Source: a virus. From it: a stretch of 44,355 nt of DNA. A program made the translations under genes and the position numbers. Under the pieces are notes generated by a model that saw only the letters and a list, made by a program, of their open reading frames with translations, did no database searches and was not told the origin of the DNA. Shown piece by piece: positions 1 to 44,355 of this stretch (within the stretch, counting starts at the first letter, position 1; each line of letters begins with the position of its first letter). Where the stretch lies: positions 1 through 44,355 of IMG/VR virus record IMGVR_UViG_3300044684_000248. One strand, given 5' to 3'.

Positions 1-1232
1 GCCGTATAGACCTGCCAGCCCGTCGAAAGGGTTGGACGATTGACCCAGGTCGTCGTAGCTGGCGGGGTATTCCACTGGAGGAACATAGTGGACATGTTGG
101 CGCCATTGACCTTCCTGGCCTTGAACGAGACGATGTAGGTCTTGTTCGGCTGCCAGCCGCCCTGCACCCCGCCATTCACGCTACCATCGGTTATGGTGTT
201 GCTCGAGTACAGGCCGAACGTGGTGTTGGAAGTCGAGTTAGCGTGGAGGCCAAATGCCCTGCCACCAGTGCGGCCGCCAGCGTTCAAGTAGGTCGCACTT
301 GCTGTGCCACCGTTGTTATAGACGCCGTAGCCGTAGGGGCGATACGTGCCGTCGACAACTTCGAACCCACTGTTGTTCAGCAGGTTGTCACCGCCCAGGG
401 TACCTGTGAAGTTGGATGCGTTTGCGCCCACGGTCGCGCCGTTCTCGGGCAGGCCCGGACCAGTAACGTTCGGCCAGTAGGCGGTGCTGGCGGCGCTGTT
501 GATTGCCGGCGTCAAATCGCTGTTCAGCGTCCCGGGCGCCGCGTATGCCGTTGGCAAGCCCGTCCCGGAGCCGAGAATAACGTTCCCTTGTGCGTCCTTG
601 ATCGTGAGGCCGCGGGTATCGATCGCCTCAGGCAGGATCGAGCCCTTGACGAACACGTTGCCATTCCAAACGTAGTCGACCGCGACCCAGGCGCTGCCGT
701 TGTACATCTTCTGCGAGCCGAACGTCCGATCCGACTTGTACAGCGTGACCATGTCGCGAACCTGCGGTGCGCCATACCCAGCGGCGGCCAAGGCAGCGAC
801 GGCCTCACTGTCCGACCAGACGCTGCCGTTGGTGACGGCTGCTATGTCGACGTTACCCCGAATGCCATTCACACCTGCGGCGCCGTCAGCCACCTTGCTC
901 ACGGTCGCGATTGCCGTGTACTGCAGGCCGTCGACGGTGATGTTCGCCGTAATCGTGCCGGATACTGCCGACATGTTCGCGTACGAGAGCGTCACCGTGT
1001 TGCCGCTCACCGTGGGCGTCATACCGTTCGAGAACGAGAACGTCACGGCCCCAGTCATGTTGAGAAGCGTGACCTGAAACGTGAAGGATGCCGGCGAGGC
1101 CGTCGATCCGTCTGCAGAAACCTTAAACAGTGCCGCTGGCGGTGAGATGAACATGCCCCGGTCGGTTGGTGGCGTGAAGCGCGGCGAGGCGTTCATGATC
1201 AGCACGTCACGATCATTGACTGGGCTTGCCAT
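1..1232 (-). CDS. Tail tip/fibre protein, 3' end outside window
   Basis: About 410 codons are visible and the frame stays open to the window edge. The start ATG overlaps the stop of the upstream tail gene (TGATG). The N-terminal 100 residues look like an Ig-like or fibronectin-like domain. A short collagen-like Gly-rich stretch (DGAAGVNGIRG) follows around residue 110, a hinge common in phage tail-tip proteins. From about residue 275 the pattern (NLLNNSGFE at the start, then a beta-rich region ending near QWNTP) resembles a CBM4/9-type carbohydrate-binding module. As the last visible gene of the tail operon it probably forms the host-recognition tip or fibre. The function is inferred from domain pattern and position, and the exact fold is unverified. 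Confidence 0.7.
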   Translation of the reverse strand, partial: MASPVNDRDVLIMNASPRFTPPTDRGMFISPPAALFKVSADGSTASPASFTFQVTLLNMTGAVTFSFSNGMTPTVSGNTVTLSYANMSAVSGTITANITVDGLQYTAIATVSKVADGAAGVNGIRGNVDIAAVTNGSVWSDSEAVAALAAAGYGAPQVRDMVTLYKSDRTFGSQKMYNGSAWVAVDYVWNGNVFVKGSILPEAIDTRGLTIKDAQGNVILGSGTGLPTAYAAPGTLNSDLTPAINSAASTAYWPNVTGPGLPENGATVGANASNFTGTLGGDNLLNNSGFEVVDGTYRPYGYGVYNNGGTASATYLNAGGRTGGRAFGLHANSTSNTTFGLYSSNTITDGSVNGGVQGGWQPNKTYIVSFKARKVNGANMSTMFLQWNTPPATTTWVNRPTLSTGWQVYT

Positions 1233-2695
1233 CAGACTGTTACCTCCAAGGTAGTACGAAGAGTGCCCCAGTCGACCGAGCGCGAGGTCACAATCCCGAC
1301 CTTGCCCGCGGCCAGGCCGAAGCGGTTACTGAAAAGCGTCACGGCTTGCCCAAGCTCCGTAAGAAGTTGGGCCGGCGTGGCTTCGAAGCGGTACGTCGTG
1401 CGCGGAACCTTCACGATCGCCAATCGCCGATTTGCTTCGGCCTGAGCGTCTGTTTTGCGTAGCAGGCAGGTCTCGATCAGATCCGGCTCCGCATCCCGCT
1501 TGTAGGTCGCCTGCACCGCGGTGTCGACAGCAGTCACGGACAGCCACTCTTGCGCATACAGGTTCTTGTGCGCGTCAGGGAGCGTCGTCTGAAGGTTCTC
1601 TTGCACAGTCCAGTTACGGCAGTAGCCAATCTTCACGGCTGCCGCGACTTCAGTACGGTTGACGATACTGATACTGCGATCAAGTTGCTGTGACCGCGGG
1701 ATCGACGTCGTCGCAGTCGCAGGGATCGCGAATTGGATCAGCCTCAACTTGCCGCTCATCGACGGCACCAGCTGGGCGCCGATGCTACCTGCCAGCTGCT
1801 GGCACGCAACCAGCACGTTCGTCCGCTCGGTCAGCCATAAGCCGACCGGCTGCGGATTCGCCGCATCGAACGCGGCCAACTGCGTAGCGTCGAGGTCGGC
1901 GGACGTGAAGCGCGTCGTCGACTTGCCGCGCTGGGTCACCAGATACTGCACCAATTGGCTGATCGTGTTCACGTAGACGCCGTTGTACTTTGTGCCCTGC
2001 GCGCTGCAGGTCACGACACCCGTACCGACGGCCTCGTTGAACACGAAGCGACCGGTACCGGCCGTCACCGTAATGGCGCCGCGCGGCTTGCCGTCCGTAC
2101 GGACCTCCAAAACACCCTCGTTTACGCCATCACCGAACGCATACTCCAGCGTGTTGGGATTGGTCTGCACTGGGCTGATGTTGCTCGCCTCGCCCAGCAG
2201 CACGGGCACCAGCGCATCTGGATTGGTCGCGTTACCGCCGATCTTCACGTCGGTGACCGGCGTGTTAAGGCGCTCGAGTTTATTCGCGAGGCGCAGGTTG
2301 AGCCGATCGCGCGACTTGCAGCCGATATCGATGGTAGTGCCAGCGAAGACCTGACGGAAGTCGCCCTCATCCCAGCGCACGTCACCGAGAAAGCCGGCAA
2401 CGTCGCCGTTTGCCCAGACATCATCCAGCCACGCGTCGAATCGACCATCGCCATTGAAGATCTCAATGTCGCCGGCCGAAAGACTGGCGTCAGAGTTCAT
2501 TGAGATCGACTCTGTCACCTTCAGCCCGCCGGCAACGACTGCCAAGTAAGGCGTATTGGCGGCGCCGATGTAGGCCTTCGTGGAGAGACGCCGAACGATG
2601 TCGACGCCATTACTTTTCACGCCGACCGTAAACAACATGACCCGCTGCGCGCTGGAGTCACCCAGCCACGCAGCGAACTGTGCATCAGTTATCAA
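1232..2695 (-). CDS. Tail tip/baseplate hub-like protein
   Basis: This 487-aa protein is soluble, without a signal peptide or membrane segment, and lies directly after the tape measure gene, where siphophages encode the distal tail or hub. I chose a TTG start at 2695. It overlaps the tape measure stop as TTGA and has GAGGA seven bases upstream. An in-frame TTG at 2728 has no ribosome binding site. The protein begins [10 protein letters not shown] and has a repeated FNGDGRFD / WLDD / RWDEGDF pattern in the first 120 residues, typical of a family of phage tail proteins of unresolved name. It probably forms the ring that joins the tube to the fibre. Family assignment rests on my recognition of the pattern. 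Confidence 0.72.
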
Positions 2696-5600
2696 GATGG
2701 GGTCCTCGTTGAATTGCTTGCTGCCCAAGCGGTATCAGTGGCAGCCTGACGGACGCCGTCCACCACGATCTCCGCAGCCCGCTCCGCGCTCGACGCTCCG
2801 GCCTGGATCAGGTCCCCGGTCCGCTTGAGAGCTTCAGCACGCAGGCCCTTTACCTCGTCACGCAGCGCCTTGATTTCATCGACCAGAGCCGTCATGTTGC
2901 TCGTCCCGATTGCCGAATAGTCCAAGCGGGCGACGGCCCCGACATTGCCTGGAGCATCGGCGAGCGCCGCAGGCAGGTACTGCACGCCCTGGGCGATCGC
3001 GCTCAACGTCGAACTGATACCCGTCAGGGTGGCCGACGAATCATTCAACGCATTCAAGCTAGCCTGTGCGACGTCGACGGACTGCGATGCCCACTTGGAC
3101 AGATCATCATTCGCTCGCATGACAGTCGCCATATCGGACGAGTACTGCGAGTCCCCGCCGTTGATCTTCTGCGACAGCTGCAGGAACGTCTGCTCGATCG
3201 ACTGCAGATTGCCCTGCGCCGTCGCATCACCCGCGGCCGCCTTTTGGCGAGTCGATTCGAACTGCCGGCGTGCCTCGGCATACTGCTGCTCTGGCGTGAG
3301 CGTCGAAAGACTGCCGAGGGACAAACTGCTGTTCAGACCGGCCGCCGTAGTCGCGAAGGACTTCATCTGCGTGGCGAAGTTGCCCAAGCTGGTCTTGGCC
3401 GCATCCTGTGCAGTCTTGACCTTCTGGGCGGCCTGCACCTGATCGAACAACGACTGGTTGCTCGAGTCGAGCGCTGCACGCTGCTTGTCCAACAGCTGCG
3501 TCGAGGTCATCGTCAGCTGGTCGTACTGGTCCTGCAGCGAGCTCCGTTCCGCTGCGATTTGTGCCTCAGTCTTCGACAGAGCATCGGACGCGGCATGCAC
3601 CTGGGAGAACGCGTCCGCCAGCTGCATTAAGGATGTAAATTCCTTCGCGCCAGCTTCGGTCGTCAGGTCAAGCGAGTTCACCACTTGCTTGAACTGCTCG
3701 CGCGTCGTCACCCAGGACAGGCCAAGCTGCGACATCGCGGCGTCGACGGCCTTTGTCACGGGCACTAGGCGCTCGCGCTCGGTCAGGAAGTTCTGAGCGT
3801 AGGTCGAGGCCATAGAAGTCAGGTTCGACGCGCTTCCCGCCAACTGCACAAGTCGCTCTCGCGTTGCGGCTGACTCGACGCCGACCGTGCCAAAAACTTC
3901 CGCTGCGGTCTTGCCCAACAGTTGCGCCGTCTGGGTAGTCGCCGCGAAGTCGCCGGCGAGGCGCTCAAGCGTGCCAGATGCGGTTTCGCCAGCCTTGGCA
4001 AATTGCCCGATGTTCGGCATGAGCTTGCTGGCAAGGTCATCAGCTACACCGTTGAAGAAGTCCGCTATTTTCTGATTGTTCGACTGCGTTATCCTTGCGT
4101 TTTCAGCCTCAATTGCGGCCTTTTCGTATGCATTTCCCTTAACTTCTTTCAAGGGATCAAAAAGGATATTAAACGCCTTGCTATACCCGGCAATAGCACT
4201 TGTATCAGCGCCCACTGACGCGGCAAAGTTGGACGAGACAGACTCGAGAGAGGCAAGCGCCTGCTTCATTTGAGCTTGCGTGTCGGTAGCGATGGATTTC
4301 GTGTCAGTCCAGTTCCTATCCGACCTAAACCACCCGCCGTCCTGATGGTACGTACTATACTGCTCGCCACTTACTCCGCTGTCCGAAATAGTGCCCCGTA
4401 TCCCCGCCTCTGTAAGCTCCTTACTCTTCATGCCGAAGGCGCGGTTAGCGAGACCGCCGATGGCGCCGCCGATTACGCCACCAATCGGCCCGGCGATGAC
4501 TGAGCCAACCACGGACGCAATGTTGGTCACTGCTTGGCCGTGATTCATGCTGTAGTCGCCGGCAATGGCATTGCCGATGTAGTGGCCGCCCAACAAGCCG
4601 GCACCGTAGCTCGCCGCTGTGCCAACACCGCTCGCGAACGCACCGTTGCTAGCGATCTGATTTGTCAGGCCGGCTTGGTACATCCCGGCCTGCACGGCAT
4701 CAGCAACAGTCGTACCCATCGTCTCGAGGCCGCCGCTCACTGCCTTGTAGAGACTCGAAGCCGTCTGGGCAACACTGATTGCGCTGCTGACGCCACCTTG
4801 ACCGCCTGTCGCAAGAGGCGAACTAACGCCCTGCCCAGTCAGCGCGCCTGCGACCGCGGGGCCTGAGATTGCACCTGCCAGGCTGGCGACAATCTGCACG
4901 ACATACTTCTTGAGGAACGTCTGATACAACGCATCGGCGAGCGAAGTCTTGAGAGTGTTACCGATGGACTTGGCAAACGACGACCAAACATTCTGGCCGT
5001 TCGTCAGCATGTCCCGGAAGCCCTCTTGGAAGTTGTTGTCCAGGTTTTCGATTACGCCCTTCCAACGGTCCAGAACAGGCTGCATCTGGCGGTTAGCCAT
5101 CCAGACGTCGAACTGCTGGATAAGCTTCTTTCGGGCCTCAGATCCTTCTGCTGTGTTGTTGATGAGGTATTGCCACTGCTCGGCATCGATTTGCATGATG
5201 CGCTTTGCGCGGAGGTCTGCGTCGGCGATGTAATCGGCAGAAAATCTCTGATTGTCGCGCAGGAGCTGGTTAGCGGCAGCGATCGCCGCCTGCTCGTTCA
5301 CCACCTCAGCAACCGCCGCCTTTCTAGCATCAGTTAGCCTTCTGTAGTCCGCAATTTCCGCGGCCGTGTACGCGTTGGACTTCCCCTTGCGTTCGTCGAT
5401 GTTCTTTCGCATTTCGAGCTCGATCTTCATCGCCTCGACATAGACTTTCCGGGCCTGATCTGATTGGCCAAACAGCAGCAACTCTTGGGCCACGGCCTCG
5501 CGCTGAGCGGTAATGGTCCGATCCCAGCCGGTAACTACATCATCGATTGACTTCCGACGCTCCGCATCCGCCAGTTGAATGGCATTCGCACCATCTTTGA

Positions 5601-7377
5601 TGATGTTCTTCCGGCGCTCCATGAGCACCTGCAAATCACCCAAGGCCTTCTCGCGCGCAGATTGGTCTTCCTTGCCGCCAGCGATCTCCGCTTGTTTTCG
5701 CATGATCGGGATTTCGAGGTCGATCTCCCGCAGTTGCATGTCGCGCTTCTTCGCGAGGTAGGTGTCCTGGCTGATCAGTTGAAGCTTGTATTGCGCGTCG
5801 AGATCGGCCAGCTGGCCAGCCATCTTCTCTTTCTCGAGATTGCGCGCATTCTCGAGCTGAGCGAGCGTGACGTTGTTCAGCTCCGAGTACTTCTGATTGA
5901 TCTTGTTGATGGCCTTCTTAATGTCATCATCCGATGCACCGGCGTCTTCCCCCTTTTGCCTGGCGGCCGCGATCTCCTTCTTGCGCAACTCCTCCTTGGA
6001 CAGCGTCGTGTCCATGATCTTGTCCCACTCGATCCCGGCTTGGCGGAGCTTTTCGGAGATCTCCGCTTGCCGACGATCCCAATCATCCTTCTCAACTTGC
6101 CACTGGAGTTCGCTTTCGCGGCGCTGCAATGCAGCCAACTTCGATGCGGCCTTCGCGCGTGTCATTTCCGCCGCGTCGTTACGCTCACCTCCGCCAACCG
6201 CCGTGCCCTGCTGGGCCAGCGCGATCTGCGCCCGCACTTCGGCAAGTTCCTGCTGCGGCGTCTTCTTGCGGCCAACGCCCAGAAATACATCCCAGGCTTT
6301 CGCTGCGGAGTCCTTTGCATCCATCCAGGCCCGCTCGATCGTGCCAAGGTTTTCCTTCATCCTGTTGGCACGCTCCTCGAAGGCGGCAGCGTATGCTTTC
6401 TGCGCGACTTCGGCAGCATCGTCGTTCTTACCTTGGTCTTCCAGTGCCTTGATCTGCTCGTAGACAGCGCTCGTGAGATAGTGATACGACTCGCTCAGCT
6501 TCAGGCTCGCCTCAAGCGGCGATTTACCGAGCTCGGCGAAGTCCTTGACGGTGTCGTTGACGCTCCGGCCGATATACTTCTGCACTTCGACCGCTACCAA
6601 TCCGAACTGCTTCATGTTCTCGGAGCCGACCTGCCCCGTAGCGGTGAGCGCGGCGAGTGCTTGCGCAGCTTCCGCCTGCGTGCCGACCGTCTTACTGATT
6701 TCGCCTGCGTAGTCGGCGAGTTGGTTCCGACTGGTGCCTGCGGCGTTGCCAGACATGATGATTGCCCGGTTGTAGGCGTCGGCCTCTTTGCTTCCTTCGT
6801 TGTAGGCAAAGGCAAGCGCGCCGGCCGCAGCTGCAGCCACCGCATAGGGATTTACCAACCCCAGCAGCGAGGCGCCCACACCGCGAATGGTGGCCGGGAT
6901 GCTTCCGAACGAATCACGCAACTGGCCGCCCTGCTGCAAGAGCACGAGGAATGGCGATTGTCCGCCTGCGAGCTGGGTCGCCACGTCCGTCAACTGTGCC
7001 GGCACCATGCGCATAGCGTTCGCCACCTGCGCCGCGGACGCCCCAGTACGTGCCTGGGCCTGTTCTACGGCACGAAGCGCGCTCAGATATGGGGAGAGGA
7101 CGTTCGGGTCTACGCCACGCTGACGCGCCATCAGTTCGTAATACGCCGCGGTCTGGCGTCCGCCGGCCTGCATCGCGGCAGTCGTACGCTCGATGGAGCC
7201 GATGATGCTGCGCTGGGCCGTTTCTACGCTGCGCGCCGACGTGGCTGCGCCTGAGCCAACCTGCGCCACCGCTTGCTCGGTGCGGCGGGCAGCCTCCACG
7301 GCAGGACGCAAGCCTGCTTCAACGCCCGATGCATCGGCAACGACACGGATTGTCGCAGTGTTGGTGATCTCGCTCAT
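2692..7377 (-). CDS. Tail tape measure protein
   Basis: At 1561 aa this is the longest gene in the window. Its length would correspond to a long flexible siphophage tail. The first 220 residues are Ala-rich and contain the [11 protein letters not shown] and [15 protein letters not shown] patterns of the lambda H/TMP family, then a hydrophobic Ala segment near residue 190. Long predicted coiled-coil stretches rich in Lys/Glu/Gln fill residues 330-760. Gly/Ala-rich hydrophobic segments near 840-960 could insert in the host membrane. The ATG at 7377 is preceded by GGGCGGACGA. A TTG four codons upstream is possible but lacks a better site. It is separated from the upstream tail genes by the immI-like island. 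Confidence 0.95.
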
Positions 7378-7394
7378 TCGTCCGCCCAATAAAA

Positions 7395-7444
7395 AACCGC
7401 CTCAAGGGCGGTTCGTCAAACAAAAAAGCCAGCTTGCGCTGGCT
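7395..7444 (-). terminator. Tandem intrinsic terminators after the moron gene
   Basis: Two perfect 7-bp stems read on the minus strand. AGCCAGC/GCTGGCT (7427-7444) is followed by TTTTTG, and AACCGCC/GGCGGTT (7395-7413) is followed by TTTTATT. They lie between the secreted-protein gene and the tape measure gene. Transcripts from the upstream late operon must pass them, or the tape measure gene needs another promoter. Confidence 0.85.
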
Positions 7445-7448
7445 CGAA

Positions 7449-7856
7449 CTATTTTTTTAGGAAGCCCCGTGTCCACTTGGCGCGATCGCAAGAGGCGGGG
7501 AAGTCCTTGTTTCCAGATGTCGCGTTCTTCTCGATGTCCTTCGCACATGCAAACGCATCGTCCCCATACGCGTTATCGGATAGCGGGGTCTTGGGCAGTG
7601 GGCACTTATTGGCTGCCAAAAGCGTGAGATGCATCTGCATCAAATTTGTTGTGGCGACCTTCTCCAGTTGCAGGTTTGCTTCTCGCGCTGCACTTGTTTC
7701 GAACATTCCCTGAGCGTGCGAGAAGGAAAGCTCTTTAACACCATCCTCAAACGCGGCGGCTAGCGTGTCGCATGTGCCTGTCTGCGTTTGCGCCTTATCC
7801 GCAGCCTGAGCAAACCCGCAGACCGCGACCAGCAGTACTCCTAATGTCCACTTCAT
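7449..7856 (-). CDS. Small secreted protein (moron-like)
   Basis: This 135-aa protein has a clear signal peptide: Lys at position 2, a hydrophobic core and a predicted cut after AQA at residue 18. The mature part has four Cys residues, which could form disulphides in the periplasm. I do not recognise the family. The ATG at 7856 is preceded by GAGGGG eight bases upstream; longer in-frame starts lack a signal peptide. The gene is bracketed by terminators (7901-7932 upstream, 7395-7444 downstream), so it looks like an independently expressed cargo gene (moron) in the tail cluster. Possible roles are superinfection exclusion or a host phenotype, both inference. Confidence 0.8.
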   Translation of the reverse strand: MKWTLGVLLVAVCGFAQAADKAQTQTGTCDTLAAAFEDGVKELSFSHAQGMFETSAAREANLQLEKVATTNLMQMHLTLLAANKCPLPKTPLSDNAYGDDAFACAKDIEKNATSGNKDFPASCDRAKWTRGFLKK

Positions 7857-7862
7857 AGCATC

Positions 7863-7880
7863 CCCTCGATTTGTAGAGGG
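7863..7880 (-). promoter_or_regulatory. Leader hairpin covering the moron ribosome binding site
   Basis: On the minus strand CCCTC (7880-7876) can pair with GAGGG (7867-7863) across an eight-base loop. GAGGG is the core of the Shine-Dalgarno sequence of the secreted-protein gene starting at 7856. The short stem could make translation temperature- or structure-dependent. No experimental basis. Confidence 0.35.
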
Positions 7881-7900
7881 AGATATATTACCGCAATGCA

Positions 7901-7932
7901 AATAGCCGCCCGTATTTCTAGGGGCGGCTATT
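7901..7932 (-). terminator. Intrinsic terminator after the antirepressor gene
   Basis: A perfect 11-bp inverted repeat (AATAGCCGCCC / GGGCGGCTATT) with a 10-base gap lies 15 bases after the antirepressor stop. On the minus strand the stem ends in TATT and is followed by TGCATT, a weak U-tract. Confidence 0.75.
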
Positions 7933-7946
7933 CATCGACACACTGT

Positions 7947-8711
7947 CTACAGCAACGACCCTGTGTGCCTCAACTCCGTTAGGACGGATGGGCTCCATTT
8001 GATCTGCTGCACAAGGACGCCCGAGTTGTGTCTCTTCCCGGTGTCGAACAGTCTCGCGTACGCGTGACCAGCCGCGGTCAGTTCCCAAGCTTTCCCACGT
8101 CGCTCTTGCAAGCCGGCCGTCGCCAAAGCTTCGTTCAACTTCCGTGCGCTGACCTTGGCGTCCGCGCTCAGTTCTGTCGGAGTGAACCACTGCGTATCCT
8201 GCCGTTCTGCCGGTAGGTGCGTAGCTCCAAACTCTTTCAGTAGATTTTGCCCAGTAACTGCACAGACATACTGGTTTGCGCTGATTGCGGCCACATTCTT
8301 ATCCAGGCCAAAGGCACGCGCGGCTTTCATTGCAAGCGGCGCTAACTTCAAAGCGTGCATGGCGTTATCAACGAGTGGCGCGGCCGCGGGCAAGGCTTGG
8401 CTCTTTGCTGCACGTTCGCACTCAATGAAATACTGGCGAGCCTGCTTACCTTTCTCCGTTCGCTCGACCATCGCAAGCTCTTTGGCCATGTCCAGCGACA
8501 GGTGATAGTCCGTCAGGCTTGCGCGACCGTTCATAAATTTATGAACGGTGAAGTCCAGACCCTCAACGAAGCCGTATTGCTCGACTCGTGCCTTGATCCA
8601 GTCCGCGAACTGCTGACGACTCTCGAGGAACGCATGCAGCTCTCGAGCATTCACGGTCTCGACAGTTTCCGTGCCGACCTGACGTTGTTGAATATTGATC
8701 AGGCCGCTCAT
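7947..8711 (-). CDS. Phage antirepressor, AntA/AntB family
   Basis: This 254-aa protein has an N-terminal AntA-type domain at residues 16-95, with the family patterns ARELHAFLES, FADWIK, FVEGLDF and the DYHLSLDMAKELAM block ending in GKQARQYFIECER. The C-terminal half (residues 160-254) contains a winged-helix-like region (WFTPTELSADAKVSARKLNE) and probably binds the target repressor or DNA. The family inactivates prophage repressors to trigger induction. The start at 8711 overlaps the upstream stop as ATGA and has GGGAG nearby. Longer in-frame starts were rejected because they read through the upstream gene. It is the distal gene of the arc-like operon, matching the position of ant in the P22 immI region. 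Confidence 0.88.
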   Translation of the reverse strand: MSGLINIQQRQVGTETVETVNARELHAFLESRQQFADWIKARVEQYGFVEGLDFTVHKFMNGRASLTDYHLSLDMAKELAMVERTEKGKQARQYFIECERAAKSQALPAAAPLVDNAMHALKLAPLAMKAARAFGLDKNVAAISANQYVCAVTGQNLLKEFGATHLPAERQDTQWFTPTELSADAKVSARKLNEALATAGLQERRGKAWELTAAGHAYARLFDTGKRHNSGVLVQQIKWSPSVLTELRHTGSLL

Positions 8712-8899
8712 GCTGAAGCTCCCGCCATTTGCGACTGAGTATTGGCGCGGGCGAAGGCTTCCGACCACTCTTCTGCCACGTCGATAAACACGAGTTGCGC
8801 CGACTTCTCCATGGTAGCGAAGAACTTCAGCAGTTGACGCTTACGCGCGGCTATGCCATCGCGTGATTGCGCTGCGCTGTTGCTTGTGATAGTCTTCAT
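8708..8899 (-). CDS. Small hypothetical protein between arc-like and ant genes
   Basis: This 63-aa protein has GAGGAA upstream of its ATG and an ATGA overlap with the antirepressor, so it is very probably translated and coupled to it. It has a basic N-terminal third (RDGIAARKRQ) and an amphipathic helical middle (FFATMEKSAQLVFIDVAEEW). No family recognised. P22 has no gene between arc and ant. Its operon place suggests a helper or modulator of the antirepressor. Confidence 0.75.
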   Translation of the reverse strand: MKTITSNSAAQSRDGIAARKRQLLKFFATMEKSAQLVFIDVAEEWSEAFARANTQSQMAGASA

Positions 8900-8932
8900 T
8901 CCGATTCCTCATTCATCTGTGGATTCACCAAG

Positions 8933-8970
8933 AGCCCTGATCCCGCCGGCAAGCTGATCAGGGCTTTTTT
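8933..8970 (+). terminator. Strong hairpin with T-tract on the plus strand
   Basis: The 10-bp stem AGCCCTGATC / GATCAGGGCT (8933-8942, 8956-8965) is followed by TTTTT on the plus strand. It starts right after the arc-like stop. It would end plus-strand (antisense) transcription before it enters the arc-like gene. For the minus-strand operon it is a U-less hairpin that may attenuate or protect the message between the arc-like and downstream genes. Confidence 0.6.
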
Positions 8971-9143
8971 CATTGTTTGCCCGCATTTTGACGAGCATCG
9001 TCATCGGCTAGCGAACGTAAAAGCCGACCAACGATTTCACTGTTCAGGCTGCGAAGCGACTCTTTCGCATGCTGTTGCAGCCTCTCTTTTACTTCGACCG
9101 GTACCCTCAGCATCATCTTCGGGAGTTCCCTCGCGCCCTTCAT
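8970..9143 (-). CDS. Arc-like ribbon-helix-helix repressor
   Basis: This 57-aa protein is about the size of P22 Arc (53 aa). A beta-strand (KMMLRVPVEV) is followed by two helices with the typical SLNSEIVGRL motif at residues 31-41, the Arc-like DNA-binding domain. A perfect AGGAGG lies seven bases before the ATG. It is the first gene of the minus-strand operon with the 63-aa protein and the antirepressor. In P22, Arc represses the ant promoter; the palindromes immediately upstream are the obvious targets. Identification is strong, the exact regulatory role is by analogy. Confidence 0.88.
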   Translation of the reverse strand: MKGARELPKMMLRVPVEVKERLQQHAKESLRSLNSEIVGRLLRSLADDDARQNAGKQ

Positions 9144-9163
9144 TTCGCCCTCCTAATTAATGA

Positions 9164-9225
9164 ACCACCGTGGTCCATATGCGTAGAGTAGACCACGGTG
9201 GTTCCATTGTCAAGACCACCGTGGT
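9164..9225. promoter_or_regulatory. Three-copy palindromic operator array of the immI-like switch
   Basis: Three 11-bp palindromes ACCAC-N-GTGGT lie at 9164-9174, 9192-9202 and 9215-9225 (centres 28 and 23 bp apart). The middle one sits in the spacer of the minus-strand promoter, the right one in the spacer of the plus-strand promoter, and the left one just before the arc-like ribosome binding site. They are the likely binding sites of the Arc-like and/or Mnt-like proteins. Confidence 0.88.
9185..9213 (-). promoter_or_regulatory. Promoter of the arc-like/ant operon
   Basis: On the minus strand, -35 TTGACA (9213-9208, consensus) and -10 TACTCT (9190-9185) are separated by exactly 17 bases. 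An operator palindrome occupies the spacer. The -35 overlaps that of the opposing promoter. Confidence 0.82.
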
Positions 9226-9235
9226 GCATTATTCT
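9207..9235 (+). promoter_or_regulatory. Promoter of the mnt-like gene (leaderless transcript)
   Basis: -35 TTGTCA (9207-9212) and -10 TATTCT (9230-9235) have 17-base spacing, with an operator in the spacer. The -10 ends six bases before the ATG at 9242, so transcription should start at or next to the start codon, with no room for a ribosome binding site. Confidence 0.78.
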
Positions 9236-9241
9236 CGCCCC

Positions 9242-9838
9242 ATGACACGAGAAGACCCACAGATGAAACTGCGGCTACCGGAAGCGATGCGCGAGCGCAT
9301 TGCCGAGCTAGCTAAGCAAAACGGCCGCTCCATGAACGCGGAGATCGTCCGGCGGCTCGAGTGGGCGCTGACGTTGGAGAGCGAACCAGTCACCGAGAAA
9401 AAGGAGCCGCTCCAGCAACCGGTAGCAGGCGCCTTAAGCTGGCTCATCACTACCGAGATAAAAGCGCTCGCAGAAAAAGAGGGGGTGCCGTTCGATGAGA
9501 TGCTGGCCAAGATCGTGGTTGCTGGCCTTCACCCAGAAGCGCCTCAAGTTCTGTACCTCCCCCTCTTCCCCGGGACCACAAAAGAAGACGTCCGCAATGC
9601 TCTGCAGGCCTCGAAAGAAGTTTTGCGGCCAGATGCAGCCGTCGTCTCCGAGTCACTTGAAAATGCCCCGTGGGCTCCAGAGTGGATGGTAGAGCGTCTC
9701 CGCCAGCCTGACTTCATCACCCAGACCGGCAACGGGAAGGTGTTGATTGTCGAGACGAAGACTACGCGTCGACAGCGACTCCGGAGTAATACTCAAGACA
9801 GTAACGAGACGACCGACGTCTCAAAAAAAAATCATTAG
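9242..9838 (+). CDS. Mnt-like ribbon-helix-helix repressor with C-terminal extension
   Basis: In this 198-aa protein residues 8-44 form an Arc/Mnt ribbon-helix-helix domain (strand MKLRLPEAM, second helix NGRSMNAEIVRRLEWAL). P22 Mnt has only about 82 residues. Here an extra region includes a possible second helical unit (residues 70-96, ALAEKEGVPFDEMLAKIVVAGL) and about 100 further residues of unknown function. The ATG at 9242 was chosen because the domain begins there and the promoter places the transcript start on it; a GTG at 9170 lies upstream of the promoter. It faces away from the arc-like/ant operon and shares its operators, so it should hold the antirepressor silent in the lysogen. 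Confidence 0.85.
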   Translation: MTREDPQMKLRLPEAMRERIAELAKQNGRSMNAEIVRRLEWALTLESEPVTEKKEPLQQPVAGALSWLITTEIKALAEKEGVPFDEMLAKIVVAGLHPEAPQVLYLPLFPGTTKEDVRNALQASKEVLRPDAAVVSESLENAPWAPEWMVERLRQPDFITQTGNGKVLIVETKTTRRQRLRSNTQDSNETTDVSKKNH

Positions 9839-9885
9839 TGTTGACTTCAAGTTGACCAGCCGATGAGGGCGGGGACGACAGCACA

Positions 9886-10179
9886 TCATCCGCGCGTGGT
9901 CATCGCTTCCAAGGCTGCATATTCCATCGTCCGGATGTCGCCCTCTAACTCTCGAGCCTCTTCGTCCGAAACCTTCATCCGGTCCAAGGTGGCGTACAAC
10001 ACGAGATAGTCCAGCCCTGACGGACCGCCCATGCCCATCCGCCACTGCGTCCGCAGATCCGCGAACAGGACATACGCCTGCTGATTTTCTGGCCAAACCT
10101 CTATGCCATCCCCCTCGAGGTCCTCGGCCGTGAGGCCTGCCGCCGCGAGCTCATGTTCACTCGGCGCCGGCGTGAACAT
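9886..10179 (-). CDS. Tail assembly chaperone, frameshift-extended part (DUF1799-like)
   Basis: This 97-codon frame carries the IEVWPENQQA and RTQWRMGMGGPSGLDY patterns of the DUF1799 tail-chaperone family. It has an ATG at 10179 but no convincing ribosome binding site. It is in the -1 frame relative to the preceding chaperone gene and is reached through a slippery heptamer at 10206-10200, giving a fusion of about 245 residues (141 + 7 + 97). This is the lambda gpG/gpGT arrangement: the short form coats and the fused form recruits tail tube protein to the tape measure. Confidence 0.85.
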   Translation of the reverse strand: MFTPAPSEHELAAAGLTAEDLEGDGIEVWPENQQAYVLFADLRTQWRMGMGGPSGLDYLVLYATLDRMKVSDEEARELEGDIRTMEYAALEAMTTRG

Positions 10180-10196
10180 GGCCCTGGCGACGTCGG

Positions 10197-10622
10197 CTAG
10201 TTTCCCAGTCGGCCCTCGTTGATGGCCTTGCGGTAGTTCTCGATGATGGCCGAGATCGCCGCCGGAAGTTCGTCGGCAAGCTGCTCGATTGCGGCACGGT
10301 CGAACTTCTCGTCCAGGTTCCAGCCGTCCACTGCCTGCATGACGTAGTCGACCTGCAGCGTGATGTCCCGGTCGAGGATGTCCGATTGCTTGAGCGTCTC
10401 GGCCATCTCGCCGCTATCGAGCTTGGCTTTCATCGCCGCGAAGTCGGAGTCGGCTTGCGCTTTCGCCGCTGCTTGGATCTCGTCGGTGAGAGATGCCAAC
10501 TCGCTGCGCGTGCGGTAACGGTACTGCACTTCCATGCAGCCCTCCCCGCCCTCCACCATCGGGAATTTGATGACGCGAGCGAACGTTTTCGGGCGGCTGC
10601 CCAGCTTGATTTTCTGTGCCAT
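10197..10622 (-). CDS. Tail assembly chaperone (gpG-like)
   Basis: This 141-aa protein immediately follows the tail tube gene and begins with a basic beta-rich segment (KIKLGSRPKTFARVIKFPM), followed by helices, as in the phage tail assembly chaperone family. Such proteins bind the tape measure and keep it soluble during tail assembly and are absent from the virion. The last codons CTG GGA AAC TAG contain the -1 slippery site GGGAAAC, so some ribosomes extend the protein into the downstream DUF1799-like frame. Confidence 0.86.
   Translation of the reverse strand: MAQKIKLGSRPKTFARVIKFPMVEGGEGCMEVQYRYRTRSELASLTDEIQAAAKAQADSDFAAMKAKLDSGEMAETLKQSDILDRDITLQVDYVMQAVDGWNLDEKFDRAAIEQLADELPAAISAIIENYRKAINEGRLGN
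10200..10206 (-). promoter_or_regulatory. Programmed -1 ribosomal frameshift site
   Basis: The minus-strand heptamer G GGA AAC is in the correct phase (zero frame GGA-AAC, slipped frame GGG-AAA) right before the UAG stop at 10199-10197. After slippage, seven codons lead into the ATG-started downstream frame. Lambda uses GGGAAAG at the same place. Confidence 0.88.
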
Positions 10623-10644
10623 GGTTCTTGTCTTTCGATGAGAT

Positions 10645-10675
10645 AAAAAAGACCTGCGAGGAGCTACCCCGCAGG
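10645..10675 (-). terminator. Intrinsic terminator after the tail tube gene
   Basis: On the minus strand CCTGCG / CGCAGG (10675-10670, 10658-10653), with internal GC pairs possible, is followed by TCTTTTTT. It lies between the tail tube gene and the tail chaperone gene. Confidence 0.8.
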
Positions 10676-10719
10676 CGAGAAAGGCCAGCGCCGCCTAAGC
10701 GGCACCAGCTGGCAAAGCA

Positions 10720-11367
10720 TTACGAGGCATACCGGACGGGGCGACCCTGCAGCGCCAGGCCGCAAGTGACCGTCATCGCCGAGCCTTTCTGCATGCTCGG
10801 AGTCGGATTGAAGGCCGGGAAGCCGTTGTACAGGATAGGCGCGCCGCTCGGCAGCGTGGCCTTGACCGCGGTGACCGCCTGCGTGTCCGTTGCAGCCTGC
10901 AGCACGGCGTTGTGCGGCAGCGTCGGATCGTCGGCGATCGTCATCTTGACGGTGATGGCGGAGAAGCCGTTCGGCAGCTGGATCTCGTCCGGGTAGTCGA
11001 TGAATTCCTCGGTGCCGTACTTCGGATCGCCGCCGGAGACCTCGAAGGCCTTCATGAACGGGATTGCCGTCCAGGTCGTGATCTTGCGCAGGGAACCCGA
11101 GCCGCCACCGGTCGGGAAGATCTTTGTCGACGTCGTGTCGAAGGCTTCCAGGGTGACGCTCGTGCTGGTCGCAGCCTTGACGCGGAACACGCGCAGATTG
11201 GCGCGCGTCCAGGTGCTGGTGAACTCGACGAAATCGCCGGGCGCATAGGTGTTGGCCGCCGTGGTCAACACGCATTCGGAGGCGTTGCTTGCCGCGGAGA
11301 CGGACACGGAAGCGGCGTAGGCGGAAGCGACCGCATAGGTCGTACCGTTAGGCAGGGAGATCGCCAT
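10720..11367 (-). CDS. Major tail tube protein
   Basis: This 215-aa beta-rich protein is of the phage tail tube type (lambda gpV/TTP family). It opens MAISLPNGTTYAVA and contains the conserved FEVSGGDPKYGTEEFIDYPDEI stretch around residues 107-128. It polymerises as hexameric rings to form the tail tube. It lies between the tail completion gene and the tail chaperone pair, the standard order. Terminators flank it on both sides, as is common for a highly expressed virion gene. Confidence 0.88.
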   Translation of the reverse strand: MAISLPNGTTYAVASAYAASVSVSAASNASECVLTTAANTYAPGDFVEFTSTWTRANLRVFRVKAATSTSVTLEAFDTTSTKIFPTGGGSGSLRKITTWTAIPFMKAFEVSGGDPKYGTEEFIDYPDEIQLPNGFSAITVKMTIADDPTLPHNAVLQAATDTQAVTAVKATLPSGAPILYNGFPAFNPTPSMQKGSAMTVTCGLALQGRPVRYAS

Positions 11368-11393
11368 GTAGTGGGCCTTTCAAAAGTAAAAAA

Positions 11394-11459
11394 GCCCGGA
11401 AGCCGGGCCGTTGCGCCCGAACGGGCATGAAAAAGCCGCCTGGATTTCTCGAGGCGGCT
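11394..11459 (-). terminator. Tandem terminators before the tail tube gene
   Basis: On the minus strand AGCCGCCT / AGGCGGCT (11459-11452, 11441-11434) is followed by TTTTC, and GCCCG / CGGGC (11408-11404, 11398-11394) is followed by TTTTTTAC. A third short stem, GCCCG-TT-CGGGC, lies between them. Confidence 0.82.
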
Positions 11460-11478
11460 CGTTTTGGATTTGATGCGG

Positions 11479-11829
11479 TCAGCAGAACAGACTGAAGTCC
11501 TGCATGGTTCCGCGGTATTTTGTGATTTCGTCGTAGGTATCGACTGCGCCGGTTAGGACTTCCGTTTGCAGGGCCACTGCGGCCCGCAGCGCATCCTCAG
11601 CTTGCTCCGCTAACGCGGTTGCCTCGAGCGTTGTCGCGGCCCAAACATTGAGCTGGACACGACGCTGCCGCTTTGCAGGCTTATCCCCGCTCAGGAATTC
11701 TTCCGGCCCGCCACCCACGACCTGAAATACGATGTACGGCACCTGCGCCCCATCATCAGCGAGCACAGGGAAAATGCGATCGCCCGCCAGGCCACTCAGG
11801 GCCTCGCGCACTTCAACATGGACACTCAT
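11479..11829 (-). CDS. Tail completion/terminator protein (DUF3168)
   Basis: This 116-aa protein matches the DUF3168 family: a start of the MSVHVEVREALSGL kind, then RIFPVLADDGAQVPYIVFQVV and the central QLNVWAATTLEATALAEQAEDAL helix. SPP1 gp17 is the structurally known relative, a ring at the tail-head junction. It overlaps the gp10-like gene by 4 bases (ATGA), within the run of neck genes. Confidence 0.85.
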   Translation of the reverse strand: MSVHVEVREALSGLAGDRIFPVLADDGAQVPYIVFQVVGGGPEEFLSGDKPAKRQRRVQLNVWAATTLEATALAEQAEDALRAAVALQTEVLTGAVDTYDEITKYRGTMQDFSLFC

Positions 11830-12344
11830 CGGGTCGCATTCCTTTCCATCTGCTCAGCAAGCGTCTTCGTCATCGCTTCGAGTGCTGCGTCCTTCTTGCT
11901 ATCGTAGGCCGGTCGCATGAAGGGGTGCGCCGGCACGGTCGATGTGCCGTACTCGAGAGCAGCCGCTCGTCGGTGTGCGGCCCAGCCGATCGTGCGGCCG
12001 GTTCTGCTGCTAACGTTGGTGTTCCGCGGTACGAACTTGTGTCCCTGCTCGACGAAGCGCCAGTAATAGGCGTCTCCGCCGCCGTAGTCACCCTTCCGGA
12101 CGGTCACGAGGTAGACCTGACGGCGCCCCGTGTCCGACTCCTCTTCAAGCCGCTTGACGATGATGTTCCGGTAGATGGTGCCGGTCTGGACGTGCGATTG
12201 GGCGTTGCGCTTTGCCTCGTCCCGGAACACCTCAGCACCCGCGAAGCCCACCGCGCGAAGGGTTGGTTCGTCGACTGAACGCAGCACCTGCTCGACGGTT
12301 TCTCCGACAGCGCGTGAAAGGTCTGACATATCGAGCTCAATCAT
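11826..12344 (-). CDS. HK97 gp10-like neck/tail-joining protein
   Basis: This 172-aa protein is of the HK97-gp10-like family. It has an N-terminal helical part and the VQTGTIYRNIIVKR segment around residues 52-65, then YYWRFVEQGHKFVPRN and a C-terminal AHPFMRPAYDSKKDAA, all typical of the family. The ATG at 12344 forms an ATGA overlap with the upstream gene. In-frame codons further upstream only shadow that gene. It acts in joining head and tail. Confidence 0.87.
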   Translation of the reverse strand: MIELDMSDLSRAVGETVEQVLRSVDEPTLRAVGFAGAEVFRDEAKRNAQSHVQTGTIYRNIIVKRLEEESDTGRRQVYLVTVRKGDYGGGDAYYWRFVEQGHKFVPRNTNVSSRTGRTIGWAAHRRAAALEYGTSTVPAHPFMRPAYDSKKDAALEAMTKTLAEQMERNATR

Positions 12345-12643
12345 TTGACGCTCCAACAGACCAGGAACATGAACCGGCGATCGCTGGAGTCCGGAAGGAC
12401 TGCTTTGATGTCGTAAGCGATACCCAGGTAACTCACCCGCATGCTGTGATCGACATCGCTGCGCGTTCGGACCCGTATCGATGCACGCACAACCGACGTG
12501 TCTGCATTGGCGCGCAAGACCTCGACACCCTTCTCGAATCGGACGTCCGCCCAGACCGTAGTAACCTCCGACCAACTTTCGATCGACTGGCCTGCAGCGT
12601 CTTTGCCTTCCTGACGCTTCAACAGCTTGATTCGATGGTTCAT
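12341..12643 (-). CDS. Head-tail adaptor protein
   Basis: This 100-aa protein is of the Phage_H_T_join family (HK97 gp7, SPP1 gp16 relatives): MNHRIKLLKRQEGKDAAGQ at the N-terminus, TTVWADVRFEKG in the middle and YDIKAVLPD near the end. It forms a ring under the connector and closes the DNA-filled head. ATGA overlaps on both sides show tight coupling. Confidence 0.87.
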   Translation of the reverse strand: MNHRIKLLKRQEGKDAAGQSIESWSEVTTVWADVRFEKGVEVLRANADTSVVRASIRVRTRSDVDHSMRVSYLGIAYDIKAVLPDSSDRRFMFLVCWSVK

Positions 12644-13575
12644 GAATACACCCAGAATTGGTCCAGGAGCCGATCGAAGTTCTCATCCTTAGCTGTAGAC
12701 ACGGGAAAGAACTGCTGCTGCACGCGTGCCAGAACGTATTGCTTGATTGGCTTCGGCACACTCGCCTCTGTTGGTCCGTATCCGCACGAATACTGAACTT
12801 CGACCGCACCAGCTCGATCGAGCGTCGCTGGCCACATGCGACCAGGCGCTGGGCTTAGGACCGCTGGCTCTGCGTCTGCATCGACGAAGTAGTCCTGCGG
12901 ATCCAGTGTTCGGCGCACACCGTCCTGATCGTAGAAGGCGACGTGTGCAATGCTGATCAACGGCGGTTTCGGCAAGACCATCTCTGCCGAGAACGACAAG
13001 AAGCCGGCCCGCCAGGTCTGCTGCACGAACGCCCGGCTGGTCGCATGCTCGGCCGCCTCCGTATAGGCAATCGCAGCCGTCAGCACCTCGTCGTCGAGCT
13101 CGTCGCCGTCCACCCGTGCCGCCCGGCGTGCAGCATCGAGCGACACCGCGGCCTCCGCAACGCCCAAGCGCTTAAGCGTATCGGGGTAAGCCGCGGGGCC
13201 AGTCCGACACACGGTCCCGAGAGGCGCCCGCACATAATCGACCGACTCCTCAACGGAGAACAGGATCGCCAGATCGCTCGAAACTGCCGAGCAGACCGAA
13301 TATGCGATGGCAAGCGACGCAGACACCGACGACACCGCCGAACCATCGACCGAGTAATTCAACGACAGGTCGGCGGACACTTGCGAACGAACCGCGTACT
13401 GAGCCGCCAAGTCGGAGAAGACCGCGGCCCGTACAACGTACGCAGCAGAGAGGTCGGACGAAACCGGTGCGCGCACCGCGTATGCGACCGCTAGATCCGA
13501 CGAAACCTTCGTCGTAGCCTGCGGACCGGAGTCCGTCGCAAGGGAATTCAGCGCAATCGCATCTGATCCGAGCAT
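12640..13575 (-). CDS. gp6-like head-tail connector with an N-terminal repeat domain
   Basis: This 311-aa protein has two parts. Residues 120-311 match the gp6-like connector family (helical bundle with EVLTAAIAYTEAAEHATSRAF, then the PPLISIAHVAFYDQDG beta segment), which forms a ring below the portal. The first 112 residues are about six imperfect copies of a 14-17-residue unit (consensus VSSDLAxxYAVRA). Typical gp6-like proteins are 100-200 aa, so the repeat region is an addition, perhaps displayed on the virion surface. ATGA overlap to the adaptor gene. AAGG lies nine bases before the ATG. Confidence 0.82.
   Translation of the reverse strand: MLGSDAIALNSLATDSGPQATTKVSSDLAVAYAVRAPVSSDLSAAYVVRAAVFSDLAAQYAVRSQVSADLSLNYSVDGSAVSSVSASLAIAYSVCSAVSSDLAILFSVEESVDYVRAPLGTVCRTGPAAYPDTLKRLGVAEAAVSLDAARRAARVDGDELDDEVLTAAIAYTEAAEHATSRAFVQQTWRAGFLSFSAEMVLPKPPLISIAHVAFYDQDGVRRTLDPQDYFVDADAEPAVLSPAPGRMWPATLDRAGAVEVQYSCGYGPTEASVPKPIKQYVLARVQQQFFPVSTAKDENFDRLLDQFWVYS
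13240..13512 (-). repeat. Tandem peptide-coding repeat VSSDLAxxYAVRA
   Basis: About six degenerate copies of a 42-51-base unit encode S(S/A)DLAxxYxVR followed by a short variable linker. Copies differ at synonymous and variable positions, so they are old or under selection. They encode the N-terminal extension of the connector protein. Confidence 0.8.
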
Positions 13576-13585
13576 GATGTCAGCC

Positions 13586-15067
13586 TTAGGTTATAGGGAT
13601 AGCCGTGAACGGCCGCAACGGGAAGCCCGGACTGACGTTGTCGTACAAGACCGAGGAACTGACGTAGCTTCCGCTGACGTTGAACGGGTAATCCATCATC
13701 GCGTACGAGACGGTGGCCGGCGTGCCCGACAAGGCGAACTGCACCGTCGTGCCGCTGGCGATCACGGTGCTGTTGATGGTCAGGACGTTGCCGCTTGAGT
13801 CCTTGAATTCGAACCCGAGCAGACCGGTGCCATTTCCGCCCGCGCCATCGACCAGGGCCGTGCCGCCGCCGCTGTGAGCGAACGTGAGCGTCGCGGTGCC
13901 GGCGCTGTAGGTGGCTCCGGTCACGTACGGGCCGAAAGCTGCTGCGCCGGCACCGTAGCGGCTCAATGCCGTGACGGCCCAGCGTTTGCCGAATCGGTTC
14001 AGGCCGGCGTTGGACACGTGCACGGCGTCGCGCAGATCGGAGTCATGCGCGCCGCCCAGGTAAAACACGCCCTGGCGGCCAGACATGCCGTACGCCACCT
14101 GATTGGCGCGCATGATGCCGAACTGGCCAGGCAGCGAACTCTGGTATTGCCCCTGCCCGAGCGACACGATACCGAACTGCGAGTTGGACGCGTTGCGCCC
14201 AGTCAGGTCGTAGAACTGCTGACGCAGCGCGTCCCAGGCCGCCGTCATATAGCTCGTGGACTTGTTCACAGCATCGGTCTCGCCCTGATACCAGAGGAAC
14301 ATCTCCATATCGCTACCGGTTTCGGTAGCCAGCGCAGCAAAGTTCACCCAGTTGACTGCCGTTGCAGGTACCCACGAGTCGATCGACGAGCCATTCACCG
14401 GCAGCGGCACTGCCATCACCGGAATGTTCAGCGCCGCCGCAATGGCGTTCATGAACAGGATGATGCCGTCGCCCTTCAGATTGCCGTTATCGCGGCTGTA
14501 GCTCGGATAACCGGTGCCGTACAGCAGACTGTACGCATAGGCGTCGTTGTACTGCCCGATGCGGCGATAGCCCGTCTGGCTGATGTACTCGATGCAGCGC
14601 GAGTCGGTATTCGGCAGCTTGTTGTAGTCGGTCCAGAAGAACCGCATGTTCGACTGGCCGCCGAAGCCGATGACCATGCCCACGCCGAACTTCATCGTGC
14701 CAGTCAGCACAGTGGCACGGTCGGTCACGCTGCGAATCTTCAACCGGTACCAGCTGCCCTGCGGGACTGTGATCTGACCCGTTGCGCTGCCGTTCGAGGC
14801 GCTAAAGTTGGCCAGCGCTGTCCAGTCAACCACCGTGCTGCCGCTGCTATAGTTGACGATCTGCGCTTCGACACCGGCGGGCGCGCCGCCAGTGTAGGTC
14901 ATGTTGACGTTCAAAACGCGGCTTGTGCCGACGCGCTGAAACACACGCTGATTGGCAAAGTCGGTCAACGCGCTCAGCGGGCCCGGAACGATAGTGCTGG
15001 TCGTGAGAGACAGCATCCCGTTTCGCAGGCGTAGCTTAGTCGCGTTGGTTGCGAGACGGGTAGCCAT
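13586..15067 (-). CDS. SGNH-type carbohydrate esterase on the virion (SASA-like)
   Basis: This 493-aa protein has the sialate O-acetylesterase signature: GFGGQSNM with nucleophile Ser139, the WYQGETD block at 259-265 and the Asp347-x-x-His350 pair in RDAVHVS. Residues 1-125 form a beta-rich domain and residues 376-493 a C-terminal beta domain. The family removes acetyl groups from polysaccharides; in phages such enzymes act on capsule, LPS or exopolysaccharide. There is no signal peptide, so it is probably attached to the particle. The gene lies in the head cluster rather than the tail-fibre cluster. TAATG overlap with the upstream gene. Confidence 0.85.
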   Translation of the reverse strand: MATRLATNATKLRLRNGMLSLTTSTIVPGPLSALTDFANQRVFQRVGTSRVLNVNMTYTGGAPAGVEAQIVNYSSGSTVVDWTALANFSASNGSATGQITVPQGSWYRLKIRSVTDRATVLTGTMKFGVGMVIGFGGQSNMRFFWTDYNKLPNTDSRCIEYISQTGYRRIGQYNDAYAYSLLYGTGYPSYSRDNGNLKGDGIILFMNAIAAALNIPVMAVPLPVNGSSIDSWVPATAVNWVNFAALATETGSDMEMFLWYQGETDAVNKSTSYMTAAWDALRQQFYDLTGRNASNSQFGIVSLGQGQYQSSLPGQFGIMRANQVAYGMSGRQGVFYLGGAHDSDLRDAVHVSNAGLNRFGKRWAVTALSRYGAGAAAFGPYVTGATYSAGTATLTFAHSGGGTALVDGAGGNGTGLLGFEFKDSSGNVLTINSTVIASGTTVQFALSGTPATVSYAMMDYPFNVSGSYVSSSVLYDNVSPGFPLRPFTAIPIT

Positions 15068-17046
15068 TACACAGTCACCACAGTGCCGGACGGGTTCATC
15101 ACGGTGTAGATGCCGTTAATCTCCATCCAGAAATACCACGTTGTCGTGCCGGAGCCGACCGGGACGTACAGGTACGCTGCGCTGCTCGAACCCGAACCCG
15201 GATTGGCGATCGTCATCGGCAGCATACCGTTCAAGCCGTTGCCACGGTCGGTCATGGTGATGGCAGCAGGTGCCACCGTGTTGCTCTGGCTCCAGCCGGT
15301 CGAGGCTGTATTCGGCTTGGAACCGGCAAAGACCCACACGGCGGACAGCGTGTTCGAACCGGTGTACAGTTCCTTGCCGTTGCTGATGCCGTACGCGTCG
15401 GATGCGGTAAGGGTCGACTTGATCGTACCGTTGTAGTTGCTGACGGTCGGCTGCGCCGCGATCGTGATCTGGACAGTACCGGACTTGGACGTGTCCTGCG
15501 TGCTGGTAGCCTTGACGACCGTCGTCTGCGAACTGTTCGTTGCAGGCGGTGCCGTATAGAGACCGGACGAGTTGACCGAGCCTGGGCCAGATTGAATCGT
15601 CCACGTCACGCCTTGCGACGGCGAATTGGTACCATTGACGGTCGCGGTCAGCTGGTCGGTCTGGTTGCCCTGGACCGTCGTCAATGCAGCCGCGACGTTC
15701 ACGCTGGTCACTGTCGAGCCTGCGGCAACAGCGGGCACGGTGATCGTGACCGTACCGTACTTGGACGTGTCTTGCACGCTAGTGGCACGAATGACGATTG
15801 GCTGGTCGCTGGCAGTAGCTGCCGGCGCCGTGTACAGGCCAGACGAGTTGATCGAACCACCACCGGAATCGATGCTGTAGGTGACGGCGCTGGAATACGA
15901 ACCCGTACCGGTCACGGTCGGCGTCATCTGGTCCGTGCCACCACCAGCCACCGTCGACGTTGCGGCGGCGACCGACACATTCGTGATCGTCGAGCTCGCC
16001 GCGGCGTTGACAGCATAGGTGCCGGACGTGCCGACGATGTTGACGTATGTGTGGTCGCGCACGCTGATCGTACGACCGGAACTCGGTGTCGTCGGTGTCA
16101 CGCTGAACGACCAGGAGCCGCTACCGATGACAGGCGAACTTGCCTGCACCCAGGTGCCGTCGGCCTGTTGGTAGTCCAGCGAGGCCGGCGCCGTCCCGGT
16201 GTAGGTGCCGGACAGGGTGAAAGCTGTACCGACCGTCTGCGTGCCCGGCGTGGTGACATTCAGGATCGTGTTCGGGTTGACGATGTAGGCACCTGATTGC
16301 GGGCTGACGACACTTGTGTTGTTGTGGTCACGCACGCTGATCGTACGGCTGACGCTTGATGTCGTCGGGGTTACGCTGAACTGCCACGTCCCGTTGGAGC
16401 CAATGGTCAGGCCCGATACCGCATTGTTCCAGGTGCCAGCCACACCCGAGTCGGTGATCATGTAGTCGAGAGCCGTCGGCTGCACGCCCGCCCACGTACC
16501 GGCCAGGGTGTAAGGCGAACCCACCGTCTGCATGCTAGGCGTAGTGACGCTGAGGCTTTCGGCCGGCGCGCTGAACTTGCCTTCCGCCGTCATACGGTTG
16601 ACCAGATACGTGTAGAAGGCGTCGACCGTTGTCTGGGCCTCGTTGCCCGATTGGCCCACAGCCACCACATCCGTCGCACCGATAGCACCAGCATTGGGCA
16701 GTTGGCCGAGGCTGACGCCGTTCAGGAACGATGAAGGGATGGTGTTAAATACCGTCAGCGTTGCGCCGGTAAATGTCGCAGGCGTAGTGCCGCCAGCCGA
16801 GCTGGCCAGCACCGCAGTGCGCGTCAGCGTCGGGGCTTGGAGCGATCCGCCCAGGTTGTACAGGCTCAGTTCCCAGTTTCCAGCCCCGTCATCGGCGCCA
16901 AAAGGGACTGACGTGTCGGTCAGCGCCAAAGCGCCACCGGCCAACTTGGCTGCGATATTCCCGCAGCCAGTAACTGCGGTGCCATCTGAGATGGATGCCG
17001 CGCTTGTGCCGGTCGTCGTGAATTTCAGTCGGTCGACAAATTTCAT
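15067..17046 (-). CDS. Virion surface protein with Ig-like repeats
   Basis: This 659-aa protein has an N-terminal attachment region (residues 1-165) rich in Thr/Gly/Ala, then two about 90-residue Ig-like repeats, each ending in a near-identical FSVTPTT..RTISVRDH block (166-262, 263-352). Two BIG2-like repeats follow, each with SINSSGLYTAP/SVNSSGLYTAP and QDTSK blocks (353-443, 444-533), and then a unique C-terminal domain (534-659). Such Ig-like domains are common on phage capsids and tails, where they bind sugars weakly. Overlaps by ATGA upstream and TAATG downstream place it in one translational unit with the esterase. It is probably a head fibre or the scaffold for the esterase, which is inference. 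Confidence 0.78.
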   Translation of the reverse strand: MKFVDRLKFTTTGTSAASISDGTAVTGCGNIAAKLAGGALALTDTSVPFGADDGAGNWELSLYNLGGSLQAPTLTRTAVLASSAGGTTPATFTGATLTVFNTIPSSFLNGVSLGQLPNAGAIGATDVVAVGQSGNEAQTTVDAFYTYLVNRMTAEGKFSAPAESLSVTTPSMQTVGSPYTLAGTWAGVQPTALDYMITDSGVAGTWNNAVSGLTIGSNGTWQFSVTPTTSSVSRTISVRDHNNTSVVSPQSGAYIVNPNTILNVTTPGTQTVGTAFTLSGTYTGTAPASLDYQQADGTWVQASSPVIGSGSWSFSVTPTTPSSGRTISVRDHTYVNIVGTSGTYAVNAAASSTITNVSVAAATSTVAGGGTDQMTPTVTGTGSYSSAVTYSIDSGGGSINSSGLYTAPAATASDQPIVIRATSVQDTSKYGTVTITVPAVAAGSTVTSVNVAAALTTVQGNQTDQLTATVNGTNSPSQGVTWTIQSGPGSVNSSGLYTAPPATNSSQTTVVKATSTQDTSKSGTVQITIAAQPTVSNYNGTIKSTLTASDAYGISNGKELYTGSNTLSAVWVFAGSKPNTASTGWSQSNTVAPAAITMTDRGNGLNGMLPMTIANPGSGSSSAAYLYVPVGSGTTTWYFWMEINGIYTVMNPSGTVVTV

Positions 17047-17537
17047 GGTGCGGTATCACCCGTAGTGCGAATCGTGCAGGAATCGGCGACGGCAGCGGCG
17101 CCGGCTGTAGTCGTGCGGCGAAACCAGACGGCGCGGCTTTGGTTTGCCGGTATGTCACCCAAAGCCACGCCAGCGCCTTGGGTAGCGGCGGCGACGAAGG
17201 TCACGCCAACGGGTGCCGTGTTTTCGTCGGCAACCGCCTGCTCAGTACCGTTTAGCGGGGATGTCCCGACGCCAACGTCGATCGTGGTCGACGGGCTCGG
17301 GGTATTCGTTGGGATCCAGAGAACAGCACCCGACAGCGTCAGGGTTGCGTGAGCGTTGTGCACGTACACGCAGCGATACTCGATATCGCCGGCGACTGCC
17401 TCGGCCGACGAGACGTCATCGAAGATCGAGGCGCCAGCCACCGTCGTCGATTTCGCACCGCCCAGCGATGCCAAAGGCGACGTGTTGCCGGCGCCGCCGG
17501 ACAGTCGGTATTGAATGTCGGTCGAGGCAATTGCCAT
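17043..17537 (-). CDS. Phage structural protein downstream of the capsid
   Basis: This 164-aa protein is beta-rich with no signal peptide. The opening DIQYRLSGGAGN, the FDDVSSAEAVAGDIEYRCVYVHNAH block and the ANQSRAVWFRR C-terminal part match a conserved phage protein family found after capsid genes. I know no established function; a head decoration or cement role fits. It ends with an ATGA overlap into the Ig-repeat protein. Confidence 0.72.
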   Translation of the reverse strand: MAIASTDIQYRLSGGAGNTSPLASLGGAKSTTVAGASIFDDVSSAEAVAGDIEYRCVYVHNAHATLTLSGAVLWIPTNTPSPSTTIDVGVGTSPLNGTEQAVADENTAPVGVTFVAAATQGAGVALGDIPANQSRAVWFRRTTTAGAAAVADSCTIRTTGDTAP

Positions 17538-17546
17538 ATCGGTCTT

Positions 17547-17726
17547 TCATTGTTCAGCGAGCCGCATGGCGATGAACGCCTGCAGCTCGTCGTCGGACTT
17601 GCCGACTATGTCTTCGGGGAAGATCGCCACCGAGCGCGAACGATCGCGAACGACGACTAGGAGAGCGCCCGGGGCCGCTGCCTCGGCGCGCACGTTGGCG
17701 AGCCAGGCCGCGGTATCGGGGCTCAT
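17547..17726 (-). CDS. Small hypothetical head-region protein
   Basis: This 59-aa acidic protein (MSPDTAAWLANVRAEA at the start, SDDELQAFIAMRLAEQ at the end) lies four bases after the upstream 52-aa gene and ten before the next gene. Codon use and spacing support it as real. No recognised family. Confidence 0.6.
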   Translation of the reverse strand: MSPDTAAWLANVRAEAAAPGALLVVVRDRSRSVAIFPEDIVGKSDDELQAFIAMRLAEQ

Positions 17727-17730
17727 GGGG

Positions 17731-17889
17731 TTACTTCAGCGACTCCGCGTACGCGACCGCTGCGGGCTCTGCGTCCAGGGCGCCCGGCTGGGCCTTCACT
17801 TCTGCGGCATCGACTTCGACGACGTCGTTCGGTTTGCCGTACGCGCATTCGACGAGGACGCGCGCTTTCACTTTTTTGGCTTCTGCCAT
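17731..17889 (-). CDS. Small hypothetical protein after the capsid gene
   Basis: This 52-aa protein starts MAEAKKVKARVLVECAYGKP and has GGAGA eight bases upstream of the ATG. It resembles the short proteins of unknown function that often follow HK97-type capsid genes, with a beta-strand pair around VLVECAYG and VVEVDAAEV. Possibly a minor head protein. Confidence 0.68.
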   Translation of the reverse strand: MAEAKKVKARVLVECAYGKPNDVVEVDAAEVKAQPGALDAEPAAVAYAESLK

Positions 17890-17939
17890 GTTCTATCTCC
17901 AGGGATGGCAGCCGGCGCCAGTCCGGCCGCCGGTTACGA

Positions 17940-19142
17940 TCAGGTAGCGCTGTTCTGGTACAGGCGAACAGCCGCGGTATCGAGCAGGTTGCCGCCCGAA
18001 CGGGTCCAGCCGCAGAAGCCGACTTGGCCGTTGAGGGCGAAGGCCGAGTCGTCGAAGCGACGCATCGTGGTGCTGTTCTTGACGTCGCGGATGGTGTATT
18101 GCGAGAAGTCGCCGAACGCGATGGACTTAGCGTTGGCAGCCATGACCGCCATGTCGTCGTTGACGTTGACCGGCTTGCCCAGCAGCAGATCGGGCGCGCC
18201 TTCGGTGACGGCGGGGATCCAGATCGGACGACCGACGGTGTCCTTCAGCTTGGAGACTGCTGCGACGCTCAGGTCGTTCATCATCCAAGCTGCATTCGCG
18301 CGGTAAGCGCGGTTGACCGAGTGCTTCAGGTCGACCAGGTCGTCGTAGAGGACGGTCAGGGTCTGGCCGCTTGCGCCGACCTTACCGACGGACGATGCCG
18401 TGACGATGCCGGTCGGCTGGCTCGAGCCCGTACCGACGGTGTAGTGCAGGTTCTGGATGCGTGCGATGCGGGTCGCGAGCCGGTTGACCACGAATGCGAC
18501 GACGTCGATGGCGCTGTCCTGGATCAGTTCCAGCGGCAGGGCGATCTTCTTCGACGAGTACTTGTAGACCGGCAGACCGACAGTACCGAAGGTGATGTCG
18601 CCACCGCTCGCGCCGCCGTTCTCGGCGACGATCTCACCCACTTCGCCCGTGCCGTCGCTGGTCGGGAAATTCATGGCGTGGCCGGTTTCCGTCGTCAGGA
18701 CCGTGGCGACGCCGCGCATGCCGCCGAAGGCCTTCAGGCGGTCGATGACCATCGCTGCGACTTCCGCCGGCACGGTGTAGCCGCCCTCGCCCGGGGTCGT
18801 GGTCGACATGGCGTTGCGGATCGCTGCGGCTTGCTCCGCGGTGACGTTCTGGCCATGACGCATGTACAGGGCCACGGCAACCAGTGCCGAGATTTCGACA
18901 TCGCCGTCTTGCTTCGGCGGTTTGCGCGAGGCGTCGTTGAAGAACTTCTCGGCTTCCAGCTCGCGCATGGTCTCGAGGTTACGGATCTGCGCCTTCGCGC
19001 CGTTGATCTCGTTGGTGAAGCCGTCGAACTTGGCTTGGTCTTCGGCGGACCAGATCTGATCGCCTTTTTCGTTCAGCAGGTGCTGGGCTTGTTGCGCGAA
19101 GTTTGCAATCTTCTCGCGCAGGGCTTGGATGGTAACGGCCAT
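17940..19142 (-). CDS. Major capsid protein (HK97 fold)
   Basis: This 400-aa protein is of the HK97 family. Residues 1-75 form a coiled-coil delta domain (EKIANFAQQAQHLLNEKG, then NEINGAKAQIRNLETMRELEAEKF) that usually acts as internal scaffold and is cut off by the prohead protease. The core follows from about residue 100, with GEGGYTVPAEVA, ALPLELIQDSAID and the SIAFGDFSQYTIRD segment of the spine and P-domain. AAGGAA lies six bases before the ATG. It is preceded by the ClpP-like protease gene and separated from it by a terminator. Confidence 0.95.
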   Translation of the reverse strand: MAVTIQALREKIANFAQQAQHLLNEKGDQIWSAEDQAKFDGFTNEINGAKAQIRNLETMRELEAEKFFNDASRKPPKQDGDVEISALVAVALYMRHGQNVTAEQAAAIRNAMSTTTPGEGGYTVPAEVAAMVIDRLKAFGGMRGVATVLTTETGHAMNFPTSDGTGEVGEIVAENGGASGGDITFGTVGLPVYKYSSKKIALPLELIQDSAIDVVAFVVNRLATRIARIQNLHYTVGTGSSQPTGIVTASSVGKVGASGQTLTVLYDDLVDLKHSVNRAYRANAAWMMNDLSVAAVSKLKDTVGRPIWIPAVTEGAPDLLLGKPVNVNDDMAVMAANAKSIAFGDFSQYTIRDVKNSTTMRRFDDSAFALNGQVGFCGWTRSGGNLLDTAAVRLYQNSAT

Positions 19143-19162
19143 GTGGTTCCTTAAAATGAAAA

Positions 19163-19181
19163 GGGAGCCACATGGGCTCCC
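19163..19181 (-). terminator. Intrinsic terminator between protease and capsid genes
   Basis: Perfect 7-bp stem GGGAGCC / GGCTCCC with five-base loop, followed on the minus strand by TTTTCATTTT. Confidence 0.82.
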
Positions 19182-19225
19182 GGAGTCTGAGGCGACCGGC
19201 CTCGGCGGGTGTAGCGCGAGAAGCG

Positions 19226-20023
19226 TTACGAGGTTGCTTGAAGCAGTGCGAGACGGTTGCGATTCGCCTGGGTCACCGAGTTGGCGATCGGGTCGGCCTG
19301 CGGCTCGGACTCTTCCTGCGGCGCAGCAGGTGGCGGCGGCGCGGGTTCCGGCTCAGTCGGTGCGGGAGCTTCCGGTGCCGATGCAGTGAGCGCTGCGGGC
19401 GCCTTCGAGTACGCGGCGAGATTCCAGGTGTTCGACACGCCGTCTTCGCCAGCGATGCGGTCGATAAATCCGTGCTCCAGTGCCTCGGCGGCAGTCATCC
19501 ACGTTTCCGCCTCCATCATGGCGACGATTTCCTCGGCCGGCTTGCCCGTCTTGCTCGTATAGTCTTCCACGATGGTCAACTCGACCTTTTCCATCAGATC
19601 CGCGGTATCGCGCAGCGCCGTCTTGTCGCCGAAGGCTGCGCCTTGGGCGTTGTGGATCATGAAGAAGGCTCCGCGCTGCATCACTACCTCGCTGCAGGCC
19701 ACGGCAATGCTCGTGCCCGCACTCGCGCACAGGCTCACAACGTTGGCGATGGTCTTGCCGGGGAAATTGCGGATGGCCGCGGCGATTTCCTTGCCCTCAA
19801 AGACACTCCCTCCAGGAGTGTTGAATTGAATTTGCAGCGGTTGGGACGGGTCGGCCTTGGCCAGCGCAGCCACGATGTCGGCGGCATTGGCTTCAAACCC
19901 CGGGGCGATCACGCCGCGGATGAAGAGTGTCTGTCCGGCGGCATTGCTCACGAAGAGCTCCCGCTTGCCCGCGACCGCCGCAGTTGCGGCGTTATCGAGG
20001 CAGAGTTGAAAGAATGGATTCAT
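19226..20023 (-). CDS. ClpP-like prohead protease
   Basis: This 265-aa protein is of the S14/ClpP-type head maturation protease family. Residues 1-195 give the ClpP fold with NTPGGSVFEG at 68-77, nucleophile Ser101 in CASAGTS, His124 in FMIHNAQG and a likely Asp154 in EDYTSKTG. The last 60 residues are Pro/Glu/Ala-rich and may link to the scaffold. It would remove the capsid delta domain. TAATG overlap with the portal gene. Confidence 0.93.
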   Translation of the reverse strand: MNPFFQLCLDNAATAAVAGKRELFVSNAAGQTLFIRGVIAPGFEANAADIVAALAKADPSQPLQIQFNTPGGSVFEGKEIAAAIRNFPGKTIANVVSLCASAGTSIAVACSEVVMQRGAFFMIHNAQGAAFGDKTALRDTADLMEKVELTIVEDYTSKTGKPAEEIVAMMEAETWMTAAEALEHGFIDRIAGEDGVSNTWNLAAYSKAPAALTASAPEAPAPTEPEPAPPPPAAPQEESEPQADPIANSVTQANRNRLALLQATS

Positions 20024-21312
20024 TAAGCCGCCTTGTCCTCTTGCGGGTTGGTGGGTTGCCCCGTCTGCGCGACCTGATCACGCGGTGCGCGGTAGATTTC
20101 GTTTCCGCCGTCAATCGGGGGCATTCGCTGCCGACGGCGCACTTCGTCGATCGACATCCATCCGTCGCCGGCGCCTGGACCGCCAAGCGCTGCACGGAAG
20201 TACTCGCCCTGCGCCTTGATGTCGGTTTCGTACAGCGCCTCTCGGTAAAACTCGAGGAAACGGCCGTTGTTCCGCGGGTAGAGTTTGCGGTTCAGCTCCT
20301 GCTCGATTTTGCGGAGCCACGTTTGCAGCGTGTATTGAACGAAGGCGCGGCCGTTCGTTTCGAGTCCGGAGCCCCAGGACGTCGAGCCGGTGCTCTCGTT
20401 GATCATGAAACCAGGCACACCGAACGCGCGGGCGATGTCCATCACCTGAAACTTTCTCGCCTCGAGCAGCTGCGCGTCTTCAGCAGTCAGGCTCAGCTCC
20501 TTGGCCGAGATGCCCTCGGTCAGGACTAGAGGTAATCGATGCGCGTTGGCGAGCCCGGCATAACGATTGGCGAACGCTGTCTGCAGCTGCGTGATCTGCT
20601 GCTCGTTCATCCGGGCTGCGGCCTGCAAGATGATGGACGGGTGGGCGCCGCCTTCGAAGAACTTGCCGCTGTATTCATCCATCGCCAGCGCGTTGCCGAT
20701 CGCCGTACGAGCGCCAAACTGGATCACCGACATCGAACGCATCGTTGCATCATCGAACCCAAGGCCCGGGAAGTGCAGGATGTCGGAGGGGTCAAACCAG
20801 GTCGAAATCCCGTGAGCGGGCGAGTTCACGTAGTAGCGAACCCCTTCGCCGGGCGTGCGAATCGGTGAGACGCATCCCCAAGGCAGTGGAAGGATCTCGC
20901 GAATCGTGCCGTTCATTCGCCAGCGCAGCAGCGCGAAGGCATCACCGCGCAGCAGCTGCGCCATGCTCACGCCTTCCCACATCGAGGCCGCAGTGTACTG
21001 CTGGCTGGGCTGCTCATTCAGGAGATACCACAGGTCGCTCCGCGGCATGCGCGCCGGGATCTCACCGCCATCGAGCGAATATTCGTGGATCGGCATGCTG
21101 ACAATCGCGCCGGCGATCTTTGCCACGCAGGCGGCGACCGCCGACACGCGCATGGCTGAAGTGGCCGACACCGTCGTGCCAGATGGGGCCACCCCGAACG
21201 CCTCCATGACGTCGGAGCTGTACTGCGCCTGATTGCTTACCTTCGCCTCATCGCGACGCGCGGGCGACTGCCGCCAGTGCCCGGTGGCCTCCAGCGCATC
21301 GAATAATTCCAT
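20023..21312 (-). CDS. Portal protein (HK97 family)
   Basis: This 429-aa protein shows the HK97-type portal sequence: SAMRVSAVAACVAKIAGAIVSMP near residue 55, LLRGDAFALL near 120, WFDPSDILHF near 171 and the ARAFGVPGFMINESTGSTSWGSGLE block at about 291-316. It forms the dodecameric ring through which DNA is packaged. It lies eight bases after the large terminase gene. Confidence 0.94.
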   Translation of the reverse strand: MELFDALEATGHWRQSPARRDEAKVSNQAQYSSDVMEAFGVAPSGTTVSATSAMRVSAVAACVAKIAGAIVSMPIHEYSLDGGEIPARMPRSDLWYLLNEQPSQQYTAASMWEGVSMAQLLRGDAFALLRWRMNGTIREILPLPWGCVSPIRTPGEGVRYYVNSPAHGISTWFDPSDILHFPGLGFDDATMRSMSVIQFGARTAIGNALAMDEYSGKFFEGGAHPSIILQAAARMNEQQITQLQTAFANRYAGLANAHRLPLVLTEGISAKELSLTAEDAQLLEARKFQVMDIARAFGVPGFMINESTGSTSWGSGLETNGRAFVQYTLQTWLRKIEQELNRKLYPRNNGRFLEFYREALYETDIKAQGEYFRAALGGPGAGDGWMSIDEVRRRQRMPPIDGGNEIYRAPRDQVAQTGQPTNPQEDKAA

Positions 21313-21320
21313 AGTGTTCC

Positions 21321-23006
21321 TTACAGGAGTACGAAGCCCTGGGTGATTTCGCCGCAGTCGGCGACCGGATTCAGCGACATGAGCTCGACGGCATTCAGCA
21401 TCGCCATCAGGGGGTCGATCTTGGCGGAGCCGGATATCTGCTTCGTGATCAACACCGCGTTGCCGCGGGGCTCAACACGGGCATTACCAACACACCAAGC
21501 CATCAACGGCTGCGCGCCGTGCACGAACACACCCTCCGCGAGCTTCCGCTCGGCCGTCTTGATCGGGCCTGTCAGCTTCCATCCCTGGGAAATGCCGACG
21601 ATCCGATCCTCTGGAATGCCCGCCATGAGCATGGCGTCCAAAATGCCGCCGATACCGCTCGGGTCAATGCCCATCTTGTTGAGCAGCCCTGCCTCGTGGA
21701 CCATGGCGACGTTGGCAGCGAACTGTTCGACGTCCTCGCCGATTTGCTTCACCAGGGTTAGGTGCCCGTCCTTGGCGAAGTCCTGCAGCCTCGGGGCGAT
21801 TTCCTTGCGCCGCTCAAGCACGGAGGGGTGTGCCCATGCATGCCCCCAGCCAAGCCATCGGCGGGTCTCTTTGCAGCGGCCGATTGCGTACTGCCCAAGC
21901 AAGTCATCCAGGCCGCCGCCATCGCCACCCATCGTGACGACTTCGGAGCGTGCGATCAGGTCTTCGAGTGAGAACGTGGGTTCGAGGACGCCCTGCTGCT
22001 CCCAGAATTCGGCACCAGGCCAGCGATCCGACCGCAGATTCAGCCCGATCTCAACGTTCAGGTGCTTACTCAGAAAGCCCCGCAGCGATTCCTCGCCACC
22101 GGCCTGCGCCTTGCGCAGTTCGCGCTCGAGGAACTCGGCGTCGACCGAGAATCCGAGATTCGGATTGACGATTCCGAAGTTCTCCGGTTTCAGGTGCTCG
22201 CCCGCGGCAATCATCTCTTCCGGGAACTCGTACAACACCGGAACGAAGCGCGGATCGTCGATTTTCCCGTCGCGCACGTCACGCGCATACTGCAGCTTCT
22301 GGCGGAACACGCCGGCGGGCGGCTCGTCTGACTGAGTCGTCAGGTAGATGACGAAGCCTTCCGGACGCGACGCCAAGCCGCCGATGGCCTCACGCAGCAT
22401 GTTCTCGGCGTTGGCCTGCTTACCAAACAGCCAGATTTCGTCGACCAGCGTACCGACCGACTTCTTGCCGGCCGCCGTGTTGGCGTCGGCAGCGATCACC
22501 TTCAGCGTCGCCGAGGTGCCGCGGTGCGTGATGGTCTTGATATGGGTCTGGACCTGCATCAGGTCGTCCAAATCCTCCTCGTGCTTCACCATGTCCCGGC
22601 TTGGTGCGAAGGAGTTCGCCGCCACTTCGAGCGTCGGCGCCAGAATCGTGAACTCGCCCGACATGCGCCAGTTGAGGATCAGCGCCGTCATCATGATGCC
22701 GGCCGCAATGGTCGACTTCGAGTTCTTCTTGGGGATCAGGATGAACCATTCCGTGATCAAGCGACGCCCCTCGGTGGGCGAGTCCGGACGAGCGTCGTAA
22801 GCGCCGAAGATGGAAGCGACCAGGTCGAAGACCCACTGATCACACGCCTCACCAAAAGTCGGGCTTCCGGGCGCATCAACGATCTTCAGCTGCTTGAATA
22901 TCTGGACGGCGTGCTCGGCCTGCTCAGGAAAAAGCGGCGGCGGGATGATGGACTGGCCCTTCTTCAGCCGCTCTTTCCAGTCGAGGCAGGCTGTTGACCA
23001 CTCCAT
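21321..23006 (-). CDS. terL: Terminase large subunit
   Basis: This 561-aa packaging motor has an N-terminal ATPase with the Walker A-type IPKKNSKST at residues 91-99, followed by the hydrophobic segment AAGIMMTALIL, and Walker B GTLVDE ending in Asp189-Glu190. The C-terminal half holds the RNase H-like nuclease (GGDGGGLDDLLG and the later KMGIDPSGIGG region supply acidic residues). AAGGAGG lies five bases before the ATG at 23006; a GTG two codons earlier lies inside that site. It pumps and cuts the DNA concatemer at the portal. Confidence 0.95.
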   Translation of the reverse strand: MEWSTACLDWKERLKKGQSIIPPPLFPEQAEHAVQIFKQLKIVDAPGSPTFGEACDQWVFDLVASIFGAYDARPDSPTEGRRLITEWFILIPKKNSKSTIAAGIMMTALILNWRMSGEFTILAPTLEVAANSFAPSRDMVKHEEDLDDLMQVQTHIKTITHRGTSATLKVIAADANTAAGKKSVGTLVDEIWLFGKQANAENMLREAIGGLASRPEGFVIYLTTQSDEPPAGVFRQKLQYARDVRDGKIDDPRFVPVLYEFPEEMIAAGEHLKPENFGIVNPNLGFSVDAEFLERELRKAQAGGEESLRGFLSKHLNVEIGLNLRSDRWPGAEFWEQQGVLEPTFSLEDLIARSEVVTMGGDGGGLDDLLGQYAIGRCKETRRWLGWGHAWAHPSVLERRKEIAPRLQDFAKDGHLTLVKQIGEDVEQFAANVAMVHEAGLLNKMGIDPSGIGGILDAMLMAGIPEDRIVGISQGWKLTGPIKTAERKLAEGVFVHGAQPLMAWCVGNARVEPRGNAVLITKQISGSAKIDPLMAMLNAVELMSLNPVADCGEITQGFVLL

Positions 23007-23017
23007 GTGCACCTCCT

Positions 23018-23476
23018 TTACTTCACGCGCTTGAGCCCTGGTGCCGCCGGCGTGCCGAACTTGTTAGCGGCTTTCTTCGCCGCGTCGGCCTGCGCGTCCT
23101 TCTTCCCGCCCTCGCCGAGCTTCTGATGCTTGAACGGCAACATCGCCTTTGCGGCGTCTATCCGGTACCGAAGATCGGCGGCCGGCTCGTTCATGATCGT
23201 GACCAGGAATTTGATCGGGTCTTCCGTCCTCGGGATGTCAAAAACGACATCATCCGACCCGCCTAGGGGCTGCGGCGGTGGCTGCGCCGCGCGGGCGCCA
23301 GGCCCACCTTTCCGATGGTTTTCGATGTGACTTTTAACAGCCGGCTCTTTAACAAGCCGTGACCCTGCGGCCGATGCCGTTTTTTCGCTGTATCCGGCGC
23401 GAATCGCCGCTTCCTTGTTGGAGAACCCGGCCAACACGGCATCGGCGAAGGCTCGCTGTTTGCCTGTTAAAGCCAT
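23018..23476 (-). CDS. terS: Terminase small subunit
   Basis: This 152-aa protein has the classical Terminase_2 helix-turn-helix near the N-terminus (MALTGKQRAFADAVLAGFSN, then KEAAIRAGYSEKTASAAGSRLVKEPAVKSHI), which recognises the packaging start site. A helical oligomerisation region (DAAKAMLPFKHQKLGEG) and a basic tail follow. The ATG at 23476 has GGAGG nine bases upstream. It is 11 bases before terL. Confidence 0.92.
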   Translation of the reverse strand: MALTGKQRAFADAVLAGFSNKEAAIRAGYSEKTASAAGSRLVKEPAVKSHIENHRKGGPGARAAQPPPQPLGGSDDVVFDIPRTEDPIKFLVTIMNEPAADLRYRIDAAKAMLPFKHQKLGEGGKKDAQADAAKKAANKFGTPAAPGLKRVK

Positions 23477-23725
23477 TAACAAATACCTCCACGGGGGAAA
23501 AATTCTGCGGATGAGAGACAGTGCGGTGTCGGCGTCGAAAAACCTCTAGACTTTGACCCCGCCCCTTACCCATCGGCAACTTTGCTCAACAAACAGGCAG
23601 ATCCTCATGGAAACGTTTTCCTCTGGAAATGTTGCTCAAAGACATGCTTTGCCTAAGGGTCCGCGCTCGAAATTTTTTTATTTTGTAGCTCCTTACGATA
23701 TAGCGTAAGAAGTTGCCACGACGCA
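23477..23725. other. Non-coding gap between HNH and terS, possible cos region
   Basis: No gene seen in 249 bases. It holds an AT-rich patch (23671-23686) and a CTTACG / CGTAAG inverted repeat at 23692-23709 just after the HNH stop. In HK97-like phages the cos site lies by the HNH and small terminase genes, so this stretch is a candidate. I cannot see a defined cos sequence. Confidence 0.35.
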
Positions 23726-24046
23726 TCATCCGCGCGCTCGATCTCGAGCCTCACGCGCCGTCTTGGCATCATGGCAAGGCTGGCAAAGGAGTTCCTTATT
23801 GGTGTCCTCGTCCGTGCCGCCCTGCCACAGTGGGGTGATGTGGTCGACCGCGGCGCCGACGCTCACGCGGTCCTGGCGCAAGCATTCCTGGCACAGCCCC
23901 TTGTCTCGCTTGCGGATGCGGTCGCGGTCCTGCACGCCAGCCCATCCGCGCTTGCGCTGCACGGTGTCAGGCCGAGGCGGATTGAACGTAGCCAATCGCT
24001 GTCCTGCAGCCTGCAGCCGCGGCTTGAGCGTCTGCAGCTTAGCCAT
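23726..24046 (-). CDS. HNH endonuclease
   Basis: This 106-aa HNH nuclease has Zn-binding CQEC near residue 59 and CQPC near the end, the central VDHITPLWQGG with the catalytic His, and the NKELLCQPCHDAKT motif. HNH proteins next to terminases in HK97-type phages are needed for terminase cutting at cos. The ATG at 24046 has GAAGG seven bases upstream and overlaps the preceding small gene (TGATG), which favours it over an upstream GTG at 24082. Confidence 0.9.
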   Translation of the reverse strand: MAKLQTLKPRLQAAGQRLATFNPPRPDTVQRKRGWAGVQDRDRIRKRDKGLCQECLRQDRVSVGAAVDHITPLWQGGTDEDTNKELLCQPCHDAKTAREARDRARG

Positions 24047-24201
24047 CAGCAGACCTTCGACAGCACGCGGCAGATTCGCCACGCTGCGATGAATGCCTTC
24101 GGCGGCGACAACCCGTACGCGCGCCAGGCGCGATACGAGCGGACGAAGCGCTGATGCAGCGGTGGCATGTGCAGGCGGATGACGTTCGATTCATCGGTCA
24201 T
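24046..24201 (-). CDS. Small basic hypothetical protein
   Basis: This 51-aa, Arg-rich protein begins MTDESNVIRLHMPPLHQRFV. It is linked on both sides by start-stop overlaps (ATGA upstream, TGATG downstream), which is the main evidence that it is translated. The HMPPLHQRFVRSYRAWRAYG stretch is amphipathic. Family unknown. Confidence 0.62.
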   Translation of the reverse strand: MTDESNVIRLHMPPLHQRFVRSYRAWRAYGLSPPKAFIAAWRICRVLSKVC

Positions 24202-24488
24202 TGCTCTCTCCATGCGATGGGCACCTGATCGCGCAACCGCTGCGACCTGAACAGATCGCGAAGCATGCCGCGCACGTTATCGGGCAGGCTGCGCGCCAGC
24301 TGGACGAACGTCTGGCCAGGGGCGCCGTATCCCTTCGATCGAAGGATCGCTTTCGCATCCTCACAGTCGACGAGGTGCGCAGCGATCTGGTTCAGGCGCG
24401 CGATGTTCGCAACCTTGCACGTGTTCGCGTTCTCGCCCATCACTGCGCGCAGGATCTCGGCGCGGTAGACGTCTGCCGGGCCTTTCAT
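24198..24488 (-). CDS. Hypothetical phage protein before HNH/terminase
   Basis: This 96-aa, probably all-helical protein starts MKGPADVYRAEILRAVMGEN and contains LNQIAAHLVDCEDAKAILRSKGYG. ATGA overlaps on both sides. It resembles proteins placed before terminase genes in other phages of Burkholderiales. No function known. Confidence 0.72.
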   Translation of the reverse strand: MKGPADVYRAEILRAVMGENANTCKVANIARLNQIAAHLVDCEDAKAILRSKGYGAPGQTFVQLARSLPDNVRGMLRDLFRSQRLRDQVPIAWREQ

Positions 24489-24577
24489 GCCGCCGCTCGC
24501 ATACGCTCATAGTCCGCCTGTTCGCGGAGACGCTGCAGCTTGTAGCGCAGGAAAGCGAGTTCGTCTTCGACGCTCAT
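24485..24577 (-). CDS. Tiny hypothetical protein, 30 aa
   Basis: The sequence MSVEDELAFLRYKLQRLRE and so on is one charged amphipathic helix. GAGG lies seven bases before the ATG and the stop overlaps the next ATG (ATGA). This suggests a coupled small protein or a translated leader. Confidence 0.55.
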   Translation of the reverse strand: MSVEDELAFLRYKLQRLREQADYERMRAAA

Positions 24578-24598
24578 GGCGCACCTCAGAATAAAAAA

Positions 24599-24622
24599 TG
24601 CCGCGAACGCATTTCTGCGGCA
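24599..24622 (-). terminator. Intrinsic terminator
   Basis: On the minus strand TGCCGC / GCGGCA is followed by TTTTTTATT. It lies after the 91-aa gene and before the small packaging-region operon. Confidence 0.8.
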
Positions 24623-24666
24623 GGCGGCGAAAGTCCAAGAGAGAGAACTTGGAGGAGACTCGGTAA

Positions 24667-24942
24667 TTAGTCGGGCGCTTCCGTGAAGGTCACGTAGTAC
24701 TTCTTCCCGACCACAAGCTGGTCGTTGACGCTCGGGTTCAAGATCGACCCCTTGAATTCAGCGTATGGTGTCCAATGGCCGAATATGGCATTTTCGGACG
24801 CCTGCTGTTTCTCGGTCGATCCTTCCCACACCGCGCCGAAGTGGACCGACTGGCCCGGCATTTCTTCGTTGGTTGAGCTGTAACCCTTCATCGGGTTTTT
24901 GCTGTGCAGTTGCAGCTTGCAGACCATGATGTGTTCAGACAT
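24667..24942 (-). CDS. Hypothetical protein at the head of the late operon
   Basis: This 91-aa beta-rich protein (MVCKLQLHSKNPM at the start, VGKKYYVTFTEAPD at the end) has AGGTGA upstream of its ATG. The pattern recalls short proteins of unknown function common in tailed phages. It is followed by a terminator and preceded by a long structured non-coding stretch. Confidence 0.75.
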   Translation of the reverse strand: MSEHIMVCKLQLHSKNPMKGYSSTNEEMPGQSVHFGAVWEGSTEKQQASENAIFGHWTPYAEFKGSILNPSVNDQLVVGKKYYVTFTEAPD

Positions 24943-25312
24943 TTGTTCACCTATAAAAGTGGCAGCCCATATGGGCCAATATAGGGCGGTGGTCTTACAG
25001 TCTTGCAGCCCTGCTTTGGTCGTGGCGGCCGGTGCTTAAGTTCCGGCTCCGTTCACACTGGAACTGTCGTTTCAACGTCGCGTAGTAACTCGCGTCGCAT
25101 CAGCTAATGCGCATTCGCCACACAGAGGAACACAAACGCCGCATTCCGCGTTCTCAGCCATTCCGGCGCGCTTATGCGCCTCTGTGTGGCGACGGGTTAC
25201 GCCCGTCAAGCGCCGACGCTCGCATAAGGCAGCGTTTGCAATTTTCAACAGTTGGAGAGAAGTCGGCGGGGCCAAGCCGCTTGTCGTCGGAGGCACAAAA
25301 AACCGCTGAAAC
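24943..25312. other. Structured non-coding stretch upstream of the late genes
   Basis: I find no gene in these 370 bases. Visible structures: a 12-bp palindrome GCCCATATGGGC at 24965-24976 just upstream of the 91-aa gene, a 13-bp inverted repeat (25116-25128 and 25179-25191) and a GACGGG / CCCGTC hairpin at 25191-25207. The position after the Q-like gene and before the head genes suits a late promoter and antitermination site, or a small RNA. Confidence 0.45.
25116..25191. repeat. Perfect 13-bp inverted repeat, 50-bp spacing
   Basis: CGCCACACAGAGG (25116-25128) and its exact complement CCTCTGTGTGGCG (25179-25191) could form a long stem-loop in RNA or act as a paired protein site. The interval also holds short CGC/GCG repeats. 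Confidence 0.85.
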
Positions 25313-25355
25313 ATAAACAAAAATGCTTGCGTTTATAAACATTTTTGTTTATAGT
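25313..25355 (+). promoter_or_regulatory. hicAB promoter and palindromic operator
   Basis: Perfect 13-bp inverted repeat ATAAACAAAAATG / CATTTTTGTTTAT (25313-25325, 25340-25352) with a smaller palindrome GTTTATAAAC between. A promoter with -35 TTGCGT (25327-25332), 17-base spacing and -10 TATAGT (25350-25355) lies inside it. This fits repression by the HicB helix-turn-helix. Confidence 0.82.
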
Positions 25356-25386
25356 ATCTACATCGACAACACAACAAGGAGGTGCA

Positions 25387-25563
25387 GTGAAGCAGACTGA
25401 GTTTGTACGGTGGCTGAAGTCCCAAGGAGTGGTAATCAAGGACGGTCGAAGACACTTGAAAGCCTACTACCAAGGAAAACAAACCACCGTACCAAGGCAC
25501 CCTGGCAGCGAAATCGACAATGACCTTGCCAAGGAAATCAAAAAACAACTCGGAATGAAATAG
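25387..25563 (+). CDS. hicA: HicA toxin
   Basis: This 58-aa HicA-type mRNA interferase starts at GTG 25387, with AAGGAGG just upstream. The family pattern is clear: KQTEFVRWLKSQG, then the catalytic-His region KDGRRHLKAYYQGKQTTVPRH and a C-terminal helix (NDLAKEIKKQLG). HicA cleaves mRNA when free of HicB. In many HicA proteins the active-site motif reads G-S-H; here it reads GRRH, with His24 as the likely catalytic residue. Upstream in-frame codons lie within the promoter. Confidence 0.9.
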   Translation: MKQTEFVRWLKSQGVVIKDGRRHLKAYYQGKQTTVPRHPGSEIDNDLAKEIKKQLGMK

Positions 25564-25565
25564 GA

Positions 25566-25589
25566 GGCAGACCCCGAAAGGGGTTTGCC
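25566..25589 (+). promoter_or_regulatory. Intercistronic hairpin between hicA and hicB
   Basis: A 10-bp stem (GGCAGACCCC / GGGGTTTGCC, one G-U pair) closed by a GAAA tetraloop begins two bases after the hicA stop. There is no U-tract, so it is not a terminator. It may protect or process the mRNA and set the toxin to antitoxin ratio. Confidence 0.6.
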
Positions 25590-25625
25590 GCCAACTGCAT
25601 CGACACAGACTGAAGGACTGAGCTT

Positions 25626-26042
25626 ATGAAATACCCTGCAAGCTTCAAGCTATCCGATAGCGGGCGGTACATCGTATCGTTCCGCGACATTCCAGAAGCG
25701 CTTACGCAAGGCGATACCGAGGCGGAAGCACTCGATATGGCCGCGGACGCGCTTCTTACGGCAATGGACTTCTACTTCGAAGACCGTCGCCCAGTCCCTC
25801 TACCGTCCGAAGCGGTCGAGGGCGAGCGCCTTATTGAGCTTCCCCTCAGCGCATCGGCTAAGGTACTGCTTCTAAATGAGACGCTTAAGCAACGAGTGCG
25901 ACCGGCTGACCTGGCGCGGCTTATGAACGTCAAGCCTCAGGAAGTGAATCGCATTGTTGACCTGCACCATGCGACGAAAATCGACACCCTCGCGGCAGCG
26001 TTCAAAGCGCTGGGCCGCGAATTGGAGTTGATCGTCCGATAG
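25626..26042 (+). CDS. hicB: HicB antitoxin
   Basis: This 138-aa protein has an N-terminal HicB fold (MKYPASFKLSDSGRYIVSFRDIPEALTQGDTEAEALDMAADAL, degraded RNase H fold) at residues 1-55 that blocks HicA. The C-terminal helix-turn-helix (RPADLARLMNVKPQEVNRIVDLHHATKIDTLAAAFKALG, about 92-130) should bind the operator upstream of hicA. The gene order hicA-hicB and an in-line promoter are standard. Confidence 0.92.
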   Translation: MKYPASFKLSDSGRYIVSFRDIPEALTQGDTEAEALDMAADALLTAMDFYFEDRRPVPLPSEAVEGERLIELPLSASAKVLLLNETLKQRVRPADLARLMNVKPQEVNRIVDLHHATKIDTLAAAFKALGRELELIVR

Positions 26043-26158
26043 CGTGGGCACTTTTTTTGGCGTGCTGTGGTGCGATTTCCTCATCACTGATGGGGAATGC
26101 GCACCACGCCGGCCGACGAACCCCAAGGCTATCTGCACAAGTGGGCCGTAAACGAAAA

Positions 26159-26179
26159 AACCCGCCAGGGCGGCGGGTT
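26159..26179 (-). terminator. Intrinsic terminator
   Basis: On the minus strand CCCGCC / GGCGGG with a five-base loop is followed by TTTTTTCG. It ends the transcript that carries the Q-like and 73-aa genes before it would run antisense into hicB. Confidence 0.85.
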
Positions 26180-26315
26180 CAGTCAAAATCTACAGGCGAA
26201 CGCCGGCTTTACTGCTGGCTGGTTTGCTCGACTGCCTCGGGTGATGTTGGCGCCGCAGCGCACATTACATGGTGCCGAGGGAACTGTAGATGAGGACTTA
26301 AGTTTACGCCTGTTT

Positions 26316-26537
26316 TTATGGCTGTGCAAGATTCTTTTGGCGCTCCAGTGCGGCGGCAGTGGCATCAATAAGGTAGCTGTCACCATTATGAAAATATGGT
26401 TCCCCTGGCGGCAAATCCCATACCTCCAGTCCATAGTCACACCCCTCCCCACAAGGTTGAAGTTGCACCCCATGGGCAACGCACAGGTCACGAAGTGCTG
26501 CTCGAAATCTCTCAAACTTCTGCTCGTCGACTGTCAT
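26316..26537 (-). CDS. Hypothetical phage protein, 73 aa
   Basis: The protein starts MTVDEQKFERFRAALRDLC and includes the PCGEGCDYGLEVWDLPPGEP block. AGAGGGTGAAATGAA precedes the ATG. Length, codon use and position after the Q-like gene support it. A longer overlapping frame (26183-26515) lacks coding character. Function unknown. Confidence 0.75.
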   Translation of the reverse strand: MTVDEQKFERFRAALRDLCVAHGVQLQPCGEGCDYGLEVWDLPPGEPYFHNGDSYLIDATAAALERQKNLAQP

Positions 26538-26695
26538 TTCATTTCACCCTCTGTTATTTATCCATGCTTGTGCTCCAGCGCACGAGCAGTCTAGGCAGCT
26601 GGGTGCGTGACCGCAAGGCGCTCCTCGCGGTCATCGTCATCGCGCTGCTGCCGTCGACGTTGGACCATCATAGCCCGACTTGTCGGCAAACACGA

Positions 26696-27241
26696 TCATG
26701 CAGCCCTCCGCAGCTTGACGGCTGCACGCGCTCCATGTGCTTGATACAGGCCCTCCAGTTCAGAGATCATGTCTTTGACGCGCTCCACCTCGAGGGCGCC
26801 GCCTGCGATCGGCTGGCGGCCTGTACCGGCGCAGCACGTGCAGGCCCGGCCAGCGGCGATCTTCGTCCCGTTGCACACTTCGCACTCACCTTGTAGCCAG
26901 TGGGCCAGCGAGACGCGCGCGATCTTCTCGTAGATCCCGTACGCGGCCTTGATGTCCCACTCGTGCTTGATCTTGAGCCATTGGCGATCCAAGCCCTTTT
27001 GCGTGACGAGCTTCGTCCAAGCGCGCAGCAGCACCGCGAGGTTGTGATTGCCCGCTTCGAATGTCTTGTGATGGGTGCCGTCGGCGTATTTGGTGCGCGC
27101 CAGGAGCGAGCCGAAGAGGTCACCTGAGCCGCCCGACAGGTCCGCCAGCGCGGCAGCCGCGAGAGCATCGGTTTGGTGATGCAGTTCGTCGTCCCTCAGG
27201 TCCGACGTGTTGAGCGATTTGAGGTACTTTTCGACGAACAT
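26696..27241 (-). CDS. Zinc-finger protein, probable Q-like late antiterminator
   Basis: This 181-aa protein has a DnaJ-type zinc finger near residues 119-143: CEVCNGTK, then CTCCAGTGR, the CxxCxG...CxxCxGxG form found in phage antitermination Q proteins. A helical domain precedes it (residues 60-115). AAGGAG lies seven bases before the ATG. It is the last regulatory gene before the late operon, and the late operon contains several intrinsic terminators, so antitermination would make sense. The family link is pattern-based; other zinc-binding phage proteins share this finger. Confidence 0.65.
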   Translation of the reverse strand: MFVEKYLKSLNTSDLRDDELHHQTDALAAAALADLSGGSGDLFGSLLARTKYADGTHHKTFEAGNHNLAVLLRAWTKLVTQKGLDRQWLKIKHEWDIKAAYGIYEKIARVSLAHWLQGECEVCNGTKIAAGRACTCCAGTGRQPIAGGALEVERVKDMISELEGLYQAHGARAAVKLRRAA

Positions 27242-27369
27242 GGCTTGCTCCTTGGAATGAGTAGGAGCTTAGCACTCAGCCATATTTTTGCAGGGTGCCC
27301 CGACATTTGCCAAATCACAAGGCTGCGCATTTCATCGGCGATCTGCAATATTCATTAGATGTTGCACTT

Positions 27370-27400
27370 TTGGAAATCATGTGAGAACATGTCATATCTC
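27370..27400 (+). promoter_or_regulatory. Possible promoter and operator of the caspase-like gene
   Basis: -35 TTGGAA and -10 CATATC-like boxes lie 17 bases apart upstream of the gene at 27417. The inverted repeat CATGT-GAGA-ACATG (27378-27391) lies between them and could bind a repressor. Confidence 0.45.
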
Positions 27401-27416
27401 TTGAGAAATATTGCAA

Positions 27417-28175
27417 ATGGCAAACAATTTAAATGTAGGCGACACCGTTTATGTACCATGCTCGCTGTTTCCTGATGAGCTTGAGAGCTTCGAAACTGCA
27501 CTTTACAAAACGAAGGTGGAGTCGAAGTCCGGAAAGTCGGTAACTGTTCGACTTCCTGGGGGCGTTGAGTCAAAGGCGGTCGGTGCCAGCCGGCTCCACA
27601 AAGACGTTGGGCTGCTGCTCATTGAGCTCGGCGATTTCGACAGCGAAGCGGCCACGTTGGATCCGCTCGCGAAGTCCGTTCTGCAATTTTGTAGACTGCT
27701 CGTTCCGGACGACCAAATCCGGTCCGTTAAGGTAAGAAGCCTGGCAGAGCTCGCGATTTTCTGGAAGAAAAACCAAGCGGCGTATTCCCATGTCATCCTC
27801 GTTGGACATGGTGATAGTGACGAACTAGGATTTGCCGTTGATGGATCGGTGAAACTCGCGACGTTCGCCGAGGCGCTTAAGATTAAGAAGGCAACGCCAA
27901 AGCTCTTCATTTCTTTGGCGTGCAAAACTGGATACCAGTCGTTCGGCGGCGAGTTCTCCAAGGAGACAATTTGCCAAAACTTCATTGGCCCATTCCACTC
28001 TGTCCATAGTGCCATCGCATCTCAGTTCTGCCAGACACTGCTGACCGCGCATTTCTTGGACGGCAAAACTACGAAGGTGGCGTTCAGGCACGCTCGCGAC
28101 AGCGTACCTGGCGGCGTCAGCTTCAGGCTTTGGAGGAACGGCACGCTTGTGACGGATGCTGCGCCAAAGCAGTGA
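27417..28175 (+). CDS. CHAT/caspase-like protease with N-terminal SH3-like region
   Basis: This 252-aa protein reads against the surrounding operon. Residues 1-75 have a small beta-barrel look (NVGDTVYVP, then SGKSVTVRLPGGVES), like SH3 or Tudor domains. Residues 95-240 match the caspase fold of the CHAT type: a beta-strand ending in a His (SHVILVGHGDSDELGF) and a second strand ending in the Cys (PKLFISLACKTGYQSFGG). This recalls HG and ACxTG in CHAT proteases, followed by the SVHSAIASQF helix and FRHARDSVPG. No membrane segment or signal peptide. The ATG at 27417 is preferred over TTG 27411, but no strong ribosome binding site is seen. The 3' end overlaps the RuvC-like gene by 53 bases on the other strand. 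Confidence 0.7.
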   Translation: MANNLNVGDTVYVPCSLFPDELESFETALYKTKVESKSGKSVTVRLPGGVESKAVGASRLHKDVGLLLIELGDFDSEAATLDPLAKSVLQFCRLLVPDDQIRSVKVRSLAELAIFWKKNQAAYSHVILVGHGDSDELGFAVDGSVKLATFAEALKIKKATPKLFISLACKTGYQSFGGEFSKETICQNFIGPFHSVHSAIASQFCQTLLTAHFLDGKTTKVAFRHARDSVPGGVSFRLWRNGTLVTDAAPKQ

Positions 28176-28623
28176 TTGCGACCCCAAGCGCCGGCCATGC
28201 ATGACTCGATACGCCGAACAGTGGGCCCGGCAGGGCCCTCGTTCCGATCTGTGGAGTCTTGCCGCCACCAGCGCTCGGGAACAGGTCCAGTAGCGCCTGC
28301 CGAACATTGGCGTCCTTTGCCTTTGGCGTCCCGCATAGATGAAGCTTGACGTCCTTCCGATAAATTAACTCTGCGCTGTCAGGATCCCGCCATGCCTGTT
28401 GAAAGCGACCGATCCACACACACGTCTCGAAGACTTCGCGACCGACAGCCATCCCGTACGAGGCAATCATCTCGATAGCGAGACGCTCTACCGGCGCATG
28501 TTCGACGGTCAGAAGCATATCGGCGTTACCTGATACGCCCGAGGCCGCTACTCTCCCCGCTTCGTAAATCACCCAGCCCGATTGCATCGGACCCGGGTCG
28601 ATTGCGAGAATCGCACCGGTCAT
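28123..28623 (-). CDS. RuvC-like Holliday junction resolvase
   Basis: This 166-aa protein has the RNase H-like nuclease fold of phage RuvC-type resolvases: AIDPGPMQSGWV with Asp9, then LAIEMIASYGM with Glu51, a KDANVRQALLD helix and a C-terminal SSHAWPALGVAITAL with another likely catalytic residue. It would resolve recombination intermediates before packaging. The ATG at 28623 overlaps the preceding stop (ATGA). It is the last gene of the early minus-strand operon and its end overlaps the convergent caspase-like gene. Confidence 0.85.
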   Translation of the reverse strand: MTGAILAIDPGPMQSGWVIYEAGRVAASGVSGNADMLLTVEHAPVERLAIEMIASYGMAVGREVFETCVWIGRFQQAWRDPDSAELIYRKDVKLHLCGTPKAKDANVRQALLDLFPSAGGGKTPQIGTRALPGPLFGVSSHAWPALGVAITALAQHPSQACRSSKA

Positions 28624-28874
28624 TGGCGGACCTCGATCGACGTCGCCACCGCAGCTGCGAGACGATGTAGGCGCGCGTTGAACCAGCGACGCACGCCGTA
28701 CGAGCGCGCCACGCTGATGACGGTATAGATCAGGCCCAGCACGAAATTTGCGCCGGGGCTGATGTGGAACCCGAACAACGGGAAGATCAGCAGATTGGCC
28801 ACGTAGTTGATGGAGAAGCCGATGCACGTGTTGATGACGGCTTCGATGAGCGATTCAAGGCGACTTTGCGTCAT
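28620..28874 (-). CDS. Small membrane protein (DUF7220-like)
   Basis: This 84-aa protein has two predicted membrane segments (VINTCIGFSINYVANLLIFPLF and NFVLGLIYTVISVARSYGV) and a basic C-terminal part (RRWFNARLHRL). The RLESLIEAV start and ISVARSYGVRRWF end match a phage family of unknown function usually named DUF7220. ATGA overlaps on both sides. Confidence 0.8.
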   Translation of the reverse strand: MTQSRLESLIEAVINTCIGFSINYVANLLIFPLFGFHISPGANFVLGLIYTVISVARSYGVRRWFNARLHRLAAAVATSIEVRQ

Positions 28875-29344
28875 TGGTCGAGCCCCGTGAACGTGATCGT
28901 GTAGTGCGTCGGATTGCGGTCGGCGTAGCGGTCTACGATCGCGGCGGCGCAGGCGTTCAGACTGGGGTAGAACGGCTTCGAGCGCGGCGGACGGTCATCC
29001 GTGAACTTCCCTTGGATCATGGCGTCGCGAAGGACGATGAGCGACGTGATCGCCTTCGTGATGTGCGACATGCCGGAATCGGGGTCGATGTCCTCGCCCT
29101 CCCACCAGTCCATCAGGTGGCGCATGGTGCCGTCGTAGTAGACGGAGCCACGGACGCCGACGGCGCGGTAATTGTGGCGGCCATATTTCGACGCGCCTTC
29201 GAGCATCGCAACGCCGACCTCCGCCAGGACGTTGGCCGGGACGGTCGACATCGGAGCCTTGCGCATGCCTACCATGTCTTTCGGGTTGCTCGGCTTCGCG
29301 CCTTCGAGCTCGTGGAACGTCAGCATTTCGTGCGTGTCTTCCAT
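28871..29344 (-). CDS. dATP/dGTP diphosphohydrolase-like protein
   Basis: This 157-aa protein is of the phage family annotated as dATP/dGTP diphosphohydrolase, N-terminal domain. The pattern is NPKDMVGMRKAPMSTVP, AMLEGASKYGRHNYRAVGV and the metal-site-like RHLMDWWEGEDIDPDSGMSHITKAITSLIVLRDA (residues 75-108). Members resemble MazG-type all-alpha NTP pyrophosphatases and may adjust nucleotide pools during replication. AAAGGA precedes the ATG. Function by family; the substrate is unproven. Confidence 0.78.
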   Translation of the reverse strand: MEDTHEMLTFHELEGAKPSNPKDMVGMRKAPMSTVPANVLAEVGVAMLEGASKYGRHNYRAVGVRGSVYYDGTMRHLMDWWEGEDIDPDSGMSHITKAITSLIVLRDAMIQGKFTDDRPPRSKPFYPSLNACAAAIVDRYADRNPTHYTITFTGLDQ

Positions 29345-29397
29345 GTCATCCTTTCGTATCGTTGTTGTGCGCCCGGGCTGGCCGGGCGGCTTGATGC

Positions 29398-30342
29398 TTA
29401 CCAGTCGCTCGACGACGACGACGAGGACGAACCCCAGTCGCTGCTCGATCCGCTGTCGTACGAACTACTCGACGACCAGGAGTCGCTGCCGCTCGACGAT
29501 GAAGAGAACGACGACCGCTCGGACGACGTGGAAACCGGCGACGGATCGCTGTAGGTCGTGGACCAGCTATCACGGCGGCGGCGCTCCTCTTCTTCCTCAT
29601 CGCGGGCACGACGGCGGCGCTGCTCGTCTTCGTCGTCATGCCGGTGACTGGAGTGACCTCCCATCAGCATGGCGCTCATTGCGTTGCCAGCCATGACGCC
29701 GCCCGCAACTGCGGCAACCGTGCCGAGCGCACTGGGCGCCGACTGCTGCGCCGGATAGTACGGCTCTGGGGCGGTCGGGGCCGGGGTTGCTCGCGCTCGC
29801 GATGCCAGCGGATCTGGATACGACTCGCGAAACGTGGATGCGTACGCCGCCGTCGTCGGGAAAGGCGTCGTGACGCTCGATTTACGGCTCGGCCGGAGGA
29901 TGTAGTACAGGATCAACCCCACAACTAAGCCAGGCAAGATGATCAGGGCCCAATCGATGCCATCAGCGGCATGCGGCGCTGGTACGGGCGCAGGGTGCTG
30001 GGCGGCTGCCACCGTTCGCCCAGCCGATTGTGCATCGATCTCGGCGACCACTCGCCCGAACAAGGCGGATGACTTGACATCACCACGCTTGTCCAAGCCG
30101 ACAGCTGTTTGCAGTTCGGTATTCGCCGCGGCCCTGTTGTGGTCCACATGCGCGAGCAGGTAGGCATTGAGCAGGTGCGCGCGAGCCGAGTCTGGCCGTT
30201 CTCTCAGAACCTCGTCGACCATGCTCTTCGCCTCGCCATAGTGTTTACCCGCCAGCGCGTCCTCGATCTGCGACGGGCGCGGCAGCGCGTACGCTACGGC
30301 GCAAACGAAGCTCAGGACGAGCCACACGATGATCTTCTTCAT
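29398..30342 (-). CDS. Membrane protein with TPR-like region and Ser/Asp/Trp tail
   Basis: This 314-aa protein has a signal peptide (MKKIIVWLVLSFVCAVAYA), a TPR-like helical repeat at residues 20-95 (ALAGKHYGEAKSMVDEVL, RAHLLNAYLLAHV) and a single membrane span near 130-150 (IDWALIILPGLVVGLILYYI). A Pro/Ala linker follows, then a Gly-Met hydrophobic patch with a HSSHRHDDEDE stretch, an Arg/Glu run and a C-terminal about 60 residues almost entirely Ser, Asp, Gly, Tyr and Trp. The tail recalls TPM-domain-associated Ser-rich ends. An unusual gene in a replication operon, probably envelope-acting cargo. No known family name. Confidence 0.78.
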   Translation of the reverse strand: MKKIIVWLVLSFVCAVAYALPRPSQIEDALAGKHYGEAKSMVDEVLRERPDSARAHLLNAYLLAHVDHNRAAANTELQTAVGLDKRGDVKSSALFGRVVAEIDAQSAGRTVAAAQHPAPVPAPHAADGIDWALIILPGLVVGLILYYILRPSRKSSVTTPFPTTAAYASTFRESYPDPLASRARATPAPTAPEPYYPAQQSAPSALGTVAAVAGGVMAGNAMSAMLMGGHSSHRHDDEDEQRRRRARDEEEEERRRRDSWSTTYSDPSPVSTSSERSSFSSSSSGSDSWSSSSSYDSGSSSDWGSSSSSSSSDW

Positions 30343-30611
30343 TCCATCTCCTTGGTTGGTACTGCGGTTGATGTTTGCTTCTTCTCTTGTTTTGCGCGCT
30401 GCTTATCGATCCACTCCTGCCGGACCATTACATCTGCCGCCCTGTAGAACCGGGCGCATGGCTTTGTCGACCAGTGCAGAAACGGGTTTATCAGTTGCTG
30501 CCCGTGGTCGTATCCAGCGCAGCGCCCGAGCCCTACTCGCGCATGGTCCGGGTATTCCTTCATCTTGAAGTGCTTGCAGCGGGCGCAGTTGTCGTTATCG
30601 ATGACGGTCAT
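30339..30611 (-). CDS. Small Cys-rich phage protein
   Basis: This 90-aa protein has four Cys (CARCKHFK, GRCAGY, KPCARFYRA) that could bind zinc, and a charged helical C-terminus (WIDKQRAKQEKKQ). CAGGAA precedes the ATG; ATGA overlap with the downstream membrane protein. Such CxxC...C...C proteins are common in early operons of phages of Pseudomonadota. Function unknown. Confidence 0.8.
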   Translation of the reverse strand: MTVIDNDNCARCKHFKMKEYPDHARVGLGRCAGYDHGQQLINPFLHWSTKPCARFYRAADVMVRQEWIDKQRAKQEKKQTSTAVPTKEME

Positions 30612-31249
30612 GCGGTTCCTGCTAATGCCAGTGTTGCCGCGTGACCTGGTGCCGCGCCATCGATCAGCAGTGCGCCAAGCGGTTTGCCGAGGCTGATCAC
30701 CTTCAGGACCGCCGCCTGATTTCCTACAAGTCGGACGCTGGGCTTCGCCAGGCCTTCCGCCGTGTTGTGCGTGCTCGCCGTGCCCAGCAAGTACCTCGGG
30801 TACTCAGGCACCTGGCCGGAGATCTTGAAGCCGCGGTAGCGCGTGATGAATTCTTTGGCGACAAAGGGCCAGTTCTCGTCTTCGAACGAATTGATCCGGA
30901 CCCAGCCGCCCATGTCGTGTAGAACGCGATGGATGATCGGGTCATCGAAGGCGACATCAGCCCACACTCCGATCCGCCGGACTGCCCCGTCGACCTTGGA
31001 CCAGGCGATCTGCGCCTGATCCTCGGTACGTCCCTGAAGCACCTTCGTGACGTCCGCGATTTTCGGCATGAACTGGCCGCTGTCCGGGTTTTGCGTGTGC
31101 TGCCACAGGGCGCGCTCGATCGCTTCGATGTCGTACTGGCGCAGTCCTTCCCAGTACAGCCCGATCGTGCCGGTGGACAGTTCCTTGCCGTAGTAGTCGG
31201 CGATCCCCGTCAGGAGCGTGACGAAGCGCTTTTTGTCGTTAGGCTGCAT
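30608..31249 (-). CDS. Replication-associated protein (DUF6475-like)
   Basis: This 213-aa protein starts with a helical region (KKRFVTLLTGIADYYGKELSTGTIGLYWEGLRQYDIEAIERALWQH) typical of a phage family placed next to replication initiators and called DUF6475. Residues 100-150 carry the MGGWVRINSFEDENWPFVAKEFITRYRGF block. It probably acts as a helicase-loading or replisome accessory protein, inferred from position after the O-like gene. AGAGGAG precedes the ATG. Confidence 0.75.
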   Translation of the reverse strand: MQPNDKKRFVTLLTGIADYYGKELSTGTIGLYWEGLRQYDIEAIERALWQHTQNPDSGQFMPKIADVTKVLQGRTEDQAQIAWSKVDGAVRRIGVWADVAFDDPIIHRVLHDMGGWVRINSFEDENWPFVAKEFITRYRGFKISGQVPEYPRYLLGTASTHNTAEGLAKPSVRLVGNQAAVLKVISLGKPLGALLIDGAAPGHAATLALAGTA

Positions 31250-31706
31250 TGCCGTGCTCCTCTAACCAGCGCGCGGCGTTCTGTGCTGTCGCGGCGCCCG
31301 CCTTGCCCAGGCTCGGCACGGGCCGCAGGCCGGGCGGCGTCCAATCGGAATCGAAGTGCTCGCATTGGCCGAAAAATGTCTCTGGGAGCTTGATGGTTTG
31401 TCCGGTCGCCTGAATGTATGCGGCATAGGCACGCGTACCCGCAAGCATGTCCTCGGCCGTACGCCCCGCCTTGATCCGCGCCGACCACTGCTGGAACGTG
31501 GCGCGCTTGTTCGCCCCCGAACGTGTCGGATAGGCCTGCCAGACTTCCTCGAACGGCGCTGGGTAGTCGTTGCGCTTCATCTTGGCCGGCGCTGTGGCGG
31601 CGCGCAGCGCCTCCAGTTCGTCCAGCATCTCGGCCACCGTCGACGACTTGAGGTGCACCGTCTCACGTGTCGCGATCAATTCGCGCAGGGGGGTGTAATC
31701 ACGCAT
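31239..31706 (-). CDS. Phage replication protein, O-like C-terminal domain
   Basis: This 155-aa protein has residues 50-120 matching the C-terminal domain of many phage replication initiation proteins: FEEVWQAYPTRSGANKRATFQQWSARIKAG, AYIQATGQTIKLPETFFGQCEHFDSDW. The usual N-terminal winged-helix origin-binding part is missing; a short helical segment replaces it. That role may belong to the 215-aa two-winged-helix protein upstream. GAGGAGG lies upstream of the ATG within the end of the Rha gene (8-base overlap). Confidence 0.8.
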   Translation of the reverse strand: MRDYTPLRELIATRETVHLKSSTVAEMLDELEALRAATAPAKMKRNDYPAPFEEVWQAYPTRSGANKRATFQQWSARIKAGRTAEDMLAGTRAYAAYIQATGQTIKLPETFFGQCEHFDSDWTPPGLRPVPSLGKAGAATAQNAARWLEEHGNAA

Positions 31707-32427
31707 GGCCGCCCTCCTCGCGCTGCTTCAGCTGCCACTTTGCCCATTCACCAGCCACCCAGGTAACGCCCTTTGGGGTGAAGCGGGACGCGTTGTACGC
31801 ATGCCCGTTCCCCCGCGCCGTGCCCGCCTTGACACAGAAGCGCCCCGCTTCGATGTGATTGCCGTATGCGGTCAGGACGCCGGCGAGGCGATACATGATC
31901 TTTTCCTCGATGACGAACTCGCGGAACAGGTTTTCGTTCGCATTGAGCAGCTTCGCGACCTCGCGGAAGCCCTTCGTTCCAGTCGAGTCGGCATAGCGCT
32001 GCACGAATTCCACCGCCGGGGCTGCCGCAGCAAGCTCGATCTGCAACAGTTGCTTTTGCTCTTCGGAGTCGGCCCAGGCGCGAGCAGCTGCGACCGGATC
32101 ACGGAAATTCGGCAAAGCCTGTGTCGATGGTTGTCCCGCCTCGAGTTCCCGCCATCTTGCGATGACCTTGCGACGCAGGACGGCGCTATACCCGGTCAAC
32201 AGCGTTTCTGTCAGCTCTCGATTGAGGCGGTATTCGGTCTGCTCGCGGTTGACACCGTCCACGTAGATGCATCCGAATTTGGATGTATCTTCGCCGAGCT
32301 CAGCAAGCATCTTTTCAATATCGCGCTTGACGTGGAAATGATGTTTTCCCGTCAATTCTGCAATCTCACGACTCGACATCGTTGCCTCGGCGGCACCGAT
32401 TGCTTGAAAGTTCAGAATGCTTCCCAT
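31699..32427 (-). CDS. Rha-type regulator/antirepressor with KilAC domain
   Basis: This 242-aa protein has an N-terminal Rha-like domain (MSSREIAELTGKHHFHVKRDIEKML and QTEYRLNRELTETLLTGYSAVLRRKVIARWRELE, residues 17-98) and a C-terminal KilAC/ANT domain (GFREVAKLLNANENLFREFVIEEKIMYRLAG, residues 152-183, and YNASRFTPKGVTWVAGEWAK). Such proteins act as antirepressors or block lysogeny. It is the second antirepressor in this genome, and it sits in the early operon next to replication genes. AGGAGA precedes the ATG. Confidence 0.88.
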   Translation of the reverse strand: MGSILNFQAIGAAEATMSSREIAELTGKHHFHVKRDIEKMLAELGEDTSKFGCIYVDGVNREQTEYRLNRELTETLLTGYSAVLRRKVIARWRELEAGQPSTQALPNFRDPVAAARAWADSEEQKQLLQIELAAAAPAVEFVQRYADSTGTKGFREVAKLLNANENLFREFVIEEKIMYRLAGVLTAYGNHIEAGRFCVKAGTARGNGHAYNASRFTPKGVTWVAGEWAKWQLKQREEGGHA

Positions 32428-32439
32428 TCCTATCTCCTC

Positions 32440-33087
32440 TCAGATGCCCAGGGCGGCAAAGATCGTCTGCCGCGGAACCTTCGGAACAGCCGCCATTGGC
32501 CGGCCTGGCGTCTCCCACTGGTACGCCTTCATCGTGCTTGCCTCGGCGCGCCGGACTTTTCCCTCTCGGCGGAGCTTTTGAACCACAAGCTGCACGGCGC
32601 GCTGATTCGCATCCAGGCGCTGCGCTATCTGCTCGGTCGTGTAGCCCGGCATCTTCCCCAGCAGGGCTAGCACCTGATCAGGCAGAGGCGGGTCATAGAC
32701 GCGGCGATCACGCTGGCGCGGGATCTGCGCTCGGCGCCGGCTATACGACTGGCGAGACAGCTCGCGACGTCGCTCCAAGCGCGCCGGATCTGCTCGCACT
32801 GCGGCGTGACGCTCCACATTCGTTTTCCGCGTCATGGGCGCATCCGGCTCGCTACCGAGGCCGTACAGCGGGCGCTTTGTGCCGTTGATGACGTCGTAAC
32901 CCGCGATGCGCACCCGTCGATTCGGCTCCGACCGAAGGTGGCGGAGGTACTCGGTCGCCATCGACTGATCACAGTAAAGCTTCTCAGCGATCGTGCTGGC
33001 AGGCAGAGTCTGGCCCGCGAGTAGCGCAAGAAGCCGCTCAATCCGTATCTGAGCTCGCTTTGACTGGAACGTAGTGTTGCGAATCAT
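32440..33087 (-). CDS. DNA-binding protein with two winged-helix segments
   Basis: This 215-aa protein has an N-terminal wHTH (RIERLLALLAGQTLPASTIAEKLYCDQSMATEYLRHL, residues 16-52) and a second wHTH in the C-terminal half (DQVLALLGKMPGYTTEQIAQRLDANQRAVQLVVQKLRREGKVRR, about 137-180). A basic linker (RRELSRQSYSRRRAQIPRQRDRR) joins them. It could be the origin-recognition half of the replication initiator or a regulator. AAGGAGG precedes the ATG. Confidence 0.8.
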   Translation of the reverse strand: MIRNTTFQSKRAQIRIERLLALLAGQTLPASTIAEKLYCDQSMATEYLRHLRSEPNRRVRIAGYDVINGTKRPLYGLGSEPDAPMTRKTNVERHAAVRADPARLERRRELSRQSYSRRRAQIPRQRDRRVYDPPLPDQVLALLGKMPGYTTEQIAQRLDANQRAVQLVVQKLRREGKVRRAEASTMKAYQWETPGRPMAAVPKVPRQTIFAALGI

Positions 33088-33572
33088 GCGGCCTCCTTAC
33101 GGATCTCGCCCATAACGCTCACGTGATCAATCCGATAACGCTCGCGACGCATCACTTCGTCGGCCGCCCGGTCGACGTCCATCGCCCGAGAGTTCTCGAG
33201 TTGCACGTCGTGGCAATCCAGGGCTTCGTTCACGATGACCATCTCCGGGCCCGTGAACAGGAAGCGGCCGTTGTTGCGAACTGCTCGCTTGCCAACCTCC
33301 AGCATCGCGGTTTGCGCTGCAATGAATACCTTCTTGAACTCAGGCCCGATACCCTGCTCGCACATGACCCCTGCGATATTCAGCACACCTGCGAGACGCT
33401 TCCACTGGACGAGGGTGCCTCGGCCCTGCGACATGGTCACCATGGCCGCGTGCGTCTGGAGTTGGTTGCTACGAAGGTGTGCGTGATGCGCGTCACCCAT
33501 GCCGCCGAAGATCGAAAGCACGTTTGTCGTCCATCCCTTAGGGCGATATTTCTTGTTGCGCGGCTTCTTCAT
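33084..33572 (-). CDS. Conserved phage protein of unknown function
   Basis: This 162-aa protein begins MKKPRNKKYRPKGWTTNV with GAGAGG five bases upstream, so the ATG at 33572 is chosen. A longer in-frame start lies inside the methyltransferase gene. The middle has HHAHLRSNQLQTHAAMVTMSQGRG and a long helical part. I recognise it as recurrent in phages of Burkholderiales without known function. ATGA overlaps on both sides. Confidence 0.75.
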   Translation of the reverse strand: MKKPRNKKYRPKGWTTNVLSIFGGMGDAHHAHLRSNQLQTHAAMVTMSQGRGTLVQWKRLAGVLNIAGVMCEQGIGPEFKKVFIAAQTAMLEVGKRAVRNNGRFLFTGPEMVIVNEALDCHDVQLENSRAMDVDRAADEVMRRERYRIDHVSVMGEIRKEAA

Positions 33573-34285
33573 GCTGCCTCTCCGAACAAACCGGCCTGCT
33601 CTTGCGGCGGAACTTCGGGCACAAATAGCTGCCCCTGCGACACGGCTTGTTCGATTCGTGCGCATGCAATGTCGAAGTACTTGGCCTCGCGCTCGACACC
33701 GATGAAACGTCGACCCAGCTGGATGGCCGCGACACCAGTTGTACCACTACCCATGTATGGATCGAAGATCGTCTCGCATTCGCCCGCCTGCTCTATACAC
33801 CAGCCCATGACTTTCACCGGCTTCTGAGTCGGATGCACACGTGGAACCCCGCGCTCGGAGTCGCGTAACATGCCGTTCCACATGTGACGGATGGTGCGAA
33901 CGGCCCCCGGGAGGTTTGTCCAGGCGAGCTCACAGTCAGCAAAATCCCCGCTGTTTAACTTGTCCCAGACGAGCCATTTACTGCTCGGCGGGAGGTCGAA
34001 ATAGTTCCCTCCCCACAGGATGCATTTTGGTGATGCAGCGATGAGCGCCTGGAGCACTTCCGGCGCTGGCGCATTTTTGTCCCAGTCGGACTTTCCGTAG
34101 TCAGGCGAGACTATCGCTTTCCCGCCCTTTACCCTGTTCCTGCTCTGATGATTTTTTGACGACTCGCCGATTCCATATGGCGGATCGGTAATAACCGCAT
34201 CGACACCGGACACAAACGGGAGGACATCCATGCAGTCGCCGCGATACAAGGTGGCCGCGCCTATCGATACCTTTTCAAAATTCAT
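33569..34285 (-). CDS. DNA methyltransferase (beta class, DPPY)
   Basis: This 238-aa protein has motif IV DPPYGIG at residues 34-40 before motif I FDPYMGSGTTGVA at 174-186, the beta-class order used by N6-adenine and N4-cytosine methyltransferases. HPTQKPVKVM at 151-160 is the conserved region after the target-recognition part. No restriction gene is nearby, so it is an orphan enzyme likely protecting phage DNA or altering expression. The target sequence cannot be read from the gene. AAGGAGG precedes the ATG. Confidence 0.92.
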   Translation of the reverse strand: MNFEKVSIGAATLYRGDCMDVLPFVSGVDAVITDPPYGIGESSKNHQSRNRVKGGKAIVSPDYGKSDWDKNAPAPEVLQALIAASPKCILWGGNYFDLPPSSKWLVWDKLNSGDFADCELAWTNLPGAVRTIRHMWNGMLRDSERGVPRVHPTQKPVKVMGWCIEQAGECETIFDPYMGSGTTGVAAIQLGRRFIGVEREAKYFDIACARIEQAVSQGQLFVPEVPPQEQAGLFGEAA

Positions 34286-34839
34286 ACAGCCTCCTTCGAA
34301 TTTTCGTGACCGTCACCGCTAAGCAATGACGCCTCCGTAATCCCTAGCATTGCCATGCACTCGGCCAGCAGATCCATCTGCATGCCGTAGCGCGCCTGGA
34401 ACGTCGCCTTTCGGCCGTGCACGCTGATTCGTCCTCGCGGGTCGCTGTCGTCCTGTTGGTGATGCGCCGCGCATAAAGGAATCGTCAGGAAGTGCGCGCC
34501 CGGCTTGGTCCGGCCGTCGACGTGGTGCAAGCTGATGTCGCGGTTCGTCCATCCGTCTTTCAGGCATGCGATGCAAGGCAGCGATCCCATCAGGTCCATG
34601 AAGCGAGCCTCGGCCGCGGTCGGCGCCCTGCCCTTCATGCCGAGGGACTTCATTGGCTTTGGGGCTTTGGTTTTGGCGGCTTTGGTATGCTTTGGGGCCT
34701 TTGCCCTTCCGGCGGCCTGGGCTGCAGCTGCTCGAAGCAGGCCAGCGCTGGCGGCAGGCGTCCCGAACCCGCTGCCGCGCGACATCGGCGTCTTGCGCTC
34801 GAGCGGCTTGCCGGGCTTGAGCGGTTTTCGCTGCTTCAT
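34282..34839 (-). CDS. Ref-like RecA-dependent nuclease family protein
   Basis: This 185-aa protein has a Lys/Ala/Pro-rich N-terminal 75 residues, as in phage P1 Ref. A zinc/HNH-type core follows (LPCIACLKDGWTNRDISLHHVDGRTKPGAHFLTIPLCAAHHQ) and the ending GRKATFQARYGMQMDLLAECMAML matches the Ref family. Ref cuts DNA within RecA-made displacement loops. The ATG at 34839 overlaps the upstream gene's end (ATGG/TGA). Together with rdgC and the RuvC-like protein it gives the phage a recombination set. Confidence 0.8.
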   Translation of the reverse strand: MKQRKPLKPGKPLERKTPMSRGSGFGTPAASAGLLRAAAAQAAGRAKAPKHTKAAKTKAPKPMKSLGMKGRAPTAAEARFMDLMGSLPCIACLKDGWTNRDISLHHVDGRTKPGAHFLTIPLCAAHHQQDDSDPRGRISVHGRKATFQARYGMQMDLLAECMAMLGITEASLLSGDGHENSKEAV

Positions 34840-35417
34840 GGCGTCACTCGCTTGAACTCGACCACCCATACCCAAGGGTTGGCGTCCCAGCTGCCGGCGC
34901 CGTTGATGCTTTCCCACAGCGCCTTGTAGCCGTTGATGGCAATGCCGGCCCAAACGGCCAGATCGACGCCTTCAGCGCGCGCATCCTCATAGCTGATGTC
35001 TTGAAGCCGCTCGACGCGCACGCGGGTGATCTCCAGCAGGATGCGGCAGGCCCAGCGCGGCATGTGGATGCTTGGCTTCCAGGGCGCCGCAATTTCGTTG
35101 CCCTCGGCGTCTGTCCAGCCTCCACCGGGCTGCTCGGGGTCCGCACGGTAGAAAACGTCCCAGTTGTCAGGTTCGTCCTGCGGCGATCCGCCGTCAGGGT
35201 CGACAACAGAGAGTGCGAACGTCTCGCGCACCCACAGGCGGTCGCCGGGCTGGCCGTAGGGGCACGCTATCGGGCGGCCTTGCGAATCCACCAGACGGCA
35301 CATACCAAATTCGGCGGCAAGCGGCTGAGGCTTCACCACGCGCCGCGTCTGCGTCTTGCTGCCGTCGAGCAGCGCGCGCACCATCGCGCCAGTGAAGAGG
35401 ATTGGGCGCTCCTTCAT
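34836..35417 (-). CDS. ASCH-like phage protein
   Basis: This 193-aa protein opens KERPILFTGAMVRALLDGSKTQTRRVVKPQ, with CPYGQPGDRLWVRETFA in the middle and IHMPRWACRILLEITRVRVERLQDISYEDARAEG near the end, the pattern of phage ASCH/PUA-like proteins. The ASCH fold binds RNA or nucleotides in other families; the role in phages is not known. ATGA overlaps on both sides. Confidence 0.85.
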   Translation of the reverse strand: MKERPILFTGAMVRALLDGSKTQTRRVVKPQPLAAEFGMCRLVDSQGRPIACPYGQPGDRLWVRETFALSVVDPDGGSPQDEPDNWDVFYRADPEQPGGGWTDAEGNEIAAPWKPSIHMPRWACRILLEITRVRVERLQDISYEDARAEGVDLAVWAGIAINGYKALWESINGAGSWDANPWVWVVEFKRVTP

Positions 35418-35839
35418 GCTCCGTCTCCGTACACGCTCTTGACGCTGAAGCCTTCAGGCCGGCGCGACCAGTCCGGAACATCCTGGCGCGTTCCGCGGCT
35501 ATTCGTCAGGTACTTCTTGCTCAGGCCCGAGCCCGCGAACACGTCGCGCTTCGCCGCCGGAACGATCTGCCCAACGTATTTCTCTTCCGGCTTGTCTTCC
35601 TGTGCGTCGTAGTAGTCCAGAGCTGCCTGGCTGCAGGCGATCTTTCCACGCTCGGTTTCGATCAACCAGCCGCCCGTGATTGCGCGCTGGAGTGCATCGC
35701 GGCGAGCGCTCATCGTGGCGCCAAAGTTCACGGCCAGGAAGAGTTCGACCTCCGTGCATGACCCGTGTGTGTAGATGTACGCGCCGGCGGCTTTCTGGAT
35801 ATCCCCCTTGGGCAAGACGATGTCTTTTGGCTTCGTCAT
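35414..35839 (-). CDS. Hypothetical early protein, possible winged helix
   Basis: This 141-aa protein has a region DIQKAAGAYIYTHGSCTEVELFLAVNFGATMSARRDALQRAITGGWLIETERGKIACS that looks like a winged helix (residues 13-70), with a basic C-terminal tail (KKYLTNSRGTRQDVPDWSRRPEGF). Overlaps its neighbours by ATGA. Family not recognised. Confidence 0.7.
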   Translation of the reverse strand: MTKPKDIVLPKGDIQKAAGAYIYTHGSCTEVELFLAVNFGATMSARRDALQRAITGGWLIETERGKIACSQAALDYYDAQEDKPEEKYVGQIVPAAKRDVFAGSGLSKKYLTNSRGTRQDVPDWSRRPEGFSVKSVYGDGA

Positions 35840-36285
35840 ACTCGGGCCTCCACGCGCGCAAAGCTGAAGAAATGCGCGAGCAGCGGATCATGCTGCGGAA
35901 TGCGCGTCTGGAGCCGCACCTTGAACTCGACGTCGTCCTCCATGATGTGGAAGTGGCGCGCCGGATCCTGGGCGGCGAGTGTGATCGCGCAGGGCCGCGG
36001 CTTGATCGGGCGTGCTGGCGACTTAGCGTCCAGGGTCGCGAGGTAGCTAGCGACTTTGCCCGCGTCGCGCGTCAAGCGGCACATCAGGTGGCCAGCGATC
36101 CACACCGATTCGACGATGCCGCCCAGGTCGACCATGTACTTGCGGACGCCCGACGGGCCGATGGCGAGCAGGCCGCCGACTTCGTCGCGCGACATGTCGC
36201 TTACCTGCAGCGCTGCGATCAGCTTGCGCACGCGCTCGATGCGCTCCACGGTGCGGGATGGGGTGACGTGGCGACCGCGGCTCAT
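35836..36285 (-). CDS. Hypothetical DNA-binding protein
   Basis: In this 149-aa protein residues 15-60 resemble an HTH (VERIERVRKLIAALQVSDMSRDEVGGLLAIGPSGVRKYMVDL), followed by a beta segment (VESVWIAGHLMCRLT) and a His-rich middle. It probably regulates or accompanies replication. ATGA overlap with both neighbours. Confidence 0.7.
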   Translation of the reverse strand: MSRGRHVTPSRTVERIERVRKLIAALQVSDMSRDEVGGLLAIGPSGVRKYMVDLGGIVESVWIAGHLMCRLTRDAGKVASYLATLDAKSPARPIKPRPCAITLAAQDPARHFHIMEDDVEFKVRLQTRIPQHDPLLAHFFSFARVEARV

Positions 36286-36590
36286 TGCTGGACCTCGAAC
36301 ATATCGACGGTCCGGGTATCGCGTTCGATCGCATCAGCGGCCGCGATCGCGACGCGAGCGGCCGCATCAAGATCGGCGTCCGTCAGAATGTGCCGACGGA
36401 TCTCCGTGACGTACACCGCATCGCCAACGCGCATTGCGAAGCCATCGCGCTCGTTGGCAACTACCAACTCGGCGACCGATTTAGCGTCGTATTCGGGGAA
36501 ATTGGTGAACCAGTACTGCTGAGCTGCAGCAGCTGGCGAAGACCGATCTTCACCGACGTGCGCCGTCGGCTTAGGATTTGCTGTTATCAT
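36282..36590 (-). CDS. Hypothetical early phage protein
   Basis: This 102-aa protein has AGGAG seven bases before the ATG. The core EYDAKSVAELVVANERDGFAMRVGDAVYVTEIRRHIL is alpha/beta, and the C-terminus is an Ala-rich helix (DLDAAARVAIAAADAIERD). No family recognised. It starts a new run of ATGA-coupled genes after a hairpin. Confidence 0.72.
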   Translation of the reverse strand: MITANPKPTAHVGEDRSSPAAAAQQYWFTNFPEYDAKSVAELVVANERDGFAMRVGDAVYVTEIRRHILTDADLDAAARVAIAAADAIERDTRTVDMFEVQQ

Positions 36591-36620
36591 TCTGGCTCCT
36601 AGAGATTCACTGCTTCACTA

Positions 36621-36645
36621 AGCCCGGTTGCCGCCGGGCTTTTTT
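36621..36645 (+). terminator. Hairpin with T-tract on the plus strand
   Basis: AGCCCGG / CCGGGCT (36621-36627, 36634-36640) is followed by TTTTT on the plus strand. It sits directly after the stop of the 32-aa minus-strand gene. No plus gene precedes it, so its role is to stop antisense transcription or to pause the early operon. Confidence 0.5.
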
Positions 36646-36742
36646 ATTTCTGCTGGCCTTCCAGCAGCTCTCGGTACTTCTTCTTGCTCATCACGTGGCC
36701 GGGCTCGATCGGTGCCGGGACGTGTTCTTCGTTTTCCTGCAT
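36644..36742 (-). CDS. Tiny hypothetical protein, 32 aa
   Basis: MQENEEHVPAPIEPGHVMSKKKY and so on, ending LLEGQQK. AAGGAAG lies just before the ATG. The spacing, within a run of small early genes, supports translation. Unknown function. Confidence 0.55.
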   Translation of the reverse strand: MQENEEHVPAPIEPGHVMSKKKYRELLEGQQK

Positions 36743-36765
36743 CTACTTCCTTTCTCGTTACTCGC

Positions 36766-36966
36766 CTACTGCGCCCACTCTCGAATCTGCTGCAAGGTCA
36801 CGCCCAAGTACTCGATCATTCGGAGCTTCGTCGTCGCACCCAGCGTTCCGCCGGCTCGTAACCTGCTGATTACGCTAGGTGCCACCTCCAGTTCACGGGC
36901 CAGCGCCGCATCGCTCTTGATGTCGTGCCGCCGCCGCAGTTCGTCGATCAAAGTCGCGTTGCACAT
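36766..36966 (-). CDS. Small XRE/Cro-like DNA-binding protein
   Basis: This 66-aa protein has an HTH (SDAALARELEVAPSVISRLRAGGTLG, residues 18-43) preceded by a short helix. It resembles small Cro-like regulators. GGAG lies upstream. Its place in the early operon suggests a second early regulator. Confidence 0.8.
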   Translation of the reverse strand: MCNATLIDELRRRHDIKSDAALARELEVAPSVISRLRAGGTLGATTKLRMIEYLGVTLQQIREWAQ

Positions 36967-37001
36967 CTCTTGGGCTCCCTGTTCTTTTGGTGTTAGTGCC
37001 G

Positions 37002-37229
37002 CTACTTCGTGATGCCGACCGGGCAGCGCGTTTCGTCGGCGATGACCACGATCGGGACGACGATCGTTTCCGAAAAGACGATTGCCAGAGCCAGATTCAA
37101 GGCGCTCAGCTTGTATTCCACGCCGGGCTTCTTATCCTCGAAGGCGCCAATGCACTCGCCGTATTGGGTTTTGGTCGTGCAGCCAGCCAGCAGGGCCAGC
37201 ATCAGCGCAGCTACGATCGTCTTTTTCAT
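37002..37229 (-). CDS. Small lipoprotein
   Basis: This 75-aa protein has a lipoprotein signal (MKKTIVAALMLALLAGC), lipobox LAGC with lipidated Cys17. The mature part has a hydrophobic segment (NLALAIVFSETIVVPIVVI) and two more Cys. AAAGGGA precedes the ATG at 37229. It could be an exclusion or lysis-related lipoprotein; in the early operon exclusion is more likely, by inference. Confidence 0.8.
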   Translation of the reverse strand: MKKTIVAALMLALLAGCTTKTQYGECIGAFEDKKPGVEYKLSALNLALAIVFSETIVVPIVVIADETRCPVGITK

Positions 37230-37278
37230 GTCATCCCTTTCGTTATTGGTGGCGGCATGCCCGCCGCCTGGGTCTTCC

Positions 37279-37857
37279 CTACAGCGAAGCCGATGCCGCG
37301 GTCGACTCGGCAGCAAGCAGCGCCGCCTCAAGCGCGCGCTTTGCATCGACGTCCGCCTGAATGGATTCGGACACTTCCTTGATCGCCGCGCGGATGGCGT
37401 CGGGGCTCTTGGAACTGGCGGCAACGACCACTGCGGATTGCGCTTCCGAGTTCTCTTTGATCATTGCCTGCAGGTGGCTGAGGCCATCGAAGCGCGCCGG
37501 CGTGACCGGCTCCAGGCTGCGAGCCTCGACGCCCAGCGGACGGAACATCTGATTGATGCAGTGCAGGCGCAGATCCAGCGGCAGCGCTGCCAGGATGCTC
37601 TGGACCATACCCGCCGGCAGCGTGCCATCGGCGTCGAGCCAGCGGAACAGCTTTTGCGCGCCTTTCTTGGCTTGCGTGTACGTGTCACCGACGAAACTGA
37701 AGTCAACGCCGGTCACGGCCTCACCACCGAGTGCCGCGTGTGCGTCCATGACCATGGCGGCAATGGCCTCGCGGCTGATGTTGCCGGCGCGGCGCCAGGA
37801 TTCGATCTCGGCGCGGAGGACGCTTGCGATGCCTTGGTTGTGAGGATTGATATTCAT
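37279..37857 (-). CDS. YdaT-like early regulatory protein
   Basis: This 192-aa protein contains REAIAAMVMDAHAALGGEA, DTYTQAKKGAQKLFRWLDADGTLPAGMVQSILAALPLDLRLHCINQMF, similar to the YdaT family (prophage Rac), which lies in the cII position after the YdaS/Cro-like gene. YdaT from Rac blocks cell division when overproduced and may regulate transcription. The C-terminal 60 residues are an Ala/Ser-rich helix. Assignment is by pattern and position. Confidence 0.65.
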   Translation of the reverse strand: MNINPHNQGIASVLRAEIESWRRAGNISREAIAAMVMDAHAALGGEAVTGVDFSFVGDTYTQAKKGAQKLFRWLDADGTLPAGMVQSILAALPLDLRLHCINQMFRPLGVEARSLEPVTPARFDGLSHLQAMIKENSEAQSAVVVAASSKSPDAIRAAIKEVSESIQADVDAKRALEAALLAAESTAASASL

Positions 37858-38026
37858 GACTTTTTTCGCCTAGAGGACTAATCTGACAACATTGAAGAAC
37901 AACCAACTAAGAGCCTGCTATGTCCAACGCCGCCTTCGTACTGATGAATTGCGATCTAGTCGCTGTATCGCTGAAGCTTGGCTGCGCTGGCGTGGTTACG
38001 ATCTACTGCGGGGCAAACCGGGCGCG

Positions 38027-38314
38027 TCAACTCGGCGGCGCTGCCTCTGGCGTTGCGTCCGAGGCGCGACGCTTCGGGTGTGCCGATACAGAAGGCGGAG
38101 CGACGACCGCCCGGAGTGATGGCGGAAGCAAGTCGTACGTCGTCACGCGACCAGCGGTTGCTCGCGAAATTGCCTCGCACCGCTCAGCAGGCGCTTGGCC
38201 CTTCTTCAGCCACTTGTAGACTGCTTGCGCCGAAATGTTGCAAGCACCCGCAATAGCAGGAACCCCCACAGCATCGGCAGCGCGTTGCAGCGCTGATGTT
38301 TTGGTTTCGTCCAT
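38027..38314 (-). CDS. Cro-like repressor (YdaS type)
   Basis: This 95-aa protein has the helix-turn-helix ALQRAADAVGVPAIAGACNISAQAVYKWLKKGQAPAERCEAISRATAGRV that matches the YdaS/Cro group. It is the first gene of the leftward early operon and is divergent from the CI-like gene. No ribosome binding site: the -10 box ends six bases before the ATG, which predicts a leaderless mRNA. Confidence 0.85.
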   Translation of the reverse strand: MDETKTSALQRAADAVGVPAIAGACNISAQAVYKWLKKGQAPAERCEAISRATAGRVTTYDLLPPSLRAVVAPPSVSAHPKRRASDATPEAAPPS

Positions 38315-38320
38315 GCCGTT

Positions 38321-38399
38321 AGTAAACCACAGGTTGACTTACGATGCAACAAATATCAACCACAGGTGGATTGAAAGTCGCCGGTTTTCCACTCAACAT
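38321..38399. promoter_or_regulatory. Divergent Pcro / PcI promoters with operators (OR-like)
   Basis: Pcro, minus strand: -35 TTGCAT (38349-38344), 17 bases, -10 TTTACT (38326-38321). PcI, plus strand: -35 TTGAAA (38371-38376), 17 bases, -10 CAACAT (38394-38399). Two operators with core AACC-ACA-GGT lie at 38323-38337 and 38356-38370; the first abuts the Pcro -10. The same operator/-10 block occurs at the early plus-strand promoter near 42.84 kb. Confidence 0.75.
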
Positions 38400-38406
38400 C
38401 GCGGCC

Positions 38407-38751
38407 ATGAGTGAACTAGGGAAAATAATTAAGGCGCGACTGAGGGAACTCGGCGAAACCCAGGAATGGCTCGCTGAGCAGGTCAGCGTGTCAAAGAACG
38501 CTGTCTCTAAGTGGGTTAGAGAGGGGAAGATTTCGCGTGAAAACGCGATCAAAGTATCCCAGGTGCTTAACCTCTCGGCAGATCGTCTATTGCTGGGCGA
38601 GTCGACAATCGATGCGACAGCAGCACTTGAAACGACCCTGGAGCGACTCGACGCAGACGAGAAACGTCTGCTAGACCTTTATCGTCGCGCGACTAAGGAC
38701 GGGAAACTCATGGTGTACGGGGCCGCCATGGTCGCCCCGAAAGAGCAATAA
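38407..38751 (+). CDS. CI-like repressor, short form
   Basis: This 114-aa protein has an XRE helix-turn-helix (MSELGKIIKARLRELGETQEWLAEQVSVSKNAVSKWVREGKISRENAIKVSQVLN, residues 1-55) and a helical C-terminal part for dimerisation. The S24 peptidase domain of lambda CI is absent, so RecA-triggered self-cleavage cannot relieve it; an antirepressor or a second regulator must. No ribosome binding site. The -10 ends seven bases before the ATG, suggesting a leaderless message. A longer frame starting at 38344 would begin inside the operators. Confidence 0.85.
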   Translation: MSELGKIIKARLRELGETQEWLAEQVSVSKNAVSKWVREGKISRENAIKVSQVLNLSADRLLLGESTIDATAALETTLERLDADEKRLLDLYRRATKDGKLMVYGAAMVAPKEQ

Positions 38752-38773
38752 CACTGGCGGGCGACTGACCAGG

Positions 38774-38965
38774 TCAGCCAGAAACCGCCTGAGGCGCGGG
38801 CAGCGTGCATCGGTACTGCTCAGACAGGGCAAACAACATTTCCTGGGCGCTTGCCTTCATTGCCCGATAGTTCGAGATGAGCCGCCTCTCCCTTCCACTC
38901 AACTGAAGTCCATCCATATCGTTGTCGGTCGTCGCGACCGGCTGCGGCATCTTCTCGTCTGACAT
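38774..38965 (-). CDS. Hypothetical protein convergent with the CI-like gene
   Basis: This 63-aa protein has AAAGGAG before the ATG. The ERRLISNYRAMKASAQEMLFALSEQY helix is typical of small phage helical proteins. It reads toward the CI-like gene. Family unknown; may be a regulator partner. Confidence 0.7.
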   Translation of the reverse strand: MSDEKMPQPVATTDNDMDGLQLSGRERRLISNYRAMKASAQEMLFALSEQYRCTLPAPQAVSG

Positions 38966-39002
38966 CTTTACTCCTTTGCAATTGTCCTAGCTACTATATT
39001 GC

Positions 39003-39018
39003 GTAGGACATGTCCTAC
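39003..39018. promoter_or_regulatory. Perfect 16-bp palindrome GTAGGACATGTCCTAC
   Basis: It lies 38 bases upstream of the 63-aa gene, in the intergenic region shared with the Arc-like gene. A half-copy (TGTCCTA) occurs at 38983-38989. Typical of a dimeric repressor operator; the binding protein is unknown. Confidence 0.75.
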
Positions 39019-39107
39019 ATGCAACGATAAGAAAGGTCTTTCACGCCTATTTAGTTTGCATAGAACAACCAAGTATCACATTGCTCTAGGCAAACACAAA
39101 GCACTAG

Positions 39108-39170
39108 TTGTCACCAACGGTCGTAATCCACTATCCTGAGCACAAAAGTGCCTCCATTTGTATGGCACTT
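39108..39170 (+). promoter_or_regulatory. Possible promoter and leader of the Arc-like gene
   Basis: -35 TTGTCA (39108-39113) and -10 TATCCT (39132-39137) with 18-base spacing, then an AAGTGCC / GGCACTT inverted repeat (39146-39152, 39164-39170) in the leader. Confidence 0.45.
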
Positions 39171-39208
39171 GCAACACGGCTGTTCATAAACGCGCAAGAA
39201 TCGCGCGC

Positions 39209-39499
39209 ATGAAAGAACAGCCACCTAAGAAGCCCTACATCAAGAGTGCCGTGCGCTTGCCTGCCGACCTACACGCCGATATAAAAGAGTCCGCGTTGCG
39301 AGAGGACCACTCGATGAATGATGAAATCATTCGCCGTCTCGCCGCCATGTCTGGTGGCGCCTCTCTTGCGACCATCCTCGCCCACATTCGCAGACTCAGC
39401 GACGAAAACCAACAGCTCAAGGCCGAGCTCAAAGCCGAGAGCAAGAAGACGCAGGACATGGTCCAGACCATCATCGACGCGCTCAGCCCTCGCCGCTAA
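39209..39499 (+). CDS. Arc-family ribbon-helix-helix protein
   Basis: This 96-aa protein has residues 10-45 forming an RHH domain (IKSAVRLPADLHADIKESALREDHSMNDEIIRRLAAM), followed by a coiled-coil (HIRRLSDENQQLKAELKAESKKTQDMVQTIIDAL) as in Mnt tetramers. It is the third RHH regulator in the window. The ATG at 39209 fits the domain start. Confidence 0.85.
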   Translation: MKEQPPKKPYIKSAVRLPADLHADIKESALREDHSMNDEIIRRLAAMSGGASLATILAHIRRLSDENQQLKAELKAESKKTQDMVQTIIDALSPRR

Positions 39500-39536
39500 C
39501 GCCGCTGCGGCCTCTCATTATTGCACATCCGAAACA

Positions 39537-39552
39537 CTGTATGTTCATACAG
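39537..39552. promoter_or_regulatory. LexA-type SOS box
   Basis: CTGTATGTTCATACAG is a perfect palindrome that fits CTGT-N8-ACAG, the LexA consensus of beta- and gammaproteobacteria, with flanking A and TAT also as in strong boxes. It lies 70 bases upstream of the S24 repressor gene. It may bind host LexA or the phage S24 protein itself. Confidence 0.85.
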
Positions 39553-39622
39553 TATAGGTTTGCTTATTGTACAAGGTCAAGTAATTCTGTACCTTTGCAC
39601 GCAAATTTTCTATACTGCTGGC

Positions 39623-40378
39623 ATGGATGACCTAAAACAACTTTTAGCAGCCTGGATCCGCCAGGCGCGCCACACTGCCGGGATCTCTCAGGAGGATCTG
39701 GGCGCCAAACTCGCGCTGGAAATGGGCGAGGAACGCGGCTACACGAAGGCGAACATCTCCGGATGGGAGAACCGTCGGCACAGTCCTAGCCTTAAGCAGC
39801 TGCTGGCCATCGCCAAGGTTACCGGCGTCAGCCTGCCTCCATCGATATCGGAAGCGCCACGCAGTCAGCAGCTCGAGCACGGGGGTGATCGCTCGGTGCC
39901 CGATGCGTTGTCGATGTTGCCGGGCGCGCTAGCCGTTCGTGCTGGCGACGATCCTAACACCGTCCCGATCCGGTTCGTGAAGCTGAAACTGCACGCCGGT
40001 ATCGCCGGCTTCCAAACCGAGCCAGAGCTAGAGGATGGCGGCATGCTGCCGATGCCGCGGGCGGTGATCGAGAAGCACAACCTGTCGACCTCCAATCTCC
40101 TGGCCATGCGCGTCACGGGCTGCAGCATGGAACCGATGCTCTTCGAGGATGACGTCGTCATCATCAACACAGCCGACAATCGCCCTATCAGCCGCGAGGT
40201 CTATGCCGTCAATTTCGATGGCGAGGCCTGCGTCAAGCAGCTGCTCCTTCAGGGTGGGCAGTGGTATCTGTACTCGCTCAACCCTGACTTCAAGCCCATC
40301 AACATGCGAAGCGGGCAATGTAATATCGTTGGTCGAGTGATCTATCAGCCGGGAAGAGTTGTGACGGGCAGGTTGTGA
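39623..40378 (+). CDS. LexA/CI-like repressor with S24 peptidase domain
   Basis: This 251-aa protein has an N-terminal XRE HTH (LLAAWIRQARHTAGISQEDLGAKLALEMGEERGYTKANISGWENRRHSPSLKQLLAIAKVTGV, residues 5-70) and a C-terminal S24 domain with the Ala-Gly cleavage-type region (LKLHAGIAGF), nucleophile Ser in RVTGCSMEPML and a general-base Lys in CVKQLLL. RecA-stimulated self-cleavage would link it to DNA damage. A -10-like TATACT at 39611-39616 ends six bases before the ATG, so its mRNA is probably leaderless. The SOS box lies upstream. Confidence 0.9.
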   Translation: MDDLKQLLAAWIRQARHTAGISQEDLGAKLALEMGEERGYTKANISGWENRRHSPSLKQLLAIAKVTGVSLPPSISEAPRSQQLEHGGDRSVPDALSMLPGALAVRAGDDPNTVPIRFVKLKLHAGIAGFQTEPELEDGGMLPMPRAVIEKHNLSTSNLLAMRVTGCSMEPMLFEDDVVIINTADNRPISREVYAVNFDGEACVKQLLLQGGQWYLYSLNPDFKPINMRSGQCNIVGRVIYQPGRVVTGRL

Positions 40379-40688
40379 CAATATGTGAGTATTTTGAGGT
40401 GTTGACAGCGTATCATTCCTTAGTGAAACGGAACGCGTCGATGCTGCGATTAGGTGCTCGCCGGCGCCAGCGCGGAGTGCCGGGGTCGCGCTTACTCGTT
40501 CAGCAAGGGTAGGCGCGGGAGATATTTGCATCAGAGTCGAGTGGAGAACTGACTGTAAGCGGCATCGCCACGCTATCACCGTTGTTCCGGCTACATCCTC
40601 CGCCTACCGCCAGGTTCTCGTTTGCCACCATTGATCTCAGCACTACGAAGCCGCACAGTTAAGTTGACGCCATACCGCATGAGGTATA
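40379..40688. other. Non-coding gap before the toxin operon
   Basis: No gene seen in 310 bases. It holds a TTGACA at 40403 without a good -10, and close to the toxin gene a TTGACG (40664-40669) and an ATACC-N6-GGTAT inverted repeat (40672-40687) that covers the toxin ribosome binding site GAGG. Confidence 0.6.
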
Positions 40689-41153
40689 ATGTATAAACTA
40701 GTTCTACACGAGCGTGCCGCCAATGACTTGCGCGTCCTGGTCAAGGCAGGCGGGGAAGTACGTAGAGATGCTTTGAGAGTGCTGGCCTACATCGAAGAAC
40801 TTCAAGGAAGGCAGGACTGGCTAGCTCAGTTGTTAGTTAGGAAATCTGAGCGCGCTGAGTTCGATATCGATAAGATAATCTCTTTTTGGGAAGACGGCCG
40901 TGGAGTTTGGCGTATCAAAGTCTTTCATATCGACTTCACGGCACATAAGCGTTGGCAAATTCCTTATCGCCTTATTTATGCGTACGACGAGACCTGCTCG
41001 ACTTTCTATATTCTCGGCGTAATGTACCGAAAGATTGATTATGACCCTGAACACGAATTCACGAAGCGCATTCGTCGTACTTACGATGAGCTTGGGCTCC
41101 CACAACATCACATTACGGCAAAGCATACCTACGGCGGTAACAAACGCCAGTGA
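40689..41153 (+). CDS. RelE/HigB-like toxin
   Basis: This 154-aa protein begins YKLVLHERAANDLRVL and has the RelE-like pattern (VLAYIEELQGRQDWLAQL, GVWRIKVFHIDF, WQIPYRLIYAYDETCSTFYILGVMYRKIDYDPEHEFTKRIRRTYDELG). It is longer than typical RelE/HigB (90-110 aa) but matches a phage-derived subgroup of Gp49/HigB type. It would cleave ribosome-bound mRNA. Seven bases separate it from an XRE antitoxin gene, the toxin-first order of HigBA. Confidence 0.82.
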   Translation: MYKLVLHERAANDLRVLVKAGGEVRRDALRVLAYIEELQGRQDWLAQLLVRKSERAEFDIDKIISFWEDGRGVWRIKVFHIDFTAHKRWQIPYRLIYAYDETCSTFYILGVMYRKIDYDPEHEFTKRIRRTYDELGLPQHHITAKHTYGGNKRQ

Positions 41154-41160
41154 TCAAAAA

Positions 41161-41502
41161 ATGGAAATCGTACGCCCTCGGCGGAGTGAGCTTTCTGCCG
41201 AGGTGAGCATTGACGACCTTATTCAGATGTTGAGTGAGGAAAATGGAATTGGCGAAGAGATGGCTGATGCCAGAAAGTGGCTCGCCTCTAACATGTCTTG
41301 CGATCTTGGTCAGTTACGTCTTCAGAGAGGCCTGTCCCAAGCCCAACTAGCTGAAAAGGTAGGCTTGCGTCAGCCCAATATAAGTGCAATCGAAGCTGGC
41401 AAACGAAAGCCTGAGTATGAAACAGCGCGCAAGATTGCGAGCGTTTTAGGCATTTCTATGGACGACTTTTACGCCGCTTTCGATAAGAGCCTGAGGAATT
41501 GA
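41161..41502 (+). CDS. XRE-family antitoxin
   Basis: This 113-aa protein has a C-terminal HTH (GQLRLQRGLSQAQLAEKVGLRQPNISAIEAGKRKPEYETARKIASVLGISMDDFYAAF, residues 50-108) and an N-terminal 45-residue region rich in Glu/Asp (SIDDLIQMLSEENGIGEEMADARKWLASN) that probably binds the toxin. Codons upstream of 41161 belong to the toxin gene in another frame. Autoregulation of the operon is expected. Confidence 0.85.
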   Translation: MEIVRPRRSELSAEVSIDDLIQMLSEENGIGEEMADARKWLASNMSCDLGQLRLQRGLSQAQLAEKVGLRQPNISAIEAGKRKPEYETARKIASVLGISMDDFYAAFDKSLRN

Positions 41503-41969
41503 TGAAAAATATTATAGCGACAACAATTTTCTGTGACGACATTCGTCAGGAAATCGGCTCGAAGCAATCGTTTATGGGGGTCTACAATGCGGACCTGGTT
41601 GTCGGCGAATTCCCTGTGAGCCTTATACGATTTTGCGCTCTCGTTAAGATCCAGTTCCCGCTTGATACCGCTGCACAAAGTATCCTAATTAGGATTTTTG
41701 ATAATGATACCCCTATCGCTGAAATATCAGCGCCTGACGGAGCGCTCCAGGCCGCTCGAGCCGCTGTTTTACAGAAAGGCGAGATAGCCGAAGATCAAAC
41801 TATCACCTTTTCAACAGCGATTCAGTTTGCTCCACTAAACTTGAGTCAACCAACAGTATTGCGCGTACGCGCCATTATCGATGGCAGTGAAGTCAAAGCT
41901 AATGGTATTAGGGTAAGATTGCCTACTGAAGATGAACTGGCTGCAGTACCGGCCACCCTAGCTAGCTGA
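41502..41969 (+). CDS. Third gene of the TA operon (DUF6941-like)
   Basis: This 155-aa beta-rich protein begins MKNIIATTIFCDDIRQEIGSKQSFMGVYNADLVV, the pattern I associate with DUF6941. TGATG overlap with the antitoxin and GAGG upstream show co-translation. Function unknown; members often look like small C2-like beta-sandwich proteins. Its fixed coupling to the toxin pair suggests a sensor or chaperone for it. Confidence 0.7.
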   Translation: MKNIIATTIFCDDIRQEIGSKQSFMGVYNADLVVGEFPVSLIRFCALVKIQFPLDTAAQSILIRIFDNDTPIAEISAPDGALQAARAAVLQKGEIAEDQTITFSTAIQFAPLNLSQPTVLRVRAIIDGSEVKANGIRVRLPTEDELAAVPATLAS

Positions 41970-41980
41970 GCAAGCGCCAT

Positions 41981-42388
41981 TCACAGCCCGCATCGAGCGG
42001 GCATTTTTATTCCCCATGTCGTCGGCTTACGGGCCCTATATCGCCTCGCCAACCGCAGCACGAAGCCAGAAACAGGAGATACCTTCGTCTCAAGCGGGGC
42101 GGCCGCGCGCGGCACTGGGCTATTCTGCGTAGGTATAGCTATCGAAGCCTCCGCGTCTATGCCATCCAGCCTACGACGCGCACTTCTAGCAGTCGACTCC
42201 TTCGCTACTGCGATTCTCGCCCTCACGTCTTCAACCATCTGGTCGGTGATCTCCATCGGACCGTATTTGCGAGGCCATCCGGGCTGTAGCGGATACGGTA
42301 TCCCGAACACAAGCGCCTCGATGCGCGTCAGCGTCTTTACCTCGCCCCCACCCCGCAGATAGCGCGTCAGCGTCAATTTTTGCGACAT
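41981..42388 (-). CDS. Conserved hypothetical phage protein
   Basis: This 135-aa protein has an N-terminal LTLTRYLRGGGEVKTLTRIEALVFGIPYPLQPGWPRKYGPMEITDQM block that recurs in phages of Burkholderiales; the remainder is basic and low complexity. GGGTCGG lies upstream of the ATG. It reads toward the TA operon and its 3' end contains the operon's plus-strand terminator. Role unknown. Confidence 0.7.
   Translation of the reverse strand: MSQKLTLTRYLRGGGEVKTLTRIEALVFGIPYPLQPGWPRKYGPMEITDQMVEDVRARIAVAKESTARSARRRLDGIDAEASIAIPTQNSPVPRAAAPLETKVSPVSGFVLRLARRYRARKPTTWGIKMPARCGL
41986..42009 (+). terminator. Intrinsic terminator of the TA operon
   Basis: GCCCGC / GCGGGC with a five-base loop is followed by ATTTTTATT on the plus strand, 17 bases after the DUF6941-like stop. 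Confidence 0.85.
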
Positions 42389-42807
42389 TTCCGACCCTTT
42401 TTTATTTTTCGCCCTGTATAGGTACTAATAACACCTATTAGAGGTACTGCTTACTTCTACAAGTGATCTACCTCTGCATTAAAACCTTGTCGTTGTTTTG
42501 GGTAAATCGGGGGCTGGGCGAAGACTCAGCCATCCTATAGCGCCAAGCCTTTACGTTGATATCGGTACGCCGTATCTACGACTCGCGAGCCTTTCCGGTC
42601 CGAAGGCGCTAGCTTCGCCACCCTCGTGCGTATCTCAGACCTATCCCACAGTACGCCTATCCCCTCACCCCTGCCGTCAAGTGCCCGACAAGTGAAGCGG
42701 CTGATGCCGTCAGCTCGGTTTTCAGCTCGAACGCCCGAGGATTCCCCGAGGCCGCAAGCCGCTGTCGAAGAAAAATCAATCTCGACCGGTTTATTTTACC
42801 TCAAAAA
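42389..42807. other. Non-coding gap with a small operator-like repeat
   Basis: No convincing gene in about 420 bases. Next to the 135-aa gene a CTAATA-ACACC-TATTAG inverted repeat and two GAGGTACT-like direct repeats lie at 42420-42447, probably its promoter-operator. The rest shows no clear structure. Confidence 0.5.
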
Positions 42808-42848
42808 TCAACTTCAGGTTGACTTAATTATCCAACCTGTGGTTTACT
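42808..42848 (+). promoter_or_regulatory. Early plus-strand promoter with two operators (PL/OL-like)
   Basis: -35 TTGACT (42819-42824), 18 bases, -10 TTTACT (42843-42848). Operators at 42808-42822 (TCAACT-TCA-GGTTGA) and 42833-42846 (CAACC-TGT-GGTTT). The 17-base block CAACCTGTGGTTTACTA is identical to that at Pcro (on the minus strand there), so one repressor should control both. Confidence 0.85.
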
Positions 42849-42885
42849 AGATCCATCGACGCAGCGAACTCAACCAGGAGCCGCA

Positions 42886-43044
42886 ATGACGCAGACGATC
42901 AAGCCCAGCAATCAGCAGGTGCGCAGTTGGATGCAGCAGCGACAGGCGGAGAGAAAGCCTCCTCCATCACCGGATGAGATCCGGAGAGAGCTGGGATGGC
43001 AGATGGTTGAGGCGGAGCGGGCAGCGAGTAGGAGAAAAAAGTGA
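42886..43044 (+). CDS. Small hypothetical early protein, 52 aa
   Basis: Starts MTQTIKPSNQQVRSWMQQRQ; basic and Gln-rich, ending in SRRKK. AGGAG five bases before the ATG. First gene after the PL-like promoter. The stop overlaps a GTG start of the next gene (GTGA). Function unknown. Confidence 0.65.
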   Translation: MTQTIKPSNQQVRSWMQQRQAERKPPPSPDEIRRELGWQMVEAERAASRRKK

Positions 43045-43304
43045 ACAAAGCGCAGCTTCAAAAAATGGTGGCGGACTCGATCAAGTACGCCGACGAGCAG
43101 GATGCAGCTTCGCAGCAGAGGGCGCGAAGCGCGGGGTTCGATCGCAGATGGGATCGGCTGAACTATTTCATGATCGCGCTGCAAGCCGAGTTGGCGATGC
43201 ATTCGCCGGAGGCGGCCGCCCTGATCAGCCAGTTTCAAAAGCGCGTGATCCACGGCGAAAACGCACTGCTTCCGGTTGCCGGCGACGACGGGAGCGCGAA
43301 ATGA
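43041..43304 (+). CDS. Hypothetical early protein, 87 aa
   Basis: GTG start with AGGAG upstream. MNKAQLQKMVADSIKYADEQD, then a helical stretch (RWDRLNYFMIALQAELAMHSPEAAALISQFQKRVIHGE). Coupled to both neighbours by overlaps. No family recognised. Confidence 0.68.
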   Translation: MNKAQLQKMVADSIKYADEQDAASQQRARSAGFDRRWDRLNYFMIALQAELAMHSPEAAALISQFQKRVIHGENALLPVAGDDGSAK

Positions 43305-43750
43305 TGGTTCTTCCCAAGCCGTGGAACGAGGCCTATCTGCGTCAGGCGATCGATGACGAGATCGAACTTGCCAAGGCAAGCGGTTACTCAAAGATCAGCG
43401 TTACGTCGGCGCCGACACGCACCAGCCCTGTGCTCGCTCATAGCAGCGATCCATTGCAGCCCGCAAGGCATCTTCCGCGGTGGCGCCGCGATTGGAACGA
43501 CGCCGCAGACCTGATCGAGGAGTTCAGCCTGAGCATTCGCCAGGACGACGAAGACGGAACGGTTTCGGTTGGTGTTCGCGGCCGACGACTGGACGTCACC
43601 GAGAAGTACGCGGATCACCCGGACAAAGCCGGCGCAATCCTGGCGGCGATTGTGGCCATCTCGATCCAATTGCGCGCCGAACAGCGCGACAACCAGCAAG
43701 ACGCGCGCAGCCGCTATCACTTCCCGAGAAAAACGAGACCCTCTCACTGA
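43301..43750 (+). CDS. Hypothetical early protein, NinX-like (DUF2591)
   Basis: This 149-aa protein has an ATG at 43301 with an ATGA overlap; a second ATG follows at 43304. PLQPARHLPRWRRDWNDAADLIEEFSLSIRQ around residues 50-80 recalls the NinX/DUF2591 group, but the match is weak. The C-terminal part is helical (DKAGAILAAIVAISIQLRAEQRD). Unknown function. Confidence 0.55.
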   Translation: MMVLPKPWNEAYLRQAIDDEIELAKASGYSKISVTSAPTRTSPVLAHSSDPLQPARHLPRWRRDWNDAADLIEEFSLSIRQDDEDGTVSVGVRGRRLDVTEKYADHPDKAGAILAAIVAISIQLRAEQRDNQQDARSRYHFPRKTRPSH

Positions 43751-43781
43751 AGCAGTACCCGACAACCACCTGGAGATCACC

Positions 43782-43910
43782 ATGCGCTTTCGTCTCACGA
43801 TTCGAACCGCCCGCGGCACCAAGACCGTATCCGTGATCGGTGACCGCAATGACCTGCTCGACGCTGCGTACGACGCCGGCGCCCTGGGCGTGACTCTGGT
43901 GGCCGAATGA
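43782..43910 (+). CDS. Tiny hypothetical protein, 42 aa
   Basis: MRFRLTIRTARGTKTVSVIG, then DRNDLLDAAYDAGALGVTLVAE. GGAG six bases before the ATG; beta-beta-alpha-beta pattern. ATGA overlap to the next gene. Unknown function. Confidence 0.58.
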   Translation: MRFRLTIRTARGTKTVSVIGDRNDLLDAAYDAGALGVTLVAE

Positions 43911-44032
43911 TGATCACCTCGCCCATGAGCCGCGACCAGATCGCCGCACGCCTCGTCTCGTACGGGATTCGCTGCGTGGCCGCAGCTGGCCTGGTCCTCG
44001 TGATCCTCTTCAGCCAAGCGGCAACGCAGTGA
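43907..44032 (+). CDS. Small membrane protein, 41 aa
   Basis: A short N-terminal polar stretch, then one membrane span (CVAAAGLVLVILFSQ). ATGA overlap from the previous gene. Its stop overlaps the GTG of the next small membrane protein (GTGA). May form a pair with it. Confidence 0.55.
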   Translation: MMITSPMSRDQIAARLVSYGIRCVAAAGLVLVILFSQAATQ

Positions 44033-44160
44033 GGCGATACCTCGGCGTTGCGACTGTCCTCTTCGCCGCTTTCCTGATCGTCCTCGCGGAAATCGGACGA
44101 CTGAGAGAAGACGTCGAAGCCCAAATCGAGAAGCAGCGCTACTTCAACGCGCACCAATAA
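44029..44160 (+). CDS. Small membrane protein, 43 aa
   Basis: GTG start. N-terminal basic MRRYLG, one membrane span (VATVLFAAFLIVLAEIG), then a charged helix (RLREDVEAQIEKQRYF). Topology like a small regulatory or Rz1-unlike single-span protein. Function unknown. Confidence 0.52.
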   Translation: MRRYLGVATVLFAAFLIVLAEIGRLREDVEAQIEKQRYFNAHQ

Positions 44161-44183
44161 CGACAACAGAAGGAATCCAAAGT

Positions 44184-44355
44184 ATGTGGTTCAAGAATCT
44201 CCAGATCTATCGCCTTCCGACTAACTGGGCGTTCACGCCCGAGCAGATGGAAGAGGCCCTGCAATCGCAGGCGTTCACGCCCGCCAGCAGCAACGAATTG
44301 CTGCGCCAGGGCTGGGATTCGCCACGTGGCAATGGCAAGCTCGTCCACGTCGTCA
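44184..44355 (+). CDS. rdgC: Recombination-associated protein RdgC, 5' end
   Basis: 57 codons are visible before the window ends. The start MWFKNLQIYRLPTNWAFTPEQMEEALQ is the highly conserved RdgC N-terminus, with a later QGWDSPRG (E. coli: GFVPP). AAGGAA lies before the ATG. RdgC forms a ring around DNA and limits RecA. A phage copy in the early region suggests it controls RecA during phage recombination. Confidence 0.93.
   Translation, partial: MWFKNLQIYRLPTNWAFTPEQMEEALQSQAFTPASSNELLRQGWDSPRGNGKLVHVV

Follow-up and report, generated by a model that had tools for sequence, protein, structure and literature searches.

Whether the island found among tail genes at positions 7947-9838 of the virus genome analysed here (IMG/VR record IMGVR_UViG_3300044684_000248, 44,355 nt, hereafter the window) belongs with immI of phage P22, a textbook gene switch usually presented as one lineage's story, is the question raised by this locus. 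An earlier note had read the island as a switch of the P22 mnt/arc-ant type, and this reading is borne out by homology, by the layout of operators and promoters, by polarity, by the empty insertion sites of related phages and by a predicted sar-like RNA. Our analysis indicates that the island is probably a complete secondary immunity cassette of the immI type, which sits in the tail operon as a moron (probability roughly 0.83).

The genes surrounding the island are those of a tail operon on the minus strand. Upstream lie the genes for the major tail (tube) protein (10720-11367; PF08813, phrog_584), a tail assembly chaperone (10197-10622; PF08748) and a second chaperone-like tail protein (DUF1799; 9886-10179; PF08809), the last of which borders the insert, while the tape measure gene (2692-7377; phrog_24, 416 bits) forms the downstream border. 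The insertion is missing from sister phages: in relatives with an empty site the DUF1799 gene is directly followed by the tape measure gene, with a gap of 23-64 bp between chaperone and tape measure genes in L015, L019 and L022, and the tape measure leader TTTTTTATTGGGC is common to the window and the empty site of L015. In further phages with the same tail genes the gap measures 0.35-1.6 kb and holds other small genes, and in L006, L008, L013 and their duplicates it extends to 3-3.7 kb and holds a cassette with RHH proteins and antirepressor, which also occurs near chaperone and tape measure genes in L007, L010 and L199. By comparison with these relatives, the cassette is an insertion between the tail chaperone and tape measure genes, and since the gap varies from empty to small genes to cassette, the site can be considered a moron hotspot. 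A minus-strand gene for a secreted-looking protein of 135 aa (7449-7856) belongs to the insert, with homologs in the equivalent position of L004, L007, L009, L192 and L199 and no family match in PHROGs, Pfam or NCBIfam; this gene, as well as an antisense hairpin at 8930-8969, had been left out of the earlier note. A strong minus-strand hairpin 3' of the antirepressor gene (7898-7930; z -5.2) is a probable terminator. At the DNA level, a search in phages returned short matches to antA and the RHH genes and nothing longer. The search of relatives that the earlier note had proposed recovers the cassette between the same tail genes (L006, L008, L013) and in many unrelated phages.

The same note had regarded the tail site as a departure from P22, which does not hold, given that the mnt-arc-ant genes of P22 are themselves embedded in its late operon, with gene 16 on one side and the tailspike gene 9 on the other (PMC8022706), and that immI has been described as an "ant moron" (PMC2629481). 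The P22 late genes are co-directional with ant, as the tail genes of the window are with antA. The tail location is therefore part of the family plan, because immI of P22 resides in a late operon beside a tailspike gene in the same polarity. As for the suggested betaproteobacterial origin, it is plausible from the relatives of the control module in Herminiimonas and Burkholderia, although the nearest terminases are those of Pseudomonas and enterobacterial phages.

The two repressor genes diverge from a common control region. The Mnt-like RHH protein (9242-9838, plus strand) has 198 aa, strand residues Q-M-K-L-R and an extra C-terminal domain, and the Arc-like RHH protein (8970-9143, minus strand) has 57 aa; with 55.3 and 41.4 bits, respectively, both exceed the curated cut-off of 20.4 bits of Pfam Arc (PF03869). 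Moreover, both matched P22 Mnt (1mnt) and P22 Arc (1baz, 1par) in a phmmer search against the PDB, the Mnt-like protein aligning to 1mnt with E=2.5e-5 and the Arc-like protein to Arc with E=7e-5 over residues 1-46, in agreement with the divergent pair described from the sequence. An AlphaFold model of the Mnt-like protein (pLDDT 56) was too weak for use. Homologs of the Mnt-like protein are present in 9 viral loci, and divergent RHH pairs were found in 141 of 175 loci.

Three exact ACCAC-N-GTGGT palindromes (ACCACNGTGGT) lie within 62 bp of this control region, at 9164-9174, 9192-9202 and 9215-9225, and no exact copy occurs elsewhere in the 44 kb. By chance, 0.84 matches per whole window would be expected with one mismatch allowed, and clustered triples of identical palindromes with 5-bp arms appeared in none of 300 shuffles. 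The palindromes sit inside two overlapping divergent promoters: Pmnt on the plus strand (9207-9235), composed of TTGTCA (9207-9212) and TATTCT (9230-9235) with 17-bp spacing, scores 9/12 and is kept in relatives, and Pant, which would transcribe arc, orf63 and antA on the minus strand (9185-9213), is composed of TTGACA (9213-9208) and TACTCT (9190-9185), also 17 bp apart. The two -35 boxes overlap, as previously noted, and the Pant -10 is weak in the window (3/6 consensus matches), with TATTCT or TATGCT at the same spot in relatives. Operator 1 (ACCACCGTGGT; 9164-9174) covers about +4 to +14 of Pant, operator 2 (ACCACGGTGGT; 9192-9202) lies in the Pant spacer and operator 3 (ACCACCGTGGT; 9215-9225) in the Pmnt spacer; judging from coordinates, operators 1 and 2 would correspond to the places of P22 Omnt (relative to Pant) and Oarc. 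The spacing of palindromes and promoters is unchanged in L004, L005 and L008, and it is kept in L007, L009, L010 and L012 too, but with two sites or one decayed site.

Which protein reads these sites is a matter of interpretation, and the palindromes had been proposed to serve both RHH genes. If both proteins bound the same three palindromes, the switch would consist of a competition for common operators, as might be suspected from two RHH proteins facing a single 98-bp control region and from operator 2 standing at the place of the P22 Arc operator. However, operator type tracks the contact residues of the Mnt-like protein and not those of the Arc-like protein. Among 31 distinct combinations, with three contact residues per strand, mutual information between operator half-site and Mnt-like residues was 2.33, a value reached by 0 of 2000 shuffles (1.63 after shuffling), whereas for Arc-like residues it was 2.55 compared to 2.48 (p=0.17), these p-values being optimistic because the loci share ancestry. 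In the Mnt position, GTC-type sites accompany K-x-M-x-R (11 of 11 loci) and ACC-type sites accompany Q-x-K-x-R; the strand of the Arc-like protein of the window is K-M-R, the GTC-site type, while its sites are ACCAC, as Q-K-R of the Mnt-like protein predicts. Covariation across loci thus supports the view that the palindromes follow the Mnt-like contact residues, with no detectable tracking of the Arc-like residues, and their use by both proteins is rather unlikely, while the palindromes themselves are confirmed. A separate Arc operator was not recognised in the window. We consequently assign the palindromes, provisionally, to the Mnt-like repressor of an immI-type cassette.

A second layer of control is suggested by the junction between arc and the following gene. 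The Rfam search returned nothing above threshold in the island, and even with the limit relaxed to E<=5 the sar model RF00262 (gathering score 43 bits) did not match the window region; for this reason an RNA was sought by position and covariation. The predicted sar-like antisense RNA (8899-8969, plus strand) is about 70 nt long and ends in an intrinsic terminator at the arc stop codon, whose stem arms (8930-8942 and 8956-8968) enclose a 13-nt loop, probably the reason why a consensus terminator scan with a loop limit of 8 missed it. The segment 8899-8970 folds with -27.3 kcal/mol (z -3.8). The candidate promoter has an extended -10, TGT-GATAGT (8885-8893, plus strand), that overlaps codons 2-5 of orf63 and doubles as coding sequence (MKTIT), in a register equal to that of P22 Psar; P22 sar also has the same place and length as the predicted RNA. 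Moreover, a covariance model built without the group of the window (R2) gave this RNA as its best match in the 44 kb (25.3 bits, E=4e-4) and also recovered the relatives of the window. On the evidence of sequence, then, a putative sar RNA, antisense in orientation, separates arc from the antirepressor operon in the island. The antisense model has a second match in the window, at 36563-36648.

The hairpin is conserved far beyond the window. Of 120 distinct divergent RHH pairs, 49 have an antisense terminator 3' of arc; the corresponding counts were 5.1 for shuffles, 7 for the sense strand and 5 for control regions. In an alignment of 40 sequences (A4), changes affect both partners in each of the 13 stem pairs, with 102 double-changed cells compared to 33 in shuffles and at most 32 for slid pairings, statistics that are optimistic, as the sequences were selected for having the hairpin and the loci are related. 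Because of this selection, the fair tests are the recovery of the window RNA by R2 and the matches of a model built on the whole set (R1), which number about 100 at E<=1e-5 in 170 loci, mostly beside RHH pairs, and include many sequences outside its building set. In a set of 23 tail loci, most of which lack an RHH pair, strong matches of this type occurred only in L199 (which has a pair), L203 and L204, and L189 gave a weak one; the Rfam sar model matched P22 and, of 13 relatives, only L113. In 75 of 86 matches, one and the same model position holds the start codon of the next gene, partly an effect of the alignment because the codon lies inside the model. Besides, a -10 just upstream of the complement of the start codon was present in 33 of 42 hairpin-selected loci (8.4 in shuffles), and antirepressors of unrelated families have a common MNxxA-like N-terminus, a resemblance due to the -10, which uses the strand opposite to their first codons.

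These observations bear on the possibility that the hairpin at 8930-8969 is a mere terminator or insulator against stray antisense transcription, with no discrete antisense regulator, in line with the poor -35 of the antisense promoter in the window and with a hairpin that is more conserved than the remainder of the RNA. Such an explanation is unlikely, since it leaves aside the extended -10 at a fixed distance from the target start codon in most loci and the encoded MNxxA start of unrelated antirepressors, and since the terminator, between the arc stop and the orf63 start, has no plus-strand gene upstream that would need it. Furthermore, the RNA at the same place in P22, between arc and ant, is known from experiment (PMC2629481, PMC7968456). 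A discrete antisense RNA, predicted to be made within the cassette, is hence preferred.

Downstream of arc and on the same strand, the cassette carries orf63 (8708-8899), which encodes 63 aa, and antA (7947-8711), for an antirepressor of 254 aa; both the extra gene and the AntA type of the distal antirepressor had been correctly recognised. The AntA domain (PF08346) scores 90.4 bits against a cut-off of 27, and the protein has 47% identity to Bordetella phage antirepressors. The orf63 product has homologs in L004, L006 and L008 and no NCBIfam family; the gene begins under the predicted antisense RNA, and its stop codon overlaps the start of antA (ATGA). Proteins that occupy the slot following the RNA (n=76) matched Bro-N (39), P22_AR_C (13), P22_AR_N (9), Rha (3), ANT (3), KilA-N (2) and ORF6N (2), and members of the window's own group carry AntA, ORF6N or Bro-N as antirepressor. 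The antirepressor slot is interchangeable, accommodating AntA, Bro-N, P22_AR, ORF6N, KilA-N or Rha. Long ORFs flanking the cassette are co-oriented with ant in 67 of 74 loci downstream and 69 of 75 upstream, and many of them encode tape measure or other virion proteins. As a rule, then, the cassette resides in a late operon and has ant in sense orientation; the RNA lock would therefore have a purpose, namely to keep the antirepressor silent in read-through transcripts.

The cassette might alternatively serve mainly superinfection exclusion or tail-gene dosage, its value residing in the secreted 135-aa protein or in attenuation of the tape measure gene and the antirepressor being accessory. The gene for the secreted protein does lie within the insert and recurs in relatives, but antirepressor families fill the slot after the RNA in most loci and the secreted proteins vary or are missing, which makes this alternative quite improbable. 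A toxin-antitoxin or partition module unrelated to immunity might be suspected because RHH proteins are common antitoxins and some related RHH families carry the PHROGs label "partition protein". It is hardly credible, however, since the island has neither toxin (on which ground the toxin-antitoxin reading was rejected) nor partition ATPase, since Mnt of P22 is labelled "partition" in its own record, and since the neighbouring gene is AntA.

Compared with other known systems, the immI-type cassette of the window is closest to its namesake. The annotated P22 record reads sieA, mnt (-), overlapping promoters, arc (+), sar (-), ant (+) and terminator, and the two have in common the divergent RHH repressor genes with overlapping promoters, an arc co-oriented with the antirepressor, an antisense RNA (predicted in the window) between arc and the next gene, a hairpin after the antirepressor and a late-operon site beside a tail gene; the CCAC-G-GTGG core of the window's sites recurs in the P22 Mnt operator AGGTCCACGGTGGACCT. 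They differ in that the window has three operators rather than one Mnt and one Arc operator, promoters arranged back to back rather than face to face, an Mnt-like protein of 198 instead of 83 aa, an extra 63-aa gene, a siphophage chaperone/tape-measure site and an antisense RNA unrecognised by RF00262. The predicted RNA resembles the RF00262 sar in position, length (~70 nt), terminator hairpin and a promoter overlapping the target start codon, but the loop and stem sequence of the window's group differ, below detection by the Rfam model. The antirepressor, in turn, has an AntA domain and is not a member of the P22 Ant family (P22_AR), which can be considered a trait of the P22 copy and not of the cassette, because the antirepressor type varies across loci. 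AntA/AntB antirepressors of P1 and N15 share the AntA domain (PF08346), but control in the window would be exerted by RHH proteins and a sar-like RNA. Control by a C4 RNA, as in P1/N15, was rejected, given that Rfam returned no C4 match upstream of the antirepressor in the region. The antirepressor of Bordetella avium phages vB_BaM-IFTN1-9 has the 47% identity over nearly the whole AntA protein, but it lies in an early region beside recombination genes with no RHH pair annotated. From these comparisons, the island is a variant of P22 immI that departs from it in antirepressor, operator array and antisense RNA.

In P22, Mnt acts as repressor of arc and ant, and Arc as repressor of mnt with a moderating effect on ant (PMC11016777); the ribosome site of ant is blocked by sar (PMC7968456). 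By analogy, in a lysogen Pmnt would supply the Mnt-like repressor, bound at all three palindromes, which would silence Pant from operator 1, at its transcript start, and from operator 2, within the promoter, and would trim its own synthesis from operator 3 in Pmnt. Because the -35 boxes overlap, only one promoter could be occupied by RNA polymerase at a time. In a newly infected cell without Mnt, Pant would fire first and yield the Arc-like protein, the 63-aa protein and AntA, after which the Arc-like protein would damp Pant. The antisense RNA, its promoter within the first orf63 codons, may act as a second lock at the RNA level, pairing with the arc-orf63 junction and blocking translation of orf63 and, through coupling at the ATGA overlap, that of antA; this lock should matter because late tail transcripts traverse the island with antA in sense orientation. 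The target of AntA would be the primary repressor, probably the S24-type CI at 39521-40378; we infer this target, as AntA falls outside the P22 Ant family. Lysogenisation by P22 drops when immI is deleted (PMC11016777), and the cassette may therefore tune the choice between lysis and lysogeny rather than work as a bistable induction switch.

Overall, the breadth of the family is a more interesting result than the kind of system found in the window. The same control unit, consisting of two RHH repressors, operators and a sar-like RNA, occurs with at least six antirepressor families in siphophages and prophages of several proteobacterial classes, and this breadth of antirepressors and hosts suggests a general, modular device. 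Two predictions can be offered: that a readable code links three Mnt residues to the operator half-site, and that an RNA lock guards the cassette from late read-through. We regard as evenly balanced the broader proposal that sar is one example of a broad class of short antisense RNAs, each with its promoter lying within the opening codons of an inserted phage gene and its terminator at the preceding stop codon, gating the insert against operon read-through, with the -10 imposing MNxxA on unrelated antirepressors. If true, the class would take in the second match of the window (36563-36648) and the one that L203 and L204 have at the same site among the tail genes, ahead of a tiny membrane gene. 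With a revised sar covariance model, annotators could find such RNAs in prophages.

A second match to the sar-like model, the covariance model of the predicted antisense RNA, was found in the early region of the window at 36563-36648 on the plus strand (23.7 bits, E=0.001), where an antisense terminator lies in the interval bounded by the stop of a 32-aa ORF (36644-36742, minus strand) and the start of a 102-aa gene (36282-36590, minus strand). Sar-like matches were also identified between the tail chaperone and tape measure genes, the site that holds the island in the window, of two phages without an RHH pair, L203 (1357-1461, minus strand) and L204 (2780-2884, minus strand), each preceding a gene for a tiny 56-aa membrane protein. 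In addition, the islands of L073, L052, L104, and L046 each carry two such matches in succession, about 1 kb apart.

The Mnt-like protein of the window has a conserved C-terminal stretch of roughly 100 aa (9425-9650, plus strand) that is absent from P22 Mnt. The first part of this region looks like a second helix-helix unit, and confidence in the structure model is low. In L007, a small-gene pair (6910-7441, plus strand) resembling YefM-YoeB-type toxin-antitoxin systems by eye lies between the Mnt-like and chaperone genes.

The small protein family of the 63-aa ORF may include exported forms, since its longer homologs in L005 (5351-5662), L105 (5326-5634), and L007 (5024-5659), all on the minus strand, bear a twin-arginine-like leader (RRxFLxK). 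Moreover, in the window a third Arc-like RHH protein (39158-39499, plus strand) is encoded near the primary repressor, and the early region encodes a phrog_63 antirepressor (31699-32427, minus strand), the second in this phage, which therefore has at least two antirepressors.
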